The translations under genes and the position numbers were made by a program. A stretch of 64,000 bases of DNA from Frigoribacterium sp. (lineage in GTDB: Bacteria; Actinomycetota; Actinomycetes; Actinomycetales; Microbacteriaceae), in contig JANYIZ010000004.1 of the NCBI GenBank assembly GCA_025408445.1, positions 1 to 64,000 of the forward strand, in the 5' to 3' direction. Every line of letters starts with the position of its first letter. The first letter of the stretch is position 1. Shown here piece after piece: positions 1 to 64,000 of this stretch. The notes under the pieces were generated by a model. The model was not told the origin of the DNA. It searched no databases and worked only from the letters and a program-made list of their open reading frames with translations.

Positions 1-107
1 AAGGCGCCACCCTTGCCCGGCTTCACATGCTGAAAGTCGATCACGGTCCAGAGCTGGCCGTCCATGTTGAGAACGACGCCGTTCCTGATGTCAGCGGTTG
101 AGGCCAT
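1..107 (-). CDS. efp: Elongation factor P, N-terminal part (runs off the left edge)
   Basis: Only the first 35 codons are in the window. They read [20 protein letters not shown] and continue to the KPGKGG loop, which is the EF-P N-terminal KOW-like domain. EF-P binds between the P and E sites of the ribosome and relieves stalling at polyproline stretches. The lysine at the tip of the loop (residue 32) is the position that is post-translationally modified in many bacteria. The gene follows aroQ on the same strand, the usual actinobacterial order. Its family is certain from this segment, but the rest cannot be judged. Confidence 0.93.
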
Positions 108-185
108 GACTGTAAATCCGTTCGATCTGAGGGTGAAGAGAGTCAGCGATCCCGCGCGGGGAAACCAGCTAGCGAGTCTACCGGT

Positions 186-626
186 TCAGCCTAGTTTGCG
201 GTTGATCGCGTCGAGCGCGAGCAGGTATGAGTCAAATCCGAATCCTGCGATCACCCCGGTCGCCACCCCCGAGATCACGCTGTTATGGCGAAATTCCTCC
301 CGGGCGTGGGGGTTCGAAATGTGCACCTCCACCAGGATCAGTCCCGCCGTCGTGACCAGTGCCGCGGCATCCCGAAGTGCGTAGGAGTAATGCGTGAAGG
401 CAGCTGGATTCAGGATGACCGGGCTCGCGGTATCGACGGCCTCATACAGCCAACCGATCAACTCGGCCTCGTCGTTGGTCTGGCGGAGGTCGATTGCATG
501 CCCGGGAGGAGCCTCACGATCCAACGCGACCCGCAGGTCGTCAAGGGTGCCGCTGCCGTAGACATCCGGTTCGCGGCTTCCGAGGCGGCCGAGATTCGGG
601 CCGTTGAGAACGAGGATGCTGACCAT
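186..626 (-). CDS. aroQ: 3-dehydroquinate dehydratase, type II
   Basis: A 146-aa protein, the normal size of the dodecameric type II enzyme, which converts 3-dehydroquinate to 3-dehydroshikimate in the shikimate pathway. The N-terminal LNGPNLGRLGSREPDVYG block (residues 7-24) holds the flexible catalytic loop with its arginine and tyrosine. It is followed by NPAAFTHYSYALRDA and by EVHISNPHAREEFRHNS, the substrate and catalytic histidine/arginine region. The reading frame is open upstream, but ATG 626-624 is chosen because it starts MVSILVLNGPN exactly where the family begins. aroB, aroK, aroC and aroE lie upstream on the same strand, separated by an SDR gene. Confidence 0.95.
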   Translation of the reverse strand: MVSILVLNGPNLGRLGSREPDVYGSGTLDDLRVALDREAPPGHAIDLRQTNDEAELIGWLYEAVDTASPVILNPAAFTHYSYALRDAAALVTTAGLILVEVHISNPHAREEFRHNSVISGVATGVIAGFGFDSYLLALDAINRKLG

Positions 627-659
627 GCGAGTGAGTTTAGCGGTCGCTAGGCTGAGGGA

Positions 660-971
660 ATGCCCGTTGACCCGTTCGCCCAAACACCGGAATTCTCGAC
701 TCTGTTCGTCGGTGTTGGCGTGCTGGTCGCGATCTCTTTCGCCGTCGTCATCGCTCTCGCTGTCCGCAGCAATGCGAAGGTGCGTAAAGCCGGTCACGAC
801 CCGCTTACGCTTCGGGCCGACCTCGCGGTGAGGCTTCTCGACAGTGATGCGCTGTCGATTCGAAAGCCGCAGCAGCAACGACTGGCTGACATCGAGGCGC
901 TTTTCACCACAGGAGCCATCTCAGAGAGTGAGCGCGCGACTGCCCGGGCGGCGATCCTCGCGAACGGATAG
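660..971 (+). CDS. Small membrane protein with SHOCT-like C-terminus
   Basis: A 103-aa protein starting MPVDPFAQTPEF. One hydrophobic segment at about residues 16-37 should span the membrane, followed by a basic stretch (RSNAKVRKAGHD). The C-terminal 28 residues (LADIEALFTTGAISESERATARAAIL and onward) match the SHOCT pattern, a short amphipathic helix pair usually found at the end of membrane or secreted proteins. It is divergent from aroQ with only 33 bp between the starts. No catalytic motif is visible and the function is unknown. SHOCT domains are thought to mediate oligomerisation. Confidence 0.7.
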   Translation: MPVDPFAQTPEFSTLFVGVGVLVAISFAVVIALAVRSNAKVRKAGHDPLTLRADLAVRLLDSDALSIRKPQQQRLADIEALFTTGAISESERATARAAILANG

Positions 972-1083
972 TCCGGCTGAGGTCTCGGTGAATCAGCGGG
1001 CCGCAGCACACGCCCTGATCCACTGCACGAAGGTTTCGGCGGGAATGACCGGTCGCTTTGGAATGGCGGAGTGGAACCAGGGG

Positions 1084-1833
1084 TCATGGCGCGCTGAAAC
1101 CGCCATCTGACTTCAGCAATTGCCCGGTGATCCAGCCGCCATTGGGCGAAAGCAGGAAGGCCACGAGTGCTGCCGTATCGGCGGGAGTTCCGAGCCGACC
1201 AGCCGGGGTGCGAGCCAGCAGGAAGTCACGCACATCCTCTGTCATCCAGCCGGTATCGATGGGACCGGGATTCACCAGGTTCGCGGTGATTCCGCGCGCA
1301 CCGAATTCACGCGCTGCAGCGAAGACGATTCGGTCGAGCGCACCTTTGCTCGCCCCGTACGCAATCTCATTGTGGATCGCGTCGCTGGTGAGCGCCACGA
1401 TCCGTGCCGGTCGGTCGTCGAGCCGACGAACCAATTCCCGGATGAGTAGCCAACTCGCGCGGGTGTTGACCGCAAAATGGCGATCGAAGCTCTCAATTGT
1501 CACGTCGAGGATTCCCGCAGTAGTGCTGTGGGCATGGCTCAACACGAGGGCAGTAACCGGACCGAGTGTCTCAGCCACATCGAACACTCCGGAGGTGACA
1601 TCCGGGTCTCCGAGGTTGGCCTCGATCGCGACCGTTGCCGCACCGAGCGAGCCAAGGCGCTCCACCATCCGCGGAATGTCCCCCGTACCTCCGTTGATCT
1701 CGGTGTCGTAGCGTGACGAATACACGAAAGCGATGTCCCACCCGTCGCTCGCGAGCTTTTCGGCGATCCCGGCGGCTATGCCGACCTGTCGGCCGAGACC
1801 GGTGAGGAGCACGACGGGGCGTTTGTCGATCAT
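1084..1833 (-). CDS. SDR-family oxidoreductase
   Basis: A 249-aa classical short-chain dehydrogenase/reductase. It has an N-terminal Rossmann motif (VVLLTGLGRQVGIAAGIA), an NTRASW block in place of NAG/NVxG, the catalytic serine in ALTSDAIH and the YGASK catalytic tyrosine/lysine pair. NPGPIDTGWM then forms the loop after the fifth strand, and the C-terminus reads ITGQLLKSDGGFS as in FabG-like enzymes. The glycine motif is TGLGRQVGIA rather than the usual TGxxxGIG, as in a subset of FabG/SDR paralogues. The substrate cannot be read from the sequence. It lies between aroB and aroQ on the same strand but is not a known shikimate enzyme. Confidence 0.85.
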   Translation of the reverse strand: MIDKRPVVLLTGLGRQVGIAAGIAEKLASDGWDIAFVYSSRYDTEINGGTGDIPRMVERLGSLGAATVAIEANLGDPDVTSGVFDVAETLGPVTALVLSHAHSTTAGILDVTIESFDRHFAVNTRASWLLIRELVRRLDDRPARIVALTSDAIHNEIAYGASKGALDRIVFAAAREFGARGITANLVNPGPIDTGWMTEDVRDFLLARTPAGRLGTPADTAALVAFLLSPNGGWITGQLLKSDGGFSAP

Positions 1834-1884
1834 TTCTCGAACCTACCGCGTTGCGTCGGCTATTGCGGATCGCGAAGCGAGATC

Positions 1885-2958
1885 CTACGAGCCGATCTCC
1901 TGGTACGCCGCGAACAGCAGGCTCTCGTCGGGCCCGGTGAGCACTGTCGGCTTCGCAATGTCGTCGAGCACGATGAATCGCAGCAGCGCACCCCTCGCCT
2001 TCTTGTCGCGCTTCATCACCGAGAGCAGCGTCTGCCACCGTCCGGTCGGGTAAGAGATCGGCAGCTGCAGCGAGGTGAGGATGCTGCGGTGCCGGTCAAC
2101 TACGGCATCCGGCAGTCGCCCAGTGAGCCGAGCCAGCTCCGCGGCGTAGACCATTCCGATCGCGACGGCGGCCCCATGGCGCCACTGGAACCGCTCGGCA
2201 TATTCGATCGCATGGCCGAGGGTGTGGCCGTAGTTCAGAATCTCCCGAAGCCCATTCTCCTTGAAGTCCTCGCTCACGACCCTGGCCTTCAGCCGGATCG
2301 AGAGCTCGACCATTCGACGGAACTCCTCGGATGCCGAATCGGTCGCGACATCCACATTCCGCTCGATGATGTCCAGGATCTCCGGCTCCCCGATGAAGCC
2401 GCACTTGACCACTTCCCCGAAGCCGGCGAGGATCTCCATCTGGCTGAGACCGTCGAGCGTATCGAGGTCAACGACCACGCCGGCCGGGGCATGGAAGGCC
2501 CCGACGAGATTCTTGCCCTCGTTGGTATTGATGCCGGTCTTGCCGCCAATCGACGCGTCGACCATTCCCAGCAGCGTCGTCGGCACGTTGATCAGGCGGA
2601 TGCCGCGCAGCCAGGTGGCCGCGACGAAACCTGCCAGATCGGTGACCGCTCCCCCACCGAATCCGATAATGACATCGGTCCGAGTGAAATCCGCCTGTCC
2701 CATCACCTGCCAGCAGAAGGCCGCGACCTCGACGCGTTTGCCGGTCTCGGCATCCGGAATCTCGGCGAGAAGTACCTCAAAGTCTGCGCTGAGTGACTCG
2801 CGCAAGCGCTCAGCACGCGCACCAAGAGTCGCCGGGTGCACGATGAGCACCTTGCGTGCATTCGGACCGATCAGCGCGGGCAGGGTGGAGAGGATGTCGC
2901 GGCCCACGAGAATGTCATAGGGGTCGACACCCATCGCGGTGATGGTGGTGGTGCTCAT
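1885..2958 (-). CDS. aroB: 3-dehydroquinate synthase
   Basis: A 357-aa protein of family length that converts DAHP to 3-dehydroquinate using NAD and a divalent metal. Visible signatures are the NAD-binding GGGAVTDLAGFVAATW block, TTLLGMVDASIGGKTGIN and the NEGKNLVGAFHAP segment. The metal-binding region LREILNYGHTLGHAIEY contributes histidines, and RHGAAVAIGMVYA and MKRDKKARG follow. The gene is 26 bp downstream of aroK and transcribed with it. ATG 2958 gives MSTTTITAMGVDPYDI, the usual start, preceded by a GAGGAGCTGCC purine-rich stretch. Confidence 0.97.
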   Translation of the reverse strand: MSTTTITAMGVDPYDILVGRDILSTLPALIGPNARKVLIVHPATLGARAERLRESLSADFEVLLAEIPDAETGKRVEVAAFCWQVMGQADFTRTDVIIGFGGGAVTDLAGFVAATWLRGIRLINVPTTLLGMVDASIGGKTGINTNEGKNLVGAFHAPAGVVVDLDTLDGLSQMEILAGFGEVVKCGFIGEPEILDIIERNVDVATDSASEEFRRMVELSIRLKARVVSEDFKENGLREILNYGHTLGHAIEYAERFQWRHGAAVAIGMVYAAELARLTGRLPDAVVDRHRSILTSLQLPISYPTGRWQTLLSVMKRDKKARGALLRFIVLDDIAKPTVLTGPDESLLFAAYQEIGS

Positions 2959-2984
2959 GGCAGCTCCTCATTCAGTGGGCGAAG

Positions 2985-3524
2985 TCATTCGGCGGAGTCA
3001 GTCGGCGGAGTCACTTCGATGATCCAGTCCGCGATCTCGGCGGCAATCTCGTCGATCGGACGGTGGGACGTGTCCCAGGTGCGCGTCGCGAGCCGTTCGT
3101 AAATTTCGCGTCGGGAGGCGACCAATTCCGACCAGGTGTCGATACCAGAGACGAGGGGACGTTTGCTGTCGAGAATCCGCGCGGCGACCGCATCCGGACT
3201 CACGGTGATGAGCGCTACCCGATGAGCGACAAGGTCGGCCTGGGTAAGCGGATCGATGATCGCGCCTCCGCCGAGCGCCACGACCGCGCGTTCCCCCAGC
3301 GCCTTCGTCACTTCCGATCGCTCGAGCGCGCGATAGTACTTCTCACCGTATTCGCTGAATATCTGCGCGATCGGCCCATGCCGTGCCACGATCCGGCGGT
3401 CGGTGTCGATGAACGATGCCCCCAGGATTCGGGCGATCCGCTTCCCGAGTCGTGTCTTGCCCGCCGCGGGAGGCCCGATCAAGACGAGGTGCGGCTGTCC
3501 GGGCTCGGGAGTGCGATCGATCAT
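2985..3524 (-). CDS. aroK: Shikimate kinase
   Basis: A 179-aa P-loop kinase that phosphorylates shikimate at the 3-hydroxyl. The Walker A motif GPPAAGKT sits at residues 17-24, the DTDRRI shikimate-binding motif follows, and GGGAI is the glycine-rich substrate loop. The C-terminus ([13 protein letters not shown]) is short. Its ATG overlaps the aroC stop by 4 nt (ATGA), so it is translationally coupled to aroC. aroB follows after 26 bp. Confidence 0.96.
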
Positions 3525-4735
3525 GAGCCGAGAAGGAGATCGGATTCGGCGGCGGTGGCGAGGTTGGCCGGGATTGCAGCGACGTAGCCGTCGAGGTTGC
3601 GCTTCGTCTCGACCACGGAGTCTCCGCCGAACTTCTCGAGCACGGCGTTTGCCAGTACGAGGGCGACCATGGCCTCGGCGACCACTCCGGCGGCAGGCAC
3701 AGCGCAGACATCCGATCGCTGATGGTGGGCCTCGCCCGCGGCGGAAGTGGCGATGTCGACCGTGCGGAGGGCGTGGGGCACCGTCGAGATCGGCTTCATC
3801 GCCGCGCGCACCCGCAAGACCGTTCCGGTACTCATGCCTCCCTCAGTTCCGCCGGCACGATCGCTCGAACGGGTGATCCCGTCGACGCTCTGGAACAGTT
3901 CGTCGTGAGCCTCTGACCCGCGTCGCGTCGCGGTGAGGAATCCATCTCCGAGTTCGACGCCCTTGATGGCCTGAATACCCATGAGCGCAGCCGCGAGCTG
4001 GGAGTCGAGCCGCCGATCCCAGTGCGTGTAGGAGCCGAGCCCGGGAGGCAGTCCGTAGGCGAGCACCTCGACGACACCACCGAGGGTGTCGCCATCCTCG
4101 TGTGCGGCATCCACCTCGGCCACCATGAGCGCGGAGGTCGCGGGGTCGAAGCAGCGCAGGGGGTCGGCGTCCAGCGCAGCCACATCCCCGATACCGGGAA
4201 GGGCCGATGCGTCAGGAACCCGCGTCGCTCCGATCGAGAGGGTGTGCGACAGCAAGTGGATGCCGAGCTCACTGAGGAACGCCCGGGCAACGGCACCGAG
4301 CGCGACCCGTGCCGCAGTCTCCCGGGCACTCGCCCGCTCGAGCACATTCCGAGACTCCTCGAAGCCGTACTTTTGCATCCCGACAAGATCAGCATGACCG
4401 GGCCGTGGACGGGTGAGCGGCGCACCACGCCCCTTCGGCAGCGACAGGGGGTCCACCGGCTCGGCGCTCATCACCTCGACCCAGCGCGGCCACTCGGTAT
4501 TGCCGATCCGCAGCGCGACCGGGCTCCCCATCGACAGTCCGAAGCGGATGCCGCCACTGATTGTCAGCGCGTCCTGCTCGAACTTCTGGCGCGCTCCGCG
4601 CCCATAGCCGAGTGTTCGGCGGTGCAGGTCGGCCTGGATGGCGGCCATCGACACCGGCACTCCGGCCGGGAGACCCTCGAGAATAGCGATCAGTTCTGGG
4701 CCGTGCGATTCCCCTGCGGTCAACCATCGAAGCAT
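3521..4735 (-). CDS. aroC: Chorismate synthase
   Basis: A 404-aa protein that makes chorismate from EPSP with reduced FMN, the last shared step to aromatic amino acids. It begins [21 protein letters not shown], the family's first signature. It continues with [17 protein letters not shown], the [16 protein letters not shown] block and the [10 protein letters not shown] loop. The open frame extends 19 codons further upstream, but ATG 4735 is used because homologues start MLRWxTAGESHG. It is followed directly by aroK. A 113-bp stretch to aroE shows no gene. Confidence 0.97.
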
Positions 4736-4848
4736 AAGAGAATCCTCCCACAGCAGACGAAGATGCCTGGTCACTCCGGCCGCCAACGCCACCGCATTCG
4801 CTGCATCTCGTGGCGAATAGGCAAAGGCAAACGATTGTCCCTACGCCG

Positions 4849-5688
4849 TTAGACCCCGACTGATTCCCGCATCGCCGCACGCACCGCTTCTTCGCGTGGC
4901 AGGATGCGATCGGCACCGCCCCCCACGAAGATCCGCACCTGCATGAGGGCCTGGTTCACCAGCATCTCGATACCCGGGATCACTCGGCCACCGGCTTCGA
5001 GCCAACTCGCCGCAAGCGGCGAGGGCCACGGGTCGTAGGCCACATCGAACAGTACCGAGGATGCTCGTGTCGGGGCATCGAATCGATAGGGGTGATCCGC
5101 CCCGCCGGGCAGGGTGCTGATCACCGCATCGGGCACGATATCGCTTTCGGCGGTGTCCGGGCGTGCTGCGTGCACCTCGACACCGAGCTGCCGGCCGAGT
5201 TCCACCAGGGCGACGAGTTTGACCTCTGACCTGGCCGAAACGAGAACGCGATCCGCACCGAGTTGGGCAACCGCGACGAGAGCCGATGCGGCGGTCGCGC
5301 CCGCTCCAAGCATCCGCACCGTAGAGAGGCGAGCGACACCGGCGTGGCGAAAAGCTTCGACGATGCCGAACACGTCCGTGTTGAAGCCGTGTAGGGTCGG
5401 TCCGCCGCCACCTCGGCGGAATAGCAGGGTATTGGCTCCCCCGGTGAGCACGGCCACGGGGTCCACTAAGTCGAGCAGGGGCATCACGTCATGCTTGAGC
5501 GGCATCGTCAGGGACAGTCCGCGCCACTGAACTCCGCAAGACCTGATGAAGCCCTCGAGGCCGGCAGGCACCACCTCGAACGCCTCGTAGTGCCAGTCGA
5601 GTCCGAGTACTCGATAGGCGGCGCGATGCAGGGCAGGGGATTTCGAGTGCGCGATCGGAGATCCGAGCACAGCGAGTCTCATCACCAC
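4849..5688 (-). CDS. aroE: Shikimate 5-dehydrogenase
   Basis: A 279-aa NADP-dependent enzyme reducing 3-dehydroshikimate to shikimate. The N-terminal substrate domain has GSPIAHSKSPALHRAAY and LSLTMPLKHDVMPLLD, with the catalytic lysine in MPLK. The variant LTM replaces the usual VTxP. A Rossmann domain with MLGAGATAASALVA follows, and AWLEAGG/IPGIEMLVNQA closes the fold. The start may be codon 1 or the third residue (MVMRLAVLGSP). It lies 4 bp downstream of mltG and upstream of aroC. Confidence 0.94.
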   Translation of the reverse strand: MVMRLAVLGSPIAHSKSPALHRAAYRVLGLDWHYEAFEVVPAGLEGFIRSCGVQWRGLSLTMPLKHDVMPLLDLVDPVAVLTGGANTLLFRRGGGGPTLHGFNTDVFGIVEAFRHAGVARLSTVRMLGAGATAASALVAVAQLGADRVLVSARSEVKLVALVELGRQLGVEVHAARPDTAESDIVPDAVISTLPGGADHPYRFDAPTRASSVLFDVAYDPWPSPLAASWLEAGGRVIPGIEMLVNQALMQVRIFVGGGADRILPREEAVRAAMRESVGV

Positions 5689-5692
5689 GCTG

Positions 5693-7000
5693 CTAGTTGC
5701 ACCCGCCCGGATTCGCCTTCAGCCAGGCGCCGAGCTGAGCGTTCGCAGCCTGGTGTTGAGCGAAGGTATCGGAGAACGCCGTCTCTCCCGTTGAGCAGTT
5801 CACGACCACAAAGTACAGCCAGCTGCCGTCGACGGGATGCAGTGTTGCCTCGATCGCCTTTTCTCCGGGATTAGAGATCGGTCCGATCGGCAAGCCAGGG
5901 TTGGCATAGGTGTTGTATCGGTTGCCTTTATCGGCGCGCTGGGCAGGCGTAGTGTCGATGCTCGTCGACCCCGCACCATAGGCCACCGTCGCATCCGACT
6001 GCAGATTCATGCCCTTCGCGATGCGGTTATCCCACACCCTCGCAACCTTCGGGAAGTCCACGACGGGACCGCCCTCCTTTTGCGTGAGAGCAGCGAGGGT
6101 AAGCACGTGGTGACGATCCGCCGGGGCAACGCCAGCGGCATCCAGTCGCGTGAACATCTCGGTGACGAAGCCCTGGAGGATCTGATGGGCGGACTGGCCG
6201 GGTTCGAATGAGTAGGTCGCCGGGAAGAGATAGCCCTCGAGGCTCGGAGCCTCCGCCGGGAGCCCAAACGAGGTGTAATCGGCGGCGGCGGCGGCGAGCT
6301 GAGCTTGGGTGACCCCCGTGCTGTCACTCAGGTTGGCGAGCTTTGCGATGATTCCCTTCACGGTGATCCCCTCCGGGAAAGAGATCCGTGTTGACACTTT
6401 ATTGGCCGGGTCAGCGAGGGCCGCGAGGGCCGAGATGGCGCTCATGTGGCTCTTGAGCGCATAGCTACCGGGGTGGAATGTCACCTGTGGATCCTGCACG
6501 AGCAGGAGCTTATAGAACGCCGTCGAGGTCTTCGTCACGCCCATCGCGGCGAGAGTCTTGGCAACATCCGAGCCGACCTGGCCGTTCTCGATCGTCACGA
6601 TTACTTTTCCCGTGCCCCCACCGGTGTAGTCGATCGGCGCCTCGATACCCAGCACCTTCTGGATCTGCGGTTGGAAGGTGAACCACACCGCCGTCGAGAC
6701 AACCCCGAGCACCACGATGATCGACAACAGCACCCAGAGCCACGCGAGGCTTCGGCGGGGTTTCTTGCGCCGCGCGAGGCCATGCTCGTCAACCCGCCCG
6801 GAGTGTCCGCGGCGAGTCGCGGGCCGATCGTGGGCGGCATTGTGGGTGTCATTGTGGGTGGTGCCCGCCTGTGCCCGGGCTTCGCGGCGGCTCTTCGGAG
6901 CTGAAGCTGCGGAAGCAGCTCGCGCTGCGGCGTTGGAATCGCCGCCGGTGGAGGGGGGTTGTGACGAAAAGATCTCATCCCAGCTCGGCTCATCGGCCAC
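5693..7000 (-). CDS. mltG: Endolytic murein transglycosylase MltG (YceG-like)
   Basis: A 435-aa single-pass membrane protein. It has an 84-residue cytoplasmic head rich in Ala, His and Arg, a transmembrane helix at about residues 85-109, then the extracellular YceG/LysM-like and catalytic parts. The catalytic glutamate sits in TQKEGG (Glu309). NTYANPGLPIGPISNPGEKAI is the conserved C-terminal block. The enzyme cuts nascent glycan strands and sets peptidoglycan chain length. Genes for ruvX and aroE abut it with 2-bp and 4-bp gaps, so all appear to be one transcript. Confidence 0.93.
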   Translation of the reverse strand: MADEPSWDEIFSSQPPSTGGDSNAAARAASAASAPKSRREARAQAGTTHNDTHNAAHDRPATRRGHSGRVDEHGLARRKKPRRSLAWLWVLLSIIVVLGVVSTAVWFTFQPQIQKVLGIEAPIDYTGGGTGKVIVTIENGQVGSDVAKTLAAMGVTKTSTAFYKLLLVQDPQVTFHPGSYALKSHMSAISALAALADPANKVSTRISFPEGITVKGIIAKLANLSDSTGVTQAQLAAAAADYTSFGLPAEAPSLEGYLFPATYSFEPGQSAHQILQGFVTEMFTRLDAAGVAPADRHHVLTLAALTQKEGGPVVDFPKVARVWDNRIAKGMNLQSDATVAYGAGSTSIDTTPAQRADKGNRYNTYANPGLPIGPISNPGEKAIEATLHPVDGSWLYFVVVNCSTGETAFSDTFAQHQAANAQLGAWLKANPGGCN

Positions 7001-7002
7001 GG

Positions 7003-7464
7003 TTACCGTCCTTCGTGCGAGACGATGACCGCTCCCGGCAGTGCTCCGCCGGTGCGCTCCGCGTCGAGGGCATGCTGCAAAATTATCACGGCCGCAACCT
7101 GGTCGATCACAGACCGCGAGCGACGCGAGTTGCGACCTGAGTCTTGCAACGCTCGGGTCGCCGACACCGTGGACAACCGTTCGTCGACCATCCGCACCGG
7201 GATGCCGCCGGCCGCCGCCACCCGCAGCGCGAAATCTCGAGCATCCCTGGTCGAGGCCGAATCGGCTCCCGACAGTGCCAGTGGCAGTCCGATCACGATC
7301 TCGATGGCAGAACGCTCGGTTGCCTCCTCAAGGATCCGAGCGATATCACCATCGCCGCGAGCAATCGTGCTCACCGGGGTGGCGAGCATTCCGTGCGGGT
7401 CGCTCGAAGCAACTCCGATGCGTACTTTCCCGACATCGATCCCAAGGCGTACACCCGGTCGCAC
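7003..7464 (-). CDS. ruvX: Putative pre-16S rRNA nuclease / Holliday junction resolvase YqgF
   Basis: A 153-aa RNase H-fold protein. The N-terminal LGIDVGKVRIGVASSD carries the first catalytic aspartate (residue 10). VIGLPLALSG follows, then MVDERLST with the acidic pair and a C-terminal DQVAAVIILQ with the last acidic residue. In E. coli this family matures the 16S rRNA 5' end; a role in Holliday junction processing is suggested from the fold. It is packed 2 bp downstream of alaS, its usual neighbour in actinobacteria. Confidence 0.93.
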   Translation of the reverse strand: MRPGVRLGIDVGKVRIGVASSDPHGMLATPVSTIARGDGDIARILEEATERSAIEIVIGLPLALSGADSASTRDARDFALRVAAAGGIPVRMVDERLSTVSATRALQDSGRNSRRSRSVIDQVAAVIILQHALDAERTGGALPGAVIVSHEGR

Positions 7465-7466
7465 CG

Positions 7467-10121
7467 CTACCTCGGAAGTCCGGCTGCGATGGCCTCGAGC
7501 GCCGCAGCGATTGCGTGGACACTCGACCCGCCACCCTGAGCGAGATCGTCTTTGCCGCCACCGCCGCCGCCGAGGATGCCCGCAGCGCTCTTCGCGAGCA
7601 CGCCGGCCCGAGCCCCCAGGGTGCGCGCCGCTTCATTCGTGGCGACGATCACTGCGGGCTTGCCTGCCACTTCCGCCGCGAGTGCCACGACCACCGGATC
7701 GCTGCCAAGGCGACCGCGCACGGTGGTCACCAACAGACGCAGGTCGTCGGAAGAAGAGAGTGTGCCAACACTGGTGATGACTGCGGTCACGGCTCCCACC
7801 CGCATGGCCTTGGCCAGAAGCGCGGGTACGCGCTCAGTGAGCGCCGCGTTTTCGAACTCGGAAATGCGCTTCTCGGCCGCCTTGAGACTGGCGAGCAACT
7901 CGGAAATCCGCACCGAAACCTGATCTCGAGGTGTCTTCAGGGTCGATGTCAGCTCACTGACGATTGCGCGCTCGATGACAAGGTCACGCAACCCTTCCCT
8001 ACCGACCAGAGACTCGATACGACGGTTACTAGACCCGACCGAGGCCTCACTGATCACGTTGATGAGGCCGATCTCCGAGCTGCGAGCGACGTGCGTGCCC
8101 GCACAGAGTTCGAGCGACCAAGGCCCGCCGATTTCCACGACCCGAACTTCGTCGCCATATTTCTCACCGAACAGTGCCATCGCGCCAAGCGCGCGAGCCT
8201 CGTCGAGCGGAAGGATCCGCGTCGACACTTCGAGGTTCTGTCGCACGGCATCGTTCGCGATGTCCTCGATCTCGGTGCGCGCTGCCAACGACAGCGGCTT
8301 GCTCCAGTTGAAGTCGAGTCGCAGATACCCCGCGCGGTTGTCGGACCCGGCCTGGTGCGCATCCGGTCCGAGAACCTCACGCAGCGCGGCGTGAATCAGG
8401 TGGGTCGCCGAGTGCGCCTGGGTGGCGCCGCGACGATAATCCCGATCAACCACGCTGGTAGCGGCATCCCCCACCGCGACCTCTCCGCTGCGCACCTGAA
8501 CACGATGGCTCACGAGACCCTTGACCGGGCGTTGCACATCCAGAACTTCAAGATCGAACCCGGTGCCGATGATGCTGCCAGCATCCGCTTCCTGACCACC
8601 AGACTCGGCGTAAAGCGAGGTCTCCGCGAGAATGACCTCAGCGATCTCCCCGGCGACGGCCTTCGACACGGACACCCCGTCGACGATGAGTCCGAGGATG
8701 GTCGTATCGGTGTCGAGATGGTCATAGCCGGTGAAGACCGTCTCTCCCAGCGCCCGGAATGCACTGTAGACGGAGAGGTCGGCCAACAGCGTCTTCTTGG
8801 CCTTGGCATCCGCCTTCGCCATCGTGCGCTGTTCGAGCATCAGGGCGTCGAAGGCGGTGCGGTCGACGCTAAGGCCGGCTTCCTCCGCCATTTCGAGCGT
8901 GAGATCGATCGGAAAACCGAAGGTGTCATGCAGAAGAAACGCGGTATCTCCCGCGAGTTGCTTCGCGCCGGACCGCTGGGTCTTGCTCACCGCGAGGTCA
9001 AGGATGCTCGTGCCGCTGGCGAGCGTACGCAGAAAGGTTTCCTCTTCTGCCGTTGCGAGATTGCGGATGCGGTCGTAATCGGACTCGACCTCCGGGTAGG
9101 CCGCCTTCATCGCGTCCTTCGAGGCGACAAAGAGTTCCGTGAATGTGGGGGCATCGACACCGAGCAGTCGCATCGAGCGAACGGAGCGCCGAAGCAACCG
9201 GCGAAGAATGTAGCCACGACCCTCGTTTGACGGGGTCACACCGTCAGACATCAGCATGAGTCCGGAGCGGATATGGTCGGCGACCACGCGCATCCGCACG
9301 TCATCTTCGGGGTTGGCACCGTAGCGGCGGCCGGAGAGAGCAGCCGCCCGGTCGAGCACGGGGCGGATCTGGTCGATCTCGTAGATGTTTTCTACGCCCT
9401 GTTTGAGGAAGGCAACTCGCTCGAGTCCCATACCGGTGTCGATATTTTGCTTCGGGAGGTCGCCGAGGATCGGAAAGTCGTACCCAGACCCTTCACCGCG
9501 CAGGTACTGCATGAAGACGAGGTTCCAGATCTCGACGTAGCGATCATCGCCCGTCGCCGGCCCACCGTCGGCGCCATAGGCCGGCCCACGATCGAAGAAA
9601 ATTTCGGAATCGGGCCCGGCCGGTCCCGGCTGACCGGTTGACCAGTAGTTTTCGTCTTTGCCGAGGCGTTGGATGCGGTACTCGGGCAGCCCAGCGATAC
9701 GGCGCCAGAGGTCGAAGGAGACATCGTCTTCTTCGTAGACCGTCACCCACAGATCCTTTTCCTCAAACCCGTAACCGCCATCGGCTTCGGAGCTCGTCAG
9801 CAGCTCCCAGGCATAGCTGATCGCCCCCTCCTTGAAATAGTCGCCGAAGGAGAAGTTGCCATTCATCTGGAAGAAGGTGCCGTGACGTGGAGTCTTGCCG
9901 ACCTCCTCGATATCGAGGGTCCGGATGCACTTTTGCACGCTCGTCGCACGCGGATACGGCGCCGGCACGAGCCCGGTCAGGTACGGGACGAACGGCACCA
10001 TGCCCGCCACCGTGAACAGCAGCGTCGGATCGTCACTCACGAGGGAGGCAGAGGGAACTACGGTGTGGCCGCGCTCGGCAAAGAAGTCGAGCCAGCGGGC
10101 TCGGATGTCAGCGGTCTGCAT
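7467..10121 (-). CDS. alaS: Alanyl-tRNA synthetase
   Basis: An 884-aa class II synthetase of full family length. The catalytic domain starts MQTADIRARWLDFFAERGHTVV and includes the TSVQKCIRTLDIEEVGKTPRHGTFFQMNGNFSFGD region. The editing domain shows SGGQEADAG, the zinc site HSATHLIHAAL, and CAGTHVARSSEIG. The C-terminal C-Ala domain ends with GGGGGGKDDLAQGGG. ATG 10121 is the family start. No T-box leader was seen in the 60 bp upstream. Confidence 0.98.
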   Translation of the reverse strand: MQTADIRARWLDFFAERGHTVVPSASLVSDDPTLLFTVAGMVPFVPYLTGLVPAPYPRATSVQKCIRTLDIEEVGKTPRHGTFFQMNGNFSFGDYFKEGAISYAWELLTSSEADGGYGFEEKDLWVTVYEEDDVSFDLWRRIAGLPEYRIQRLGKDENYWSTGQPGPAGPDSEIFFDRGPAYGADGGPATGDDRYVEIWNLVFMQYLRGEGSGYDFPILGDLPKQNIDTGMGLERVAFLKQGVENIYEIDQIRPVLDRAAALSGRRYGANPEDDVRMRVVADHIRSGLMLMSDGVTPSNEGRGYILRRLLRRSVRSMRLLGVDAPTFTELFVASKDAMKAAYPEVESDYDRIRNLATAEEETFLRTLASGTSILDLAVSKTQRSGAKQLAGDTAFLLHDTFGFPIDLTLEMAEEAGLSVDRTAFDALMLEQRTMAKADAKAKKTLLADLSVYSAFRALGETVFTGYDHLDTDTTILGLIVDGVSVSKAVAGEIAEVILAETSLYAESGGQEADAGSIIGTGFDLEVLDVQRPVKGLVSHRVQVRSGEVAVGDAATSVVDRDYRRGATQAHSATHLIHAALREVLGPDAHQAGSDNRAGYLRLDFNWSKPLSLAARTEIEDIANDAVRQNLEVSTRILPLDEARALGAMALFGEKYGDEVRVVEIGGPWSLELCAGTHVARSSEIGLINVISEASVGSSNRRIESLVGREGLRDLVIERAIVSELTSTLKTPRDQVSVRISELLASLKAAEKRISEFENAALTERVPALLAKAMRVGAVTAVITSVGTLSSSDDLRLLVTTVRGRLGSDPVVVALAAEVAGKPAVIVATNEAARTLGARAGVLAKSAAGILGGGGGGKDDLAQGGGSSVHAIAAALEAIAAGLPR

Positions 10122-10181
10122 GGTGTCCTGAGGTCTGGGCGTGCCCCTCCGGGCCGCCGATGGTGAAGAAGAGAATTTTTT

Positions 10182-10403
10182 TCAGCGTGCGGTGAAATCG
10201 GAGAGGGCGTCTCCGGCATCGGCCACGGCGGCACGAAGCTCGGCTTCGCGCTCCTTATAGCCATCGATAACAGCACTGGAGAACTCGTGAGCACGACTGT
10301 CCACGTCTTCGAAGAACCGCTTACCCTCCGGGGTCTTGTTGATCTGGTGGGCGGCGAGGAATCCCAGCCCGACGCCGACGATGAGCCAGAGGATGTTCTT
10401 CAT
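10182..10403 (-). CDS. Small membrane-anchored protein of unknown function
   Basis: A 73-aa protein with an N-terminal transmembrane helix (residues about 3-19) directly after the start, then a charged, probably amphipathic helix (KTPEGKRFFEDVDSRAHEF and onward). This shape resembles YtxH/apolipoprotein-like small proteins. It sits between alaS and a DUF948 protein, an arrangement common in actinobacteria, and reads in the same direction. The function is unknown. Start ATG 10403 follows a GGGAGTAACC purine-rich stretch. Confidence 0.75.
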   Translation of the reverse strand: MKNILWLIVGVGLGFLAAHQINKTPEGKRFFEDVDSRAHEFSSAVIDGYKEREAELRAAVADAGDALSDFTAR

Positions 10404-10455
10404 GGTTACTCCCTAGAGTGGTGGCGGATGCTGCGGCGCGGCGGGTTATGCCAGT

Positions 10456-10836
10456 TTACTTCGCACGAGATTTCGGCCCTCGGGCGCCACTTTTCAGGGC
10501 GCCAAGGGCGACCTTGACGGCAGCCGAGAAGCCGGCGAGTTTTATAAGCGGACCGCCGACGGTGGCGGCCGTGAGTGCGACGAGCGACGCCACGTTGCCC
10601 GTGGCCTCCGCGACGCCCCTGGTGATCGTGTCAACCCGGGCGAGCTGTTTGTTGGTCTCGGAAATCGTCGTGGTGGCCTCTTCGAGGAGCGGCGTCACAT
10701 TCGTGCCAAGGTCCCGGATGGCGGTTCCTGCTTCGTCGAACACGCGTCCGAGCTTGACCAGTGGGATAGCCAAGAGGCCGACGAGCACCGCAAACACGCC
10801 GGCACTGATCAGTCCGGCGATGTCGCCACCACTCAT
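10456..10836 (-). CDS. DUF948 domain-containing membrane protein
   Basis: A 126-aa protein. One transmembrane helix at the N-terminus (IAGLISAGVFAVLVGLLAIPLVKL) is followed by a long helical region with ITRGVAEATGNVASLVALT and a basic tail (KSGARGPKSRAK). The layout fits the DUF948 family found beside alaS/rpsD in actinobacteria. The frame opens four codons earlier, but ATG 10836 (MSGGDIAGL) matches family starts. Its cellular role is not established. Confidence 0.82.
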   Translation of the reverse strand: MSGGDIAGLISAGVFAVLVGLLAIPLVKLGRVFDEAGTAIRDLGTNVTPLLEEATTTISETNKQLARVDTITRGVAEATGNVASLVALTAATVGGPLIKLAGFSAAVKVALGALKSGARGPKSRAK

Positions 10837-10868
10837 GAGATGCTCCAATCGATCGAGGTAACACAGAA

Positions 10869-10898
10869 GGAGCGGACCATCCGAAGATGATCCGCTCC
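10869..10898 (-). terminator. Hairpin terminator downstream of rpsD
   Basis: A 13-bp stem with one G-U pair closes a TTCG tetraloop on the minus strand (GGAGCGGATCATC / GATGGTCCGCTCC) and is followed by TTCTGTGTT. It lies 38 bp beyond the rpsD stop and before the DUF948 gene. It probably ends most rpsD transcripts. Confidence 0.75.
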
Positions 10899-10936
10899 CA
10901 CTGTAACGAACGGGGTGCCAAGCACCCTACTCAGGC

Positions 10937-11566
10937 CTAGCGAGCCGCGTAGTACTCCACGACGAGCTGTACTTCACAGGTCACGGGAACCTCGGCACGA
11001 AGCGGGCGACGCACGAGGCGGGCCTGCAGCTTGTCAATCTCGACCTCGAGATACGGCGGGAGCTTCGGAAGCACGTCGACGTGACCGCCGGCCGCGGCAA
11101 CCTGGAACGGCTCCATGCCCTCGCTCTTCGGGTGAACGTGGATGAGCTGTCCCGGCTTCACGCGGAACGACGGACGGTCGACGCGCTGGCCGTCGACCAG
11201 AATGTGGCGGTGCACGATCATCTGGCGGGCCTGCGCGGTAGTGCGCGCGATAGCGGCGCGAACGATGAGCGCGTCAAGACGCATTTCAAGCTGCTCAACC
11301 AGGTTTTCACCGGTCAGCCCCGAGGCGCGGCGAGCTTCTTCGAATTGGATCTTGAGCTGGGCCTCGCGGATGCCGTATTGGGCGCGCAGACGCTGCTTCT
11401 CGCGAAGACGGACGGCGTAGTCGCTGTCGGTCTTTCGCTTCGTTCGGCCGTGCTCCCCCGGGGGGTACGGGCGCTTCTCGAGGTACTTGGCGGCCTTCGG
11501 CGTGAGCGGGATGCCCAACGCACGCGACAGGCGCGTCTTGCTGCGGGTACGTGACTGGGTAGACAC
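10937..11566 (-). CDS. rpsD: 30S ribosomal protein S4
   Basis: A 209-aa primary rRNA-binding protein that nucleates assembly of the small subunit. The N-terminal part has KRPYPPGEHGRTKRKTDSDYAVRL, typical of the zinc-free actinobacterial form. The S4 RNA-binding domain shows MRLDALIVRAAIARTTAQARQMIVHRHILVDGQRVD. It ends in VVEYYAAR, the usual C-terminus. It stands alone here with its own terminator, separate from the alpha-operon position it has in E. coli. Confidence 0.98.
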   Translation of the reverse strand: MSTQSRTRSKTRLSRALGIPLTPKAAKYLEKRPYPPGEHGRTKRKTDSDYAVRLREKQRLRAQYGIREAQLKIQFEEARRASGLTGENLVEQLEMRLDALIVRAAIARTTAQARQMIVHRHILVDGQRVDRPSFRVKPGQLIHVHPKSEGMEPFQVAAAGGHVDVLPKLPPYLEVEIDKLQARLVRRPLRAEVPVTCEVQLVVEYYAAR

Positions 11567-11701
11567 GGAATCCTTTCGATTCTCTTCGCCCCCACGAAAC
11601 GGAAGTGCACCGTGGAGGCCCGTGCGTGAGCGCGGACAGATTGGGAAGAGGGCTTCGGCCCGAGAGAACTCCTCAGAACCACCAAAAAGACTAGCAGATT
11701 G

Positions 11702-13036
11702 CTAGTCCCCCCGAATGATCCGCCGCAGCTTCTCCAATCGTGCCTTCACATCCCGTTCGTTACCGTGCTCGGTGGGCGTGTAGTAGCGAGTGTCACGCAA
11801 TTCGTCGGGGAGGTACTGCTGCTGCACCACCCCGAGCTCTGAGTCGTGCGAATACCGGTAGCCCTTTCCGTGCCCGAGCTTCTTCGCGCCCGCATAGTGC
11901 GCGTCACGCAGATGCTTGGGTACCCGTCCGATCCTACCGGCTCGCACGTCCGCAATCGCGGCATCCAGGGCCAGGTACGAAGCGTTGGACTTCGGTGCTG
12001 TGGCGAGGTACACGACGGCTTCCGCCAGCGGTATGCGCCCCTCGGGCATCCCGACGTACTGAACGGCGTCTGCAGCGGCGACGGCAATGAGAAGAGCCTG
12101 CGGGTCGGCGATACCGATGTCTTCGGCCGCGCTGATCATCACCCGGCGAGAGATGAAACGGGGATCCTCACCCGCCTCGATCATTCGGGCGAGGTAGTGC
12201 AGCGCGGCATCCACATCGGAGCCGCGGATCGATTTGATGAACGCGCTGATCACGTCGTAGTGCTCGTCACCGTTGCGGTCATAGCGCAGCAGCGCGCGGT
12301 CAACGGCCATCGCAACGATGTCGGCGGTCACGATCGGCTTCTCGTTGTCTTCGGTCGTCGACGACGCCGACAGCGCCGCCGCCTCCAGAGCGGTGAGGGC
12401 ACGCCGGGCGTCCCCGGAGGCGAGACGGATGATGAGGGCCCTGGCCTCGTCCTCGAGCACGACCTTGTCGGCCAGACCGCGCGGGTCCACCACTGCCCGG
12501 TCGACAAGCGTTCCCAAGTCCTCGTCGCTCAACACCTCGAGGGTCAGGAGCAGGGATCGGGACAGCAGCGGGGAGATCACCGAAAAAGAGGGATTTTCGG
12601 TCGTGGCCGCGATGAGGATGACCCAGCCGTTCTCCACACCGGGAAGCAACGCATCCTGCTGGGCCTTACTGAAACGGTGGATCTCGTCAAGGAAGAGCAC
12701 GGTCGTGACGCCGTAGAGGTCGCGCGCGGACATCGCCTGCTCCATGACTTCGCGTACATCCTTGACGCCGGCATTGACCGCAGAGAGCTCGACAAATTTA
12801 CGGCTGGAGGAATGCGCGATGGCCTGGGCGAGGGTGGTCTTTCCGGTGCCGGGCGGGCCCCAGAGGATTACTGAGGTAGCGCCCTGCTCCCCCGTCTTGT
12901 CCGAGGCGAGGCTCACCAGCGGCGAACCGGGAGTGAGCAGGTGGCGCTGGCCCGCGACCTCGTCAAGGCTGCGAGGTCGCATCCGCACGGCGAGAGGGGT
13001 CGCGCCGGCGCGCAGTCCGATCCGGTCGTTCACCAT
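11702..13036 (-). CDS. rarA: Replication-associated recombination protein A (AAA+ ATPase)
   Basis: A 444-aa RarA/MgsA/WRNIP1 family clamp-loader-like ATPase that acts at stalled replication forks. It has [17 protein letters not shown], Walker [13 protein letters not shown], Walker [20 protein letters not shown], sensor TTENPSFSV and the C-terminal tetramerisation part ending [18 protein letters not shown]. The frame runs 21 codons upstream, but ATG 13036 ([21 protein letters not shown]) fits the family. It is divergent from the cyclophilin gene. Confidence 0.95.
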
Positions 13037-13139
13037 GAGAGCAATGCTAGTCAGCGCCGCTGACGGTGACCGCCTGTCCGATACAGTGCAGGAGGACATT
13101 CCCTGCCGTCAGCGCGGCGCCGACCCCGAAGGATCAGCC

Positions 13140-13940
13140 GTGGCATCCAGCAAGAACGCCGAGCGCGACGCGCGCGAGGCGCGCGACCGACTACGCCGAT
13201 ACAACGCTCGGCAGTCCGTGCACAGCCTTCAGGTCACCCGCCGCCGACGCGACAATGTGGTCGCCATCGTCAGCGTCGTCGTGATCGCTGCCCTCGCCAC
13301 TTTCACCCAGGTCTTTTATTTCACCGCAGGTCCGGGGATGCCCGCTCCGACCGTTTCGCCCTCCCCATCAAGCAGCGCGTCAGCCGAAAAGAACGTCGGC
13401 CCTGTCCCGGCCAAGACCATCGCCAAGGGTCGTGCGTGGACCGGAACGCTCGCCCTGAATACTGTGATGCTGGGAATCTCGCTCGACGGTGCGAAGGCTC
13501 CGCAGGCCACTTCGGTATTCATCGACCTCGCGAAGAAGAGTTTCTACACGACCACCGGCGCGACCTGCCACCGTCTCACCAACGGCGATTCGTTCAAACT
13601 CATTCAATGCGGTTCGGTCGACGGCAAAGGCGCCGGCGGTGCGGGTTTCAGTTTTGGACCGCTCGAGAACGTGCCGACCGACGGCGTCTATCCCGCAGGA
13701 ACTATTGCGATGGCCCGCGGCGACTCCGCCTACTCGCAGAGCAGCCAGTTCTTCATCACCTATGCCGACACGAAGTTGCCCTCCACCACCGGTGGGTACA
13801 CCATTTTCGGAAGCGTCACGCGCGGTCTCCCCGCGTTCGTGAGCCAGATCGCTGACGGGGGCGTCACAGCGTCGGCGCAGAGCACCACCGATGGCACCCC
13901 GGTTATTCCGACGAAGATCACACAACTGACCGTGCAATAG
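13140..13940 (+). CDS. Membrane-anchored cyclophilin-type peptidyl-prolyl isomerase
   Basis: A 266-aa protein. A basic cytoplasmic head is followed by a transmembrane helix (about residues 42-62), a Ser/Pro/Ala linker, and a cyclophilin domain from about residue 95. That domain carries TCHRLTNG, GTIAMARGDSAYSQSSQFFI and the GGYTIFGSV block. It should fold or isomerise proteins on the outer face of the membrane. GTG 13140 is chosen because GAAGGA lies six bases upstream; the frame is open far upstream only as the antisense of rarA. The DUF349 gene follows after 50 bp. Confidence 0.9.
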   Translation: MASSKNAERDAREARDRLRRYNARQSVHSLQVTRRRRDNVVAIVSVVVIAALATFTQVFYFTAGPGMPAPTVSPSPSSSASAEKNVGPVPAKTIAKGRAWTGTLALNTVMLGISLDGAKAPQATSVFIDLAKKSFYTTTGATCHRLTNGDSFKLIQCGSVDGKGAGGAGFSFGPLENVPTDGVYPAGTIAMARGDSAYSQSSQFFITYADTKLPSTTGGYTIFGSVTRGLPAFVSQIADGGVTASAQSTTDGTPVIPTKITQLTVQ

Positions 13941-13990
13941 GCTGGAGATCGGCTATTCCACAGCATGGCCGACAAGCAAAGGTGAGACTT

Positions 13991-15220
13991 TTGGCGACAG
14001 ACGATCAGGCCCCGTGGGGCCGCGTTGACGAGACCGGCACCGTCTTCGTGCGTGACGGAGACGGTGAGCGCGCGGTCGGTCAGTACCCGGACGGCACTCC
14101 CGAAGAGGCGATTGCCTACTTCCAGCGCAAGTACATCGAACTCGCGGGCCAGGTGACGCTGCTCGAGCAGCGCATCAAGCGCGGCACGGCGGCAGCGGAT
14201 GTCGCGAAGACCATCGCCGCTCTCACGGTGACGGTCAGCTCTGCCAACGCCGTCGGCGACCTGCCCTCCCTCACCAGGCGCCTCGGCGCCCTGAAGGGGG
14301 CGGTCGGCGAACTCACCGAAAAGCAGACCGCCGAGACCAAGGCAGCCACGGAGGCGGCTCTGGCTGAACGCGAAACACTGGTGGTCGAAGCCGAGAAGCT
14401 TGCTGCCCAAGACCCGGCCAAGGCGCAATGGAAGCAGGTCAGCGTCACACTGGATGACATCTTTGCGCGCTGGCAGAAGCACCAGGCGGATGGTCCCCGG
14501 CTGCCCAAGAACGAGAGCAACGAGTTGTGGAAACGATTCCGGGCCGCCCGCACCATTATCGAGACACATCGCAAGGCCTTCTTTGCCGAGCTCGACTCCG
14601 TGCACAAGGATGCCCGCAATAAGAAGCAGGATCTCGCCGAGAAGGCGGAATCCCTCATCGCCCAGGGCCTTGACGGCATCCCCGTCTACCGCACCCTGCT
14701 CGACGATTGGAAAGCGGCGGGCCGCGCGGGCAAGAAGTTTGATGACGCGCTTTGGCTTCGCTTCAAAGCCGCCGGAGACGCTCTTTACTCGGCCAAGTCC
14801 GAGGTGGATGCCAAGGACAATGAAGAGTTCAGCGCCAACCTCGAACTCAAGTTGGCCCTTCTCGCCGAGGCCGAGCCGCTGGTCGCCGTGACGGACCGCG
14901 TCAAGGCAAAGGACGCGCTTGCCTCGCTCCAGCGACGCTGGGACGCCATCGGCAAGGTACCGCGTGACAAAGTAAAGCTCATCGAGGATCGCTTGCGCAA
15001 GGTCGAGACTGCCGTGCGCAAGCTCGACGAGGACCACTGGCACCAGAGCAACCCGGAGCGCCTCGCCCGCGCGGAGGGCCTGGCCGGCCAGCTGCAGGAT
15101 GCGATTGCCAAGCTCGAAGCCGAGCTCGCCACGGCTAAAGTGGGCGGCGACGCCAAGAAGGTGACGGACGCCGAAGAGGCCCTCGATGCCCGAAGGGCTT
15201 GGCTAAAGGCCATCGGCTAG
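13991..15220 (+). CDS. DUF349 domain-containing coiled-coil protein
   Basis: A 409-aa, highly charged, Ala/Lys/Glu-rich protein made of repeated helical DUF349 units (for example WKQVSVTLDDIFARWQKH and LRRLD-like helices), without catalytic motifs. It begins LATDDQAPWGRVDETGTVFVRDG, the form typical of actinobacterial members. TTG 13991 is preferred because AAAGGTGAG lies just upstream; a GTG three codons earlier (13982) falls inside that ribosome-binding site. The function is unknown. Confidence 0.85.
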   Translation: MATDDQAPWGRVDETGTVFVRDGDGERAVGQYPDGTPEEAIAYFQRKYIELAGQVTLLEQRIKRGTAAADVAKTIAALTVTVSSANAVGDLPSLTRRLGALKGAVGELTEKQTAETKAATEAALAERETLVVEAEKLAAQDPAKAQWKQVSVTLDDIFARWQKHQADGPRLPKNESNELWKRFRAARTIIETHRKAFFAELDSVHKDARNKKQDLAEKAESLIAQGLDGIPVYRTLLDDWKAAGRAGKKFDDALWLRFKAAGDALYSAKSEVDAKDNEEFSANLELKLALLAEAEPLVAVTDRVKAKDALASLQRRWDAIGKVPRDKVKLIEDRLRKVETAVRKLDEDHWHQSNPERLARAEGLAGQLQDAIAKLEAELATAKVGGDAKKVTDAEEALDARRAWLKAIG

Positions 15221-15304
15221 CACCGCTTCTCCGCGCGGTGGCTCACCGCGCTTTGTCCACAGATTGGCGCGGGCACCTGATGTCGACCGTTACCGTCCAG
15301 AACC

Positions 15305-15910
15305 ATGGAACGTATGTCCCGTCTCCCCGCCGTTTTATTCCACTCCGATCTCCCGGAGGCGGAACTTCATGCGGCAAAGCTGGACGGTGAGCTCTATCCT
15401 GTCGACCGGTGCTTCAGCCCCGTCGACGAGATCGATTTGCTGTGGAATCGAGCGAGGGCCCTGACCCTCACGGTGCCTGCCCGACTGATCGCCGAACAAC
15501 GCACCGCCGCCTGGATCTATGGCGCCGTCAGTCGCGCGCCTCGGCAGCATCAATTCTGCGCAGATATCTCCGCGCGGGTCCGACCCCCTGCGCTCGTCGC
15601 CATCACCGTGCGCGAAGTCGTGATCGATGCAAGTGAACTGGTGCACGTCGCCGGGCTGTTGGTCACCACGCCGCTGCGTACGGTAGTGGATCTCACGCGG
15701 TCGAGGGTGAATTTCACAAACGACGACCTTCGAGCCGTCGGCGATCTGATGCGGATCGGACGATTTGGAATCGAGGAGTGTCGTGCGGTGCTCGACCGAC
15801 GCCGCAATCTGCCCCACAAACGTCTCGCACTCGAGCGGATCGATGAGGCGCTGAGACTGCTTGGCCCTGTTCCTCATACTCAGACAGAGGCTGGGGTCAA
15901 CCGCCGTTGA
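15305..15910 (+). CDS. AbiEi-like (type IV antitoxin-like) protein, orphan
   Basis: A 201-aa protein resembling the actinobacterial AbiEi-like family (often annotated as type IV antitoxin or hypothetical). Features I recognise are LPEAELHAAKLDGELYPVD, RLIAEQRTAAWIYGAV, a histidine/cysteine patch HQFCAD, then ITVREVVIDASELVHVAGL and VTTPLRTVVDLTR near the end. No AbiEii nucleotidyltransferase partner is present on either side. The stop codon overlaps the end of convergent rel by 14 bp. The call is by pattern only. A DNA-binding or regulatory role is possible but not shown. Confidence 0.6.
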   Translation: MERMSRLPAVLFHSDLPEAELHAAKLDGELYPVDRCFSPVDEIDLLWNRARALTLTVPARLIAEQRTAAWIYGAVSRAPRQHQFCADISARVRPPALVAITVREVVIDASELVHVAGLLVTTPLRTVVDLTRSRVNFTNDDLRAVGDLMRIGRFGIEECRAVLDRRRNLPHKRLALERIDEALRLLGPVPHTQTEAGVNRR

Positions 15911-18188
15911 CCCGATACACGTCGTAGACGGCGTCAATGCGGCGAACCGCGTTGAGAACAGCATCCAAATGTGTCGTGTCACCCATCTCGAAGACGAAAC
16001 GGCTCAAGGCCAGGCGATCGCTCGAGGTCGACACAGAGGCTGACAGGATATTGACGTGACTCTCGGAGAGCACCCGCGTCACGTCCGACAGTAATCCTGC
16101 CCGGTCAAGGGCCTCCACCTGAATTTGGACGAGGAAAATGCTCGACGAGGTCGGCGCCCATTCCACGTCGACCATGCGCTCGGGCTCGGCCAGCAGAGAG
16201 GCCACATTATGGCAGTCATCCTTGTGCACAGAAACGCCTGAGCCGCGAGTGACGAATCCGACGATGTCATCGCCGGGCACCGGAGTACAGCACTTCGCGA
16301 GCTTCACGAGAATATCCGGCGCTCCACGCACAAGAACACCCGAGTCACTATTACGAAGTTGCTTACTCCGCCCCCTGCTGGGGAACGGGATATCGACATC
16401 CTCGGTCTCCGCCTCGGTGTGCAGGGTACTGAGCACCTTCTCGATCACCGACTGGGTGGAAACATGCCCTTCTCCGACTGCCGCATAGAGCGCAGAGATG
16501 TCCTCGTATCGCATTTGTGCCGCGACCTCGTTGAAGGAATCCTGGTTCATCAGCTTCTGCAGTGGCAGATTCTGCTTACGCATGGCACGCGCGATCGCAT
16601 CCTTGCCCTGCTCGATCGCCTCGTCGCGTCGTTCTTTCGTGAACCACTGCTTGATCTTGTTTCGCGCCCGTGGACTCTTGACGAAAGTGAGCCAGCCCTG
16701 GCTTGGACCGGCATCCGGGTTCTTCGAGGTGAAGATCTCGACAACGTCACCGGAATTGAGGGCGCTCTCGAGCGGAACCAACCGCCCGTTGACCTTTGAG
16801 CCCATGGTGCGGTGGCCAACTTCGGTATGCACGGCGTAGGCGAAGTCGACCGGGGTGGCTCCCGCGGGGAGGCCGATCACCTTGCCCTGCGGGGTGAAGA
16901 CGTAGACCTCCTTGGCACCGATCTCGAAGCGCAGCGAATCGAGGAACTCGTTGGGGTCCGCGGTTTCGGCCTGCCAGTCCGTGATGTGGGCGAGCCAGGC
17001 CATGTCGCCGTCATCGCTCGTCTCGCTCGAGGAGCCCTTGCTGTTGACGCGTTCCTTGTACTTCCAGTGCGCCGCCACACCGAACTCAGCACGCTGATGC
17101 ATCTCGTCGGTGCGAATCTGGATCTCGACCGCGCGGCCCTTTGGACCGATCACCGTGGTGTGCAGCGACTGGTAGAGGTTGAACTTTGGCGTCGCGATGT
17201 AGTCCTTGAAACGACCGGGGATCGGATTCCAGCGCGCGTGGATCGACCCAAGCACGGCGTAACAGTCGCGTACGGACCCCACAAGAACCCGAATTCCGAC
17301 CAGATCATAGATCTCGTCGAACTCGCGACCGCGCACGATCATCTTCTGATAGATCGAATAATACTGCTTGGGCCGACCGACCACCTTGCCCTTGATTTTC
17401 GAGGCCTTGAGGTCGTCTTTCACCGAATCGATGACCTGCTGCACGAATTCTTCGCGCTGCGGGGTTCGCTGCTTGACCAGGTTCTCAATCTCGACGTAGA
17501 GCTTGGGGTAGAGCACGGCGAACGAAAGGTCTTCGAGCTCCCACTTAATGGTCTGGATGCCCAGCCGGTGAGCGAGTGGCGCGTAGATTTCCAGGGTTTC
17601 CTGCGCCTTGCGAGTGGCAGATTCCGCCGGCACAAATCCCCAGGTGCGTGCATTGTGCAGCCGGTCTGCGAGCTTGATCACCAGCACCCGGATGTCCTTC
17701 GACATCGCGACAACCATCTTGCGCACGGTCTCTGCCTGCGCGCTGTCGCCATACTTGAGCTTGTCGAGCTTGGTGACTCCATCGACGAGCATGGCGATCT
17801 CATCACCGAAGTCGCGGCGGAGGAGGTCGAGGGAATAGTCGGTGTCCTCGACCGTGTCGTGAAGGAGAGCCGCGGCCAGGGTCTTCGGCCCGATACCGAG
17901 ATCGGCCAGAATCTGGGCAACGGCAACCGGATGCGTAATGTAGGGCTCTCCGCTGCGCCGTTTCTGCCCGCGATGGGCACGTTCGGCGCTCACGTAAGCG
18001 CGCTCGATGATGCCGACGTCGGCCTTCGGATGGTGCATCCGTGCCGTCTTAATCAGGCGGTCAACCGCCCCAACGGGCTGGGCCTTCGAGAAGATGCGCG
18101 GCAGAAGGGTACGCAATGACCCGGTGCTCTGAGCATTAGGGCCCGGTACCGGAGGCGCGGAGGTGTCTGACGTAGTCGTATCAACCAT
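15897..18188 (-). CDS. rel: Bifunctional (p)ppGpp synthetase/hydrolase
   Basis: A 763-aa long RSH enzyme that makes and degrades the stringent-response alarmone (p)ppGpp. Domains in order: an HD hydrolase region (YITHPVAVAQILADL, LLHDTVEDTDYS), the synthetase region (GRPKQYYSIYQKM, ATPKFNLYQSLHTTVIGP), a TGS domain (VYVFTPQGKVIGLPAGATPVDFAY), and a C-terminal ACT domain ending DAVYDVYRVNGG. Both catalytic halves look intact. It follows secD/secF and a small rhodanese; no apt gene is present between secF and rel, where many actinobacteria carry one. Confidence 0.97.
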   Translation of the reverse strand: MVDTTTSDTSAPPVPGPNAQSTGSLRTLLPRIFSKAQPVGAVDRLIKTARMHHPKADVGIIERAYVSAERAHRGQKRRSGEPYITHPVAVAQILADLGIGPKTLAAALLHDTVEDTDYSLDLLRRDFGDEIAMLVDGVTKLDKLKYGDSAQAETVRKMVVAMSKDIRVLVIKLADRLHNARTWGFVPAESATRKAQETLEIYAPLAHRLGIQTIKWELEDLSFAVLYPKLYVEIENLVKQRTPQREEFVQQVIDSVKDDLKASKIKGKVVGRPKQYYSIYQKMIVRGREFDEIYDLVGIRVLVGSVRDCYAVLGSIHARWNPIPGRFKDYIATPKFNLYQSLHTTVIGPKGRAVEIQIRTDEMHQRAEFGVAAHWKYKERVNSKGSSSETSDDGDMAWLAHITDWQAETADPNEFLDSLRFEIGAKEVYVFTPQGKVIGLPAGATPVDFAYAVHTEVGHRTMGSKVNGRLVPLESALNSGDVVEIFTSKNPDAGPSQGWLTFVKSPRARNKIKQWFTKERRDEAIEQGKDAIARAMRKQNLPLQKLMNQDSFNEVAAQMRYEDISALYAAVGEGHVSTQSVIEKVLSTLHTEAETEDVDIPFPSRGRSKQLRNSDSGVLVRGAPDILVKLAKCCTPVPGDDIVGFVTRGSGVSVHKDDCHNVASLLAEPERMVDVEWAPTSSSIFLVQIQVEALDRAGLLSDVTRVLSESHVNILSASVSTSSDRLALSRFVFEMGDTTHLDAVLNAVRRIDAVYDVYRVNGG

Positions 18189-18301
18189 CAGTTTCCTCCT
18201 CCTTCAAAACTATCATCGCGACGGGGTGCCCTTCGCTCGTTCGCTCACGGCACGATGCCAAGCCGGTGTCCATTACCGATGATGGTCATCGCGCCCAAGT
18301 C

Positions 18302-18640
18302 TCACTCGACGTGAGCCGCAGCCTCACCGTCGGAAACCAGCGGGCCGTTAGCCGCCGTCCATGCGAGCATTCCCCCGGAGACGTTCACCGCATCCACCCC
18401 TGCACCCACCAGCGCTCTCGCCGCGCGGAGTGACCGGCTACCGGAAAGACACACGACCAGCACCGGCTGGTCCGCAGGAATTTCAGCCATGCGAGAACCG
18501 AGCTCACGCAGTGGTACAAGGTGCGCACGTGGCGAGTGCCCGCGGTCCCACTCATCCTGCTCACGCACGTCAAGCAACCAGGCGCCGCTTTCGGTGAGCA
18601 CTATCGCCTCTTCGGCGGTGACTTCCGTTAACCCGCTCAC
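18302..18640 (-). CDS. Small rhodanese-domain protein
   Basis: A 112-aa single-domain rhodanese. It starts VSGLTEVTAEEAIVLTES and has LLDVREQDEWDRGH, then VVCLSGSRSLRAA with the catalytic cysteine in the CLSGSRS loop, and VNVSGGMLAW. Such proteins transfer sulfane sulfur from thiosulfate or persulfides to acceptors. The GTG start overlaps the secF stop as GTGA, so it is translated together with the Sec genes. The specific sulfur acceptor is unknown. Confidence 0.85.
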   Translation of the reverse strand: MSGLTEVTAEEAIVLTESGAWLLDVREQDEWDRGHSPRAHLVPLRELGSRMAEIPADQPVLVVCLSGSRSLRAARALVGAGVDAVNVSGGMLAWTAANGPLVSDGEAAAHVE

Positions 18641-19632
18641 ACGGAGACAGTCCGGCTCTTCTCGCGCGCCGCAATAGTTCGACGGTTGCTCGCCTGTACA
18701 CCTTTCTCGCCCTCGCGCAGCTGGGCGTAGAGGGGAGCGGCAATGAAGATCGTCGAATATGTTCCGACGACGATTCCGACGAGAAGGGCGAGCGAGATGT
18801 CCTGCAGCGTGTTCGCACCGAGCACGAACGCACCGATGAAGAGAATGGATGCGACCGGGAGCGCCGCGACGACACCGGTGTTGATCGACCGTACGAGGGT
18901 CTGGTTGACTGCGAGGTTTACCGATTCGCCGAAGGTATAGCGGGATTCGCCCCCCAACTGAGCGGTGTTCTCCCGGATTTTGTCGAACACCACAACGGTG
19001 TCGTACAGGGAGAAGCCAAGAATCGTGAGGAAGCCGATCACTGCCGCCGGTGTAACCTCGAAACCCGTCGCGGCATAGACTCCCGCGACGATCACAAGGT
19101 CGTGCAAAAGCGACACTATTGCCGCGAGCGCCATCTTCCAGGTACGAAAATAGAACGCCATCGCGATCGCTGCGAGTACGACGAATACGATGAGCGCCCG
19201 CAGTGCCTGCGCGGTGATATCCGCTCCCCAGCTCGGGCCGATGAACGAGGTCGTCACGTCTTTCGAAGGAACTCCATATGCCTTCGCGAGCGCGTCGGTC
19301 AGCGTGGAAGTCTCCCTGTCGGTCAACTGCGTTGTCTGGATGCGGAGCCCATCCGTCCCGACGGTGGTCACTTTCGGGACCACGGACGGAACTACCACTT
19401 TGATAGCGTCGACCGCTGGCTGTTGGCTGATCGAGCTGGCCCGGATGATCTGGAATTGCGATCCCCCTCGGAACTCGATGCCGAAGTTGAAGCCGCCGTT
19501 CACGAGAGGCACGATCGCGGACGCGATGATCAGCACGATTGCTATCCCGTACCAAATGTTGCGCTTGCCGATGAAATCGACCGAGCGCTTTCCGGTATAA
19601 AGGTCATTTCCGAAGTTCACGAGACTGGCCAT
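18637..19632 (-). CDS. secF: Protein translocase subunit SecF
   Basis: A 331-aa membrane protein with six predicted transmembrane segments. The first helix follows IGKRNIWYGIAIVLIIAS and the periplasmic domain begins FNFGIEFRGGSQFQI, the SecF signature. The helix bundle includes GFEVTPAAVIGFLTILGFSLYDTVVVFDKIREN and RSINTGVVAALPVASILF. With SecD it uses the proton-motive force to pull proteins out of SecYEG. Its ATG overlaps the secD stop by one base (TGATG). Confidence 0.96.
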   Translation of the reverse strand: MASLVNFGNDLYTGKRSVDFIGKRNIWYGIAIVLIIASAIVPLVNGGFNFGIEFRGGSQFQIIRASSISQQPAVDAIKVVVPSVVPKVTTVGTDGLRIQTTQLTDRETSTLTDALAKAYGVPSKDVTTSFIGPSWGADITAQALRALIVFVVLAAIAMAFYFRTWKMALAAIVSLLHDLVIVAGVYAATGFEVTPAAVIGFLTILGFSLYDTVVVFDKIRENTAQLGGESRYTFGESVNLAVNQTLVRSINTGVVAALPVASILFIGAFVLGANTLQDISLALLVGIVVGTYSTIFIAAPLYAQLREGEKGVQASNRRTIAAREKSRTVSV

Positions 19633-21371
19633 CAGGACTTCTTCTCCTTTGCGGATCCACTCTTCGGAGTGGCCTTGCTCGCTATCTCCGCCGCTTTGCG
19701 CTCGGCGATGGTCTGTCGCAGTGCCGCTTCTCGGGACGCGCCAACGCCCTTCGAGGCAAGACCCTTATTCCCGCCTCCCGGGGTGCGGAATTGAGCCCGT
19801 CCGCGATAGACGGCGCCGAGTGCCGTCGGATCGAGCCCGGAAAGTGGATTTCCGCTTGAGAAGAATCGCGTGGTCGCGAGTAACTGGAGTATCGGGTGCG
19901 TGAACAGCACAACGACGAGCACGTCGATTACCGTGGTGACTCCGAGGGTCAGCGCAAAACCCTTCACATTGCCGATCGCGAGCACAAAGAGCACGACCGC
20001 CGAAAGGAGGTTGACACCCTTTGCCGCGAATACGGTGCGAAGCGCACGTTTCCAGCCGGCTTCGACGGCACTCTCGAGAGCCCGGCCTTCGCGCAACTCA
20101 TCCCGTATTCGCTCGAAGTACACGATGAAGGAGTCGGCCGTGAATCCGATGGCCACGATTAAGCCAGCCACACCGGCGAGAGATAATCGGAACCCGTTTC
20201 GCCACGACATTATCGCAATGACCAGGTAGGTGAGAGCGGCGGCAACGATGAGAGACGCGACTGTTACCAGGCCGAGAAGACGGTATTGGAAGAGCGAGTA
20301 GATGAAGACGAGGAGCAGTCCGATGGCTCCGGCGATGAGTCCACTCTGCAGCTGGCTTGCCCCGAGTGTCGCGGCGATTACTTCGCGACTCTGCACCTTG
20401 AAGCCGATCGGCAGCGCGCCGAATTTGAGCTGGTCGGCGAGGGTCTTTGAAGTCACCTGAGTGAAGGAGCCCGTGATTTGCGGCTTTCCGTTGGTGATCA
20501 CCGTGTTCGTGGTCGGCGCCGAGATGATGCGGCCGTCGAGCACGATGGCGAACTGGTTCTTCACACCCGTCTCGCTGAAGAGGCGTGTGGTCACCGCGCC
20601 GAACTCAGCGCTGCCCTTCGCGTTGAACACGATGTTGACGCCCCACTGTCCCGTGCTGGCGCCCTGGGAATTGGACACAAGGCTGTTCGTCGCATCGGCG
20701 ATCGTCTCGCCGGACACCTCAACCGGCCCGAGGATGTACTTGTTTTGATTGTTAGTGTCACACGTGATCAGCGGCACCTTGGGGTCGGCGACATTCGCCT
20801 TCCCCAGGTTCGCGGTCGAGCAGGTGAAGTCGGTGAACTTCTGCTGCAGGGCGGGGGTAATCCAAGCGGCGTCGCTTCCATTCGTTGGTTTCGTACTCGG
20901 GGTCGATTGCAGTGCCTCGGTCGGTGAAGCGCTCGGTGAAGGAGAAGCCGAGCCCCCCGTAGAACTCGTGGCCGCGGCACCCCCAACGAGAACCGCGCGG
21001 AACTCGAGTTTGGCGGAAGACTCGATTCGGCTGAGGGTGGCCTTGTCGGGTTTACCGGGGATGTCCACGACGATGTTTTGGTTGCCCTGCGTGTTGATCT
21101 CTGCCTCGGAGACACCGCTCGAGTTGATGCGCTGACGGATTATCGCCACCGCCTGTTGGAGCTGATCCGCGGTGGGAGCCGCGGCACCGTTGGCCACCTG
21201 TGGGCTGAGGATGATCTCGGTTCCGCCCTGGAGGTCGAGCGCGAGTTTAGGCGCCCAAGATCCGTTGCTGAAGAGTGTCGATCCACCATTGATCGCGGTC
21301 AGCCCGGCGATGATAATGAGCAGCCAGGTCAGTGAGCGCCACGCCTTCCTGACGGGTGTAGTACGTGCCAC
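19632..21371 (-). CDS. secD: Protein translocase subunit SecD
   Basis: A 579-aa partner of SecF. It has an N-terminal helix, the signature KLALDLQGGTEIIL, a large external P1 domain, then five helices including VTVASLIVAAALTYLVI and GLIVAIGFTADSFIVYFERIRDELREG. Between the P1 halves lies a Ser/Pro/Thr-rich linker (SASPSPSASPTEALQSTPS), an actinobacterial addition. The C-terminus is basic and Ala/Lys-rich. The gene is 106 bp downstream of yajC. Confidence 0.96.
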   Translation of the reverse strand: MARTTPVRKAWRSLTWLLIIIAGLTAINGGSTLFSNGSWAPKLALDLQGGTEIILSPQVANGAAAPTADQLQQAVAIIRQRINSSGVSEAEINTQGNQNIVVDIPGKPDKATLSRIESSAKLEFRAVLVGGAAATSSTGGSASPSPSASPTEALQSTPSTKPTNGSDAAWITPALQQKFTDFTCSTANLGKANVADPKVPLITCDTNNQNKYILGPVEVSGETIADATNSLVSNSQGASTGQWGVNIVFNAKGSAEFGAVTTRLFSETGVKNQFAIVLDGRIISAPTTNTVITNGKPQITGSFTQVTSKTLADQLKFGALPIGFKVQSREVIAATLGASQLQSGLIAGAIGLLLVFIYSLFQYRLLGLVTVASLIVAAALTYLVIAIMSWRNGFRLSLAGVAGLIVAIGFTADSFIVYFERIRDELREGRALESAVEAGWKRALRTVFAAKGVNLLSAVVLFVLAIGNVKGFALTLGVTTVIDVLVVVLFTHPILQLLATTRFFSSGNPLSGLDPTALGAVYRGRAQFRTPGGGNKGLASKGVGASREAALRQTIAERKAAEIASKATPKSGSAKEKKS

Positions 21372-21477
21372 CGGGGAAACTCAGCTTTCTACGAGTACGA
21401 AACCGCGATTGACCGCGACCGCACGGGAGGATGAAGCTCGCGCACGAACGATACGCGAGCACACATCAGGTTAGTGG

Positions 21478-21909
21478 TTAGTCGTCGCTCTTCTTCGGTG
21501 CTGCTTTGCGCACGGGCTTCTGAGCGGCGGTCTCGGTGCGCTCACCGAATTCGGGTTCTCCGACTCCGATCGCGCTGTTTTTATTGAGCTCAACGACCGG
21601 CTCGGTCACGGCGTCGGCCTCGGTCTCCGAAGCGGCAGGAGTTTCATCCTCAACAGCCTTGAGGATTGTCTGGCGATGGATTTTCAGCACCGTTCCCGGC
21701 GTCGTCTCGATGAGCGCCATGTTGGTGTCCTCGTCGATCGAGAGGATCGTGCCGTAGAGGCCGTAGTTCGTCATGATCTCCACACCCGGTTCGATCGCGG
21801 CCTGGCGGGCGGCGGTCTCTTTGGCGCGCTTCCGCGAGGAGCGGAACTGAAAGAAGACGAACACCGCGAGTGCAACGGCGATCAAGATAAGGGTGGGATC
21901 GAACTTCAT
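21478..21909 (-). CDS. yajC: Preprotein translocase subunit YajC
   Basis: A 143-aa protein with one N-terminal transmembrane helix (LILIAVALAVFVFFQF), the basic RSSRKRAKE stretch and the YajC core PGVEIMTNYGLYGTILSIDED followed by MALIETTPGTVLKIHRQTIL. An acidic/Ala-rich C-terminal extension ends KPVRKAAPKKSDD. YajC is an accessory part of the SecDF holotranslocon. ATG 21909 (MKFDPTLIL) is preferred over the ATG three codons upstream. It lies between ruvB and secD, the normal actinobacterial order. Confidence 0.92.
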   Translation of the reverse strand: MKFDPTLILIAVALAVFVFFQFRSSRKRAKETAARQAAIEPGVEIMTNYGLYGTILSIDEDTNMALIETTPGTVLKIHRQTILKAVEDETPAASETEADAVTEPVVELNKNSAIGVGEPEFGERTETAAQKPVRKAAPKKSDD

Positions 21910-21979
21910 GAAAATCAAAGCCTTCCGGGCGTGTAAAGAACACGGGGAGTCATACCCTGCGCACTGTTATCAGCTTGAA

Positions 21980-23011
21980 TTATAGGTCATCCGCGAAGAG
22001 CGCCGATTCGGTGCGGGGGATGCCGAAGTGGGCCCACGCCTGTTTCGTCGCGACTCGTCCACGGGGCGTGCGGGTTATCAACCCGATCCGCACGAGGAAG
22101 GGCTCGACCACCGATTCGATTGTCTCGCCTTCCTCACCCACCGACACGGCGAGGGTGTTGAGCCCCACGGGTCCCCCGTCGAATCGGGTGAGGATGATGT
22201 CCATCACGGCGCGGTCCAGCCGGTCAAGGCCGAGCGCGTCGACGTCGTAGAGTTCCAGAGCTGCGTGTACGGCGTCGAGACCAGCAACTCCGTGCACGAG
22301 CGAATAGTCGCGCACTCGCCGAAGAAGCCGATTCGCGATTCGCGGAGTGCCCCGGCAGCGGCCGGCAATCTCGGCGAGGGCCTCACGATCCACGGCCAGG
22401 TCGAGCAATGTCGCTGCGCGGGTCAGCACCTGCTCCAACTCCGGTTCGGAGTAGAACTCCAGATGGGCGGTGAACCCGAACCGGTCGCGGAGCGGATTGG
22501 GAAGCATCCCGGACCGGGTCGTCGCGCCCACCAGCGTGAACGGAGCGAGGTCGAGCGGGATGGATGTCGCACCCGCGCCCTTACCGACCATAATGTCGAT
22601 TCGAAAGTCCTCCATCGCCAGGTAGAGCATCTCCTCGGCGGAGCGTGCCATGCGATGGATCTCGTCGATGAAGAGGATCTCGCCCGGCACGAGGGAGGAC
22701 AATACGGCCGCGAGATCACCAGCGTGCTGGATGGCGGGACCGCTTGACATGCGCAGCGGCCGACCGCTCTCCTCGGCAACAATCATCGCCAGCGTGGTCT
22801 TGCCAAGCCCGGGAGGGCCAGCGAGCAGGATGTGGTCGGGCGAACGGTTCTGCAGCTTGGCCGCCTGCAACAAAAGCTGCAGTTGCGCCCGCACCTTTGC
22901 CTGACCAACGAACTCGGCGAGGGTCTTGGGGCGCAACGCTCCCTCGAAAACGAGTTCGGCCTCAGATTCCGGGGTCAGTCGCACGATGTCGACCGAGGGA
23001 TCGTTCATCAT
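21980..23011 (-). CDS. ruvB: Holliday junction branch migration helicase RuvB
   Basis: A 343-aa AAA+ motor. The start reads [31 protein letters not shown], Walker A is [11 protein letters not shown], Walker B is [18 protein letters not shown], and the [19 protein letters not shown] segment and C-terminal winged helix ([17 protein letters not shown]) are all present. RuvB hexamers drive branch migration of junctions held by RuvA. Its ATG overlaps the ruvA stop by 4 nt. Confidence 0.98.
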
Positions 23012-23622
23012 CGTGTGCCCACCTGCTGCGGTCCGAGCTGGCTGAGGGCAAGGCGCAAGAGTGCAGAGACCGTGGTCGACTCCTGTACGAACGCGCCACC
23101 GAGGGCATCCTCCACCGCTTGGGCTGCGATCCGCTCCGACCAGCCGAGCCCAACCAGTGCAACGAGCACGCTTTCGCTGACAGACGCGGTCACCGTCGGT
23201 GCGGATGATGCTGCACCGGACGACACCTGAATTTTTCCTGCCAGCGAGATGATGATGAGTTTGGCGGTCTTGGGACCGATGCCAGAGACCTTGCGAAAAG
23301 CCGCGTCGTCCTCGGAAGCGACCGCGGAAGCCACCTGCCGAGGGTTCAGGGCCGCGAGCACACCCATGGCCGATTTCGGGCCAACGCCGGTCACTCCGCG
23401 AAGCAGGTCAAATACCTCGAGCTCGTCCGGTTCGACGAAGCCGAAAAGGGCGAGATCGTCTTCTCTCACAATGAGTGCGGTGCGAACCGTCGTCTCCGCG
23501 CCGACCCGCAACGAGAGCGCATGCTGGGGCGTGACGGTGACGGCGAGGCCGACTCCCCCGACCTCGATCACTACGCTGGTGCCGGACACGCCAAGTACCG
23601 TTCCGCGCACCGAGGAGATCAT
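23008..23622 (-). CDS. ruvA: Holliday junction DNA helicase subunit RuvA
   Basis: A 204-aa protein of normal length. The OB-fold domain begins [28 protein letters not shown]. The helix-hairpin-helix region has [20 protein letters not shown] and [19 protein letters not shown]. The C-terminal domain that contacts RuvB ([21 protein letters not shown]) is intact. It binds four-way junctions as a tetramer. It overlaps ruvC and ruvB by 4 nt on each side. Confidence 0.97.
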
Positions 23623-24221
23623 GACCCCAGCCTACGTTTGGGCGGCGACTTCGCCGCGGACCGTTCCGCGGCGAGCCATGTCTCCTGTGCCTTGGTCAGG
23701 GATCCACCGGGGCTCGCGACGGCTGCCCCGCGCTTCCAAGCGTGGCAGATGGCGATGGCGAGGGCATCCGAGGCATCCGCCGGTTTGGGCACCTCAGACA
23801 GACCGAGCACCTTCGCCACCATGGTGGCAACCTGTTTCTTATCGGCCGACCCGTACCCGGTGATCGCGGACTTTACCTCCGACGGGGTGTGCAGCCCCAC
23901 GACGAGCCCACGTTTGGCTGCGAGGTGCAATGCCACCCCACTGATCTGGGCAACACCCATCACCGTGGTGAGGTTCTGTTGCGCAAAGACGCGTTCAATC
24001 GCGACGGCGTGCGGCTGGTGCAGGTCGAGCAGGCGCTCAATCTCGTTGCCCACCAACAGCAGGCGCTGCTCGAGTGGCAACTCTGCGCCGCTCCTGATCA
24101 CCACGACATCCACCAGTGTCGCCGTGCGGGTTGCCGTGACATCCACGATTCCCACACCGCAGCGGGTAAGTCCGGGATCGATACCGAGCACTCGGATCGT
24201 GGCCCCGCGCGGTGCAACCAC
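23619..24221 (-). CDS. ruvC: Holliday junction resolvase RuvC
   Basis: A 200-aa RNase H-fold endonuclease that cuts the junctions moved by RuvAB. The core starts at RVLGIDPGLTRCGVGIVD, whose first aspartate is catalytic. AIERVFAQQNLTTVMGVAQ carries the second acidic residue and DASDALAIAICHAW the last. The start is uncertain. GTG 24221 (VVAPRGATIRVLG) is used because GAGGAG lies about ten bases upstream, overlapping the yebC stop; GTG 24191 (VLGIDPG) is the alternative. Confidence 0.95.
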   Translation of the reverse strand: MVAPRGATIRVLGIDPGLTRCGVGIVDVTATRTATLVDVVVIRSGAELPLEQRLLLVGNEIERLLDLHQPHAVAIERVFAQQNLTTVMGVAQISGVALHLAAKRGLVVGLHTPSEVKSAITGYGSADKKQVATMVAKVLGLSEVPKPADASDALAIAICHAWKRGAAVASPGGSLTKAQETWLAAERSAAKSPPKRRLGS

Positions 24222-24228
24222 CGGGCGG

Positions 24229-24990
24229 CTACTCCTCGTCGTCGAGCTCGGCCTGCACGTCGGCGGGCACGTCGAAGTTGCCATACACGTTCTGCACATC
24301 GTCGTTATCGTCGAGTGCGTCGATCAGGCGATAGATCTTGCGCGCGGTCTCGGCATCGACCTCGATAGTGACACCGGGTACGAACTCGACATCGGCCGAG
24401 TCGTATTCGATGCCGGCATCCTGCAGAGCGGTGCGCGCGGCCACCATGTCGTGCGGCTCGGTGATGATCTCAAACCCGGCCCCGCGGTCGTTCACCTCTT
24501 CGGCGCCAGCATCGAGCACGGCCACGAGGATGTCATCCTCTGTGACGCCATCGGTCTTGGTCACCGAGACCACGCCCTTGCGACTGAAGTTGTAGGCAAC
24601 GCTGCCCGGGTCCCCCATGGTGCCGCCATTACGGGTCATCACGGTGCGCACATCCGCTGCCGCACGGTTCTTGTTGTCGGTGAGGCACTCGATCAACAGG
24701 GCGACGCCACCGGCCGCGTAGCCCTCGTACATAATGGTTTGGTAATCGACCGCTACACCGAGCTGGCCAGACCCCCGCTTGACCGCAGAGTCGATGTTCG
24801 AGTTCGGCACCGAGGTCTTCTTCGCCTTCTGGATGGCGTCAACGAGCGTCGGGTTGCCGGAGAGGTCTGCACCCCCGAGCTTGGCGGCGACTTCGATGTT
24901 CTTGATGAGTTTGGCGAACGACTTGGCACGGCGAGAATCTTTAATCGCCTTCTGGTGCTTGGTGGTTGCCCATTTGGAGTGGCCTGACAT
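24229..24990 (-). CDS. yebC: YebC/PmpR family transcriptional or translational regulator
   Basis: A 253-aa protein starting [25 protein letters not shown], the family's hallmark. It continues with [20 protein letters not shown], the [22 protein letters not shown] block and FSRKGVVSV. YebC proteins were described as regulators and have more recently been linked to ribosome function at difficult peptide sequences. It is the usual upstream neighbour of ruvCAB. ATG 24990 is chosen over an upstream ATG because the conserved N-terminus begins there. Confidence 0.95.
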
Positions 24991-25171
24991 GATCAACATT
25001 CTAGCCAGCGGCGGGCCGCCCACCCGGCCGACTCCGCCGCCCACCCGCCGACCCCGGCCGCCGAGCCGCTTTCGGCGGGATGGGGCGGGGCGAAGCAGGT
25101 CATCCCGCCGAAACCACCTCGCCCCTGCCGGGGTGAAGCACCGCGCGCCGATCCAGCTCAGCCGCAGAGGG

Positions 25172-25792
25172 TCAGCCGCGCGAGCGCACCACGTGAAGGA
25201 AGTGCTCGTGGAAACGGGTATCCCCGGTCATCTCGGGATGGAAACTCGTGCCGAGCAGATTGCCCTGTTCCACCGCGACCACACGACCGTCAGCGAGAGT
25301 CGCGAGGGCCACGACTCCCTCACCCACCTGCTCTACCACGGGTGCGCGGATGAAGACCGCGTGCATCGGCAGCGCGCCAAGAGAGGGAATAGCCAGATCG
25401 GTTTCGAAGGAGTCCCGCTGCGAGCCGAACGCGTTGCGACGCACGGAGATATCGAGGCCACCGAGGCTCTCCTGTCCGGCGATTGCGTCGAGCACCCGAT
25501 CGGCGAGCATGATCAGGCCAGCGCACGTGCCGTAGACCGGAAGCCCGGATCGGATGGCGCTCTTCAGCGGGCCAGCGAGCCCGAACATCCGCGACAGCTT
25601 GTCCATGACAGATGACTCGCCGCCCGGAATGACGAGGCCCGCCACCTGGGCAAGCTCTTCCGGGCGGCGGATGGCTCTGGCATCCGCCCCGAGCGACTTG
25701 AGCAGCGCGATGTGTTCGCGGAAGTCACCCTGGAGTGCAAGCACACCGACGATCGGTGCGGCCTGCTCGATTGGGACCGAACTACCAGCCAC
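25172..25792 (-). CDS. pdxT: Pyridoxal 5'-phosphate synthase glutaminase subunit
   Basis: A 206-aa class I glutamine amidotransferase. [15 protein letters not shown] begins the fold, [10 protein letters not shown] is the oxyanion region, [11 protein letters not shown] contains the catalytic cysteine, and the C-terminal [21 protein letters not shown] provides the catalytic His-Glu pair. It supplies ammonia to PdxS for vitamin B6 synthesis. It overlaps the end of pdxS by 11 bp, so the pair is made together. The 180-bp stretch 24991-25171 downstream is GC-rich and shows no gene. Confidence 0.97.
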
Positions 25793-26696
25793 GTTCGGCG
25801 AGGCGGTGCGGCGCGGGGAGGTCGGACACGTTGATGCCGACCATCGCTTCTCCGAGGCCTCTGGACGCGTCCGCGATGGCGGACGGGTCGTCGAAGAATG
25901 TTGTCGCCTTCACAATGGCCGCCGCACGCGCTTCGGGGTTTCCGGACTTGAAGACACCCGACCCGACGAAAACTCCGTCGGCGCCGAGCTGCATCATCAT
26001 CGCGGCGTCTGCCGGGGTGGCTACGCCACCGGCCGTAAACAACACGACGGGAAGCTTGCCCGTGCGCGCGATCTCGAGTACGAGTTCATACGGTGCCTGC
26101 AGTTCTTTTGCCGCGACATACAGCTCGTCGTGGCCTTTGGCCGCAAGGGCGCGGATCTCCGAGGTGATGGTCCGGATGTGCTTGGTCGCCTCGGAGACGT
26201 CGCCGGTGCCTGCCTCACCCTTGGAGCGGATCATCGCCGCGCCCTCGTTGATCCGACGAAGGGCCTCACCAAGGTTCGTCGCGCCGCAGACGAAGGGGAT
26301 GGTGAATGGCCACTTGTCAATGTGGTTCACATAGTCCGCCGGTGACAACACCTCGGACTCGTCGATGTAGTCCACTTTCAGGCTTTGCAGAATCTGCGCC
26401 TCGACAAAGTGACCGATTCGTGCTTTCGCCATGACCGGGATCGAAACCTCGGCCATAATCGACTCGATCAAGTCAGGGTCGCTCATCCGGGCGACACCGC
26501 CCTGGGAGCGAATGTCGGCGGGAACACGCTCGAGGGCCATGACCGCGACGGCGCCGGCATCTTCCGCGATGCGTGCCTGAGCGGCGGTCACGACGTCCAT
26601 GATGACGCCTCCCTTGAGCATCTCGGCGAGACCACGTTTCACGCGACTCGAGCCAAGGTTTTCGGTGCTGCTGCTGCTGCTGGTGGTGTCGTTCAC
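25782..26696 (-). CDS. pdxS: Pyridoxal 5'-phosphate synthase lyase subunit
   Basis: A 304-aa TIM-barrel enzyme that builds PLP from ribose 5-phosphate, glyceraldehyde 3-phosphate and ammonia. [18 protein letters not shown] and the [22 protein letters not shown] block come early, with [15 protein letters not shown] in the middle. [30 protein letters not shown] forms the phosphate-binding end. A serine-rich N-terminal tail ([14 protein letters not shown]) precedes the domain. GTG 26696 is chosen because a purine-rich GAGAGGCGAGAA lies just upstream. Confidence 0.96.
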
Positions 26697-26773
26697 TTCT
26701 CGCCTCTCTGATGCCCCGCAGGTGCGGCGGGGCGACTCCATTCTAAGCCGGGGAAACTGAGCGTTGCGGTGGA

Positions 26774-27379
26774 CTACGGGTGCGGCCAGGCCGCCGCGAC
26801 CTCGGCACGCACCTCACCGAGGAGGCGCGGCATCGCTTTTGTCCCCGCGATGATCGGGAAGAAGTTTGAATCCTGCGCCCAGCGCGGGACGATGTGCTGG
26901 TGGAGGTGTTCCGCGATCCCCGCGCCAGCAATACCACCCTGGTTCATGCCAATGTTGAAGCCGTCGCAGTGTGAGGTTTTGCGCAATACTCGCATCGCCG
27001 TTTGGGTGAGGGCCGCTATCTCCGCGACCTCTTCGACGGTGGCATCGTCGTAGCTCGCGACGTGGCGGTAGGGGCACACCAGCAGGTGACCGGCATTGTA
27101 GGGAAACAGGTTGAGTAGCACGTAACAGGTCTTTCCGCGCGCGACGATGAGGGACTTCTCGTCACTCAACGAGGGAGCGATACAGAAGGGGCATTCGTCT
27201 GCGTGGGGCTGCGGGCCGGCCGTGATGTAGACGAGTCGGTGCGGTGTCCACAGGCGCTGGAACGCATCCGGAACCGCGGCAAAGTCTTCAGACAACTCGA
27301 TCTCGACACCATCGAAGTCGCTTGCGTCATACTGGCTCTCCCCGTTGATGGGTATGCCGTCGTCGCCGGGCACGCTCAC
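26774..27379 (-). CDS. HIT-domain (AP4A phosphorylase-like) protein
   Basis: A 201-aa nucleotide-binding protein of the HIT superfamily. CPFC at residues 63-66 is a likely zinc site. The HIT motif [10 protein letters not shown] (His158, 160, 162) gives the catalytic histidine. [18 protein letters not shown] is the conserved nucleotide-binding region. Actinobacterial relatives include AP4A phosphorylases. Its GTG start overlaps the thrS stop as GTGA, the common thrS-HIT arrangement in this phylum. Confidence 0.9.
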
Positions 27380-29394
27380 ACCTGTGCCCGGGTCGCGATC
27401 GCGGAGGTGATCCGTTCGATCGCCTCAGCGACCGGCACTCCGTTGTCCTGGCTGCCGTCGCGGTAGCGGAAGCTGACGGCGCCGGCCGCTCGGTCCTCTT
27501 CGCCGGCGATGAGTTGGAACGGTACCTTCAGTTTGGTGTGATTGCGGATCTTCTTCGGCATGCGGTCATTGGAGTCATCCAGCTCCGCACGCACTCCGAC
27601 CTGCCGCAACTGGCGGATGACGTCGCCCAGGTACTGTTCGTATTGTTCGGCCACCGGGATTCCGACGACCTGCACCGGTGACAGCCAGACCGGGAAAGCC
27701 CCGGCATAGTGCTCGAGCAGAATCGCGAAGAACCGTTCGATCGAGCCGAGAAGGGCACGGTGGATCATCACGGGCTGCTGGCGGGTGCCGTCGGCGGCTG
27801 TGTACTCCAGTCCAAACCGCTCGGGCTGGTTGAAGTCCAGCTGCACTGTCGACAGCTGCCAGGTGCGCCCGATCGCATCGCGCGCCTGCACGGATATCTT
27901 GGGGCCATAGAACGCCGCCCCCCCGTGGTCCATCACGAACTCGAGTCCGGATTCGCTCGCCACCTGACGAAGGGTCTCCGTCGCGTCATCCCACGCCTCA
28001 TCGGTGCCGACGGACTTCTCGGGGTCGCGAGTCGACAGCTCGAGGTAGAAGTCGTCGAGGCCGTAGCCGCGAAGCGTTTCGAAGACGAAGTCGAGTTGGC
28101 TGGCGATCTCCTCCTTCACCTGCTCGGGAGTGACGTAGATGTGCGCGTCGTCCTGGGTGAGTCCACGCACGCGGGTAAGCCCCGACAGTGTTCCGCTCTT
28201 CTCGTAGCGATACACGGTGCCGAATTCAGCGAGGCGCAACGGAAGTTCGCGATAGCTGCGTCCCCTGGCGCGGAAGATGAGGTTGTGAAACGGGCAGTTC
28301 ATCGGCTTGAGGTAGTAGTCCTGGCCCTGCCGGGTGACGTGGCCCTCGTCATCCACCTCCTCATCGAGGTGCATCGCGGGAAACATGCCGTCCCTGTACC
28401 ACTGCAGGTGCCCGCTGGTCTCGAACAGTGTGCCCTTGGTGATGTGCGGCGAGTAAACCTGCTCATAGCCGTTGGCGACGAGACGCTCGCGCATGTAGTT
28501 CTCGATCTCGGCGCGGATGATTCCGCCCTTGGGGTGGAACACCGCAAGGCCGGACCCGATCTCGTCGGGGAAAGAGAACAGGTCGAGTTCGGCTCCGAGC
28601 TTGCGATGGTCGCGCTTGGCCGCCTCCTCCTGCCGCGTGATGTACGCGCGCAGATCGTCTTTGGTGGCCCACGCAGTTCCATAAACACGTTGCAGCTGCT
28701 TGTTCTTCTCCGAGCCGCGCCAGTAGGCAGCGGCGCTCCGGGTGAGCGAGTAGCCGTTTCCAATCAGACGGGTATTCGGCAGGTGCGGACCCCGACAGAG
28801 GTCTTTCCAGACGGTCTCACCCGTGCGAGGATCCACGTTGTCGTAGATGGTGAGCTCGGCTCCCCCTACCTCCACCGATTCATTGTCGTCGGTGCCTCCG
28901 GCGCCCTCGGTGGGGTGCCCCTTGAGGCCGATGAGCTCAAGCTTGTATGGCTCGTTCGCCAGCTCGGCACGGGCCTCCTCATCGGAGACGACACGACGCA
29001 CGAAACGCTGGCCCGACTTGATGATGCGCACCATCGCCTTATCGATTGCCTTGAGGTCATCGGGGGTCAGAGGCGTCTCAACGTCAAAGTCATAGTAGAA
29101 ACCGCTAGTGATCGGAGGGCCAATTCCGAGCTTCGCCGCCGGGTTGATCGATTGGAGTGCCTGCGCGACCACGTGAGCCGCAGAATGACGCAAGATACTC
29201 AGCCCATCGGGCGAAGAGATCAGCACCGGCTCCGCAGTCTCGCCGGCTGCTACAGCCGCGGCGAGGTCACGCAGTTCATCCCCGACCCTCATCGCAACGA
29301 TCTTTCGGTCGGTGAAGAGCTCAAACCCGGTGGTCGTCTGCGCCGCCGTGATCGACTCGAGAACGGACTCGTTGTCGGCAGGCGAATCTGACAC
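27376..29394 (-). CDS. thrS: Threonyl-tRNA synthetase
   Basis: A 672-aa class II synthetase. It has an N-terminal TGS domain, an editing domain with [10 protein letters not shown], and a catalytic core with [43 protein letters not shown] and [14 protein letters not shown]. The anticodon-binding domain contains [18 protein letters not shown]. All key blocks are intact. The start is GTG 29394 with AAGGAG about 12 bases upstream. I saw no T-box or attenuator in the 119-bp upstream gap. Confidence 0.98.
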
Positions 29395-29513
29395 GACGGA
29401 TGTGCTCCTTGGGGTGCGTGGGAGCCTGAGGCTCAGAACTGAATGGGCGGTGTGTCAACTTTAGCGTCGTGCAGGGATCCCTCCGGCGTCGCTCACCGTC
29501 GACGCGCGACAGT

Positions 29514-30002
29514 TCAGCTGAGGAACAGTCCTCTTCCGCGGGTGCGCCGCTTCACTGCCCGCGCGACCGCGGCGGAGATGTCCGCCGATGCCACGGCGGC
29601 GAACTCGACCGGAGAGGCGATCACCGCTGCGATGTGCTCGATCCTCGAGGCATCCGGAATGCGGGAGGTGGCGACGAGCACGGTTCCATTCGCCTGGTCA
29701 CGCACCGGAAACCAGTTCTCCGAGAGATAGACCTCGTCGGGCCACTGGTCCACCAGCTCGTAATCCACATGCGTTCGGGCGAGGTTGAGGGCAGGAAGAT
29801 TCCACGCGTGCGCGAGTACCGACCGGAGTGCTACTGGTTCGACGACTCCCTCGGCTACGAGCACAGCGTCGATCGCCACTCCCGAGACAGTGTGTTCGAG
29901 AAGGGCACGAGCCAGTTGCCCGTTCGACACAAGCCCCGATTCGACGAGCAGATCGGCGAAAGCGGCACCCTCGGCGGACGTGTCATCGCTTCCCGGGTTC
30001 AT
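29514..30002 (-). CDS. Stand-alone GspE N-terminal (T2SSE_N/MshEN-like) domain protein
   Basis: A 162-aa protein that corresponds to just the GspE/PilB N-terminal domain. FADLLVESGLVSNGQLARALL and IDAVLVAEGVVEPVALRSVLA are its two repeat-like helices, and LNLARTHVDYELVDQWP and WFPVRDQANGTVLVATS complete the fold. No ATPase (Walker) domain follows; the stop is clean and thrS lies just downstream. In actinobacteria such domains also occur fused to glycosyltransferases. Some relatives bind cyclic di-GMP, but I cannot tell whether this one does. The function is unknown. Confidence 0.65.
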   Translation of the reverse strand: MNPGSDDTSAEGAAFADLLVESGLVSNGQLARALLEHTVSGVAIDAVLVAEGVVEPVALRSVLAHAWNLPALNLARTHVDYELVDQWPDEVYLSENWFPVRDQANGTVLVATSRIPDASRIEHIAAVIASPVEFAAVASADISAAVARAVKRRTRGRGLFLS

Positions 30003-30085
30003 GAGACCATTTTGCGCGACGGTGGCCGCGAAGGATATTCCCCACTAGGCGGGACAGACGCAGTGGTCATCGCCGTTGTCTGCGA

Positions 30086-30126
30086 GGAAAAAGGCAAGGC
30101 CCCGAACCATGGTTCAGGGCCTTGCC
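30086..30126 (-). terminator. Rho-independent terminator of the tRNA Gly-Cys-Val array
   Basis: A 10-bp perfect stem GGCAAGGCCC / GGGCCTTGCC at 30093-30102 and 30117-30126, with a further GAACC/GGTTC inner pairing, is followed on the minus strand by TTTTTCC. It lies 4 bp beyond the tRNA-Val 3' end, so it should end the tRNA transcript. Confidence 0.85.
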
Positions 30127-30130
30127 GGTG

Positions 30131-30202
30131 TGAGCGATACTGGGATCGAACCAGCGACCTCTTCCGTGTCAGGGAAGCGCGCTACCGCTGCGCCAATCGC
30201 TC
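30131..30202 (-). tRNA. tRNA-Val (anticodon GAC)
   Basis: A 72-nt cloverleaf on the minus strand. The acceptor stem is GAGCGAT paired with ATCGCTC, with discriminator A. The anticodon stem CTTCC/GGAAG closes the loop CTGACAC, giving anticodon GAC. The T-loop is GGTTCGATCC. No CCA is encoded. It is the last gene of a Gly-Cys-Val array read right to left. Confidence 0.93.
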
Positions 30203-30225
30203 AAACTGTGTAATTCCATCCTTCG

Positions 30226-30296
30226 AGGTGGCGACGGGATTTGAACCCGTGTGGACGGCTTTGCAGGCCGCTGCCTCGCCTCTCGGCCACGCCACC
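30226..30296 (-). tRNA. tRNA-Cys (anticodon GCA)
   Basis: A 71-nt tRNA on the minus strand with acceptor stem GGTGGCG paired with CGCCACC and discriminator T, the identity base for cysteine. The anticodon loop reads CTGCAAA (anticodon GCA). The T-arm is CGGGTTCAAATCCCG. It is the middle gene of the array. Confidence 0.95.
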
Positions 30297-30342
30297 GCGC
30301 ATGACTCTCGCGAGTCACTTACAGTGAAATCTACTTCACTCG

Positions 30343-30414
30343 AGCGGATGACGAGATTCGAACTCGCGACCCTCACCTTGGCAAGGTGATGCGCTACCAC
30401 TGCGCCACATCCGC
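30343..30414 (-). tRNA. tRNA-Gly (anticodon GCC)
   Basis: A 72-nt tRNA on the minus strand. The acceptor stem GCGGATG pairs with CATCCGC, the discriminator is T, the anticodon loop is TTGCCAA (anticodon GCC) and the T-arm is CGAGTTCGAATCTCG. It is the first transcribed gene of the array. Confidence 0.95.
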
Positions 30415-30534
30415 ACTGCTCGCATTTCTGCTTGCGTCCCTGACTCTAGCTGATGCCCCGAGTCTCGCCAAACCGTTCGACGGTCCGGCGTGGCGACGTG
30501 GACCGCGCTTAGATATGGCAGTATTGGCGAGTCA

Positions 30535-30607
30535 GGGCGATTGGCGCAGTTGGTAGCGCGCTTCGTTCACACCGAAGAGGTCATCGGTTCGAGTCCGGTA
30601 TCGCCCA
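30535..30607 (+). tRNA. tRNA-Val (anticodon CAC)
   Basis: A 73-nt tRNA on the plus strand. The acceptor stem GGGCGAT pairs with ATCGCCC and the discriminator is A. The anticodon loop TTCACAC gives anticodon CAC. The T-arm is TCGGTTCGAGTCCGG. Its last 41 bases lie antisense to the 3' end of the neighbouring DUF2071 open frame. Confidence 0.93.
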
Positions 30608-31388
30608 CAACCCTTCCTGGCGCCATTGCTCCTCCGAGGAGTGGCAAGTTTTTTCGGACCGGTTCCACCAAGGGCCGCGCACCGCTGAACTGTGTGAGCA
30701 CTCCCGGCGAAAACAGCGTGGAGTCCGGCGGTCGATCGGCCAGCCCAAGCAACCCAGCGGCGGCGAGAAGGTTGTCGTCCAGATCGAGGAGTTCGGCGCT
30801 GACCAGAGGCCAGGCGCCATGTTGGTTCGCCTGCACTGCGGTGTTCCCGCCGCGTCCGACAAAGAGTCGCCAGCGTGCGGTGAGAAAGTCGGCCAGCGGA
30901 TCGTCTGCCACCGGAAGCGCTGATGCCCGGCTCACGATCCTTGTCGTCGGACCATCACGCCCGATGCGTCGGCTTTCGTAGCGGTAGTCCTGCCCGTCCC
31001 GCCCGAAGTTCGCAGAAGCCCAAAAATACGGGAGTCCAAACGCCGCGCGGGCGGCGACAACCGCAACGAGCCTTGATGCTTCGAGCGACGCGAAGACGAC
31101 ACCCCGTCGCCCGAACTCGTCCACTCCGTAGAGCCTCACATTCACCTCGGTGAAAGTACCGAAGTACGGCACGGGCGGTCCTCCGAAGAACGCGGAGCCG
31201 ATCATGCGAAACGGAATGAGACCAACCCAGGAGCTTCCGCCGAAGACATCGGGCACAATCCCGGGAGGCAGAAGCGGAGCGACCACCGAGGCGTCCACTC
31301 TCCAATGCAGGAAGGTAACGTCGGCCCAGAACTGTTGCAGCACCGGGCGCCCCGGAAGAATTGGCGCGGTCTGCGAGATTGGCTCCAC
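30567..31388 (-). CDS. DUF2071 (YqjF-like) protein
   Basis: A 273-aa protein. VLQQFWADVTFLHWRVDASVVAPLLPPGI opens the DUF2071 fold, GGSSWVGLIPFRMIGSAFF and FTEVNVRLYGVDEFGRRGVVFASLEA continue it, and FGLPYFWASANF lies in the middle. The family is related to acetoacetate decarboxylase-like folds, with no proven reaction here. The last 15 or so codons (ending GDTGLEPMTSSV) are antisense to the tRNA-Val, so the natural C-terminus is probably extended by read-through of a lost stop. It is divergent from the hydrolase gene with 22 bp between the starts. Confidence 0.82.
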   Translation of the reverse strand: MEPISQTAPILPGRPVLQQFWADVTFLHWRVDASVVAPLLPPGIVPDVFGGSSWVGLIPFRMIGSAFFGGPPVPYFGTFTEVNVRLYGVDEFGRRGVVFASLEASRLVAVVAARAAFGLPYFWASANFGRDGQDYRYESRRIGRDGPTTRIVSRASALPVADDPLADFLTARWRLFVGRGGNTAVQANQHGAWPLVSAELLDLDDNLLAAAGLLGLADRPPDSTLFSPGVLTQFSGARPLVEPVRKNLPLLGGAMAPGRVVGDTGLEPMTSSV

Positions 31389-31410
31389 AAGCCCAGCCTA
31401 TGCTTGCCCA

Positions 31411-32310
31411 ATGTCAAGTCTTGCCAGCCGCCTCATGCCCGCTGTGATGACCCTGCGTGGAGCGAAGCGTGTTTTCTCCTCGGCCGAGGCGATGCAGCGC
31501 AAGCTCGTCCGCCAGTCGGCCGGTCGGCCGCCCAAATCGACTCCGCCAGCGCGCCTGTCAAAAACTGTCGATATCCGCGTGCGGGAAATCGCGGGCTGGA
31601 CGGTCTACGAAATCAGTCCGAAGGGAAAGACCCCACCCCGACGCGCTCTCTACCTGCATGGCGGATGCTACGTGTTCGAAATCGCGCTGCAGCACTGGCT
31701 CTTCGTAGCAAAGCTTGCCGTCGAGACGAACACGCGGTTCCTGGTGCCGATCTATCCGCTTGCCCCGGCGGAAACGGCCGACACCATCGTGCCGAAGGCC
31801 ACGGATCTCGCGCTTGGGCTGATCGAGGAGGTGGGAAGTGAGAACACGAGTGTTCTTGGTGATTCAGCCGGTGGAGGCATGGCACTCGCCGTCGCGATGC
31901 AGCTACGGGATCGTTGCATCCCGGCTCCACACAGCACCGTGCTCATCTCGCCCTGGCTCGACATCACCGGCACCGACCCACAGCTTGCGGTGATTGCTCC
32001 GCACGATCCCTGGCTCGCCGTGCCCGGCTCTCACTTCGCTGGCGGTGTCTATCGGGGTGCCCTGCTCGAAACCGATCCTCGTGTCAGCCCCCTCTACGGT
32101 GACCTTCACGGACTGGGTTCCCTCACGATGTTCAGCGGCACGAGGGACATCCTGAACGCGGATGCCACGAAATTCCTGTCGCTCGCCCGCGCCGCCGGAC
32201 TCGCGATCGACTACCACGAGGTGCCGGACATGATTCACGTGTTCCCGATCCTGCCAATCCCCGAGGGCACCGCAGCCCGAGCGGTCGTCGCGCGATCCAT
32301 GGCGGGCTGA
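31411..32310 (+). CDS. Alpha/beta hydrolase (HSL/acetyl-esterase type)
   Basis: A 299-aa esterase/lipase of the hormone-sensitive-lipase-like group. YLHGGCYVF is the oxyanion HGG motif, with cysteine in place of the usual fourth glycine or alanine. GDSAGGGMALAVAMQL holds the nucleophilic serine. SGTRDILNADA and VPDMIHVFPI supply the aspartate and histidine. ATG 31411 is chosen; no Shine-Dalgarno precedes it. TATGCT seven bases upstream could be a -10 box, which would make the message nearly leaderless. The substrate is unknown. Confidence 0.88.
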   Translation: MSSLASRLMPAVMTLRGAKRVFSSAEAMQRKLVRQSAGRPPKSTPPARLSKTVDIRVREIAGWTVYEISPKGKTPPRRALYLHGGCYVFEIALQHWLFVAKLAVETNTRFLVPIYPLAPAETADTIVPKATDLALGLIEEVGSENTSVLGDSAGGGMALAVAMQLRDRCIPAPHSTVLISPWLDITGTDPQLAVIAPHDPWLAVPGSHFAGGVYRGALLETDPRVSPLYGDLHGLGSLTMFSGTRDILNADATKFLSLARAAGLAIDYHEVPDMIHVFPILPIPEGTAARAVVARSMAG

Positions 32311-32349
32311 ACGCCAGAAATATCACCCGGTCACCCCAGCCACCGAAGG

Positions 32350-33372
32350 CTATCGGCGTGGCAACGAACGTTCACGCGACGGCCACCGCTGCACCAGCCA
32401 CCCGAACCCCGCCCCGACAAGTCCTCCACCGGCGACAGAGACGACCGTGACGAAGACTTGCCCGAGCACCAACTCTGGCTGACCGGTGTAGATGTAGCCG
32501 ATATTCGTGCCGAGGGCCCCGAGGAGTACGACGCTGATGGCCGCGCCGACGGCCAGCGTCGCCACCGGCCAGGCACGCAGCCGATCGGGAAGAAGAGCGC
32601 AGACGGCTCCCGCCACAATGCCGATTGCGGCCGCGAGTGGCGGCGTCACGAACGCGCAGGCCGGCACTGCGGCAGCCACCCCGGCCAGGAGTCCGGTGAC
32701 GAAGCCGGACGCAGTCGTGCGACGGAAACGGAGGCGTTCGACGACGGATGCCGCGGCCGCCGCGACCGCCGGAATCACGAGCGCGCTCACCACGATGATC
32801 GGCACCATGTCGTCTGCCGCGAGTTCGAGGCCGACCACCCAGCCGACTGTCGCGAACCAGACAAGAACTGAGGGCACCACGATCGGCCAGCCCTCTGCAC
32901 GGGATGAGAGCACGGCATCCGGAGGCCGACGGACCAGTGCGGTGCCGATCGCCACGCCACCACCAGCGACAAGGGTGGGCAGCGCTCCCCCCAAATCGAT
33001 GACTCCCAGTCGGGTGCCGAACGGGTCGAAGAGAGTGGCGAACACCGTCGACGCCACCGGCAAGAAGACGATCGCTGTCGCAGCACCGGCAACCACGAGC
33101 CGCTTCGGCACCGATTCTGTTTCCAGCAGTGACGTAGCGAGGGTCGCGAACAGGGCGCCAAGGGCTGCGAGCGGACCGACGAGCAGTAGGGGTAGGACGA
33201 TGAGCTCGATCGAACACGCGATGGTTACGATCGCTCCACCCGTGCCGGCTACCAGGACCGTTTGCGCCCAGTCCCCGGGTGCGATGCGCTTCTCGACGAA
33301 GGCAAGGAGGACGGTGACCGCGAGGATCGAGACGATGGCAAGTGCGCTGAAGCCCAGGCTCACACCATCCAT
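32350..33372 (-). CDS. Degenerate Amt-family membrane protein
   Basis: A 340-aa polytopic membrane protein that aligns along its length with the ammonium transporter encoded just upstream. Residues 90-126 align without gaps to the Amt segment ending at its conserved aspartate (here Asp126). VPACAFVTPPLAAAIGIVAGAVCAL matches the Amt block beginning TPACNILTP. Both pore histidines are missing: His183 of Amt corresponds to Leu134, and His332 to Leu273. The conserved Phe pair is also altered. ATG 33372 starts MDGVSLGFSAL. It is unlikely to conduct ammonium by the known mechanism; it may be a sensor, regulator or a decaying paralogue. Confidence 0.75.
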   Translation of the reverse strand: MDGVSLGFSALAIVSILAVTVLLAFVEKRIAPGDWAQTVLVAGTGGAIVTIACSIELIVLPLLLVGPLAALGALFATLATSLLETESVPKRLVVAGAATAIVFLPVASTVFATLFDPFGTRLGVIDLGGALPTLVAGGGVAIGTALVRRPPDAVLSSRAEGWPIVVPSVLVWFATVGWVVGLELAADDMVPIIVVSALVIPAVAAAAASVVERLRFRRTTASGFVTGLLAGVAAAVPACAFVTPPLAAAIGIVAGAVCALLPDRLRAWPVATLAVGAAISVVLLGALGTNIGYIYTGQPELVLGQVFVTVVSVAGGGLVGAGFGWLVQRWPSRERSLPRR

Positions 33373-33435
33373 CTGATGCCCTTCTGCGAGGGGCACCTGC
33401 GCGGCGCCGTCCCAGACAACACTAGGGCGGACACA

Positions 33436-33469
33436 GGCAGGGCGCCGTCCCGAAGGACAGCGCCCTGCC
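33436..33469 (-). terminator. Hairpin terminator between amt and its paralogue
   Basis: A 15-bp stem (one wobble) closes a TTCG tetraloop on the minus strand (GGCAGGGCGCTGTCC / GGACGGCGCCCTGCC). It follows the amt stop by 13 bp and precedes the degenerate paralogue. It may reduce read-through from amt. Only a short T-poor tail follows, so strength is uncertain. Confidence 0.65.
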
Positions 33470-33482
33470 CTCAGAGGCCGGG

Positions 33483-34778
33483 CTAGACGGTCTCGAGGGC
33501 GTAGCCCTCTTCTCCGTGGACGATGGTGTCGACGCCAGCGACCTCGTCTTCGTTGGTGATGCGGAAGCCCATGGTCTTCTGGATGACGGTGCCGATGATC
33601 CAAGCGAGACCGAACGAGTAGATCAAGATGGCGAAGGCTCCGACAGCCTGAACTACCAGCTGGTAGAAACTCCCACCATAAAGAAGACTCGAGAAGTCGC
33701 TCGTGGCGACGCCCTTTGCGTCGTAGAAGTGGGTAAATCCGAAGATGCCGATGTAGAGCGTGCCGAGCAAACCCCCGACGAGGTGAATGCCCACCACATC
33801 GAGGGAGTCGTCGAAGCCGAGCTTGAACTTCAGGTCGATCGCGAGGGCACAAACCGCACCGGCGAGGATACCGAGAAGAAGTGCGAACCCGGGAGTGAGG
33901 ATATTGCAGGCGGGCGTGATCGCCACGAGACCTGCCACCGCTCCCGATGCGGCACCGATTGAGGTCGGCTTGCCGTCTTTAATCTTCTCCACAATCAGCC
34001 AGCCGAGGATTGCAGCGGCCGGGGCGGCGAGCGTGTTGATCCAGGCGATTGCGGCGACACCGTCGACCGCGGCCTCGGAGCCGGCGTTGAATCCGAACCA
34101 TCCGAACCACAGCAGTGCGGCGCCGAGCAGTGTGAGCGGCACGTTGTGAGGCTTGGATAGGCCCTTTTTGAAGCCAACGCGCTTGCCGAGAACCAGGGCA
34201 AGTGCAAGACCCGCAGCACCCGCATTGATGTGCACCGCAGTACCACCAGCGAAGTCATTGACGTGAAGCACTGCGGGTGCCCAGCCGTCTGCGAGGTTGA
34301 AGACCCAGTACGCGACGGGGAAGTAAACCAGGGTCGCCCACACGCCCGCGAAGACCATCCAAGCGCCGAATTTGGCGCGGTCGGCGATTGCTCCCGAGAT
34401 CAGCGCGACGGTGATGATCGCGAACGTGGCCTGGAATCCTGCGAACGCGAGACCGCTTAGATCGGGTGTGATCCCGTCCTTGCCCATCAAACTACTCAGT
34501 CCCCAGTCCGGGGTTCCGAGGAAGTGCGGGATCGACGCTTTTCCGAAGGACAGGCCGTAGCCGTACAGCACCCACAGCACACCGATGAGCCCCATCGCGC
34601 CGAAGCTCATCATCATCATGCTGATGACGCTCTTGGCGCGCACCATTCCCCCGTAGAAGAAGGCGACACCGGGGGTCATGATGAGCACGAGTGCCGCGGC
34701 CACCAGCAGCCAGAGCGAGTTCAGATTGGATGTTATGCCGTCGGTCGTGGCATTGGTAAGCACGGACAATTCGACCAT
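33483..34778 (-). CDS. amt: Ammonium transporter
   Basis: A 431-aa Amt/MEP/Rh channel with eleven predicted helices. The conserved aspartate (Asp175), the first pore histidine (His183, in VHINAG) and the second (His332, in GIHLVGG) are present, as is the Phe gate (Phe115 and 119). The cytoplasmic C-terminus ends with GYALETV. MVELSVLTNA (ATG 34778) starts the mature protein; the upstream frame is noncoding. A GlnR-like box lies 142 bp upstream. No glnK/PII gene is adjacent. Confidence 0.96.
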   Translation of the reverse strand: MVELSVLTNATTDGITSNLNSLWLLVAAALVLIMTPGVAFFYGGMVRAKSVISMMMMSFGAMGLIGVLWVLYGYGLSFGKASIPHFLGTPDWGLSSLMGKDGITPDLSGLAFAGFQATFAIITVALISGAIADRAKFGAWMVFAGVWATLVYFPVAYWVFNLADGWAPAVLHVNDFAGGTAVHINAGAAGLALALVLGKRVGFKKGLSKPHNVPLTLLGAALLWFGWFGFNAGSEAAVDGVAAIAWINTLAAPAAAILGWLIVEKIKDGKPTSIGAASGAVAGLVAITPACNILTPGFALLLGILAGAVCALAIDLKFKLGFDDSLDVVGIHLVGGLLGTLYIGIFGFTHFYDAKGVATSDFSSLLYGGSFYQLVVQAVGAFAILIYSFGLAWIIGTVIQKTMGFRITNEDEVAGVDTIVHGEEGYALETV

Positions 34779-35051
34779 GGGTTGGGGTTGCCTCTCTCTT
34801 TTTCCACAGGACTCCTGCGGGGCGTTGTGCACGATGCCTGACACCGGGCTGCGGTGCGTCGATCCACCTCGGGATGGGGACAGTTTGGTTGGCCGATATT
34901 TCCACGAGCGTGTCCCCGTGTTTCACCGCTGTTACGTGCTGCCCGCGTATGTAAACATCCTGTTTCCGAAGCGCCGCCCGCGGGCGATCGGGGCGTGAGC
35001 CTCGCTCCCTGAGGTTCCTCGTAGACTGAGCGGGATGGGATCAGTGGCTAG
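34779..35051. promoter_or_regulatory. amt/nhaA divergent intergenic region
   Basis: This 273-bp gap separates the divergent amt and nhaA genes and must hold both promoters. It contains the GlnR-like box described separately and a GTAAACatcctGTTTCC near-inverted repeat at about 34951-34967. I could not assign -35/-10 boxes with confidence. No small ORF looks real. Confidence 0.5.
34920..34935 (-). promoter_or_regulatory. GlnR-like operator upstream of amt
   Basis: On the minus strand GTAAC-n6-GAAAC matches the actinobacterial GlnR half-box pattern gTnAc-n6-GaAAc exactly. It lies 142 bp upstream of amt, a classic GlnR target in Streptomyces and mycobacteria. Only one clear box is present; a second would normally be expected. 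The role is inferred. Confidence 0.45.
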
Positions 35052-36182
35052 ATGAAATTCTTTCGAAGCGAGCGTTATGCCGCTTTTCTTCTTTTAGGCG
35101 CAGCGATTCTCGGTGTAATTCTCGCGAATTCTACGCTCGGACCTGCACTTCAGGGCCTTCGGGATTCGCATCTTCCCATCTCGTGGCTTGGGCTGGATCT
35201 CTCCGTCGGACACTGGGTCACCGATGGGCTGCTCGCTATTTTCTTCTTCCTCGCCGCGATCGAGCTCAAGCACGAACTCGCGCACGGCGAGCTCGACAGT
35301 GCACGAAAAGCCCTCGTGCCAACCATCGCCGCGGTGGGTGGAGTTATCGCGCCTGTCGCAATCTTCCTGCTGATGGTGCCCGACCGTGATCTCTCCAAGG
35401 GTTGGCCGATCCCCACGGCGACGGACATCGCTTTCGCACTCGGGGCGCTTGCACTCGTCGGTCGTGCACTTCCCTCGCGGATCCGGGCCCTGCTGCTGGC
35501 TCTCGCGGTGATCGATGATCTCATCGCGATCCTCATCATCGCGTTCTTCTTCACCGATGATCTCCGACCGCTTCCGCTGATCGCCGCCGTGCCCGTCGTA
35601 CTCCTCTTCGGGTGGCTGAGCAGACGCGCCCGGTCGGCACCGATCGCGGGCCTGCTGATCGTTCTCGGCATCGCGGCCTGGGTGCTCGTGCACCTCTCGG
35701 GCATCCACGCCACGATCGCCGGAGTAGCGCTCGGACTGATTATGGCGGGCAAGAGCGGCGGTCGCACGCGGCACGCACTAGAACCGTGGAGCAACGGCAT
35801 CATCCTGCCCGTGTTCGCGTTCGTCGCCGCGCTCGTTGTGCTTCCGTCAGTGGGCATCGGCGAACTGAGCCCCGTGTTCTGGGCCATCATCGTCGCCCTG
35901 CCGGTCGGCAAACTGATCGGCATCACCGGCGGGGCACTGGTGGCTAATCGGTTTGCCTCCAAGCGCCAGCGCATTCCCCTCGGCGACATCGTCGCCGTCG
36001 CCGGTCTCGGCGGAATCGGCTTCACCGTCTCGTTGTTGATGAATGAACTCGCGTACGCGAACCAGCCGGAAGTCGCTGTCGAGGGAACACTTGCTGTCCT
36101 CATCGCGTCAGTGATCGCGGCGGTCATCGGCGTGATCCTCACGGCGATCCGGGCGCGCCACTATCGCTCGATCGACGCCTAG
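35052..36182 (+). CDS. nhaA: Na+/H+ antiporter NhaA
   Basis: A 376-aa protein with about twelve transmembrane helices. Asp125 (PTATDIAFAL) and the Asp155-Asp156 pair (AVIDDLIAI) match the catalytic residues Asp133 and Asp163-Asp164 of E. coli NhaA. FFFLAAIELKHELAHGEL and LGGIGFTVSLLMNELAY are other family blocks. It expels sodium in exchange for protons and helps at high pH or salt. It is divergent from amt and stands alone. Confidence 0.95.
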   Translation: MKFFRSERYAAFLLLGAAILGVILANSTLGPALQGLRDSHLPISWLGLDLSVGHWVTDGLLAIFFFLAAIELKHELAHGELDSARKALVPTIAAVGGVIAPVAIFLLMVPDRDLSKGWPIPTATDIAFALGALALVGRALPSRIRALLLALAVIDDLIAILIIAFFFTDDLRPLPLIAAVPVVLLFGWLSRRARSAPIAGLLIVLGIAAWVLVHLSGIHATIAGVALGLIMAGKSGGRTRHALEPWSNGIILPVFAFVAALVVLPSVGIGELSPVFWAIIVALPVGKLIGITGGALVANRFASKRQRIPLGDIVAVAGLGGIGFTVSLLMNELAYANQPEVAVEGTLAVLIASVIAAVIGVILTAIRARHYRSIDA

Positions 36183-36203
36183 CTTTTTGCGCGTGCTCGA
36201 TCG

Positions 36204-37247
36204 CTAGACCTGGCCGGCGGTCAGCGCGATGAGGCGCGACACCGCACGAAGGTACTTCTTGCGGTAGCCGCCGGCGAGCATGTCCTCGTCGAACACCTGG
36301 TCGAGGGGCGTCCCAGTGGCGAGAATGCGAACCTGCGCGTCATACAGCCGGTCGACGAAGGCGACAAGACGGAGGGCATCCGTCTGGTTGGAAAGGCCAC
36401 GGACGCCGGTCACTGCGATTCCGTCAAGTCCATCGATCATGCGCACGTATCGCGACGGATGCACCGTGGACAGATGCGCAATCACGGCGTCAAAGGTGTC
36501 GACCGTCACGACTCCCGAAAGCTGCTCCAGCGCTGTGCCGAACTCGCTGTCACCGGTGCTGATGGCCTGCCCCTCCATGTCCCGGCGGCGATAGTCCAGT
36601 CCGTCTATGCGGATCGTGGTGAACCGGGCGGCGAGTGCATCGATTTCCCGCAGAAAGTCCTGGGCGGCGAAGCGACCCTCACCAAGCGCATTTGGCGGGG
36701 TGTTCGAAGTCGCGGCGATGCGGGAGCCTGAGGCGACAAGCTCCGAGAGCAGGCGCGACATGAGTCGGGTGTCTCCAGGGTCGTCGAGCTCGAACTCGTC
36801 AATGCAGACCAGCGTCGCGCCCTTCAGTTGCGAGACAGCACCGGCATAGCCGAGCGCTCCGACAAGCGCCGTGTATTCGATAAAGGTGCCGAAATACTTG
36901 CGTCCGGGAGCGAGATGCCAGAGAGCCGCGAGCAGGTGAGTCTTACCGACGCCGAAACCCCCGTCGAGATAAATCCCCGGCAGCTCGACCGGTGGTTTGC
37001 GCCGGGAGAACAATCCACCGCTGTTCTTCCGTGAGAAAACGTGCGCAAAATTACGGATGGCCGCAACGGCGGCGCCCTGCGACGGATAGTCCCTGTCCGG
37101 TCGGTAGGAGTCGAGAGTTGCCGTCTCAAATTGGCGCGGCGGAACCAGGTGCTTCACCATTTCTGCTGGGGTGATCGAAGAGTCCCGATCGAGAAGGCTA
37201 CCTCGGGAAATCACCTGGTCGGCGGTCACGAATCGATGGGCCCTCAC
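36204..37247 (-). CDS. zapE: ZapE/AFG1-like ATPase
   Basis: A 347-aa AAA+ ATPase. Walker A is GGFGVGKTHLLAAL, Walker B is LVCIDEFELDDPGD, and sensor LVASGSRIAATSNTPPNALGEGRF follows. The C-terminus includes VDRLYDAQVRILATGTPLDQVF. ZapE associates with the Z-ring in E. coli; AFG1 relatives are mitochondrial. The actinobacterial role is less clear. It is divergent from sseA; the 143-bp gap between them shows no second gene. Confidence 0.88.
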   Translation of the reverse strand: MRAHRFVTADQVISRGSLLDRDSSITPAEMVKHLVPPRQFETATLDSYRPDRDYPSQGAAVAAIRNFAHVFSRKNSGGLFSRRKPPVELPGIYLDGGFGVGKTHLLAALWHLAPGRKYFGTFIEYTALVGALGYAGAVSQLKGATLVCIDEFELDDPGDTRLMSRLLSELVASGSRIAATSNTPPNALGEGRFAAQDFLREIDALAARFTTIRIDGLDYRRRDMEGQAISTGDSEFGTALEQLSGVVTVDTFDAVIAHLSTVHPSRYVRMIDGLDGIAVTGVRGLSNQTDALRLVAFVDRLYDAQVRILATGTPLDQVFDEDMLAGGYRKKYLRAVSRLIALTAGQV

Positions 37248-37390
37248 GCTTGCGGAAAGATGTGTCGAAGTCTTACGAAAACGATCTGTCTATCAGGTCG
37301 GGTGCGTAGATTCATAATGGTGAGTTACGAGCCTAGCTCTCTGCCCACAGCCAAATCGCCGCCCGTCGAGGCGCCAACCGGAGGTACCAA

Positions 37391-38290
37391 ATGACCGTCG
37401 AGGTCGACCAATCCCCTAGCTTCACGGCATTCGCGCACCCCCGGCGTCTCGTCAGCACAGACTGGCTCCGTGCTCACCTCGGCACACCGGGGCTTGTCGT
37501 CGTCGAATCTGATGAAGACGTACTCCTCTACGAGACCGGACATGTCCCCGGCGCTGTCAAGATCGACTGGCACACCGATCTCAACCACCCGGTGGAGCGC
37601 GACTACATCGACGGATCGCAGTTCGCCGCACTGGTCGGCTCCAAAGGCATCGGCCGCGACACGACCGTCGTGATCTATGGCGACAAAAATAACTGGTGGG
37701 CGGCCTATGCCCTCTGGGTGTTCACCCTCTTCGGCCATAAAGACGTGCGCCTGCTCGACGGCGGACGGGCAAAGTGGGAGGCCGAGGGGGGCGAGTACGT
37801 CACCAAGACCTCGACACCGGTCGCGGTCGAGTACCCGGTGGTCGAACGTGACGATTCCGCCATCCGTGCCTACAAAGACGACGTGCTCGCCCACTTTGGT
37901 AACCCGCTGATCGACGTGCGTTCACCCGAGGAATTCAGTGGTGAGCGCACCACTGCACCGGCCTATCCGGAGGAGGGTTCATTGCGAGCCGGACACATCC
38001 CGAGCGCTCAAAATGTGCCGTGGGCCAAGGCGGTCGCCGAGGATGGAACGTTCCGACCACTTCCCGAGCTCGACGCGATCTACCGCATCGGGGCGGGACT
38101 TTCGGACGGTGACGACGTGATCGCCTACTGCCGCATCGGGGAACGATCCGCCCATACCTGGTTCGTGCTCACCCATCTGCTCGGTTTTGAAGGAGTGCGC
38201 AACTACGACGGATCGTGGACGGAATGGGGCTCCGCTGTGCGGGTACCGATCGCCATGGGCTCTGAGCCAGGCCCGGTACCGAACCACTGA
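37391..38290 (+). CDS. sseA: Thiosulfate/3-mercaptopyruvate sulfurtransferase
   Basis: A 299-aa two-domain rhodanese. The N-terminal domain ([21 protein letters not shown]) is the inactive copy. The C-terminal domain carries [13 protein letters not shown] and the active-site loop [13 protein letters not shown] with Cys247. It transfers sulfane sulfur to cyanide or thiol acceptors. ATG 37391 is preceded by a strong GGAGG at good spacing. A SufE-family gene follows, so it probably belongs to a sulfur-handling group. Confidence 0.94.
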
Positions 38291-38381
38291 CCGCCACCAG
38301 TACCGCGTTCACCATCAATAACCCCCGCGTACGGCTGATCGACAGGCATCAATACTCCGGCAGATGGGATACTTGAGCTCT

Positions 38382-38822
38382 ATGATCAGCAGCAAACTTC
38401 CCGACTCCCTCGTGCAGATTCGCGAGGACTTCCGCGAACTCGAACGGAGCGACCGGCTCGTTCTGCTGCTCGAATTCGCCAACGAACTTCCCGCGCTTCC
38501 CCCGCGCTATGCAGAACATCCCGACCTTCTTGAACGAGTCGTGGAATGCCAGTCACCGGTGTTCATCTTTGTGGAAGTGGATGACAAGCACCTCGTTCAC
38601 CTTCATGCCACTGCTCCCAAGGAGGCGCCGACGACCCGTGGCTTCGCTTCGATCTTAGTGCAGGGGCTCTCAGGGCTCACCGTCGACGAGGTGCTCGAGG
38701 TACCCGATGACTTCCCCAACACCATCGGGCTCACCGAGGCGGTCAGCCCGCTGCGAATTCGGGGCATGACCGCGATGCTCGCGCGCGCCAAGCGTCAGCT
38801 GCGCGAGAAAACCACCGCATGA
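38382..38822 (+). CDS. sufE: SufE-family sulfur acceptor protein
   Basis: A 146-aa protein. The conserved SufE/CsdE cysteine lies in VVECQSPVF (Cys56), and FASILVQGLSGLTVDEVLEVPDDF is the family's C-terminal block. It accepts persulfide sulfur from a desulfurase, normally SufS, to feed Fe-S cluster building. ATG 38382 (MISSKLPDSL) is preferred to the ATG six codons upstream. It overlaps the next gene by 4 nt (ATGA) and follows sseA. Confidence 0.9.
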   Translation: MISSKLPDSLVQIREDFRELERSDRLVLLLEFANELPALPPRYAEHPDLLERVVECQSPVFIFVEVDDKHLVHLHATAPKEAPTTRGFASILVQGLSGLTVDEVLEVPDDFPNTIGLTEAVSPLRIRGMTAMLARAKRQLREKTTA

Positions 38823-39532
38823 TTGTGCGGCGGCTGTTCCCCGAGGCTGGCCAAGCGATCGAGCTCGAGGCCGCGGATGCCCGCACCCGGCTCGCCGAGT
38901 TGTACGCGCTGCCCGGGGTCGACACCCTGCGCATCAACCTTGTCGCGACCGTCAGTGGGAGCGCAGCTGGCGGGGACGACACCTCCGAGACGCTTACCAA
39001 TCGCGCGGATCGCAAGATCCTCGGCGTCATCCGGCGCGATAGCGATGTAGTGCTCGTGGGTGCGGCAAGCGTTCGTGCCGAGGGCTACCAGCTTCCCCGC
39101 ACCGCACCCCTTGCCATCGTCACGAGCACCGGGGATCTCGGTGGCCACCGCCTCACCGTCGACCCCGATCGTTTCCCACCGATCGTGCTCTGTCCGGCCC
39201 CGGCCGCCGAAACCGCTCGCGCCGCCCTTCCCGCTGCAGAGATCGTGGTTGTACCGGACCGCGCCGGACGGATGTCCGCCATCGACATCGTGTCTACCCT
39301 GCGGGCCCGCGGGCTCCGCCGCATCGTCTGCGAAGGCGGCCCGTCGCTCGCCGCGCAGATGCTCGATGCCCGTCTGGTAGATGAATTGTGCCTCTCCACG
39401 AGTCCGATCGCCGGAGGGGTGTTCCTTCCCATATTCGGCAGCGCGGCGGTCACGTCACACCGGCTCGAACTGGCCCAGTTGCTTGTCGACGATACAAGCA
39501 CTCTTTATGCTCGGTGGCGCGTTCTGGCCTGA
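38819..39532 (+). CDS. RibD C-terminal domain (pyrimidine reductase-like) protein
   Basis: A 237-aa single-domain reductase of the RibD-C/dihydrofolate-reductase-like family. RINLVATVSGSAAG is the substrate-binding start, SDVVLVGAASVRAEGYQL is the nucleotide-binding strand, and RRIVCEGGPSLAAQML is the conserved glycine turn. The deaminase half of RibD is absent, so it is not a riboflavin enzyme on its own. The substrate is unknown. It overlaps sufE by 4 nt. Confidence 0.85.
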   Translation: MIVRRLFPEAGQAIELEAADARTRLAELYALPGVDTLRINLVATVSGSAAGGDDTSETLTNRADRKILGVIRRDSDVVLVGAASVRAEGYQLPRTAPLAIVTSTGDLGGHRLTVDPDRFPPIVLCPAPAAETARAALPAAEIVVVPDRAGRMSAIDIVSTLRARGLRRIVCEGGPSLAAQMLDARLVDELCLSTSPIAGGVFLPIFGSAAVTSHRLELAQLLVDDTSTLYARWRVLA

Positions 39533-39534
39533 AG

Positions 39535-40728
39535 TTAGTCCGCTGACAACGGCGCCGTAGCCAGCCAGTGACGGATGGCAGCGTTCCAGCGGTCGCGATC
39601 GAAATTCCACAACTTGGTGTGGCCAGCGACAGTGAATCTCTCGTAGGTCACGATGTCGGGCCTCGCGGCGGCAAGTGCCAATGATGCCGTGGCGGGAATG
39701 AACCCGTCGTCGTCACTGTGCATCAACAGGATGGGCACGTGCAGTTCGGCGGATCGACGCACGAAGTCGAGCCGTGGGAGGTCGATCGGCTCATGCTGGC
39801 CGGTGAGGCGACCCGCCCACTTCATCCCGAGAAGAGCGATCACTCCCGAGCGGATCGGGTTCGGTAGTCCGAGGAGTCCGCCCTGGAAACGGAGGGCCGT
39901 CACCCAATCGATCACCGGCGAATCCAGCACAATCCCGCGCACCACCCCGGCGAGATCAGAGCGAGTCACTGTCTGAAGCACCGTCGCTCCACCCATTGAC
40001 CAGCCCATGAGCACCACATCCGTGGCGCCGTGATCCACCGCGAATCGGATGGCCGCCGCGACGTCATGCCACTCGGTGTCGCCAAGGCCGTAACGCCCAT
40101 CGAGGCTGGACGGAGCATCCCCATCATTGCGATAGGAGACGAGCAGCGCAGTGAATCCGGCCGCCCGAAACACGGGAACGGCCCTCAAGGTCTCCTCCCG
40201 GCGCACGGCACGCCCGTGCACCTCGATCACCCAGCGCGTGGTCGGCGCCTCCGCCGGCACGACCCAGGCGGGCGCAGGGCCCAGTTCTGTCTCTATGTCG
40301 ACGTCCTCGAACGGAAATCCGAGATCGGCTGGACCGGTATAGAACCAGCCGCTGAAACGGCCACGACGGGCGCGCGCGAGGTCCCCGCGGTCCACACCGA
40401 GCAGGCGACGAATGACGGCGTCCGGTGTCTGCGCGACGATATCGCCGACGCGAGCGTGTCCGCTCCCGTCGGCGAAAAACAGGCTGTATTCGCCGGGAAG
40501 ACGGGAATCCACGTTCGAGGAGAGCGTCACCAGGTCTCCGGCCCCATCGACCGAGAGTATTCGGGTGTCCTCCGGTCGGCGCCTCGGGGGTGTGACGACG
40601 GTGCGCGCCACGAGCAGAGTCACCACAGCGACGGTCGTGGCGGCGATAGTCGCCACCACTCCGGCCACTGCGAGCGCTCCAGGAATCCAGGGAACCGCTT
40701 TAACGGCGTGCCGCCGGGAATCTGCCAC
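39535..40728 (-). CDS. Membrane-anchored alpha/beta hydrolase
   Basis: A 397-aa protein. The N-terminus has one transmembrane helix (about residues 16-40) and a short basic linker. The hydrolase domain carries WVIEVHGRAVRREETL, the nucleophile elbow GWSMGGATVLQ, the aspartate in LLMHSDDDGFIP and the histidine in VAGHTKLWNFD. It faces the RibD-C gene convergently and lies head-to-head with the DUF3000 gene, with 22 bp between the two starts. The substrate is unknown. Confidence 0.87.
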   Translation of the reverse strand: MADSRRHAVKAVPWIPGALAVAGVVATIAATTVAVVTLLVARTVVTPPRRRPEDTRILSVDGAGDLVTLSSNVDSRLPGEYSLFFADGSGHARVGDIVAQTPDAVIRRLLGVDRGDLARARRGRFSGWFYTGPADLGFPFEDVDIETELGPAPAWVVPAEAPTTRWVIEVHGRAVRREETLRAVPVFRAAGFTALLVSYRNDGDAPSSLDGRYGLGDTEWHDVAAAIRFAVDHGATDVVLMGWSMGGATVLQTVTRSDLAGVVRGIVLDSPVIDWVTALRFQGGLLGLPNPIRSGVIALLGMKWAGRLTGQHEPIDLPRLDFVRRSAELHVPILLMHSDDDGFIPATASLALAAARPDIVTYERFTVAGHTKLWNFDRDRWNAAIRHWLATAPLSAD

Positions 40729-40750
40729 AGCTGAACTTTAGTCTTCACTC

Positions 40751-41350
40751 GTGCCCGAAACCGCCAGAGGACAACCGGAGCCGGCCCCGTTCCGCGCCGC
40801 ACTCGATGCCATCCGTCGTGCCGCCCTTCGGCCAGAGCTTGTGCTGACCGAAATCCCGTCGCCTGGCGGCGATCTCGCCCCATTCAGCATCGCCCTCGCG
40901 GCGGACGTCACCCCAGCCCGTCATGATTCGGATTCTGACGTCGGTACCGGGCGCTTTATCCTGCTCTACGATCCCTCCGCTCCCGAGGCGTGGGGCGGGG
41001 TCTTTCGCGTGGTGTGCTACGCGCAGGCCCCGCTGGAAACCGATATCGGCCTCGACCCCTTTCTCGCGGATGTCGCGTGGTCGTGGCTTGTCGACGCACT
41101 CGATGCCCGCGGTGCCCGCTACAACTTGGAATCAGGCACCGCAACGCGAATACTCTCCACAGGTTTTGGAGAGCTCGCAGCACAGGGGGACGGCGCGCAA
41201 ATCGAGCTTCGCGCCTCCTGGACTCCCCTCGATGCCCACGACATCACCTCGCATGTGGAAGGCTGGGGGGAATTGCTGTGCATGCTGGCGGGACTGCCGC
41301 CGGCTGTCGAAGGAGTGAGTGTGCTAGCGGCCCGCAGAGATCGGACGTGA
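40751..41350 (+). CDS. DUF3000 protein
   Basis: A 199-aa actinobacterial protein. FRAALDAIRRAALRPELVLTEIPSP begins the family, GRFILLYDPSAPEAWGGVFRVVCYAQAPLETDIG is central, and HVEGWGELLCMLAGLPP is the C-terminal block. Its start is GTG. It overlaps the RNase D-like gene by GTGA, an arrangement common in the phylum. The function is unknown. Confidence 0.88.
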   Translation: MPETARGQPEPAPFRAALDAIRRAALRPELVLTEIPSPGGDLAPFSIALAADVTPARHDSDSDVGTGRFILLYDPSAPEAWGGVFRVVCYAQAPLETDIGLDPFLADVAWSWLVDALDARGARYNLESGTATRILSTGFGELAAQGDGAQIELRASWTPLDAHDITSHVEGWGELLCMLAGLPPAVEGVSVLAARRDRT

Positions 41351-42705
41351 GCGACACCGGAAAAGAGCCGGTGTTCCTCGACGGTACGGAGTCCCATGAC
41401 TGTGCCGAAGTGACCGCGAGCGGGCGGAGCGTGCGGAGCGTGCTCCCCGCGTTACCGGTCGAGACTCCCCCGGTCGAGACTCCCCCGGTCGAGGCCGAGC
41501 AGGCCCCTCACGTTGAAGTTCACGTCATTGAAACCCGTGAGGAGTACCTCGAGGCCGTCTCGGCGATCGCGTCCGGTACCGGCCCTATCGCAATCGATGC
41601 CGAGCGCGCATCCGGCTTCCGCTATTCGCAACGCGCTTATCTCATCCAGGTTTTCCGTCGTGGTTCCGGGGTCTTCCTATTCGACCCTCCCGCGATCGGT
41701 TCCTTCGCGGAACTCGACGCCGTCATCCGCGACGAGGAGTGGGTGCTGCATGCTGCAAGCCAGGACCTCGCGTGCCTGCGCGAAGTGGGACTCGATCCCA
41801 CCCGTATCTTCGATACCGAGCTCGGCGCGCGGCTTGCTGGCCTTCCCCGGGTGGGCCTCGGCACGGTCGTGGAAGACCTGCTCGGCATCCACCTTGCCAA
41901 GGAGCATTCTGCAGCGGACTGGTCGACGAGACCGCTGCCGCAGTCCTGGCTCGTCTACGCGGCCCTCGATGTGGAATTGCTTCCCGATCTGAGGGATGCG
42001 ATGGCCGCACTTCTCGAGGACGCGGGCAAGTCCGAGATCGCTCGCCAGGAATTCTCCGCAGTGCTCACCCGAGAGGCAAAAATCGTCACCGGTGACGCCT
42101 GGCGACGGCTCTCCGGGCTACACACGGTGCGCGGCGTACACAATCTCGCTATTGCTCGCGAACTGTGGGGGGCACGCGACAGATTCGCCCGCGAAATCGA
42201 TACAGCTCCCGGGCGGTTGATTCCTGATTCCTCGCTCATCGCCGCCGCGAAAGCGATGCCTGAATCGCGCCACGGCCTCGCGTCTCTGCGCGACTTCAGC
42301 GGTCGCGCCAGTCGATCGGAATTGCCGCGCTGGTGGGCCGCAATCGAGGTGGGCCGCACGACCGAGGACTTGCCCGCTCTGCGAGTGACGAGTGAGGCGA
42401 TGCCCCCGCCCCGAGTCTGGAGCGACCGCAATCCGGAGGCAGATAAGCGCCTCAAGGCGGCGCGCGCCGCAATCACTGTCGTCTCGATCGAGACGAGAAT
42501 CCCGGTCGAGAACCTCTTGACGCCGGAGTTGCTGCGACGTCTCGCCTGGACTCCACCCGAGCCGCTCGAGATCGGCAGCGTTCGTTCCGACCTCATCGGG
42601 TTCGGCGCGCGGCAATGGCAGGTTGACGCTATCGCACAGGTGATCCTCGATGCCTTTGTCGATGGCGACCAAATTATCGAACCGGGTGTCGAGCCGGTTT
42701 CGTAG
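41347..42705 (+). CDS. rnd: Ribonuclease D family 3'-5' exonuclease with HRDC domain
   Basis: A 452-aa protein. After a proline/valine-rich N-terminal linker containing two tandem copies of PPVET, the DEDD exonuclease domain shows AIDAERASGFRYSQRAYLIQVF, VLHAASQDLACLREVG and YAALDVELLPDLRDAM. The C-terminal HRDC domain (about residues 215-300 and beyond) completes it. It probably trims the 3' ends of stable RNAs. GTG 41347 overlaps the DUF3000 stop. It sits upstream of fadA-fadB, as in related actinobacteria. Confidence 0.88.
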   Translation: MSDTGKEPVFLDGTESHDCAEVTASGRSVRSVLPALPVETPPVETPPVEAEQAPHVEVHVIETREEYLEAVSAIASGTGPIAIDAERASGFRYSQRAYLIQVFRRGSGVFLFDPPAIGSFAELDAVIRDEEWVLHAASQDLACLREVGLDPTRIFDTELGARLAGLPRVGLGTVVEDLLGIHLAKEHSAADWSTRPLPQSWLVYAALDVELLPDLRDAMAALLEDAGKSEIARQEFSAVLTREAKIVTGDAWRRLSGLHTVRGVHNLAIARELWGARDRFAREIDTAPGRLIPDSSLIAAAKAMPESRHGLASLRDFSGRASRSELPRWWAAIEVGRTTEDLPALRVTSEAMPPPRVWSDRNPEADKRLKAARAAITVVSIETRIPVENLLTPELLRRLAWTPPEPLEIGSVRSDLIGFGARQWQVDAIAQVILDAFVDGDQIIEPGVEPVS

Positions 42706-42782
42706 GAACAGTCAAACGATTCTCAGGGGGTTTTTTGCCCGTTTAGGCTCTTTGCTATTACCGATAAGCGAAAAGAGGCATT

Positions 42783-43988
42783 GTGGCCGAGAGACATGAA
42801 GTCGTGTTCGTCGATGGGGTTCGTACCCCGTTCGGACGCGCTGGCGAAAAGGGAATGTACTGGAACACCCGAGCAGACGACCTGATCGTCAAGGCCATCG
42901 TCGGCCTGCTAGAGCGCAACCCGGATCTGCCACAGGACCGGATCGACGAAGTCGCGATTGCCGCGACCACACAGCAGGGCGACCAGGGGCTCACTCTCGG
43001 ACGCACGGCCGCTCTACTCGCCGGCCTGCCAAAGTCTGTGCCCGGCTTCGCGATCGACCGTATGTGTGCGGGAGCGATGACTTCGGTCACCACGCTGGCC
43101 GGAGGCATTGCTTTTGGAGCCTACGATCTCACCCTCGCGGGCGGCGTCGAGCACATGGGCCGTCATCCGATGGGCTTCGGCGCGGACCCCAACCCACGTT
43201 TTCTCTCGGAGAAGCTCGTGAGCGCTGAAGCGCTCAATATGGGTTCAACCGCTGAGCGAATCCATGATCGTTTCCCCGAACTCACGAAGGAGCGGTCCGA
43301 CCGCTACGCGCTGGCCAGCCAGCAGAAGGCCGCCGCTGCCTATGAGAACGGCAAGCTCCAGCCCGATCTGATCCCCGTCTCGATCCGCTCCGAATCCGGT
43401 TGGGGGCTCGCTACGCGGGATGAGGCGTTACGCCCAGAAACCACACTCGAGGGGCTTGCGGGCCTCAAAACACCATTTCGGCCCCACGGCCGGGTGACCG
43501 CGGGTAATGCCTCCGGACTCAACGACGGCGCCACCATTAGCCTGCTCGCAAGCGAGGCCGCAGCAGAGGAGCTCGGCCTCACCGCGAAGATGAAGCTCGT
43601 GAGCTTTGCATTCGCCGGGGTGGAACCCGAGATTATGGGTATCGGCCCCGTGCCGTCGACCGAGAAGGCGCTCAAAAAGGCCGGGCTGTCGATCACCGAC
43701 ATCGGGCTCTTCGAGCTCAACGAGGCTTTCGCGGTTCAGGTCCTTTCCCTGCTCGACCACTTCGGTATCGCCGACGACGACCCGCGCGTCAACCAGTGGG
43801 GTGGCGCAATAGCGATGGGACACCCTCTCGCCTCCTCAGGCGTGCGGTTGATGATCCAACTCGCCGCACAGTTTAAGGAGCGCCCGGATGTGCGCTACGG
43901 CCTCACCGCAATGTGTGTCGGCCTCGGCCAGGGCGGCTCGGTCATCTGGGAGAACCCGTACTTCGATGGAAAGAAGAAGAAGAAATGA
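42783..43988 (+). CDS. fadA: Acetyl-CoA C-acyltransferase (thiolase)
   Basis: A 401-aa thiolase. FVDGVRTPFGRAG starts the fold, Cys95 in DRMCAGAMTS is the acyl-carrying cysteine, and GHPLASSGVRLM with CVGLGQGGS supplies the catalytic histidine and second cysteine. Together with FadB it forms the beta-oxidation complex. The stop TGA overlaps the fadB ATG (ATGA). The start is GTG with AAAGAGG upstream. Confidence 0.96.
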   Translation: MAERHEVVFVDGVRTPFGRAGEKGMYWNTRADDLIVKAIVGLLERNPDLPQDRIDEVAIAATTQQGDQGLTLGRTAALLAGLPKSVPGFAIDRMCAGAMTSVTTLAGGIAFGAYDLTLAGGVEHMGRHPMGFGADPNPRFLSEKLVSAEALNMGSTAERIHDRFPELTKERSDRYALASQQKAAAAYENGKLQPDLIPVSIRSESGWGLATRDEALRPETTLEGLAGLKTPFRPHGRVTAGNASGLNDGATISLLASEAAAEELGLTAKMKLVSFAFAGVEPEIMGIGPVPSTEKALKKAGLSITDIGLFELNEAFAVQVLSLLDHFGIADDDPRVNQWGGAIAMGHPLASSGVRLMIQLAAQFKERPDVRYGLTAMCVGLGQGGSVIWENPYFDGKKKKK

Positions 43989-46123
43989 CGAACGTCGTCG
44001 AACAGAACCGATTTGCGGAACTCATCGCGGCATCCGACGACGAGGTCGTCACTCACTCGTTCGTGCGTGATGTTCCCATTTCTGCGGGCCGCACACTCGC
44101 ACTGGTAACACTCGACAACGGTCGGGACCATACCCGCCCGACGACGCTCGGCCCGGTCGCTCTCGTCGAATTCGCTGCGACACTCGACACGCTCAAGGAG
44201 CGTGCGGCGCGCCGAGAGATCGCCGGTGTCGCTGTCACCGGCAAGCCGTTCTTTCTCGCAGCCGGTGCCGACCTTTCCCAGGTGGGGTCGATCTCGAGCC
44301 GGGCTATCGGAAAGCAAATGGCTGAGCTGGGTCATTACGCTCTCGGCAAGCTCAGCGAGCTCGGAGTGCCGTCATTCGTTTTCATCAACGGGCTCGCGCT
44401 CGGTGGCGGACTCGAGATCGGCCTCAATGCCGACTACCGCACGATTGACCGCAACACACCGGGCGTTGCGCTCCCCGAAGTATTCCTCGGCATCATCCCC
44501 GGCTGGGGAGGCGCTTGGCTTGTGCCGAACCTCATCGGCATCGAGAATGCTCTCAAGGTGGTCATCGAGAATCCTCTGAAGAATAACCGGATGCTCACAG
44601 GCCAGGAGGCCTTCACCCTCGGTATCGCTGACGCGATCTTCGACTCGGTGTCGTTCCTTGAACACTCCATCGCCTGGGCTGATGGAGTCATCGCCGGCAC
44701 CACGAAGGTGAAGCGAGCGAATACTCCCGGCAAGATCGAGCGGGCGGTGAAATGGGATATCGCAATCGGTGTCGCCACGAAAATGCTCGAGAATCGTATC
44801 GGGCGGGTCGCGAAGTCTCCCTACAAGGCCCTCGAGCTCCTCAAAGCCGCGAAGAACACCGATCGTGCGACCGGTTTCGCCGCCGAGGACGAAGCCCTTG
44901 CCGAGCTCATTTCGGGCGACCAGTTCAAGGCCAGCATCTACGCGTTCAACCTCGTGCAGAAGAGGACCAAGCGCCCCGCCGGTGCGCCGGACAAGAAGCT
45001 CGCGAAGCCGGTCACTCAGGTCGGTGTGATCGGTGCGGGTCTCATGGCCAGCCAGTTCGCACTGCTTTTCGTACGGCGCCTCAAGGTGCCCGTGATCATC
45101 ACGGACCTGGACCAGACACGGGTCGACAAGGGGGTGGCCTACATCCATACCGAGATCGACACGCTTCTCGAGAAGAAGCGCATCTCCCCGGATGAGTCGA
45201 ACCGTTTGAAAGCTCTCGTCTCCGGCACCATCGACAAGGCCGACTTCGCCGAGTGCGATTGGGTGATCGAGGCCGTGTTCGAGGAACTTGGTGTGAAGCA
45301 GGAGGTCTTCGCCGACGTGGAACAGTACCTCTCCGAGACCGCCGTACTCGCGACGAATACGTCGTCTCTTTCGGTAGAGCAGATCGGTGCGAAGTTGAAG
45401 CACCCGGAACGTCTTGTTGGCTTCCACTTCTTCAACCCGGTCGCCGTGATGCCGCTCGTGGAGGTCGTGAACACCCCGCAGACAGATGACGCAACCCTCT
45501 CCACCGCTATGGTCACGGCCGCCAAGCTCTTCAAGAACGCGGTGATCACGACAGACACGCCGGGTTTCGTGGTCAACCGCATTCTCGCCAAAGTGCTCGG
45601 CGAAGCCATGAACGCCGTCGACACCGGAACACCCTTCGAAACCGTGGAGGAGTCCACGAAGCCTTTCGGGCTTCCGATGACCCCGTTCGAGTTGCTTGAG
45701 CTTGTCGGGCTCAAGGTCGGTGCGCACGTGCTCGACACCCACCACGCCGCCTTCCCCGAGCGCTTCTTCGAGAGCGAGAACCTGCATAAGCTCGCCGAAC
45801 TCGGTCACATCTTCGAGCGAGATTCACACGGCAAGGTCACTGGCATCGACAAAAAAGCGCGTGCCATCGTTGCTGGCGGTACGACTCCGATGACCGCGGA
45901 GGAGCTTCGCATCCGCATTGAAGACGGCCTTGCCGACGAAGTGCATCGAATGCTCGAAAGCAAGGTGGTCGAGGCGGCGGAGGATATCGATCTCTGCCTT
46001 ATTCTCGGGGCGGGCTATCCCTTCCAGATGGGTGGTGTGACGCCGTATCTCGACCGCGTAGGGGCTTCAGAGCGGGTGTTCCACGATACTTTCCACCACC
46101 CGATCCTGCGCGGCGTGCAGTAG
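43985..46123 (+). CDS. fadB: 3-hydroxyacyl-CoA dehydrogenase / enoyl-CoA hydratase
   Basis: A 712-aa multifunctional beta-oxidation enzyme. The first 300 residues form the enoyl-CoA hydratase domain (PFFLAAGADLSQVG, INGLALGGGLEIGLNADYR). The dehydrogenase half begins VGVIGAGLMASQFALLF, followed by ATNTSSLSVEQIGAKLKHPERLVGFHFFNPVAVMPLVEVV and the C-terminal dimerisation region. The catalytic histidine sits in the HFFNPV motif. It is co-transcribed with fadA and ends 120 bp before convergent dxs. Confidence 0.96.
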   Translation: MTNVVEQNRFAELIAASDDEVVTHSFVRDVPISAGRTLALVTLDNGRDHTRPTTLGPVALVEFAATLDTLKERAARREIAGVAVTGKPFFLAAGADLSQVGSISSRAIGKQMAELGHYALGKLSELGVPSFVFINGLALGGGLEIGLNADYRTIDRNTPGVALPEVFLGIIPGWGGAWLVPNLIGIENALKVVIENPLKNNRMLTGQEAFTLGIADAIFDSVSFLEHSIAWADGVIAGTTKVKRANTPGKIERAVKWDIAIGVATKMLENRIGRVAKSPYKALELLKAAKNTDRATGFAAEDEALAELISGDQFKASIYAFNLVQKRTKRPAGAPDKKLAKPVTQVGVIGAGLMASQFALLFVRRLKVPVIITDLDQTRVDKGVAYIHTEIDTLLEKKRISPDESNRLKALVSGTIDKADFAECDWVIEAVFEELGVKQEVFADVEQYLSETAVLATNTSSLSVEQIGAKLKHPERLVGFHFFNPVAVMPLVEVVNTPQTDDATLSTAMVTAAKLFKNAVITTDTPGFVVNRILAKVLGEAMNAVDTGTPFETVEESTKPFGLPMTPFELLELVGLKVGAHVLDTHHAAFPERFFESENLHKLAELGHIFERDSHGKVTGIDKKARAIVAGGTTPMTAEELRIRIEDGLADEVHRMLESKVVEAAEDIDLCLILGAGYPFQMGGVTPYLDRVGASERVFHDTFHHPILRGVQ

Positions 46124-46148
46124 GGACCGTCGGCGTCCGAGGAACAAG

Positions 46149-46196
46149 CACCCGGGCCGTTCGAGACCCTTACGGATCTCGAACGGCCCGTGGGTG
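46149..46196. terminator. Bidirectional terminator between fadB and dxs
   Basis: A perfect 13-bp stem GGGCCGTTCGAGA / TCTCGAACGGCCC (46154-46166 and 46177-46189) closes a 10-nt loop. It is extended by CACCC/GGGTG after a two-base bulge. It lies between two convergent genes and could stop both transcripts. There is no long T-tract. Confidence 0.75.
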
Positions 46197-46242
46197 GTTC
46201 ACTCGATCGCGTACCTACCGGTTGAGCGGGTCAGGCTCGAAG

Positions 46243-48189
46243 CTAGCTGCGGTCCGACCCAAGCGAACGCTCCTGGTGCGCGACATCGGTGAGCGGTCGT
46301 GCCACCGGGATCTTGCTACCGAGCACCTGCTCCACCACATCGCGGGCGATTTGCTGCGGGGTGAGGCCGGCTTCCTCGAGAATTTGGGCGCGAGATCCGT
46401 GCTCGAGAAACTCATCAGGCACACCGAGTTCCGTTAGCGCAGTGTCCACCCCAGCGGCCCGAAGCTCCTGGCGGATGCGTGTTCCGATTCCACCAACCCG
46501 GATGCCGTCCTCGATGGTCACGACGAGACGGTGCTCTGCCGCCAGTTCGATCACGCTCTTCGGCACCGGCACCACCCAGCGCGGATCGATGACGGTGGCT
46601 CCGATTCCCTGATCTGCTAGCCTGACGGCCACCTCGAGACCGATCTCGGCCATCGATCCGACGGTGACAATCAGCACGTCTTTGTGCGGCGTTTCGCTCA
46701 GAACATCCACACCGTCGGGCAGGCGGCGCACAGCGGCTATTTCGCCACCCACAGCGCCCTTGGGGAAACGAACAACGGTTGGCGCGTCCTTGACTGCCAC
46801 GGCCTCCCCCAGTTCCTCGCGCAACCGAATCGCATCGCGCGGCGCGCTCAGCCGGATGTGCGGAATCACCTGGAGGATCGCGAGGTCCCAGATGCCGTGA
46901 TGGCTCGGTCCGTCCGGACCCGTGACCCCGGCCCGGTCGAGCACGAAGGTGACGCCGGCTTTGTGCAGCGCGACATCCATAAGCACCTGGTCGAAGGCCC
47001 GGTTGATGAATGTCGCGTACAGAGCGACAACGGGGTGCAGGCCTCCGAAGGCGAGTCCCGCAGCGGAAGTCACTGCGTGCTGCTCAGCGATACCGACGTC
47101 AAACACCCGGTACGGATACTTGGAAGCGAGGGGCTGCAGGCCGGTGGGACGGAGCATGGCGGCGGTGATACCCACGATCGTGGGGTTGCTGTCGGCGAGA
47201 ACGACCAGCTCTTCTGCGAAGACCGACGTCCAGGACTGCTTATCCGAAGCGCCGATCGGCTCCCCGGTCTCGGGATCGATGTGCCCCACGGCGTGGAATT
47301 GGTCCGCTGCATCCATCACCGCGGGTTCGAATCCCTTGCCCTTCTGGGTGATGGCATGCACGATCACCGGCGCACCGTAGTTCTTTCCCTGGGTCAGCGC
47401 CTCTTGCATCGCGCGCAGGTCGTGGCCGTCGATCGGACCGATGTACTTGATATCGAGGTTTGAGTACAGCGCCTCATTGTTGGAGAAGCGGCTGAGGAAC
47501 CCATGGGTACCCCCGCGGATGCCGCGATAGAGGGCGCGCCCCGGACCACCGAAGAGATCGAAGAACCGGCGGCTTGAGGCGTACAGACTGCGGTAGGAGC
47601 GACGGGTGCGCACATCGTTGAGGAAACGGGCCATCCCGCCGATAGTCGGCGCGTAAGAGCGCCCATTGTCATTCACCACGATCACGAGGTTGCGCGAATT
47701 GTCGTCACTGATGTTGTTGAGGGCTTCCCAGGTCATTCCGCCGGTGAGAGCGCCGTCTCCGACGATTGCGACTACATGACGTTCCTTTTGTCCGGTCATT
47801 TGGAAGGCTCGAGAGATGCCGTCCGCCCAGCTCAGCGAGCTGGAGGCATGGGAAGACTCGACTATGTCGTGCTCGGATTCCGATCGTTGCGGGTAGCCGG
47901 CCAGTCCCCCCCGCTCACGCAGATGACTGAAGTCCTGCCGACCGGTGAGGAGCTTGTGCACGTATGACTGGTGCCCGGTGTCAAAGACGATGGCATCGTG
48001 GGGTGAGTCAAATACCCGATGGATAGCCATCGTCAACTCGACGACACCGAGGTTCGGGCCAAGATGGCCCCCCGTTTTTGAGACTTCACCGATCAGGAAT
48101 TCGCGGATCTCAGCTGCGAGCTCCACGAGTTGCTTCTGCGAGAGTCGGTCCAGGTCTCGAGGGCCATGGATACTCTGTAGAAGACTCAT
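46243..48189 (-). CDS. dxs: 1-deoxy-D-xylulose 5-phosphate synthase
   Basis: A 648-aa thiamine-diphosphate enzyme, the first step of the MEP isoprenoid pathway. FDTGHQSYVHKLLTGR and the ThDP block GDGALTGGMTWEALNNIS are present, followed by KGKGFEPA. DVGIAEQHAVTSAAGLAF carries the catalytic glutamate. The C-terminal part includes VTIEDGIRVGGIGTRIRQ. It starts at ATG 48189 (MSLLQSIHGPRDLD), 9 bp downstream of acnA. Confidence 0.97.
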   Translation of the reverse strand: MSLLQSIHGPRDLDRLSQKQLVELAAEIREFLIGEVSKTGGHLGPNLGVVELTMAIHRVFDSPHDAIVFDTGHQSYVHKLLTGRQDFSHLRERGGLAGYPQRSESEHDIVESSHASSSLSWADGISRAFQMTGQKERHVVAIVGDGALTGGMTWEALNNISDDNSRNLVIVVNDNGRSYAPTIGGMARFLNDVRTRRSYRSLYASSRRFFDLFGGPGRALYRGIRGGTHGFLSRFSNNEALYSNLDIKYIGPIDGHDLRAMQEALTQGKNYGAPVIVHAITQKGKGFEPAVMDAADQFHAVGHIDPETGEPIGASDKQSWTSVFAEELVVLADSNPTIVGITAAMLRPTGLQPLASKYPYRVFDVGIAEQHAVTSAAGLAFGGLHPVVALYATFINRAFDQVLMDVALHKAGVTFVLDRAGVTGPDGPSHHGIWDLAILQVIPHIRLSAPRDAIRLREELGEAVAVKDAPTVVRFPKGAVGGEIAAVRRLPDGVDVLSETPHKDVLIVTVGSMAEIGLEVAVRLADQGIGATVIDPRWVVPVPKSVIELAAEHRLVVTIEDGIRVGGIGTRIRQELRAAGVDTALTELGVPDEFLEHGSRAQILEEAGLTPQQIARDVVEQVLGSKIPVARPLTDVAHQERSLGSDRS

Positions 48190-48198
48190 GATGGCAGC

Positions 48199-51027
48199 CT
48201 AAACCAGCGATCTCAGAACGAACTGGAGGATGCCGCCGTTGCGGTAGTAGTCTGCCTCACCGGGGGTGTCGATGCGCACGACCGCGTCGAATTCAACGGT
48301 CTGCTTGCCCGCCGCGGAGTGCTCGGTCGGGGCCGCAGTAACGTGGACCGTCTTCGGCGTGGTTCCCCCGTTCAGTTCATCGAGACCAGAGATACTCACG
48401 ACCTCCGTGCCGTCGAGACCGAGGCTCGCCCAGCTTTCTCCGGCCGGGAACTGCAGCGGAACGACGCCCATCCCGATCAGGTTCGACCGGTGGATGCGCT
48501 CAAAACTCTCCACAATGACCGCCTTGACACCGAGAAGGCTCGTGCCCTTGGCTGCCCAGTCGCGCGACGAACCGGAGCCGTACTCCTTACCTCCGAAGAT
48601 CACGAGCGGCGTACCTGCGGCCTCGTAGTTCTGACTGGCGTCATAGATGAACGACTGAGGCGCATCCGCTTGGGTGAAGTCGCGGGTGAATCCGCCCTCG
48701 ACACCGGATCCATTGTTGGCATCGGCGAGGAGTTGGTTACGCAGGCGGATATTCGCGAAAGTACCGCGGATCATCACCTCGTGGTTTCCGCGGCGCGACC
48801 CGTAGGAGTTGAAATCGTTGCGGTCGACTCCGCGGTCGGCCAGGTACTTCCCCGCCGGGCTGTCGGCCTTGATGTTGCCAGCCGGACTGATGTGATCGGT
48901 GGTGACCGAGTCGCCAAGCGTTGCCAGCACGCGGGCTCCAGCGATGTCGCCGACCGGGGTGGTCTCAAGAGTCATGCCGTCGAAGTACGGGGGCTTGCGA
49001 ACATAGGTCGACTCGCTGTCCCACTCGAAGACCTCGCTGTCCGGAGTCGGGAGCGAGCGCCACCGCTCGTCTCCGTCAAAGACCTCGCCGTATTCCTTTG
49101 TGAACATCGCGGTGTCGATCGAGGAGTCGATGGTGGACTGCACTTCGGCGGCATCCGGCCAGATGTCCTTGAGGTAGACCTCGGTGCCGTCACTTCCGGT
49201 GCCGAGAGAGTCGGTCTCGAAGTCGAAGTTCATCGAACCGGCAAGAGCGTACGCGATGACCAGCGGCGGGCTTGCGAGATAGTTCATCTTCACGTCGGGG
49301 CTGATCCGGCCTTCGAAGTTGCGGTTGCCGGAGAGCACTGCGGTGACGGCAAGATCGTTCTTATTGATCGCGTCGGTGACCTCTTCGATCAGCGGACCGG
49401 TGTTGCCGATGCAGACGGTGCAGCCGTAGCCGACCGTGTAGAAACCGAGTGCCTCGAGGTCGTCGGTGAGTCCGGCCTTTGCGTAGTAGTCGGTGACCAC
49501 TTTTGAGCCGGGAGCCAGGGTCGTCTTGACCCACGGCTTGGACGTGAGGCCCCTCTTGACGGCGTTGCGAGCCAGGAGACCGGCCGCGATCATGACCGAG
49601 GGATTCGAGGTGTTGGTGCAGGAGGTAATGGCGGCGACCGCGACGGCTCCGTGGTCAAGGACATAAGACTGGCCGGATTTTGTGGTGACGTCGGTGGGGC
49701 GGGAGACGGACGACGGCGCGCGACTGACGTGGGTGTGATGGTGGTGGCTGTGGTCATCCTCCGGCTGATTGCTCGGCGGATCGGAAGCCGGGAAAGACTC
49801 GCAGATGCCAAGGTCGACCAGGTCGTGATCGATCTCGGCGTAGCTCGTAAGGTCCTTCGCGAACTGCGCCTTGGCCGACGAGAGAATGACCCGATCCTGA
49901 GGCCGCTTCGGTCCCGCGATCGAGGGAACAACCGTGGAGAGGTCAAGTTCGAGGTATTCGCTGAAGGCGGGCTCAGAGTCCGCATTGTGCCAGAGGGTCT
50001 GGAGCTTGGCATAAGCCTCGACCAGAGCGACCTGCTCATCGCTGCGTCCGGTGAGGCGCAGGTAGTCGAGGGTGACATCGTCGATCGGGAACATGGCGGC
50101 CGTTGAACCGAACTCTGGACTCATATTTCCGATGGTGGCGCGGTTGGCCAGGGGCACTGCAGCGACTCCCGCCCCGTAGAACTCGACGAACTTGCCGACC
50201 ACGCCGTGCTTGCGCAATTGTTCCGTGATCGTCAGAACGACATCCGTTGCGGTCACACCGGTGGGGATGATTCCGGTGAGCTTGAAACCGACGACCTTGG
50301 GAATGAGCATGGAGACGGGTTGGCCGAGCATTGCCGCCTCGGCCTCGATACCGCCGACGCCCCAGCCGAGCACACCGAGGCCATTGACCATGGTGGTGTG
50401 CGAGTCGGTGCCGACGCAGGTGTCCGGATAGGCCTGCAGCGCTCCGCCCACCATACGTGTCATCGTGACGCGGGCAAGGTACTCGATGTTGACCTGGTGC
50501 ACGATTCCGGTTCCCGGGGGCACGACTTTAAAGTCGTCGAAGGCGGTCTGGCCCCAGCGCAGGAACTGGTATCGCTCACCGTTGCGCTCGTACTCGATTT
50601 CAACATTGCGCTCGAGAGCGTTCTCAGAGCCGAACAGGTCGGCAATCACGGAGTGGTCAATCACGAGTTCGGCCGGAGCCAGCGGATTGATCTTCTTGGG
50701 GTCTCCTCCGAGGGCAGAGACAGCCTCGCGCATGGTGGCGAGATCGACAATGCAGGGCACGCCGGTGAAGTCCTGCATAATCACACGGGCGGGGGTGAAC
50801 TGGATCTCGGTGTCAGGCTCCGCTGTCGGCTCCCAGGACCCGAGTGCCTCGATCTGCGACTTCGTGACGTTCGCGCCATCTTCGGTGCGCAGGAGATTCT
50901 CCAGCAGCACTTTGAGACTGTAGGGGAGCTTCTCGTACCCGGGTACGCGGTCCACCCGGAAGATCTCGTAGTCGGTGGAACCGACCGTCAGGATGTCCTT
51001 CGAACCGAAGCTGTTGACCTGCGACAT
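48199..51027 (-). CDS. acnA: Aconitate hydratase
   Basis: A 942-aa monomeric aconitase (AcnA/IRP type), which interconverts citrate and isocitrate. The [4Fe-4S] cysteines lie in SCTNTSNP (Cys470) and [42 protein letters not shown] and [20 protein letters not shown] are further signatures. A histidine-rich insertion (HSHHHHTH, residues 426-433) precedes the catalytic cysteine. ATG 51027 ([10 protein letters not shown]) is chosen; the 38-codon open frame upstream is leader with repeats. An operator-like palindrome lies further upstream. Confidence 0.97.
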
Positions 51028-51047
51028 TGCGCGACTCCCTTGCTGGA

Positions 51048-51097
51048 CTGAACCAAGCTGTGCTGTGCTGAACCAAGTCGTACCGTGCTGAACGACC
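51048..51097 (-). repeat. Short 20-nt-period repeats in the acnA leader
   Basis: CTGAACCAAG occurs at 51048-51057 and 51068-51077, and an imperfect copy CTGAACGACC at 51088-51097, a period of exactly 20 nt. They lie just upstream of the acnA ribosome-binding region. No function is known. They could also be residues of slippage. Confidence 0.6.
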
Positions 51098-51205
51098 TGA
51101 TCTGCACCAGGTGCTCGGACCTCATCCTGAATCTCGACCACCGCGGGTGCCCTCTCGGCAAGCCTAAGTCTTGAGCGCTTCTTCGAGGTATCGCACCAAC
51201 ATCAA

Positions 51206-51229
51206 AACTGTCTTGATGTCAAGATAGTT
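51206..51229. promoter_or_regulatory. Palindromic operator upstream of acnA
   Basis: AACTGTCTTGA and TCAAGATAGTT flank a 2-nt centre, giving a 24-bp palindrome with only one mismatched pair. On the minus strand a TTGACA lies within it, a plausible -35 box. Such sites are typical of MarR-family dimers; TamR of Streptomyces, a MarR-family regulator, controls aconitase. I cannot confirm that this site has the TamR consensus. Confidence 0.6.
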
Positions 51230-51271
51230 TAGCATGCAGGGGCAGTCACATCGGGGCAGTCGTATCAGTGC

Positions 51272-51991
51272 CTAGCGAGCGGTCTCGGACCCGTCGTCTG
51301 GAAGACGCCCGTACACGGCCCGCACGAGAAGCCAGGTCACCCAGAGCATTCCCGCGTAGAGCGGCACCCCGAGGATCAGCTTCGCGCCGGCGAGCAACTC
51401 GGCATTTTGTGCCAGATAGAGCGGGACCTCCACCGCGAGACGAAGCGCGAACAGTGCCGCCCAGAGCCAGGTCGTCAGATAGAGCACCCGCCGCTTGGCC
51501 TTCGCCTTCCGCCACCCGAAACTGTCATTCGTGAGAAAACCGAAAATGACCCCGATGAGCGGCAACCGAATCAGGATGCTCACCAGCAGCACGGTGAGGC
51601 TCACGACGTTGATGACGATCCCGGGGATGAAGTTTGCTTCTGCTCTGCCGGTGATGAGCGCGAGTAGTGCGGACAGCACGATTCCCGCGATCCCGGCGAG
51701 AGCCTGCGTGACCGGCGATTTCGTCGCCAGACGCACGAACACAAACACGACGGCGAGAGTGACCGGCGCGAGAACGGAGAAAATAAGGCTCTTCGTGAGG
51801 GTATAGATGATCAGGAACCCAAGCCCCGGGAGGATCGATTCGACCAGCCCGCGCAGGCCCCCAACCGCTCTCAGAAGCGACCCAGCGGTCGGCACTTCAC
51901 CCGGCGCGACCTGGCCGAGACCGCTCTTGCGCATGGCGTCCGCGAACGCGTCGCGGAATCCTGTCGGCGGGGACTCGTCGTCGACTGCCAA
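51272..51991 (-). CDS. DUF3159 membrane protein
   Basis: A 239-aa protein with five or six predicted helices. It begins LAVDDESPPTGFRDAFADAMRKSGLG and has GGLRGLVESILPGLGFLIIYTLTKSL, the DUF3159 core. It continues with FGWRKAKAKRRVLYLTTWLWAALFALRLAVEVPLYL. TTG 51991 is used because the stop of the upstream gene lies at 51997 and no ATG fits; the start is uncertain. It belongs to the actinobacterial dut/DUF3710/DUF3159 block. The function is unknown. Confidence 0.83.
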   Translation of the reverse strand: MAVDDESPPTGFRDAFADAMRKSGLGQVAPGEVPTAGSLLRAVGGLRGLVESILPGLGFLIIYTLTKSLIFSVLAPVTLAVVFVFVRLATKSPVTQALAGIAGIVLSALLALITGRAEANFIPGIVINVVSLTVLLVSILIRLPLIGVIFGFLTNDSFGWRKAKAKRRVLYLTTWLWAALFALRLAVEVPLYLAQNAELLAGAKLILGVPLYAGMLWVTWLLVRAVYGRLPDDGSETAR

Positions 51992-51996
51992 CAGAC

Positions 51997-52665
51997 TCAG
52001 GCGCCCGGCGAGAAGGGCAGGTCGTCGGCGGGAGCAGCCGTCTTGGGCATGTGAAGGGGGATGAGGTCGCGGGGCGGCATCGGGGTCTTCCCACGCACGA
52101 CAACCACGCTTCGGAAGAGATCCTCTATCTTCGACGCGGCCTCCTGGTCGACGGCGCCATCGCCGGCGATCACGCCACGGAGGAACCACCGTGGCCCATC
52201 GACTCCGATGAAGCGAGCGAGGCGGGTCGAATCGGGTTGGCCTGGCATCGTCGCGGGGATCTCCGCAAGCAGCTCCGGTCCGAATGGACCGACCGACAAA
52301 CGCGTGGTCCCGCCCTGCTTCGCGATCTGATCGGCGATCTGGTCGCGGATCTCGTGCCAGAGACCCGAGCTCCGCGGTGCGGCAAAAGGCTGCACCTGCA
52401 GGGTCGAACCGGCATAATCCAGCCCGACTGCCACCACCCGCTGGCTGCCTTCCTCCACCTCCAGCCGCAACTGGAGCCCCTCCCTCGGCAGGATTTTGAC
52501 CCCGCCAAGGTCGACATAGGGCCGCACAGGGTTTGCTTCGGACTCGTCGAGCGGACCTTCCGACTCGCGATCGGCCGGAGCCGACTTCCGCTGCTCATCC
52601 GAAAGACTCGACTCGGTGCTATCGATCGGCTCGATATCGCCTGACGGCGAATTGGTGTCGCTCAC
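51997..52665 (-). CDS. DUF3710 protein
   Basis: A 222-aa acidic protein. The first 45 residues are low-complexity and charged. The core reads YVDLGGVKILPREGLQLRLEVEE, GLWHEIRDQIADQIAKQGGTT, GPFGPELLAEIP and RFIGVDGPRWFLRGVIAG. Its ATG overlaps the dut stop by 4 nt. The family is found next to dut in actinobacteria; the role is unknown. Confidence 0.88.
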   Translation of the reverse strand: MSDTNSPSGDIEPIDSTESSLSDEQRKSAPADRESEGPLDESEANPVRPYVDLGGVKILPREGLQLRLEVEEGSQRVVAVGLDYAGSTLQVQPFAAPRSSGLWHEIRDQIADQIAKQGGTTRLSVGPFGPELLAEIPATMPGQPDSTRLARFIGVDGPRWFLRGVIAGDGAVDQEAASKIEDLFRSVVVVRGKTPMPPRDLIPLHMPKTAAPADDLPFSPGA

Positions 52666-53132
52666 AGGAGCTCTCCTTTTGGGTCGTCGTTAAGTGATTC
52701 ACTGACGATAGTCGTGTAGCCGGTCGACCCGAAGCCGGACCCTCCTCGCTGGCTACCGGGCAGCGTGGAGACGGGGATGAACCGCGCCTTCGTCACCGGC
52801 ATAATCACAAGCTGGGCAATCCGATCACCGACCGCGACAGAGTACGGCACGGAGCTGTCTGTATTCAGGAGAGTGACGCTGATCTCCCCCCGAAAGCCGG
52901 CGTCCACTGTACCCGGGCTGTTTACGATGGTGATTCCGTGCTTCGCCGCGAGCCCGCTGCGCGGAACGACGAACGCGACATAGCCATCAGGGAGGGCGAT
53001 CGCAACACCGGTCGCAACGGTGGCGCGCTCCCCGGGCGCGAGTTGCACGGCCACAGCCGCGGTGAGGTCGGCACCAGCGTCCCCGGGGTGCGAATAGGCG
53101 GGCATCCGATCAGCGACGATCAGTACTTCCAC
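52662..53132 (-). CDS. dut: dUTP pyrophosphatase
   Basis: A 156-aa trimeric dUTPase. Its five motifs are AYSHPGDAGADL, VVPRSGLAAKHGI, NSPGTVDAGFRGEI, GDRIAQLVIMPV and the C-terminal GGSGFGSTG arm. It hydrolyses dUTP to dUMP, preventing uracil incorporation. GTG 53132 (VEVLIVADRMP) is preferred because AGGTGG lies eight bases upstream; GTG 53144 is the alternative but has no spaced ribosome-binding site. Confidence 0.95.
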   Translation of the reverse strand: MEVLIVADRMPAYSHPGDAGADLTAAVAVQLAPGERATVATGVAIALPDGYVAFVVPRSGLAAKHGITIVNSPGTVDAGFRGEISVTLLNTDSSVPYSVAVGDRIAQLVIMPVTKARFIPVSTLPGSQRGGSGFGSTGYTTIVSESLNDDPKGELL

Positions 53133-53208
53133 GGTTTGAGCCACCTCACGAGGGTAGTGCAGAACGACCGCGCTGTCTGAGCACCGGAAAGTCTGATCGA
53201 ATAGGGCC

Positions 53209-53688
53209 ATGACGGTGAACAGCCATGACGGCCCGAAGACGATCCGCACATTTTATCGCGAACGAATTTGGCCATCGCCCTGGGTGTTCCTCTCGACCGC
53301 TCTCGTCATCCCTGCCAGCTTGCTGGTCTTCCTCCCGATCAACCTTCTCGCTGGCGTGATCGTCGCCATCACGCTCTACGGGGCGATCGTGTTGGTTCTC
53401 GTGGCAACGTCCCCGGTGATCTCGGTCTCACTCAATGAGCTTGTCGCTGGTCGGGCGCGCGTGCCGGTCGATCTCATCAGCACAGTTACAGCGTTCGACG
53501 GCGAAGAGGCGACCCTCCAGCGCGGCCGTATGCTCGACGCTCGAGCCTGGCTTCTGATCCGCGGCTGGGTGTCTCCCGTCGTGAAGATTGAACTCTCCGA
53601 CGAGAACGACCCGACTCCGTACTGGATCGTGTCCACCCGGACTCCCGATGCGCTCGTTGCCGCGGTTTCGACAGCGAAGGCGCCCTAG
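53209..53688 (+). CDS. DUF3093 membrane protein
   Basis: A 159-aa protein with two predicted helices (WVFLSTALVIPASLLVFLPI and LLAGVIVAITLYGAIVLVLV). These are followed by the conserved VSLNELVAGRARVPVDLI and DARAWLLIRGWVSPVVKIEL blocks. The family is actinobacterial and lies beside dut and DUF4193. The function is unknown. It is divergent from dut with 76 bp between the starts. Confidence 0.88.
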   Translation: MTVNSHDGPKTIRTFYRERIWPSPWVFLSTALVIPASLLVFLPINLLAGVIVAITLYGAIVLVLVATSPVISVSLNELVAGRARVPVDLISTVTAFDGEEATLQRGRMLDARAWLLIRGWVSPVVKIELSDENDPTPYWIVSTRTPDALVAAVSTAKAP

Positions 53689-53704
53689 AGGCACCGAAGC
53701 GGGG

Positions 53705-53998
53705 TCAGGCCGCGCATTCCTGGCAAATCAAGCCAAGCTTCTCTTCGTGGTCCAGCTGGGAGCGATGCTTCACGAGGAAGCAGCTCACACAGGTGAATTC
53801 GTCGGCCTGCGGTGGCAGCACCACGACGTCGAGATCGAGGTCTGAGAGGTCTGCGCCCGGGAGTTCGAACCCTCCGGGGTTGTCGGCGTCATCGACGTCG
53901 ACCACGCCGGACATCTTGTCCGGGACGCGCTCCTTCAGAGCCTCGATCGACTCAGAGTCGTCGTCGGTCTTACGAGGTGCGTCGTAGTCGGTTGCCAT
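53705..53998 (-). CDS. DUF4193 zinc-ribbon protein
   Basis: A 97-aa acidic protein. The first 65 residues are disordered-looking and acidic. The C-terminal part holds two CxxC pairs (Cys70-Cys73 and Cys92-Cys95) in TCVSCFLVKHRSQLDHE and ICQECAA, a likely structural zinc ribbon. The family occurs in this same position in mycobacteria. ATG 53998 (MATDYDAPRK) is used. The function is unknown. Confidence 0.9.
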   Translation of the reverse strand: MATDYDAPRKTDDDSESIEALKERVPDKMSGVVDVDDADNPGGFELPGADLSDLDLDVVVLPPQADEFTCVSCFLVKHRSQLDHEEKLGLICQECAA

Positions 53999-54045
53999 GC
54001 TCATCCAGTTCTTGAAAATATCGATTGGTCTCAATCGGCGGCCAT

Positions 54046-54077
54046 AGTTTGCATCATTAGTTTGCGAATAGCAAACC
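54046..54077. promoter_or_regulatory. Inverted and direct AGTTTGC repeats upstream of sepH
   Basis: AGTTTGC occurs at 54046-54052 and 54059-54065, spaced by 13 nt start to start. The second is followed after GAATA by GCAAACC (54071-54077), forming an inverted repeat. They lie between DUF4193 and sepH, so they could bind a regulator of either gene. The protein is unknown. Confidence 0.5.
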
Positions 54078-54141
54078 ACTACCAAATAACCGTGAATCCG
54101 ACTTCTGTGCAACTTGCGGCACGCCCGGGATATTCCCCGGA

Positions 54142-54170
54142 TTTAGAGACTGGCCGTGCGACTCTATAGA
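54142..54170 (+). promoter_or_regulatory. Predicted sepH promoter
   Basis: TTTAGA at 54142-54147 and TATAGA at 54165-54170 are separated by 17 bp, matching sigma-70-type -35/-10 spacing. Transcription would start near 54177, with sepH ATG at 54199 and GAGAGG before it. The -35 box is weak. Confidence 0.5.
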
Positions 54171-54198
54171 CGGTAAATGACCGCGAGAGGCGTTCAGT

Positions 54199-55299
54199 AT
54201 GCAAGACCTGAGAGTCATCGGAGTGGAGAACGGCGCACTCCTCGTCGCATCCGACGAAGGTACCAAGTACCGCATCGCCATCGACGAAGTGATGCAGTCC
54301 AAACTTCGACAGTCGATCCCGGACCCAGGGTCCGGGCGGAAGCTGGCGCCGCGCGAAATCCAGGCCCACATCCGGTCAGGGATGTCGGCGCAGGACGTCG
54401 CATCCATCACCGGTGTTCCGGTCGACTACATCCGGAAGTTCGAGGGACCGGTGCTCGCCGAGCGCGAGTTCGTCGTCAACTCTGCTCTCGGTGTGGCGGT
54501 GCACACCGCTATGGAAACTGACCCCCTCGGCGATGGGTCAACCTTCGGCACCGTAATCCGAGAGCGTCTCTACGATCTCGGGGCGATCGATGAGCGGTGG
54601 GCAAGCTGGAAAGAGGTCGGCGGAGGCTGGGTCGTGAAACTCGCTTTCAACACCGAGCAGACCGAGCGGGATGCCCGCTGGCGCTTCGACCCAAAGAAAG
54701 CCGCGCTCTCCCCGCTCAATAACGAAGCCATCACCCTCTCCCAACAGGGAGACCCCTCCGGAGCCCTTGTGCCCCGACTGCGCGCCGTCGGGGATGAAGA
54801 ACGCCAGCCCGACCAGTCACGCTTCGACAGTGGCGCGTTCACCAACGAGGAGCTTGCCCAGCAGGAGCCGGCCCCGCTCGGCGGCCGTCGCGAGGGAGTG
54901 TCCCGTCTCGAAGCAGTTCCCTACGGCCGCCTCGATGACGCGCCCGCCGCCGTCTCCGATGCGGCTATCAACCGCGCGCCGGTCACCGACGAGCCCGAGT
55001 CCAACCAGACCGCAGACCTGCTGGAGGCGCTCCGGCGTCGACGCGGGGAACGCGAATCGGCTGGCTTCGGTAACGAAACTTCGGGCTCGGATTCCAAGTT
55101 TGCGCATCCGTCTACTGGCACTATCCGCCTCGTCGACGTGCCTCTCGATGTGTTCGGAGACGAGAACGACGATCGCCCCGGCAACACCGCACCCCAGCCG
55201 AATGTCTTCCAGCCTCGTGCCTCCTCACGGAAGGGCCGAGCGGCAATGCCGAGCTGGGATGAGATTGTCTTTGGTGCGCGGTCGGACGACGACCTCTAA
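54199..55299 (+). CDS. sepH: Septation protein SepH
   Basis: A 366-aa protein. The N-terminal 165 residues form the DUF3071 domain (MQDLRVIGVENGALLVASDEG, PREIQAHIRSGMSAQDVASITGVPVDYIRKFEGPVLAERE). A long disordered tail with Pro/Ser/Asp-rich runs ends FQPRASSRKGRAAMPSWDEIVFGA. SepH binds FtsZ and promotes its assembly in actinobacteria. The helix-turn-helix-like core and the conserved end (PSWDEIVFG) are present. It is convergent with the next gene and overlaps it by 4 bp. Confidence 0.93.
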   Translation: MQDLRVIGVENGALLVASDEGTKYRIAIDEVMQSKLRQSIPDPGSGRKLAPREIQAHIRSGMSAQDVASITGVPVDYIRKFEGPVLAEREFVVNSALGVAVHTAMETDPLGDGSTFGTVIRERLYDLGAIDERWASWKEVGGGWVVKLAFNTEQTERDARWRFDPKKAALSPLNNEAITLSQQGDPSGALVPRLRAVGDEERQPDQSRFDSGAFTNEELAQQEPAPLGGRREGVSRLEAVPYGRLDDAPAAVSDAAINRAPVTDEPESNQTADLLEALRRRRGERESAGFGNETSGSDSKFAHPSTGTIRLVDVPLDVFGDENDDRPGNTAPQPNVFQPRASSRKGRAAMPSWDEIVFGARSDDDL

Positions 55300-56453
55300 G
55301 CTCTCACCCCCTGTGCTGCGGCGAACGCGCCGAATCGCAACAGGGGAATCGCGAGTTCCTCTGAGGACCAGGACCCGTGTTGGCCGACCATGCTCCGGCC
55401 GGTGTTGGTTACAACTCTCGAGTCGTAGTACGCGATGCTTTTGCGTGCCGCGACGATGATGTCGCCGATTCGAGGAATCACCTCAAAATCCACCGTCGGC
55501 CCGAACCATCCGGACTCAATCGCCTCAGCGCGCGACACGATCCAGGATCGTGAGCCCTCGATCTCCCGCCAGGAGGCGAGCACTGTCGCGCGATGATCGC
55601 TCGTGGCGTCGGGCTCGAAGTAAAGCTGCAGTGCCCGGGGTTCACCGCCAATAAAACGAATACCGTCGATGAGACGTGGCTCGGAGTCGAACAGCACCTG
55701 GGAATGCTCCGACACATCGAGCACCCCATGGTCGGCTGTTAAGAGCATCCCCTCACCCCGGCCGAGCATCGGCACGAAAGAGCGAACAGACCGGTCAAGT
55801 TCTTCCAGCGCAGTCGTCCAGAGCGGGGACTGCCAGCCAGCGGAATGGCCGGCCTGGTCCAACTCGGGCACGTACAGGTAGATCAGTCCGCGATCGATCT
55901 CGTCGAGAACACGACGCGCCTCGTCGAAACGCTCGGACATCGTCCCTCCACTGCGATACTCGGCCCCCCGCAACACCGCGCGGGTGAATCCGGAAGACCG
56001 GTAGCGCTCGGCGCCTATCGCGAAACTCGGGATACCGGCATCCCGAGCTTTCTCGAACAGCGTTGGCACCCGCTGCCAGGTCGCCGGATCGAGGCGGTCG
56101 TCCCATCCGCTCAGCTGGTTCACGATGCGGTCATTGACCGCGTCGAGCACACGATACCCGACGAGCCCGTGGATCCCAGGGGTCTCGCCCGTGGTGAGCG
56201 AGGCAAGCGCCGATGCAGTGGTTGACGGAAAGCGCGCACCGATCGTGGACGCCGCGGTGAGCATCGGAGCAAGGGTGCGGGCGTGACCGGCGCGGGCAGT
56301 GAGAGCGGATGCTCCGAGGCCGTCCACGAGCAGTACGATCGCCTTTTCGACCGGCGGGAGAGACAGGGGGTTCGCCTCGTGAGAAATTGCGAGAAGAGAA
56401 CTTGGAACGACATCGGCAAGGCTGAACCGGTGCGATTTGGTGGCCGGTAGCAT
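55296..56453 (-). CDS. Alkaline phosphatase superfamily (nucleotide pyrophosphatase-like) protein
   Basis: A 385-aa protein of the metal-dependent phosphodiesterase/phosphatase superfamily. LLVDGLGASALTARAGHA contains the first aspartate, FPSTTASALASLTTGETPGIHGLVGYR the nucleophilic threonine region, and VPELDQAGHSAGW with LLTADHGVLD the later Asp/His metal ligands. The substrate is not known. ATG 56453 (MLPATKSHRFSLADV) is used. Its start is only 12 bp from the divergent parC start. Confidence 0.87.
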   Translation of the reverse strand: MLPATKSHRFSLADVVPSSLLAISHEANPLSLPPVEKAIVLLVDGLGASALTARAGHARTLAPMLTAASTIGARFPSTTASALASLTTGETPGIHGLVGYRVLDAVNDRIVNQLSGWDDRLDPATWQRVPTLFEKARDAGIPSFAIGAERYRSSGFTRAVLRGAEYRSGGTMSERFDEARRVLDEIDRGLIYLYVPELDQAGHSAGWQSPLWTTALEELDRSVRSFVPMLGRGEGMLLTADHGVLDVSEHSQVLFDSEPRLIDGIRFIGGEPRALQLYFEPDATSDHRATVLASWREIEGSRSWIVSRAEAIESGWFGPTVDFEVIPRIGDIIVAARKSIAYYDSRVVTNTGRSMVGQHGSWSSEELAIPLLRFGAFAAAQGVRA

Positions 56454-56465
56454 GGGGGCAATCCT

Positions 56466-58928
56466 ATGACTACTCCCGAAATCCCCACCGCAGAGCCCCG
56501 TGGGGAACGCATCGATATCGTCGACGTCTCCACCGAGATGGAGGGGTCGTTCCTCGAATACGCGTACTCCGTGATCTACTCCCGGGCCCTTCCGGACGCA
56601 CGCGACGGCCTGAAGCCAGTGCAGCGTCGCATCCTCTACCAGATGACCGAAATGGGCTTGCGCCCCGATCGTGGGCATGTCAAGTCGGCGCGGGTCACCG
56701 GCGAAGTCATGGGCAAGCTGCATCCGCACGGCGATGCTTCGATCTACGACGCGATGGTGAGGCTCGCCCAGAGCTTCATCCTGCGTGTTCCGCTGATCGA
56801 TGGGCATGGCAACTTCGGCACCCTGGACGACGGGCCGGCTGCGCCGCGCTACACCGAAGCCCGCCTTACCGCCGCCGCAATGGCCATGACCGAGGACCTC
56901 GACGAAGACGTGGTCAACTTCGTGCCCAACTATGATAATCAGTTGACCCAACCGGAGGTGCTGCCGTCGGCCTTCCCCAATCTGCTGGTCAACGGCGCAT
57001 CCGGAATCGCAGTCGGTATGGCGACCAACATGGCACCGCACAACCTCATCGAGGTCGTGGGCGCAGCACGACACCTGATTGCGCACCCGGACGCCTCGCT
57101 CGACGACCTCATGTCGTTCGTGCCCGGCCCCGACTTGCCGACCGGAGGCACGATCATCGGCCTCTCCGGAATCCGCGACGCCTACGAGACGGGGCGCGGC
57201 AGTTTTCGCACTCGGGCGCGAGTATCCGTCGAGAACATCACCACACGCAAGGCAGGACTCATCATCACCGAGCTGCCCTACATGGTCGGCGCGGAGAGGG
57301 TGATCGAGAAGATCAAGGACGGAGTCAACTCCAAGAAGCTCAACGGCATCTCGGATGTCACGGACCTTACCGACCGAAAACACGGCCTGCGCCTCGTGGT
57401 GGGCATCAAGACCGGATTCAGCCCGGATGCCGTGCTCGAGCAGCTCTATCGCTTCACCCCGCTCGAGGATTCGTTCAACATTAACAACGTCGCCCTCGTG
57501 GATGGAGGGCCGAAGACTCTTGGCCTTCGTGAACTGCTTCAGGTCTATGTCGACCACCGCATCTCCGTCGTCACCAGACGCAGCCAGTTCCGCCTGGCGC
57601 GCAAGAACGAGCGGCTGCATCTCGTCGAAGGCCTGCTCGTGGCCATCCTCGATATCGACGAGGTAATCCAGGTGATCCGCGCGAGCGATGACGGCGAGCA
57701 GGCCCGAGTGCGGCTGATGGATGTCTTCGACCTCAGCCAGATCCAGGCCGAGTACATCCTCGAACTGCGATTGCGTCGACTCACCAAATTCTCTCGAATC
57801 GAACTCGAGGCGGAGCGCGACCAATTGCTCGCCGAGATCGCGGCCCTTGAACAACTGCTCACCGGCCCAGAGCGCGTGCGCCAGCTGGTCTCCGACGAGC
57901 TGGAGGAGGTCTCCGAGCGCTTCGGTACCCCACGCCGCACACTTCTCACCGAGGCGCGACCGCCGGTCGGGACAACAGTCGCCGCCCGGGCTGCCGCGGC
58001 CGTGCTGGAGATCGCGGACACGCCCTGCCTGGTGTTCCTGTCGACGACCGGGCGGGCCATCCGTGTCGACCTGTTCGATGGTGCCTCGGAGTTGCCGGAG
58101 CGCGCTGCCCGGCGCACCAAGCACGATGCGATCCTGTCGTCGATCGTGACGACCAGCCGGTCAGAGATCGGCGCGGTCACTTCGCTCGGGCGGCTCATCC
58201 GTCTCACGCCTGTCGACCTGCCGGTCGTACCGGAGAACTCGATCCAGCTCGCCGCAGGCACGCGGATCTCGGACTACCTCGCAATCGACGCCAAGAAGGA
58301 ACGGGTGCTCGCGCTTGTCTCGCTCACATCCTCTGACGCGATCGCTATCGGTACCCGGCAGGGCGTGGTCAAGCGGGTAACTCCCGGAGACTGGGCCAAC
58401 CGGCCCGAGTTCGAGCTGATCGCGCTGAAGCCGGGGGACGCGGTGGTTGGGGCGCGCCAGTCCGCGGAGACGGATGATTTGCTCTTCATCACCTCGGAGG
58501 CGCAACTCCTGCATTTTCCCGCATCGACGGTGAGACCGCAGGGGCGCTCCGCCGGTGGAATGGCTGGCATCAATCTTGGCGCAAAGGCCACCGTAATCTT
58601 CTTCGGCTCGGTCGACCCCACAGCCGAGGTCGCCGTCGCGACAGTGTCGAGCAGCAGCGCGACTATCGCCGGGATGGACTCCGGACGGGCGAAGGTCTCG
58701 ATGCTGTCCGAGTTCCCTGGCAAGGGGCGGGCGACCGGTGGTGTGCGAGCCCACGCCTTTCTCAGAGGCGAAGATATGCTCTCCGTGGCGTGGGCAGGGC
58801 CGTCCCCAGCGCTCGCTGTGGGAACTGATGGCGGGGTGCGGACTCTTCCGGATGCCGGTGCCAAGCGCGACGCATCGGGCACGCCGCTCGAGAGTATCGT
58901 CGAGTCGATCGGCGCCCCGATCCGTTGA
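56466..58928 (+). CDS. parC: DNA topoisomerase (gyrase/topo IV) subunit A
   Basis: An 820-aa type IIA topoisomerase A subunit. The breakage-reunion domain begins EGSFLEYAYSVIYSRALPDARDGLKPVQRR and has the quinolone-pocket KLHPHGDASIYDAMVRL. The catalytic tyrosine is in AAPRYTEARLT (Tyr129). The C-terminal DNA-wrapping part shows several GyrA-like repeats (for example GTRQGVVKRVTPGDW). The encoded protein sits with parE in this block, convergently; whether it is a true topo IV or a second gyrase-like pair cannot be told from sequence alone. Confidence 0.93.
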   Translation: MTTPEIPTAEPRGERIDIVDVSTEMEGSFLEYAYSVIYSRALPDARDGLKPVQRRILYQMTEMGLRPDRGHVKSARVTGEVMGKLHPHGDASIYDAMVRLAQSFILRVPLIDGHGNFGTLDDGPAAPRYTEARLTAAAMAMTEDLDEDVVNFVPNYDNQLTQPEVLPSAFPNLLVNGASGIAVGMATNMAPHNLIEVVGAARHLIAHPDASLDDLMSFVPGPDLPTGGTIIGLSGIRDAYETGRGSFRTRARVSVENITTRKAGLIITELPYMVGAERVIEKIKDGVNSKKLNGISDVTDLTDRKHGLRLVVGIKTGFSPDAVLEQLYRFTPLEDSFNINNVALVDGGPKTLGLRELLQVYVDHRISVVTRRSQFRLARKNERLHLVEGLLVAILDIDEVIQVIRASDDGEQARVRLMDVFDLSQIQAEYILELRLRRLTKFSRIELEAERDQLLAEIAALEQLLTGPERVRQLVSDELEEVSERFGTPRRTLLTEARPPVGTTVAARAAAAVLEIADTPCLVFLSTTGRAIRVDLFDGASELPERAARRTKHDAILSSIVTTSRSEIGAVTSLGRLIRLTPVDLPVVPENSIQLAAGTRISDYLAIDAKKERVLALVSLTSSDAIAIGTRQGVVKRVTPGDWANRPEFELIALKPGDAVVGARQSAETDDLLFITSEAQLLHFPASTVRPQGRSAGGMAGINLGAKATVIFFGSVDPTAEVAVATVSSSSATIAGMDSGRAKVSMLSEFPGKGRATGGVRAHAFLRGEDMLSVAWAGPSPALAVGTDGGVRTLPDAGAKRDASGTPLESIVESIGAPIR

Positions 58929-58980
58929 GCGCTGCGTCGATCGTGACTTCCCGCGGTACGAACTCCGGTGCCGTCTCCTG

Positions 58981-59089
58981 CGCGAAATGCAGGACTCTGC
59001 GTGACAGGAGTGACGGGAGGGCCTCATCCGCAACACCCGTCACACCCGATCCTGCATTTCGAACAGGGCTGGATGCGCAACAGGGCTGC
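58981..59089. repeat. 109-bp direct repeat, copy 1, with nested inverted repeats
   Basis: Begins CGCGAAATGCAGGACTCTGC and is identical over 109 bp to the second copy. Outer inverted arms CGAAATGCAGGA (58983-58994) and TCCTGCATTTCG (59050-59061) and inner arms GTGACGGG (59010-59017) and CCCGTCAC (59036-59043) could fold into a two-step hairpin. It lies between convergent parC and parE. No coding potential is seen. Confidence 0.9.
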
Positions 59090-59184
59090 ACGCACAACCT
59101 GCTGGCGCGCTGAACACAGGTACGCACAACTGACTGACGCGCTGAACACAGGTAGGCACGACTGGCTGGTGCGGTGAACAGAGC
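59090..59184. repeat. Three tandem ~32-nt imperfect repeats
   Basis: Units of 32, 32 and 31 nt at 59090-59121, 59122-59153 and 59154-59184 share the pattern CGCACAAC...CGCGCTGAACACAGGT with scattered changes. They lie between the two 109-bp repeats. No protein or RNA function is evident. Confidence 0.8.
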
Positions 59185-59186
59185 CG

Positions 59187-59295
59187 CGCGAAATGCAGGA
59201 CTCTGCGTGACAGGAGTGACGGGAGGGCCTCATCCGCAACACCCGTCACACCCGATCCTGCATTTCGAACAGGGCTGGATGCGCAACAGGGCTGC
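59187..59295. repeat. 109-bp direct repeat, copy 2
   Basis: A perfect copy of the repeat at 58981, offset by 206 bp. It contains the same outer arms (59189-59200 and 59256-59267) and inner arms (59216-59223 and 59242-59249). After it, CGCGCAACAGG-type fragments continue to about 59340, and the remaining 70 bp to the parE stop hold no gene. Confidence 0.9.
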
Positions 59296-59407
59296 GCGCA
59301 ACAGGTGCGGAAACCTGCACGCGCAACAGCGCCATCCGCTGGACAATCCGGTCTGCACACCGAATCGGGGGCCGATCGATTGGCAAGCCTTACGGATGCG
59401 TCGCCGG

Positions 59408-61507
59408 CTACACGTCGATGCGTTCGCGTGACAGCCCGTCCGACCCCGCAATGATGAAGTCCTTGCGGGGGGCGACATCGTTGCCCATGAGCAGCTCGAA
59501 TACTCGCTCGGCGTTGACAGCGTCGGTGATTTGCACGCGACGGAGCGTGCGGTGATGCCGGTCCATGGTGGTGGTTGCCAACTGGTCGGCATCCATCTCG
59601 CCGAGACCCTTGTAACGCTGGATCGGATCCTGGTAGTGCTTGTTCGCCTTCTTGAGTCCGGCGAGCACCCCGTTGAGCTCGGCTTCGGAATAGGTATAGA
59701 TCGTCTCATTCGGCTTCGTACCCGGATTCATCACGATCACCCGGTGCAGTGGCGGCACCGCGGCGTAGACGCGTCCGTCGCGGATCATGTCGGGCATGTA
59801 ACGGAAGAACAGAGTGAGCAGCAGCGTGCGAATGTGCGCGCCATCGACATCCGCATCGCTCATGATGATCACCTTGCCGTACCGCGCGGTCGCGAGGTCG
59901 AAGCTGCGACCGGAGCCGGCGCCAATCACCTGGATGATCGAGGCGCACTCGGCATTTCCGAGCATGTCCGACACGGTGGCCTTCTGCACGTTCAGGATCT
60001 TTCCCCGGATCGGGAGCAAGGCCTGGTATTCGCTGTCGCGGGCCAGCTTCGCCGTTCCGAGCGCCGAGTCGCCCTCCACGATGAAGAGCTCACTATTGGC
60101 GACATCCGAGCTTCGGCAGTCAACGAGCTTCGCCGGAAGGGACGAGTTCTCGAGGGCATTCTTGCGTCGCTGGGTTTCCTTGTGCGCGCGCGCCGAGATG
60201 CGGGACTTCATCTCCGCAACAATCTTGTCGAGCACGAGAGCCGACTGCGTCTTGTCGTCGCGCTTCGATGAGCCGAACTTCTCCGCCATGGTCTTTGCCA
60301 CCACTGCGGCGACCAGGTTTCGAACCGCGGGAGTTCCGAGTATCTCCTTCGTCTGCCCCTCAAACTGTGGCTCAGGAAGGCGCACGGTCAACACCGCCGT
60401 GAGGCCGGCAAGCACATCGTCCTTCTCGATCTTCTCGGTGCTGTTCGCGCCCGTACCGACCTTGAGCCGTCGCGCGTTCTGTTCGACCTGCGCGCGGAGA
60501 AACTTGAGCATTCCCGCTTCGAAACCGGCTTGGTGAGTGCCGCCCTTCGGGGTGGCGATGATATTCACGTAGCTTCGGAACACCGTCTCGTACCCGGTGC
60601 CCCAGCGGAGGGCAATATCGACCTCGCACTCGCGCTCAAGCTCGGTTGCGACCATGTGGCCCTTGTCGTCGAGCACGGGAACGGTCTCGTGGAACGTGCC
60701 GGAGCCGGTCATTCGCCAGGTCTCGGTGAGGGCACTGTCCGGGGCGAGGAAGTCGACGTACTCAGCGATGCCACCGTCGAAGCGAAACAGTTCATGGGTG
60801 GGCTCGGCGCCACGCTCGTCGGTGATGTCGATGCCGAGGCCACGCACCAGGAATGCGGTCTGACGCGCACGGGCCGCGAGCTCCTCCGTTTGGAAGGTCG
60901 TACCGCGGCTGAATATTTGCGGATCCGCCCAGTAGCGGATCCGGGTGCCGGTGACACCGCGAGCTACCTTGCCGACCGCGCGCAATTCGCTCTTGTTCTC
61001 GAACGGGGTGAACACCGCGTCCACTCTCGGCCCCTCGGCGGAGTCGGCAAAGATGCCGGGCTCACCACGGTGAAATGACATCGCCCAAGTCTTGCCATCG
61101 CGGTCAACTTCGACATCCAGGCGCTCTGAGAGAGCATTGACGACGGATGCACCGACGCCGTGCAAGCCCCCGGAGGCGCCATACGAACCGCTGCCGAACT
61201 TGCCGCCGGCGTGGAGTTTGGTGAACACCACCTCGACTCCAGAAAGTCCGGTTTTCGGCTCGATATCAACCGGAATACCCCGGGCGCGATCACGCACTTC
61301 TACACTGTTGTCATTGTGCAGGACGACGCTTATTTTGTCGCCGCTGCCTCCAAGCGCCTCGTCGACAGAATTGTCAATGATTTCCCACAGGCAATGCATC
61401 AGGCCCCGCGAGTCGGTGGATCCTATGTACATGCCGGGACGCTTGCGTACGGCCTCGAGTCCCTCGAGCACCGACAGGTGTCGTGCGGAATAGTCTGAGC
61501 TCGCCAC
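59408..61507 (-). CDS. parE: DNA topoisomerase (gyrase/topo IV) subunit B
   Basis: A 699-aa ATPase subunit. GHKL motifs are LWEIIDNSVDEALGG and GASGGLHGVGASVVNALS. The transducer region holds QTKEILGTPAVRNLVAAVV. The TOPRIM domain has ELFIVEGDSALGTAKLARDSEYQALLPIRGKILNVQKA and the metal-binding SDADVDGAHIRTLLLTLFFRYMP. The C-terminus includes RYKGLGEMDADQLATTTMD. The start GTG 61507 (VASSDYSARHLSVLEG) has AAGGAG six bases upstream. It faces parC convergently across the repeat region. Confidence 0.95.
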   Translation of the reverse strand: MASSDYSARHLSVLEGLEAVRKRPGMYIGSTDSRGLMHCLWEIIDNSVDEALGGSGDKISVVLHNDNSVEVRDRARGIPVDIEPKTGLSGVEVVFTKLHAGGKFGSGSYGASGGLHGVGASVVNALSERLDVEVDRDGKTWAMSFHRGEPGIFADSAEGPRVDAVFTPFENKSELRAVGKVARGVTGTRIRYWADPQIFSRGTTFQTEELAARARQTAFLVRGLGIDITDERGAEPTHELFRFDGGIAEYVDFLAPDSALTETWRMTGSGTFHETVPVLDDKGHMVATELERECEVDIALRWGTGYETVFRSYVNIIATPKGGTHQAGFEAGMLKFLRAQVEQNARRLKVGTGANSTEKIEKDDVLAGLTAVLTVRLPEPQFEGQTKEILGTPAVRNLVAAVVAKTMAEKFGSSKRDDKTQSALVLDKIVAEMKSRISARAHKETQRRKNALENSSLPAKLVDCRSSDVANSELFIVEGDSALGTAKLARDSEYQALLPIRGKILNVQKATVSDMLGNAECASIIQVIGAGSGRSFDLATARYGKVIIMSDADVDGAHIRTLLLTLFFRYMPDMIRDGRVYAAVPPLHRVIVMNPGTKPNETIYTYSEAELNGVLAGLKKANKHYQDPIQRYKGLGEMDADQLATTTMDRHHRTLRRVQITDAVNAERVFELLMGNDVAPRKDFIIAGSDGLSRERIDV

Positions 61508-61730
61508 GTGAATCTCCTTCGTGGCGCCGCCGTCATCGTCAGAGCAGGGAATGGTTGGTGGCCGGGCCGGGTTCAACACTAATGACAGCGGATGCGCTCG
61601 CCGGCATCCGACACCCCCACGACTGGGTGCGTACGCGTACAGCGAAATACGCAGGTTTTGTCTTCATGATTCAACACAGCCGTGTTTGTATAGGGAGAAC
61701 AAGTTATTGATAGGAAACGAGGAGCAACTC

Positions 61731-61967
61731 ATGACTCAGAGTGCACCCGACACGACAGCGGTGGAAATGCTCGACGCGAACCACCAGCTCACCGCATCGG
61801 ACCGTTGCGACAGCTGTGGCGCGCAGGCGTACATCCGAGTCGCCATCGGTTCAAGCGAACTGTTGTTCTGCGCCCACCACGGCAAGAAGTACCAGGAAAA
61901 GCTAGCGACCATCGCCAGCAACTGGCACGACGAGTCGGACCGCCTGCTTCAGGGCAACCGCTCCTGA
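61731..61967 (+). CDS. DUF7455-type small zinc-binding protein
   Basis: A 78-aa protein. LTASDRCDSCGAQAYIRVAIGSSELLFCAHH puts Cys26, Cys29, Cys47 and His50 in a likely zinc site, followed by KKYQEKL and a short acidic end. ATG 61731 has GAGGAG in its upstream sequence. It is divergent from parE, with 223 bp between their starts, in which no other gene was seen. The function is unknown. Confidence 0.85.
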   Translation: MTQSAPDTTAVEMLDANHQLTASDRCDSCGAQAYIRVAIGSSELLFCAHHGKKYQEKLATIASNWHDESDRLLQGNRS

Positions 61968-61991
61968 TTCCATTTTCCGCCCGTGATCTTT

Positions 61992-62020
61992 CAGCGCCCT
62001 CGGTTATACCGGGGGCGCTG
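61992..62020 (+). terminator. Hairpin terminator after the DUF7455 gene
   Basis: CAGCGCCCTCGG / CCGGGGGCGCTG forms a 12-bp stem with one G-U pair around TTATA, followed by TGTTGTCT. It lies 24 bp after the gene, and also precedes the 3' end of the convergent racemase-like gene. Confidence 0.75.
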
Positions 62021-62047
62021 TGTTGTCTCCGCTTAGCGAATGCGACG

Positions 62048-63091
62048 TCACTCGAGGAAGCGGCGGCGGATGCGCGGACTCAGGCGGGTGACGATCTCCT
62101 CGCCGATCGTGCCGAGTTGGTCTGCCCACTCCTGTAGCGTCGGCTCAGCGGCCGTGCCGCTACCGAAGAGCACTGCAGTATCACCGAGTTGAATGGGGGA
62201 ATCCCCTGTGTCCACCGTCAGCCGGTCCAGTTGCACCGAGACGACCTCGAATCGCGCTCCGTCAATCGAGACCTGCACCGTACCCACAGCCGAGCTGGGG
62301 ATTCCGTCACCGTAACCAATTCCGAGGGTCGCTAGGCCCTCCTCCTTCGCGATTACCGGTGCGGTAAGCGTCATTACCGGTTCGAGCCGGAGCGAAGACG
62401 GGCTGACCCCCCCGCCAGGCGAGATTCCGTAGGAGAAGGCGCCGATTCGCACCAGGTCAAACCGAGAATCGGCGCGACCGAACGCGGCGGCACTGGCCGC
62501 AAGATGCCGCACGGTGACGCTCGCTCCGAGTCTCTCTGCGACCGCGATCGCCGAGCGGAACCGCTCAATCGCCACGGTGTCGTCGCCGTCGGATGCCTCC
62601 GCGATATGAGTCCAGATACCGACGAGCTCGATGCGGTCAGATAACGCGAGCGAGCGAGTCACCAGGCCGGGCCAGTCCTCGATGCTGGCGCCGTTTCGGT
62701 GAAGGCCGGTGTCGATCTTGAGGTGCACCCGCGCCCGACCGGACACGCTGGCCCGCGCAATCGCCTCCAACTGGCTGAGTGTCGAGACCCCGAAGTCAAG
62801 CTCGGCCTCGATCGCCCTGCCGTAGTCCTCGTTGGGCCCGAGTAGCCAGGTGAACACGGCCACATCGCGCGGGATACCGTTCTCCCGCAACTCGAGGCCG
62901 GTTTCAATGTCGAGGGTACCGATCCAAGCGACCCCGGCCGCGACGGCCGCGCGCGCAACCGGCAGGAGACCGTGCCCATAAGCATCCGCTTTGACGACGG
63001 CCATCAGGGCGGCCGGAGCGACCCTCTCCGCGAGCCGAGCGAGGTTACGTCGGTAGGCGGAGAGGTCGATCGTGGCCGTTGGCCCATTCAT
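62048..63091 (-). CDS. alr: Alanine racemase-like protein with barrel intact but no catalytic tyrosine loop
   Basis: A 347-aa fold-type III PLP protein. The N-terminal barrel is complete. The PLP lysine is Lys34 in AVVKADAYGHG, Arg132 (DTGLHRNG) and His162 (THIAEA) match the usual active-site residues, and Arg215 (LVRIGAFSYG) matches the PLP pyridine partner. The C-terminal domain is altered: the usual loop bearing the VSYGxTW tyrosine is missing (about 18 residues between VIAK and EEGLATLG), and MD of the usual CMD segment reads LD. Tyr260 of GYGDG is kept. Its ATG overlaps the upstream gene by 4 nt. Confidence 0.8.
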   Translation of the reverse strand: MNGPTATIDLSAYRRNLARLAERVAPAALMAVVKADAYGHGLLPVARAAVAAGVAWIGTLDIETGLELRENGIPRDVAVFTWLLGPNEDYGRAIEAELDFGVSTLSQLEAIARASVSGRARVHLKIDTGLHRNGASIEDWPGLVTRSLALSDRIELVGIWTHIAEASDGDDTVAIERFRSAIAVAERLGASVTVRHLAASAAAFGRADSRFDLVRIGAFSYGISPGGGVSPSSLRLEPVMTLTAPVIAKEEGLATLGIGYGDGIPSSAVGTVQVSIDGARFEVVSVQLDRLTVDTGDSPIQLGDTAVLFGSGTAAEPTLQEWADQLGTIGEEIVTRLSPRIRRRFLE

Positions 63092-63759
63092 CGATACACC
63101 CGAGGCAGGTGACTGCCGAAGACGGAGACGATCTCCGCACTCGGGCGTCCGAGGCTACTCGCCCAGTCCCAGACGGCAGGCTCGCCAGTGGAAGGGTCCC
63201 CGAAAACGACCGCCTCGTCACCGATCAGTGCCGAGTCCTGCCCGAGATCGAGCACAAGGGCGTTCATCGCCACGCGACCGACGATGCGACGCAGCGCCCC
63301 ACGGAGTCGGAGGGATCCTCTGTTGCTCGCGATGCGATCCAGGCCATCGGCGTAGCCGATTCCCACGAGCGCGAGATTGGTGCGCGAGATCGCGGTCCAG
63401 GTATATCCGTAAGAAACGCTTTCGCCGGCGTCGATGGTCTTTGTGCCCACCACCAAAGCGCTGACCCGCATCGCCGGCTTCAGCTCGAGATCCGGCAAAA
63501 GTCCATAGAGAGCCGAACCCGCAGAAACGAACTTCGCATCGGGGCCCAACGACGCGGCGGAATCGATGTCAGGTGCACAGGCACCACCATCGACGGCGGC
63601 GCCAATCACCGCAGTGAGGCCATGACCGTAGGCATCCGCCCTGACGTCGGCCACGACGATTCGAGAACCGGCCCGGCGAACGAGCACGGCCGCGTTGTCG
63701 CGGATCGCCAAGAGATCGATGCTCGCACTGTGAATGCGTGAAACGGGCAGTATCGTCAC
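63088..63759 (-). CDS. Alanine racemase-like protein with catalytic tyrosine domain and a collapsed barrel
   Basis: A 223-aa relative of alanine racemase. The C-terminal domain is complete, with the tyrosine loop SVSYGYTW (Tyr117), VGIGYADG (Tyr136), and VGRVAMNALVL where Met165-Asn166 occupy the usual Met-Asp. The N-terminal part keeps only the first strands: RADAYGHG at 40-47 has Arg40 where the PLP lysine should be, and about 150 barrel residues are gone before SALYGLLPD. It cannot bind PLP covalently by itself. It lies 31 bp after the GatD-like gene. Start GTG 63759 is the only start codon in this frame near the N-terminus. Confidence 0.75.
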   Translation of the reverse strand: MTILPVSRIHSASIDLLAIRDNAAVLVRRAGSRIVVADVRADAYGHGLTAVIGAAVDGGACAPDIDSAASLGPDAKFVSAGSALYGLLPDLELKPAMRVSALVVGTKTIDAGESVSYGYTWTAISRTNLALVGIGYADGLDRIASNRGSLRLRGALRRIVGRVAMNALVLDLGQDSALIGDEAVVFGDPSTGEPAVWDWASSLGRPSAEIVSVFGSHLPRVYR

Positions 63760-63790
63760 CTTTCGGGCTGAACAAACGATGCTCGAGAAC

Positions 63791-64000
63791 CTAGATCCTT
63801 GAGAATACGTGCTTCGCGTGGGCGATGATCACTTCTCGGGCCCGCGTGGCGTAGTGCTCGAGGCTTTCGTTGAGCTCTGACCGAACAACGGTGAATCCAC
63901 GGCGCTTACCGATCGACGCGATGATCGCATCGGTGATCAGCGGATTGAGGGGCAATACCGGCCCACCGACCTGCGTACCGATTGCGATCGTGCCGCTCGC
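63791..64000 (-). CDS. gatD: GatD-like glutamine amidotransferase, C-terminal end (runs off the right edge)
   Basis: The last 69 residues end HAKHVFSRI. They align with the end of Staphylococcus GatD, the glutaminase partner of MurT in amidating D-glutamate of lipid II: GTQVGGPVLPLNPLITDAI here versus GTYLHGPILPKNYEITD there, with the same tail. The catalytic histidine of GatD (in YLHG) is replaced by glycine (codon 63965-63967). The cysteine half is outside the window. The identification is from memory of the family and is moderate. It lies upstream of, and co-directional with, the two racemase-like genes. Confidence 0.65.
   Translation of the reverse strand, partial: ASGTIAIGTQVGGPVLPLNPLITDAIIASIGKRRGFTVVRSELNESLEHYATRAREVIIAHAKHVFSRI

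Follow-up and report, generated by a model that had tools for sequence, protein, structure and literature searches.

The two exact repeats between the convergent parC- and parE-like genes of Frigoribacterium sp., in the 64,000-nucleotide stretch of DNA that was analysed (the window), are probably two members of a dispersed family of short elements. As DNA sites, these would make up one half of a two-part system whose other half is the gene of a DUF559 nuclease, with predicted nuclease-driven copying or conversion of the elements. The family itself, the fixed or stepwise length of its units, their invariant ends, their location at gene 3′ ends, their bracketing of the nuclease gene and the joint change of ends and gene were observed directly. 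The link to a DUF559 nuclease is not foreseen in the earlier note on this DNA, which dealt with the repeat pair.

Self-comparison of the window revealed that positions 58980-59089 are identical to 59186-59295, with a single mismatch over 115 nt and a spacing of 206; the identical pair described in the earlier note is thus real, its exact length being 110 bp instead of 109 bp. The nested inverted arms reported there were found in each copy, 12 bp long for the outer ones (CGAAATGCAGGA/TCCTGCATTTCG) and 8 bp for the inner ones (GTGACGGG/CCCGTCAC), and gene coordinates and topoisomerase family matches agree in placing the pair between the convergent stops of parC (58928) and parE (59408). Side-by-side reading of the matches gave sharp borders to a 75-bp unit in each copy, AAATGCAGGA-N55-TCCTGCATTT, and the locus is composed of the following features:

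56466..58928, plus strand: left neighbour, a parC-like gene for topoisomerase subunit A (topoisomerase subunit family match)
58980..59089, no strand: repeat copy 1, the 75-bp unit with about 30 bp of right flank
58985..59059, no strand: element unit 1, 75 bp, arms extended by CG/CG to 58983-59061
58985..58994, plus strand: end half-site AAATGCAGGA of unit 1 (half-site search)
59000..59005, plus strand: YGTKAC, a box inside unit 1 that is conserved in the genus; unit 2 counterpart 59206-59211 (profile of 37 distinct 75-mers)
59015..59029, no strand: central dyad region of unit 1; unit 2 counterpart 59221-59235 (same profile)
59039..59044, minus strand: mirror internal box of unit 1; unit 2 counterpart 59245-59250 (same profile)
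59050..59059, minus strand: inverted end half-site AAATGCAGGA of unit 1 (half-site search)
59090..59185, plus strand: spacer separating the repeat copies, filled by three decaying tandem repeats of 32 bp
59186..59295, no strand: repeat copy 2, an exact 110-bp match to copy 1
59191..59265, no strand: element unit 2, also 75 bp and with the same sequence as unit 1, arms reaching 59189-59267
59191..59200, plus strand: end half-site of unit 2 (half-site search)
59256..59265, minus strand: inverted end half-site of unit 2 (half-site search)
59408..61579, minus strand: right neighbour, a parE-like gene for topoisomerase subunit B (topoisomerase subunit family match)

The pair is not a chance occurrence, because the sister genome G006 carries an orthologous pair at the same site with a spacing of 207 bp. 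The spacer in G006 consists of other short tandem repeats at nearly equal spacing. In two further genomes, G003 and G004, the parC-parE pair is missing and the gene stops lie a few tens of bases apart. Judging from these alignments, the pair is older than the split between the window species and G006, so that the suggestion of a recent duplication is not supported. That the pair is a recent duplication, or a duplication made by the assembly, of otherwise unremarkable sequence is extremely improbable: exact identity over 110 bp in a fragmented assembly (220 contigs, 89% complete) would fit this explanation, but the orthologous pair in G006 and the dispersal of the whole family speak against it. 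The exactness of the identity could still be partly an assembly effect, while the existence of the pair is backed by G006. Paired copies within one genome were identical at 75/75 and 68/75 positions, and most comparisons between the window genome and G006 gave 63–68/75; copies within each of these genomes are therefore at least as alike as copies across them, which suggests conversion, not recent duplication. The proposal of a small mobile element or of active homogenisation thus pointed in the right direction as regards dispersal and within-genome similarity, yet it has to accommodate a pair that predates the species split.

A search with the whole region against the window's own genome returned 32 matches, partial ones included, and the strict pattern, with a gap of 45–70 bases, gave 21 copies (22 at a slightly wider gap); the 38 half-sites GAAATGCAGGA in this genome are nearly all parts of units. 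The element is accordingly not unique to the parC-parE locus, and the condition named in the earlier note as refuting its reading, uniqueness to this locus, does not hold. Strict copies were also counted in G006 (26), G034 (17), G021 (7), G003 (4), and G001, G004 and G005 (one each). No unit was present in the remaining 52 of 60 genomes, and none of the 60 contained a match to the reversed control pattern. Even within the genus (G001, G004 and G006 are the genomes listed under the window's own one) the distribution is patchy, ranging from 26 copies to none. Scanning of 84,980 species genomes revealed at least 113 loci, mostly in Microbacteriaceae and in many genera of this family; the few matches outside it, including leucine tRNA-like stretches, look like chance. 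At least one strict unit was present in 34 of 398 Microbacteriaceae genomes and in 16 of 85 genera, with up to 43 copies and, again, patchily within genera. The parC/parE gap is just one among many sites, and nothing ties the element to topoisomerases, contrary to the idea of a role linked to these enzymes. Near-perfect long palindromes starting with AAATGCAGGATCG, of unrelated interior, were seen near contig ends in two ‘Thiohalomonas’ MAG contigs (L090 130-207 and L097 6303-6381); they may represent an element of another kind or have arisen in the assembly.

Units are preferentially located where genes end. Among 137 units with classifiable gaps, 68 lay in convergent, 49 in co-directional and 20 in divergent gaps, compared with 114 convergent gaps out of 762 in the background, and in 36 of the 49 co-directional cases the upstream stop is the nearer gene boundary. 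These placements are approximate, being based on a home-made retrained gene caller, and were counted without non-family loci and repeated sequences; of the 165 units considered, 12 lay inside called genes and 16 at contig edges. One unit-like match inside a called gene, L121 3671-3747, has a near-equal interior in three genomes (also in G418 and G305) and is either a chance match or an exapted site.

Positions of the units are largely conserved between species. A strict unit was found at the orthologous place in G006 for 17 of 18 unit loci of the window genome. In 28 aligned orthologous pairs (against G006, G003 and G005), the lengths were equal and the ends had no mismatch in 27, whereas the interiors differed at 307 of 1491 positions; the partner taken for each unit was the equal-length one at the orthologous locus that differed least from it, and the interior sum excludes one contig pair with 99.9% identity. 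Most copies are old, to judge from these alignments, and movement would be slow at best. At several loci, local extra copies are near unit-sized and have little in common beyond the unit itself, and no clear target-site duplication or empty site, nor any consistent duplication, was seen in the listed flanks. A 3.7-kb stretch of L016 (G000:C104, from the window genome) and L170 (G006:C149) is 99.87% identical with a common contig start, the two species otherwise being about 85–94% identical at these loci; this is likely cross-bin contamination of one assembly.

The total length of the units is also restricted. Among 183 distinct family units, counted without 18 loci from outside Microbacteriaceae, 154 measured 74–78 bp, 28 measured 87–88 bp and one measured 98 bp, the steps corresponding to about one helical turn. 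When half-sites were listed without imposed spacing in three genomes, nearly all of them were paired, 64–66 bp start to start. The interior is lineage-specific, with the YGTKAC boxes and the central dyad in the window genus and with CGACACGCCCG near one end in Homoserinibacter gongjuensis, and the outer arms vary between lineages yet remain mutually complementary. Note that the exact-match search patterns are biased toward copies with intact ends.

Single strands of the repeat copies fold far better than shuffled sequences (z of −5.4 and −5.6 as DNA, −5.4 and −7.5 as RNA), in line with the hairpin that had been proposed, but such folding says little about what the element is. Base-pair covariation in the interior was absent in four lineages, the pairs observed against those expected from column composition being 399/402.1, 179/187.8, 154/151.7 and 205/203.2, for copies less than 85% alike (37 reduced to 22 in the window genus). 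Without excess interior pairing, the symmetry resides in sequence boxes and not in a maintained stem, which makes the hairpin doubtful. A bidirectional terminator or 3′-end RNA hairpin conserved for RNA reasons would suit the convergent, 3′-end location and the strong predicted folding of single copies, but it is most improbable given the missing covariation, the patchiness within the genus (26 copies against none), the lack of any Rfam match in the window except tRNAs, and the count of zero intrinsic terminators (GC-rich stem and T run) in 58800-59500; this reading, and with it the suggested role in termination, was rejected on the covariation test and the terminator scan. Stepwise length, invariant ends and a fast-changing interior lacking covariation make the units look like phased sites in double-stranded DNA rather than RNA hairpins. 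Extra half-sites were noticed about 19–25, 32–33 and 43 bp outside units, recurring at unrelated loci:

H. gongjuensis, G060:C1:1437996, 1895064 and 1895205: extra half-site loci
Protaetiibacter, G063:C10:193761 and 193903, and C4:83649: extra half-site loci
window genome, G000:C34:16072: extra half-site locus

A special locus with four half-sites, considered from a comparison of H. gongjuensis with Protaetiibacter, was discarded when the compared loci proved unrelated.

A RAYT transposase was sought as the partner because REPINs have this kind of layout. The Y1 HUH domain (PF01797) was found in none of 11 element-bearing genomes and in one of 27 genomes overall, that one without elements, and a RAYT partner was rejected on its absence from 11/11 element-bearing genomes. 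Clustering of 555 unit-adjacent proteins revealed one family recurring across most lineages (six in the grouping; 11 proteins), at most 53 bp from a unit, the other recurrent neighbours being synteny neighbours of this DUF559 gene, ABC transporters, or families seen in fewer lineages. In the window genome, this gene lies outside the window:

G000 contig C103:4703-5557: partner gene, between two units and between citrate synthase (gltA) and dapD

A profile built from nine proteins detected homologues at E ≤ 1e-30 in 280 of 398 genomes, the top scores falling mostly in element-bearing ones, and the best homologues had units on both sides at similar distances. Top homologues without a nearby AAATGCAGGA (in G009, G400 and others) were bracketed by equal-sized inverted pairs with other ends. 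Under a rule demanding inverted arms of at least 9 bp, with 66–98 bp between their outer edges, at most 420 bp away on each side and with a common 7-mer, two-sided bracketing by units with common ends was found for 44 of 70 DUF559 genes against 0 of 666 controls (49 other window genes and 617 genes of other loci, none positive in either set); these 70 genes are the 30 best profile matches and 40 hand-picked further matches, not a random draw. At least one side of 67/70 genes carried an inverted pair. A AATGCAGG-flanked gene, assigned by eye, was present in 21 genomes, all 21 of which carry elements, while 13 of the other 377 genomes do. For 13 of the 34 genomes with a strict unit, no AATGCAGG-flanked gene was detected (for example, G098 and G312 with 14 units each and G081 with 11), two of them being partial cases: in G034, a fragment of the gene lies next to a unit where the contig ends, and in G169 the arrangement is one-sided. 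In plasmid and phage collections, only distant homologues were found (8 and 1 records, all below 60% identity). Overall, there is good support for a pairing between the element and the DUF559 gene. A further DUF559-like gene bracketed by AAATGCAGGA units, at 3572-3646 and 4763-4837 of L089 (Microbacteriaceae VKM Ac-2855), was seen in the control run.

The ends found included AAATGCAGGA, AAATGAAGGA, AAATCAAGG, TTGTGCAGGA and others, and the prediction tested was that a gene with another end type should be accompanied by dispersed copies with those ends in the same genome. For AAATGAAGGA, AAATCAAGG and TTGTGCAGGA, with flanking copies excluded, 13 of 16 predicted against 3 of 124 unpredicted genome-tests were positive (per end type, 4/5, 4/4 and 5/7 against 1/40, 0/41 and 2/43); the coordinates were inspected by eye to remove flanking copies, and the genomes to be tested were chosen after the flanks were known. 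Copies of AATGAAGGA numbered 18 in G009, 11 in G077, 4 in G115, one in G400, one in G136 (flanking) and 2, unpredicted, in G174, and were missing from the other 39 of 45 genomes; AATCAAGG was present in G397 (15), G221 (10), G106 (9) and G343 (7), and missing from the other 41 of 45. For TTGTGCAGGA, 13 copies were counted in G298, 8 each in G218 and G418, 7 in G335, 5 in G115 and one each, flanking, in G088 and G400, with unpredicted copies in G340 (3) and G002 (4, tandem arrays) and none in the other 41 of 50 genomes. Three of the 16 predicted genome-tests (G136, G400 and G088) gave flanking copies alone. Two populations can coexist: G077 has both AAATGCAGGA and AAATGAAGGA units, one of each at the sides of its gene, and H. 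gongjuensis (G418) has two genes, two end types (AAATGCAGGA and TTGTGCAGGA) and both populations. On a tree of 70 proteins, end types changed 13 times against a mean of 29.1 and a minimum of 25 in 500 shuffles, with labels given by eye to 51 of the 70 proteins (8 types) and the 19 with unique, mixed or unclear ends unlabelled. At the level of sequence, the end is thus shown to change together with the gene lineage.

MITEs and small bacterial repeats such as ERIC, BOX and RUP are short and dispersed and have inverted ends. The units could be non-autonomous copies of a present or former DNA transposon with these terminal repeats, the DUF559 gene being a passenger, and their inverted ends, intergenic sites, tens of copies and unit-sized local copies fit such an origin. 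We regard it as very improbable: the units differ from these repeats in their strict stepwise length combined with a free interior and in bracketing the gene as full pairs, not single ends; the end type follows the DUF559 lineage; and the listed flanks have no consistent target duplication. No autonomous transposon with these ends was seen in limited genome scanning.

The partner protein, of about 288 aa, combines an AbiEi-like winged helix at the N-terminus with a DUF559/I-Bth0305I-like nuclease at the C-terminus. DUF559 scored above the Pfam cut-off, and the AbiEi domain (AbiEi_4, PF13338) below its curated one (at most 20.4 bits against 25). The structure model had a mean pLDDT of 69.7, with values above 80 for the greater part of the final 90 residues, and Foldseek matched it to the I-Bth0305I catalytic domain (3r3p, E 1.2e-4), in agreement with the sequence search, and to AbiEi (6y8q, E 5.1e-4), the latter match being modest because the model is weak at about residues 55–130. 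Candidate catalytic residues (numbered as in the G265 protein) were E191, D217, E226 and D242 in 70/70 proteins, D228 in 67/70 and H233 in 68/70. I-Bth0305I reportedly forms dimers on a DNA target almost 60 bp long (PMC3943268); together with the DNA binding of AbiEi, this would suggest a dimer that spans the unit.

AbiEi, which also bends DNA, and Rv2827c each bind to inverted repeats within their own promoters (PMC7319586). The partner protein might be an AbiEi-type regulator, with the bracketing elements as autoregulatory operators, the dispersed ones as other sites affecting transcription near gene ends, and nuclease activity secondary or lost. This is unlikely in our estimation: the N-terminus does resemble AbiEi and the fixed, stepwise length points to a complex of protein and DNA in phase, but the elements prefer convergent gaps and lie nearer to stops than to starts, the bracketing includes the 3′ side of the gene, and catalytic-type residues are kept in 67–70 of 70 proteins. 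It is very improbable, too, that the elements mark self DNA or serve as decoys for an invader-directed nuclease; the protein weakly resembles DUF559-like and AbiEi models linked with defence, but no defence neighbourhood was seen at the 17 of 70 loci covered, the gene lying between gltA and dapD at 16 of them and beside gltA at the other one.

Of the short bacterial repeats that are linked to an enzyme encoded in single copy, those of REPIN-RAYT pairs are the best known. REPINs have two inverted conserved ends at constant distance, a variable spacer, an intergenic location, a partner gene flanked by its own elements and ends matched to the gene lineage (PMC3116915), and all these properties recur in the element described here. 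In contrast to REP ends, with their GTAG/CGTC tags (PMC3733652), the ends here have neither tetranucleotide; the partner is a DUF559/EDxHD-like nuclease, with no Y1 transposase in 11 element-bearing genomes; and the length steps and missing covariation point to double-stranded DNA. The system fails the defining tests of REPIN-RAYT and is therefore not classed with it; in outline, it appears to resemble REPIN-RAYT in its working, with unrelated parts. The EDxHD homing endonuclease I-Bth0305I appears to be similar in catalytic domain fold and sequence, but the DUF559 gene was not seen in an intron or intein, its protein has a winged-helix N-terminus, and tens of fixed-length dyad elements accompany it in the host genome. 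The AbiEi antitoxin family has the winged helix in common with it and differs in the C-terminal nuclease domain present here, the AbiEi_4 scores being below cut-off.

In the two-part system that we favour, the protein would bind both inverted ends as a dimer, with about six turns of duplex DNA keeping those ends in register, and the bound protein would nick or cut the element. Repair from another copy could then spread the element, convert neighbouring copies, with the identical pair at parC-parE as a result, and keep the ends uniform. Such nuclease-driven copying or conversion is the mechanism that we consider likeliest; in outline, it would also resemble the action of a homing endonuclease on its target, though enzyme and sites are unrelated. 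The chances seem evenly balanced that this is a second, independently evolved class of REPIN-like replicators, in which DUF559/EDxHD-like nucleases of Microbacteriaceae recognise, via the winged helix, the ends of their own fixed-length dyad elements in double-stranded DNA, spread and homogenise these elements by break-induced copying and co-diversify with them, two such pairs being able to coexist in one genome (G418). The partnership of repeat and nuclease looks like a previously undescribed one: among the matches listed in literature searches that left subscription journals mostly uncovered, none links DUF559 with dispersed palindromes or gives the end sequence in this role.

If this reading is true, a pair of like layout with unrelated parts would mean at least two separate origins for this way of life. 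DUF559/AbiEi-like proteins would gain a candidate DNA substrate, namely, the sequence bracketing each gene, and nature would thereby offer a series of nucleases whose target ends are both diversified and readable.

Follow-up and report, generated by a model that had tools for sequence, protein, structure and literature searches.

Near one end of the window, by which we mean the whole 64,000-nucleotide stretch of DNA that was analysed, lie two genes of the alanine racemase (Alr) family, one encoding a short and one a long chain, with the short gene upstream and the long gene downstream (Table 1). Stop and start codons overlap in an ATGA that likely couples the translation of the two genes, and an overlap of 4 nt was present in 9 of the 14 pairs compared. 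Both open reading frames, together with Lys34 of the long chain and Arg40 and Tyr117 of the short one, are where the sequence-only reading had placed them. The same genome also encodes a full-length ordinary Alr between glmS and tsaE on another contig (C19), and three Ala_racemase_C domains in total. We refer to the window pair and its counterparts as accessory, and to the genes at the glmS-tsaE position as housekeeping.

Table 1. Features of the accessory locus and its surroundings, in window coordinates.
Feature	Position	Strand	Remarks
Short subunit gene, 223 aa, GTG start	63088..63759	minus	Alr-family ORF; upstream gene, read 63759-63088
Long subunit gene, 347 aa, ATG start	62048..63091	minus	Alr-family ORF; downstream gene, read 63091-62048
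ATGA stop/start overlap of short and long genes	63088..63091	minus	
AAA codon, long-chain Lys34 (= GsAlr Lys39)	62990..62992	minus	Conserved in 86/86 longs
TAC codon, short-chain Tyr117 (= GsAlr Tyr265')	63409..63411	minus	Conserved in 85/85 shorts
AGG codon, short-chain Arg40 at the PLP-lysine position	63640..63642	minus	
gatD-like gene (GATase_3), 3' end	63791..64000	minus	Conserved neighbour; murT next upstream in genome
DUF7455 gene	61656..61967	plus	Conserved neighbour, 39/41 split loci
parE/gyrB-type topoisomerase subunit gene	59408..61579	minus	Conserved neighbour, 39/41 split loci

The order DUF7455-parE-pair-gatD-murT is kept at the accessory locus. Flanks could be compared at 41 loci, a set that includes two Agreia housekeeping loci; among these short-long loci with long flanks, murT was found at 37 and parE at 39. 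Separately, overlapping ORFs at 58160-59430 of the window, between the parC-like and parE genes, repeat one stretch, MLRMRPSRHSCHAESCISR, which suggests direct DNA repeats in this intergenic region.

Two incomplete racemase chains with complementary residues

Pfam matches the long chain to Ala_racemase_N from end to end (1-220 of 220, 185 bits) and to Ala_racemase_C at 28-126 of 127. Missing from it are about 19 residues on either side of and including the position of the catalytic Tyr265 of GsAlr (the Tyr loop), as well as the nearby residues of the Arg290, Arg309 and Met312 type, and it has Glu at the position of Tyr354, within the motif GTIGEEIVTR. The short chain contains a complete Ala_racemase_C (1-127 of 127) and matches 48 of the 220 Ala_racemase_N positions, most of the barrel being gone. 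The earlier description of the long chain as having Lys34 and the barrel residues without a Tyr loop therefore stands, whereas the implication that only the short chain has a C-terminal domain does not, because the long chain keeps most of one; that of the short chain, with its Tyr117 loop and C-terminal domain, Arg40 in place of the lysine and most of the barrel absent, agrees with both Pfam and the residue alignment. Against TIGR00492, which has a curated cut-off of 168 bits, the long chain scores 197.5 bits and the short chain 117.3 bits. Since each chain has both a barrel start and a C-terminal domain, the pair is not one gene cut in two, and fission of a single alr gene can be ruled out. 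As far as the sequences can tell, the pair is instead two paralogues that have decayed in complementary ways.

The AlphaFold2 model of the window short chain (52 homologues) has a pLDDT of 94.6 and a pTM of 0.90, and VIA-align places 216 of its 223 residues on Mycobacterium tuberculosis Alr (6scz) at 1.8 A with a Z of 25.5. Because the model superposes on Alr in this way, we regard the short chain as an orderly Alr half from which most of the barrel has been excised, and not as debris. Pairwise dN/dS values (NG86) range from 0.09 to 0.41 in shorts and longs alike, from which we infer that both chains are maintained. Sequencing error or a pseudogene as the origin of the pair is ruled out by these values and by the existence of more than 70 intact loci.

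We aligned 86 distinct longs and 85 distinct shorts at GsAlr positions. K39, Y43, K129, R136, H166, R219 and G221 are each present in all 86 longs, which means that the PLP and ring contacts Y43, R136, H166 and R219 are without exception; Y265 is present in none, R309 in 10, R290 is replaced and M312 is not among the residues listed for these chains. The shorts have Y265, R290 and M312 in 85 of 85, Y284 (or F) likewise in all, and R309 in 77. Their barrel residues are gone, and K39 is found in 0 of 85, its position being occupied by R, T, A, S or G and never by K. The PLP lysine and the second base Tyr265 are thus both present in a pair and never both in one split chain; the only polypeptides with both catalytic residues are the fused Pseudoclavibacter-type proteins described below, where they lie in different halves. 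Position 354 is D or E in accessory longs, and Tyr in the Agreia housekeeping longs and in the fused proteins. On these alignments, the complementary loss of residues is far beyond chance. The longs L054, L153, L157 and L165 retain the Tyr loop, at full length in the last three, with Gly or Ala at the Tyr265 position; they are apparent intermediates of its loss.

Published Alr structures show that Lys39 and the PLP contacts come from one chain of the dimer and Tyr265', Tyr284', Arg290', Arg309' and Met312' from the other (PMC3485190, PMC3245724). Because these two groups sit on opposite chains, a long chain combined with a short chain would have one complete site, and a long-long or short-short dimer would have none.

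Distribution and history in the Microbacteriaceae

The family search, with the short chain as query and then with an alignment of shorts, covered 398 genomes; named genomes were also scanned with an alignment of longs, and loci were classified residue by residue. With duplicates removed, the distinct short-long loci numbered about 76 and came from more than 20 Microbacteriaceae genera. There were also 6 long-short loci (Agreia), 2 loci with a full-length, lysine-less upstream partner, 25 at which both genes are full-length and 41 where one Alr stands by itself, the last number including a few fused chains that the classifier counts as full. Split loci occur in Leifsonia, Diaminobutyricibacter, Pseudoclavibacter, Agreia, Salinibacterium, Pseudolysinimonas, Humibacter, Pontimonas, Frigoribacterium-named genomes and others. 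Each loopless long adjoins, or is fused to, a Tyr-bearing partner without the lysine, and no orphan long or short was found among the classified Microbacteriaceae loci, the only incomplete ones being two at contig ends, one whose divergent short escaped the classifier and one with a frameshifted long (Homoserinibacter). The check proposed with the sequence-only reading, whether the two proteins always occur together, thus came out in favour of the pair, neither having been found alone across the short-long, long-short and dead-full-length-long loci. These counts are lower bounds, because one divergent split pair (L244, in genome G258 of genus g85) obtained a family-search score no higher than that of ordinary Alr. 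Beyond the family, 297 class-level genomes were searched and the outside matches examined were ordinary full-length Alr, so within this sample we regard the split as limited to Microbacteriaceae, its absence elsewhere being unproven.

A few loci deserve separate mention. The long gene of Homoserinibacter gongjuensis (L109/L175) is broken in two frames at about 5131-6347 of L109 next to an intact short gene, which reflects either an assembly error or a recent loss. One record titled Acidobacteria bacterium G2_35 (L057) contains a typical Microbacteriaceae pair, with the residue pattern of L031 and with parE, gatD and murT as neighbours; this metagenome-assembled genome or its title is probably misassigned. 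Two different pairs (L182 and L224) lie a few kb apart on one contig (C9) of genome G225, the second with a partly shortened barrel, Gly at the lysine position and Trp at that of Tyr43.

All seven Agreia-type genomes (99-100% complete) have exactly four Ala_racemase_C domains, belonging to two shorts and two longs, and in none of the seven is there a barrel that has the lysine together with its own Tyr, leaving no full-length Alr. One of the Agreia pairs, in the order long-short and with Tyr354 kept, lies between glmS and tsaE-tsaB, the ordinary place of alr, and no D-amino-acid transaminase scored above the family cut-off in Agreia. At the glmS-tsaE locus of all nine Pseudoclavibacter-type genomes there is a single fused long-short chain, whose long half has the lysine and Tyr354 without a Tyr loop and whose short half has Ser at the lysine position and a Tyr loop; the complementary residues are invariant in the nine fusions, and no other Ala_racemase_C protein was found in two Pseudoclavibacter-type genomes (G136 and G389). 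A model of the housekeeping fusion (pLDDT 70.6, pTM 0.74) places 338 residues of the long half on 1vft at 2.9 A with a Z of 25.9; the alignment covers the N-terminal half only, and it concerns the fusion and not the window long chain. Short-long fusions are found in the accessory lineage (L161, and L098, whose N-terminal half is still a full barrel lacking the lysine), and natural fusions of the two halves are thus known in both gene orders. With no other Alr present, alanine racemisation in Agreia and in the two Pseudoclavibacter-type genomes must fall to the split or fused form, an activity that we infer and that would be in doubt only if an unrecognised enzyme made D-Ala there.

Relatives of these bacteria appear to preserve earlier arrangements. 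The alr locus of Herbiconiux, Subtercola and Planctomonas has two full-length tandem genes, the upstream one with Tyr354 and the downstream one with Asp354, and Subtercola, the sister genus of Agreia, has its two intact genes at the same place as the Agreia pair. The trees group the Agreia housekeeping long with the upstream Tyr354 copies of Subtercola and Herbiconiux, and the Agreia housekeeping short nests within their downstream Asp354 copies, in a tree of few columns with support of 99 for the Agreia rows and of 80-94 for the nesting forks. These placements indicate reciprocal loss: the Subtercola arrangement becomes that of Agreia once the upstream copy is without its Tyr loop and the downstream copy without its lysine, and a change of this kind implies an ability of the two chains to pair while both were still full-length. 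A single clade (support 98) contains all D/E354 barrels. A single origin of loop loss is ruled out (AU p=1.1e-5); five changes are the fewest, four of them forced by well-supported branches, and treating the losses in Agreia and Pseudoclavibacter as one event is not rejected (p=0.21). The intermediates L078 and L089 have a full-length upstream barrel with Ser in place of Lys. The trees, with the AU test, indicate that the split arose more than once in Microbacteriaceae. Its likely ancestor is the single full-length Alr at glmS-tsaE (window genome, Agromyces), which shares the synteny and, unlike the pair, is one gene with both catalytic residues.

A proposed composite active site and its substrate

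We think it highly probable that the long and short chains form an asymmetric heterodimer with one composite racemase-type active site, the pairing, the single site and the catalysis all being inferences made without a model of the complex or biochemical data. In this enzyme the long chain would contribute the PLP lysine, the phosphate and ring contacts Y43, R136, H166 and R219, and, in place of the gate tyrosine Tyr354, an acidic residue. The short chain would supply the second catalytic base, Tyr265', across the interface, along with the entryway residues Y284', R290', R309' and M312'. From the residue pattern it follows that the mirror-image second site would be gone, and the heterodimer itself would go back to duplicated alr genes that each lost what the other kept. 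The original proposal of a split heterodimer is supported in this respect by the complementarity of the residues, adjacency without orphans, fusions in both orders and Agreia genomes without another Alr.

What the window pair acts on is less clear. The reading we favour is that it racemises a basic amino acid, with the normal Alr elsewhere in the genome making D-alanine. The accessory locus has murT and gatD as neighbours, and MurT-GatD act on the D-Glu of lipid II. In Alr, Tyr354 makes the entry narrower and sets the specificity for alanine, and lysine and broad-specificity racemases are without it (PMC3485190). Peptidoglycan in related genera is of the B2-gamma type, with D- and L-diaminobutyrate in Herbiconiux (PMC10011130), diaminobutyrate in Subtercola and L-DAB with D-Orn in Agreia (PMC5945732). 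Because of the D or E at position 354, the murT-gatD neighbours, the racemases that lack Tyr354 and the D-DAB and D-Orn of related genera, we infer, as the most economical guess, that the accessory pair makes a D-diamino acid for the bridge of type-B peptidoglycan by racemising diaminobutyrate, ornithine or lysine, an inference from indirect evidence alone to which we give even odds. It also remains quite conceivable, though we would not favour it, that the heterodimer is real and the accessory pair is a second alanine (or serine) racemase, as the family is overall one of alanine racemases, the long chain scores as one against TIGR00492, and loss of Tyr354, while affecting specificity, is no proof of a basic substrate; such a role fits poorly with the fixation of D/E354 in the accessory clade when Tyr354 is kept in the pairs of the housekeeping locus, and with the adjoining murT-gatD. 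An acidic residue for Tyr354 near the PLP phosphate is unusual, and the accessory pair might have other chemistry.

The pairing itself has alternatives. Acting by itself, whether as a monomer or a homodimer, the long chain could use some other group as second base, which would leave the short chain as a regulatory or stabilising pseudo-enzyme; all PLP contacts are indeed kept in the long chain, and activation of a catalytic partner by a dead paralogue has a precedent in trypanosomatid deoxyhypusine synthase (PMC3663545). We consider this improbable, because a purely regulatory short chain need not keep Tyr265, R290, R309 and M312, the very residues that would make the long chain's site complete, as 77 to 85 of 85 shorts do, and because the housekeeping enzymes of Agreia and of the Pseudoclavibacter type show this division again. 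Even less plausible is a short chain that pairs as a modulator with the normal full-length Alr instead of with the long chain: the window genome has such an Alr and the interface is homologous, but the strict short-long adjacency, the fusions and the genomes that have pairs and no full-length Alr are hard to reconcile with it. That the pairs are functionless, decaying redundant duplicates is barely credible, for although tandem duplicates often degenerate and one long is frameshifted, the dN/dS values, the intact loci, the invariant catalytic residues, the confident fold of the short chain and its place in the sole Alr of Agreia all oppose it. Returning to the single-site heterodimer, the entire account, in which it is obligate, originated more than once when tandem paralogues lost complementary parts, with the Agreia housekeeping alr locus among the cases, was fused in the Pseudoclavibacter type and serves as a D-diamino-acid racemase in its accessory form, is offered only tentatively, at slightly less than even confidence for all of its parts together.

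Homodimeric Alr (EC 5.1.1.1; GsAlr 1SFT, MtAlr 1XFC, Streptomyces lavendulae 1VFH) has in common with the pair its fold, the PLP lysine, Tyr265', Arg219, Arg136, His166 and the entryway residues; the pair differs in being two different proteins with half the catalytic residues each and at most one site per dimer, and its accessory copies differ further in having D/E for Tyr354. The gate Tyr354 is also absent from lysine racemase Lyr (Thr391) and broad-specificity Bar (Ala393; PMC3485190), but each of these enzymes is a homodimer in which one chain has the two catalytic bases, and neither has Asp or Glu at 354. The active complex of trypanosomatid deoxyhypusine synthase is made up of an impaired paralogue and one that has no activity by itself (PMC3663545). 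That is an unrelated enzyme in unrelated organisms, described as a case of allosteric activation, whereas the Alr pair would divide both catalytic bases between its chains, has arisen repeatedly and also exists as fused single chains. In the open-access papers searched, no alanine racemase was described as heterodimeric or split, subscription papers not being covered.

Textbooks present alanine racemase as a homodimer with an active site to which both chains contribute, and the enzyme is a drug target. A heterodimeric or fused version with one composite site, evolved repeatedly, would be a new form of a known enzyme, with its activity for now inferred. Homology-based annotation, which calls each half an alanine racemase, would miss the split. 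How a homomer becomes an obligate heteromer by complementary loss is a long-standing question, and it becomes testable here with real intermediates, as living genera keep the stages from one gene through two intact tandem genes, a dead full-length partner and a truncated partner to a fused chain. For bacteria with type-B peptidoglycan, the accessory pair is a candidate route to their D-diamino acids, and Agreia and Pseudoclavibacter-type bacteria would have an Alr of unusual build.
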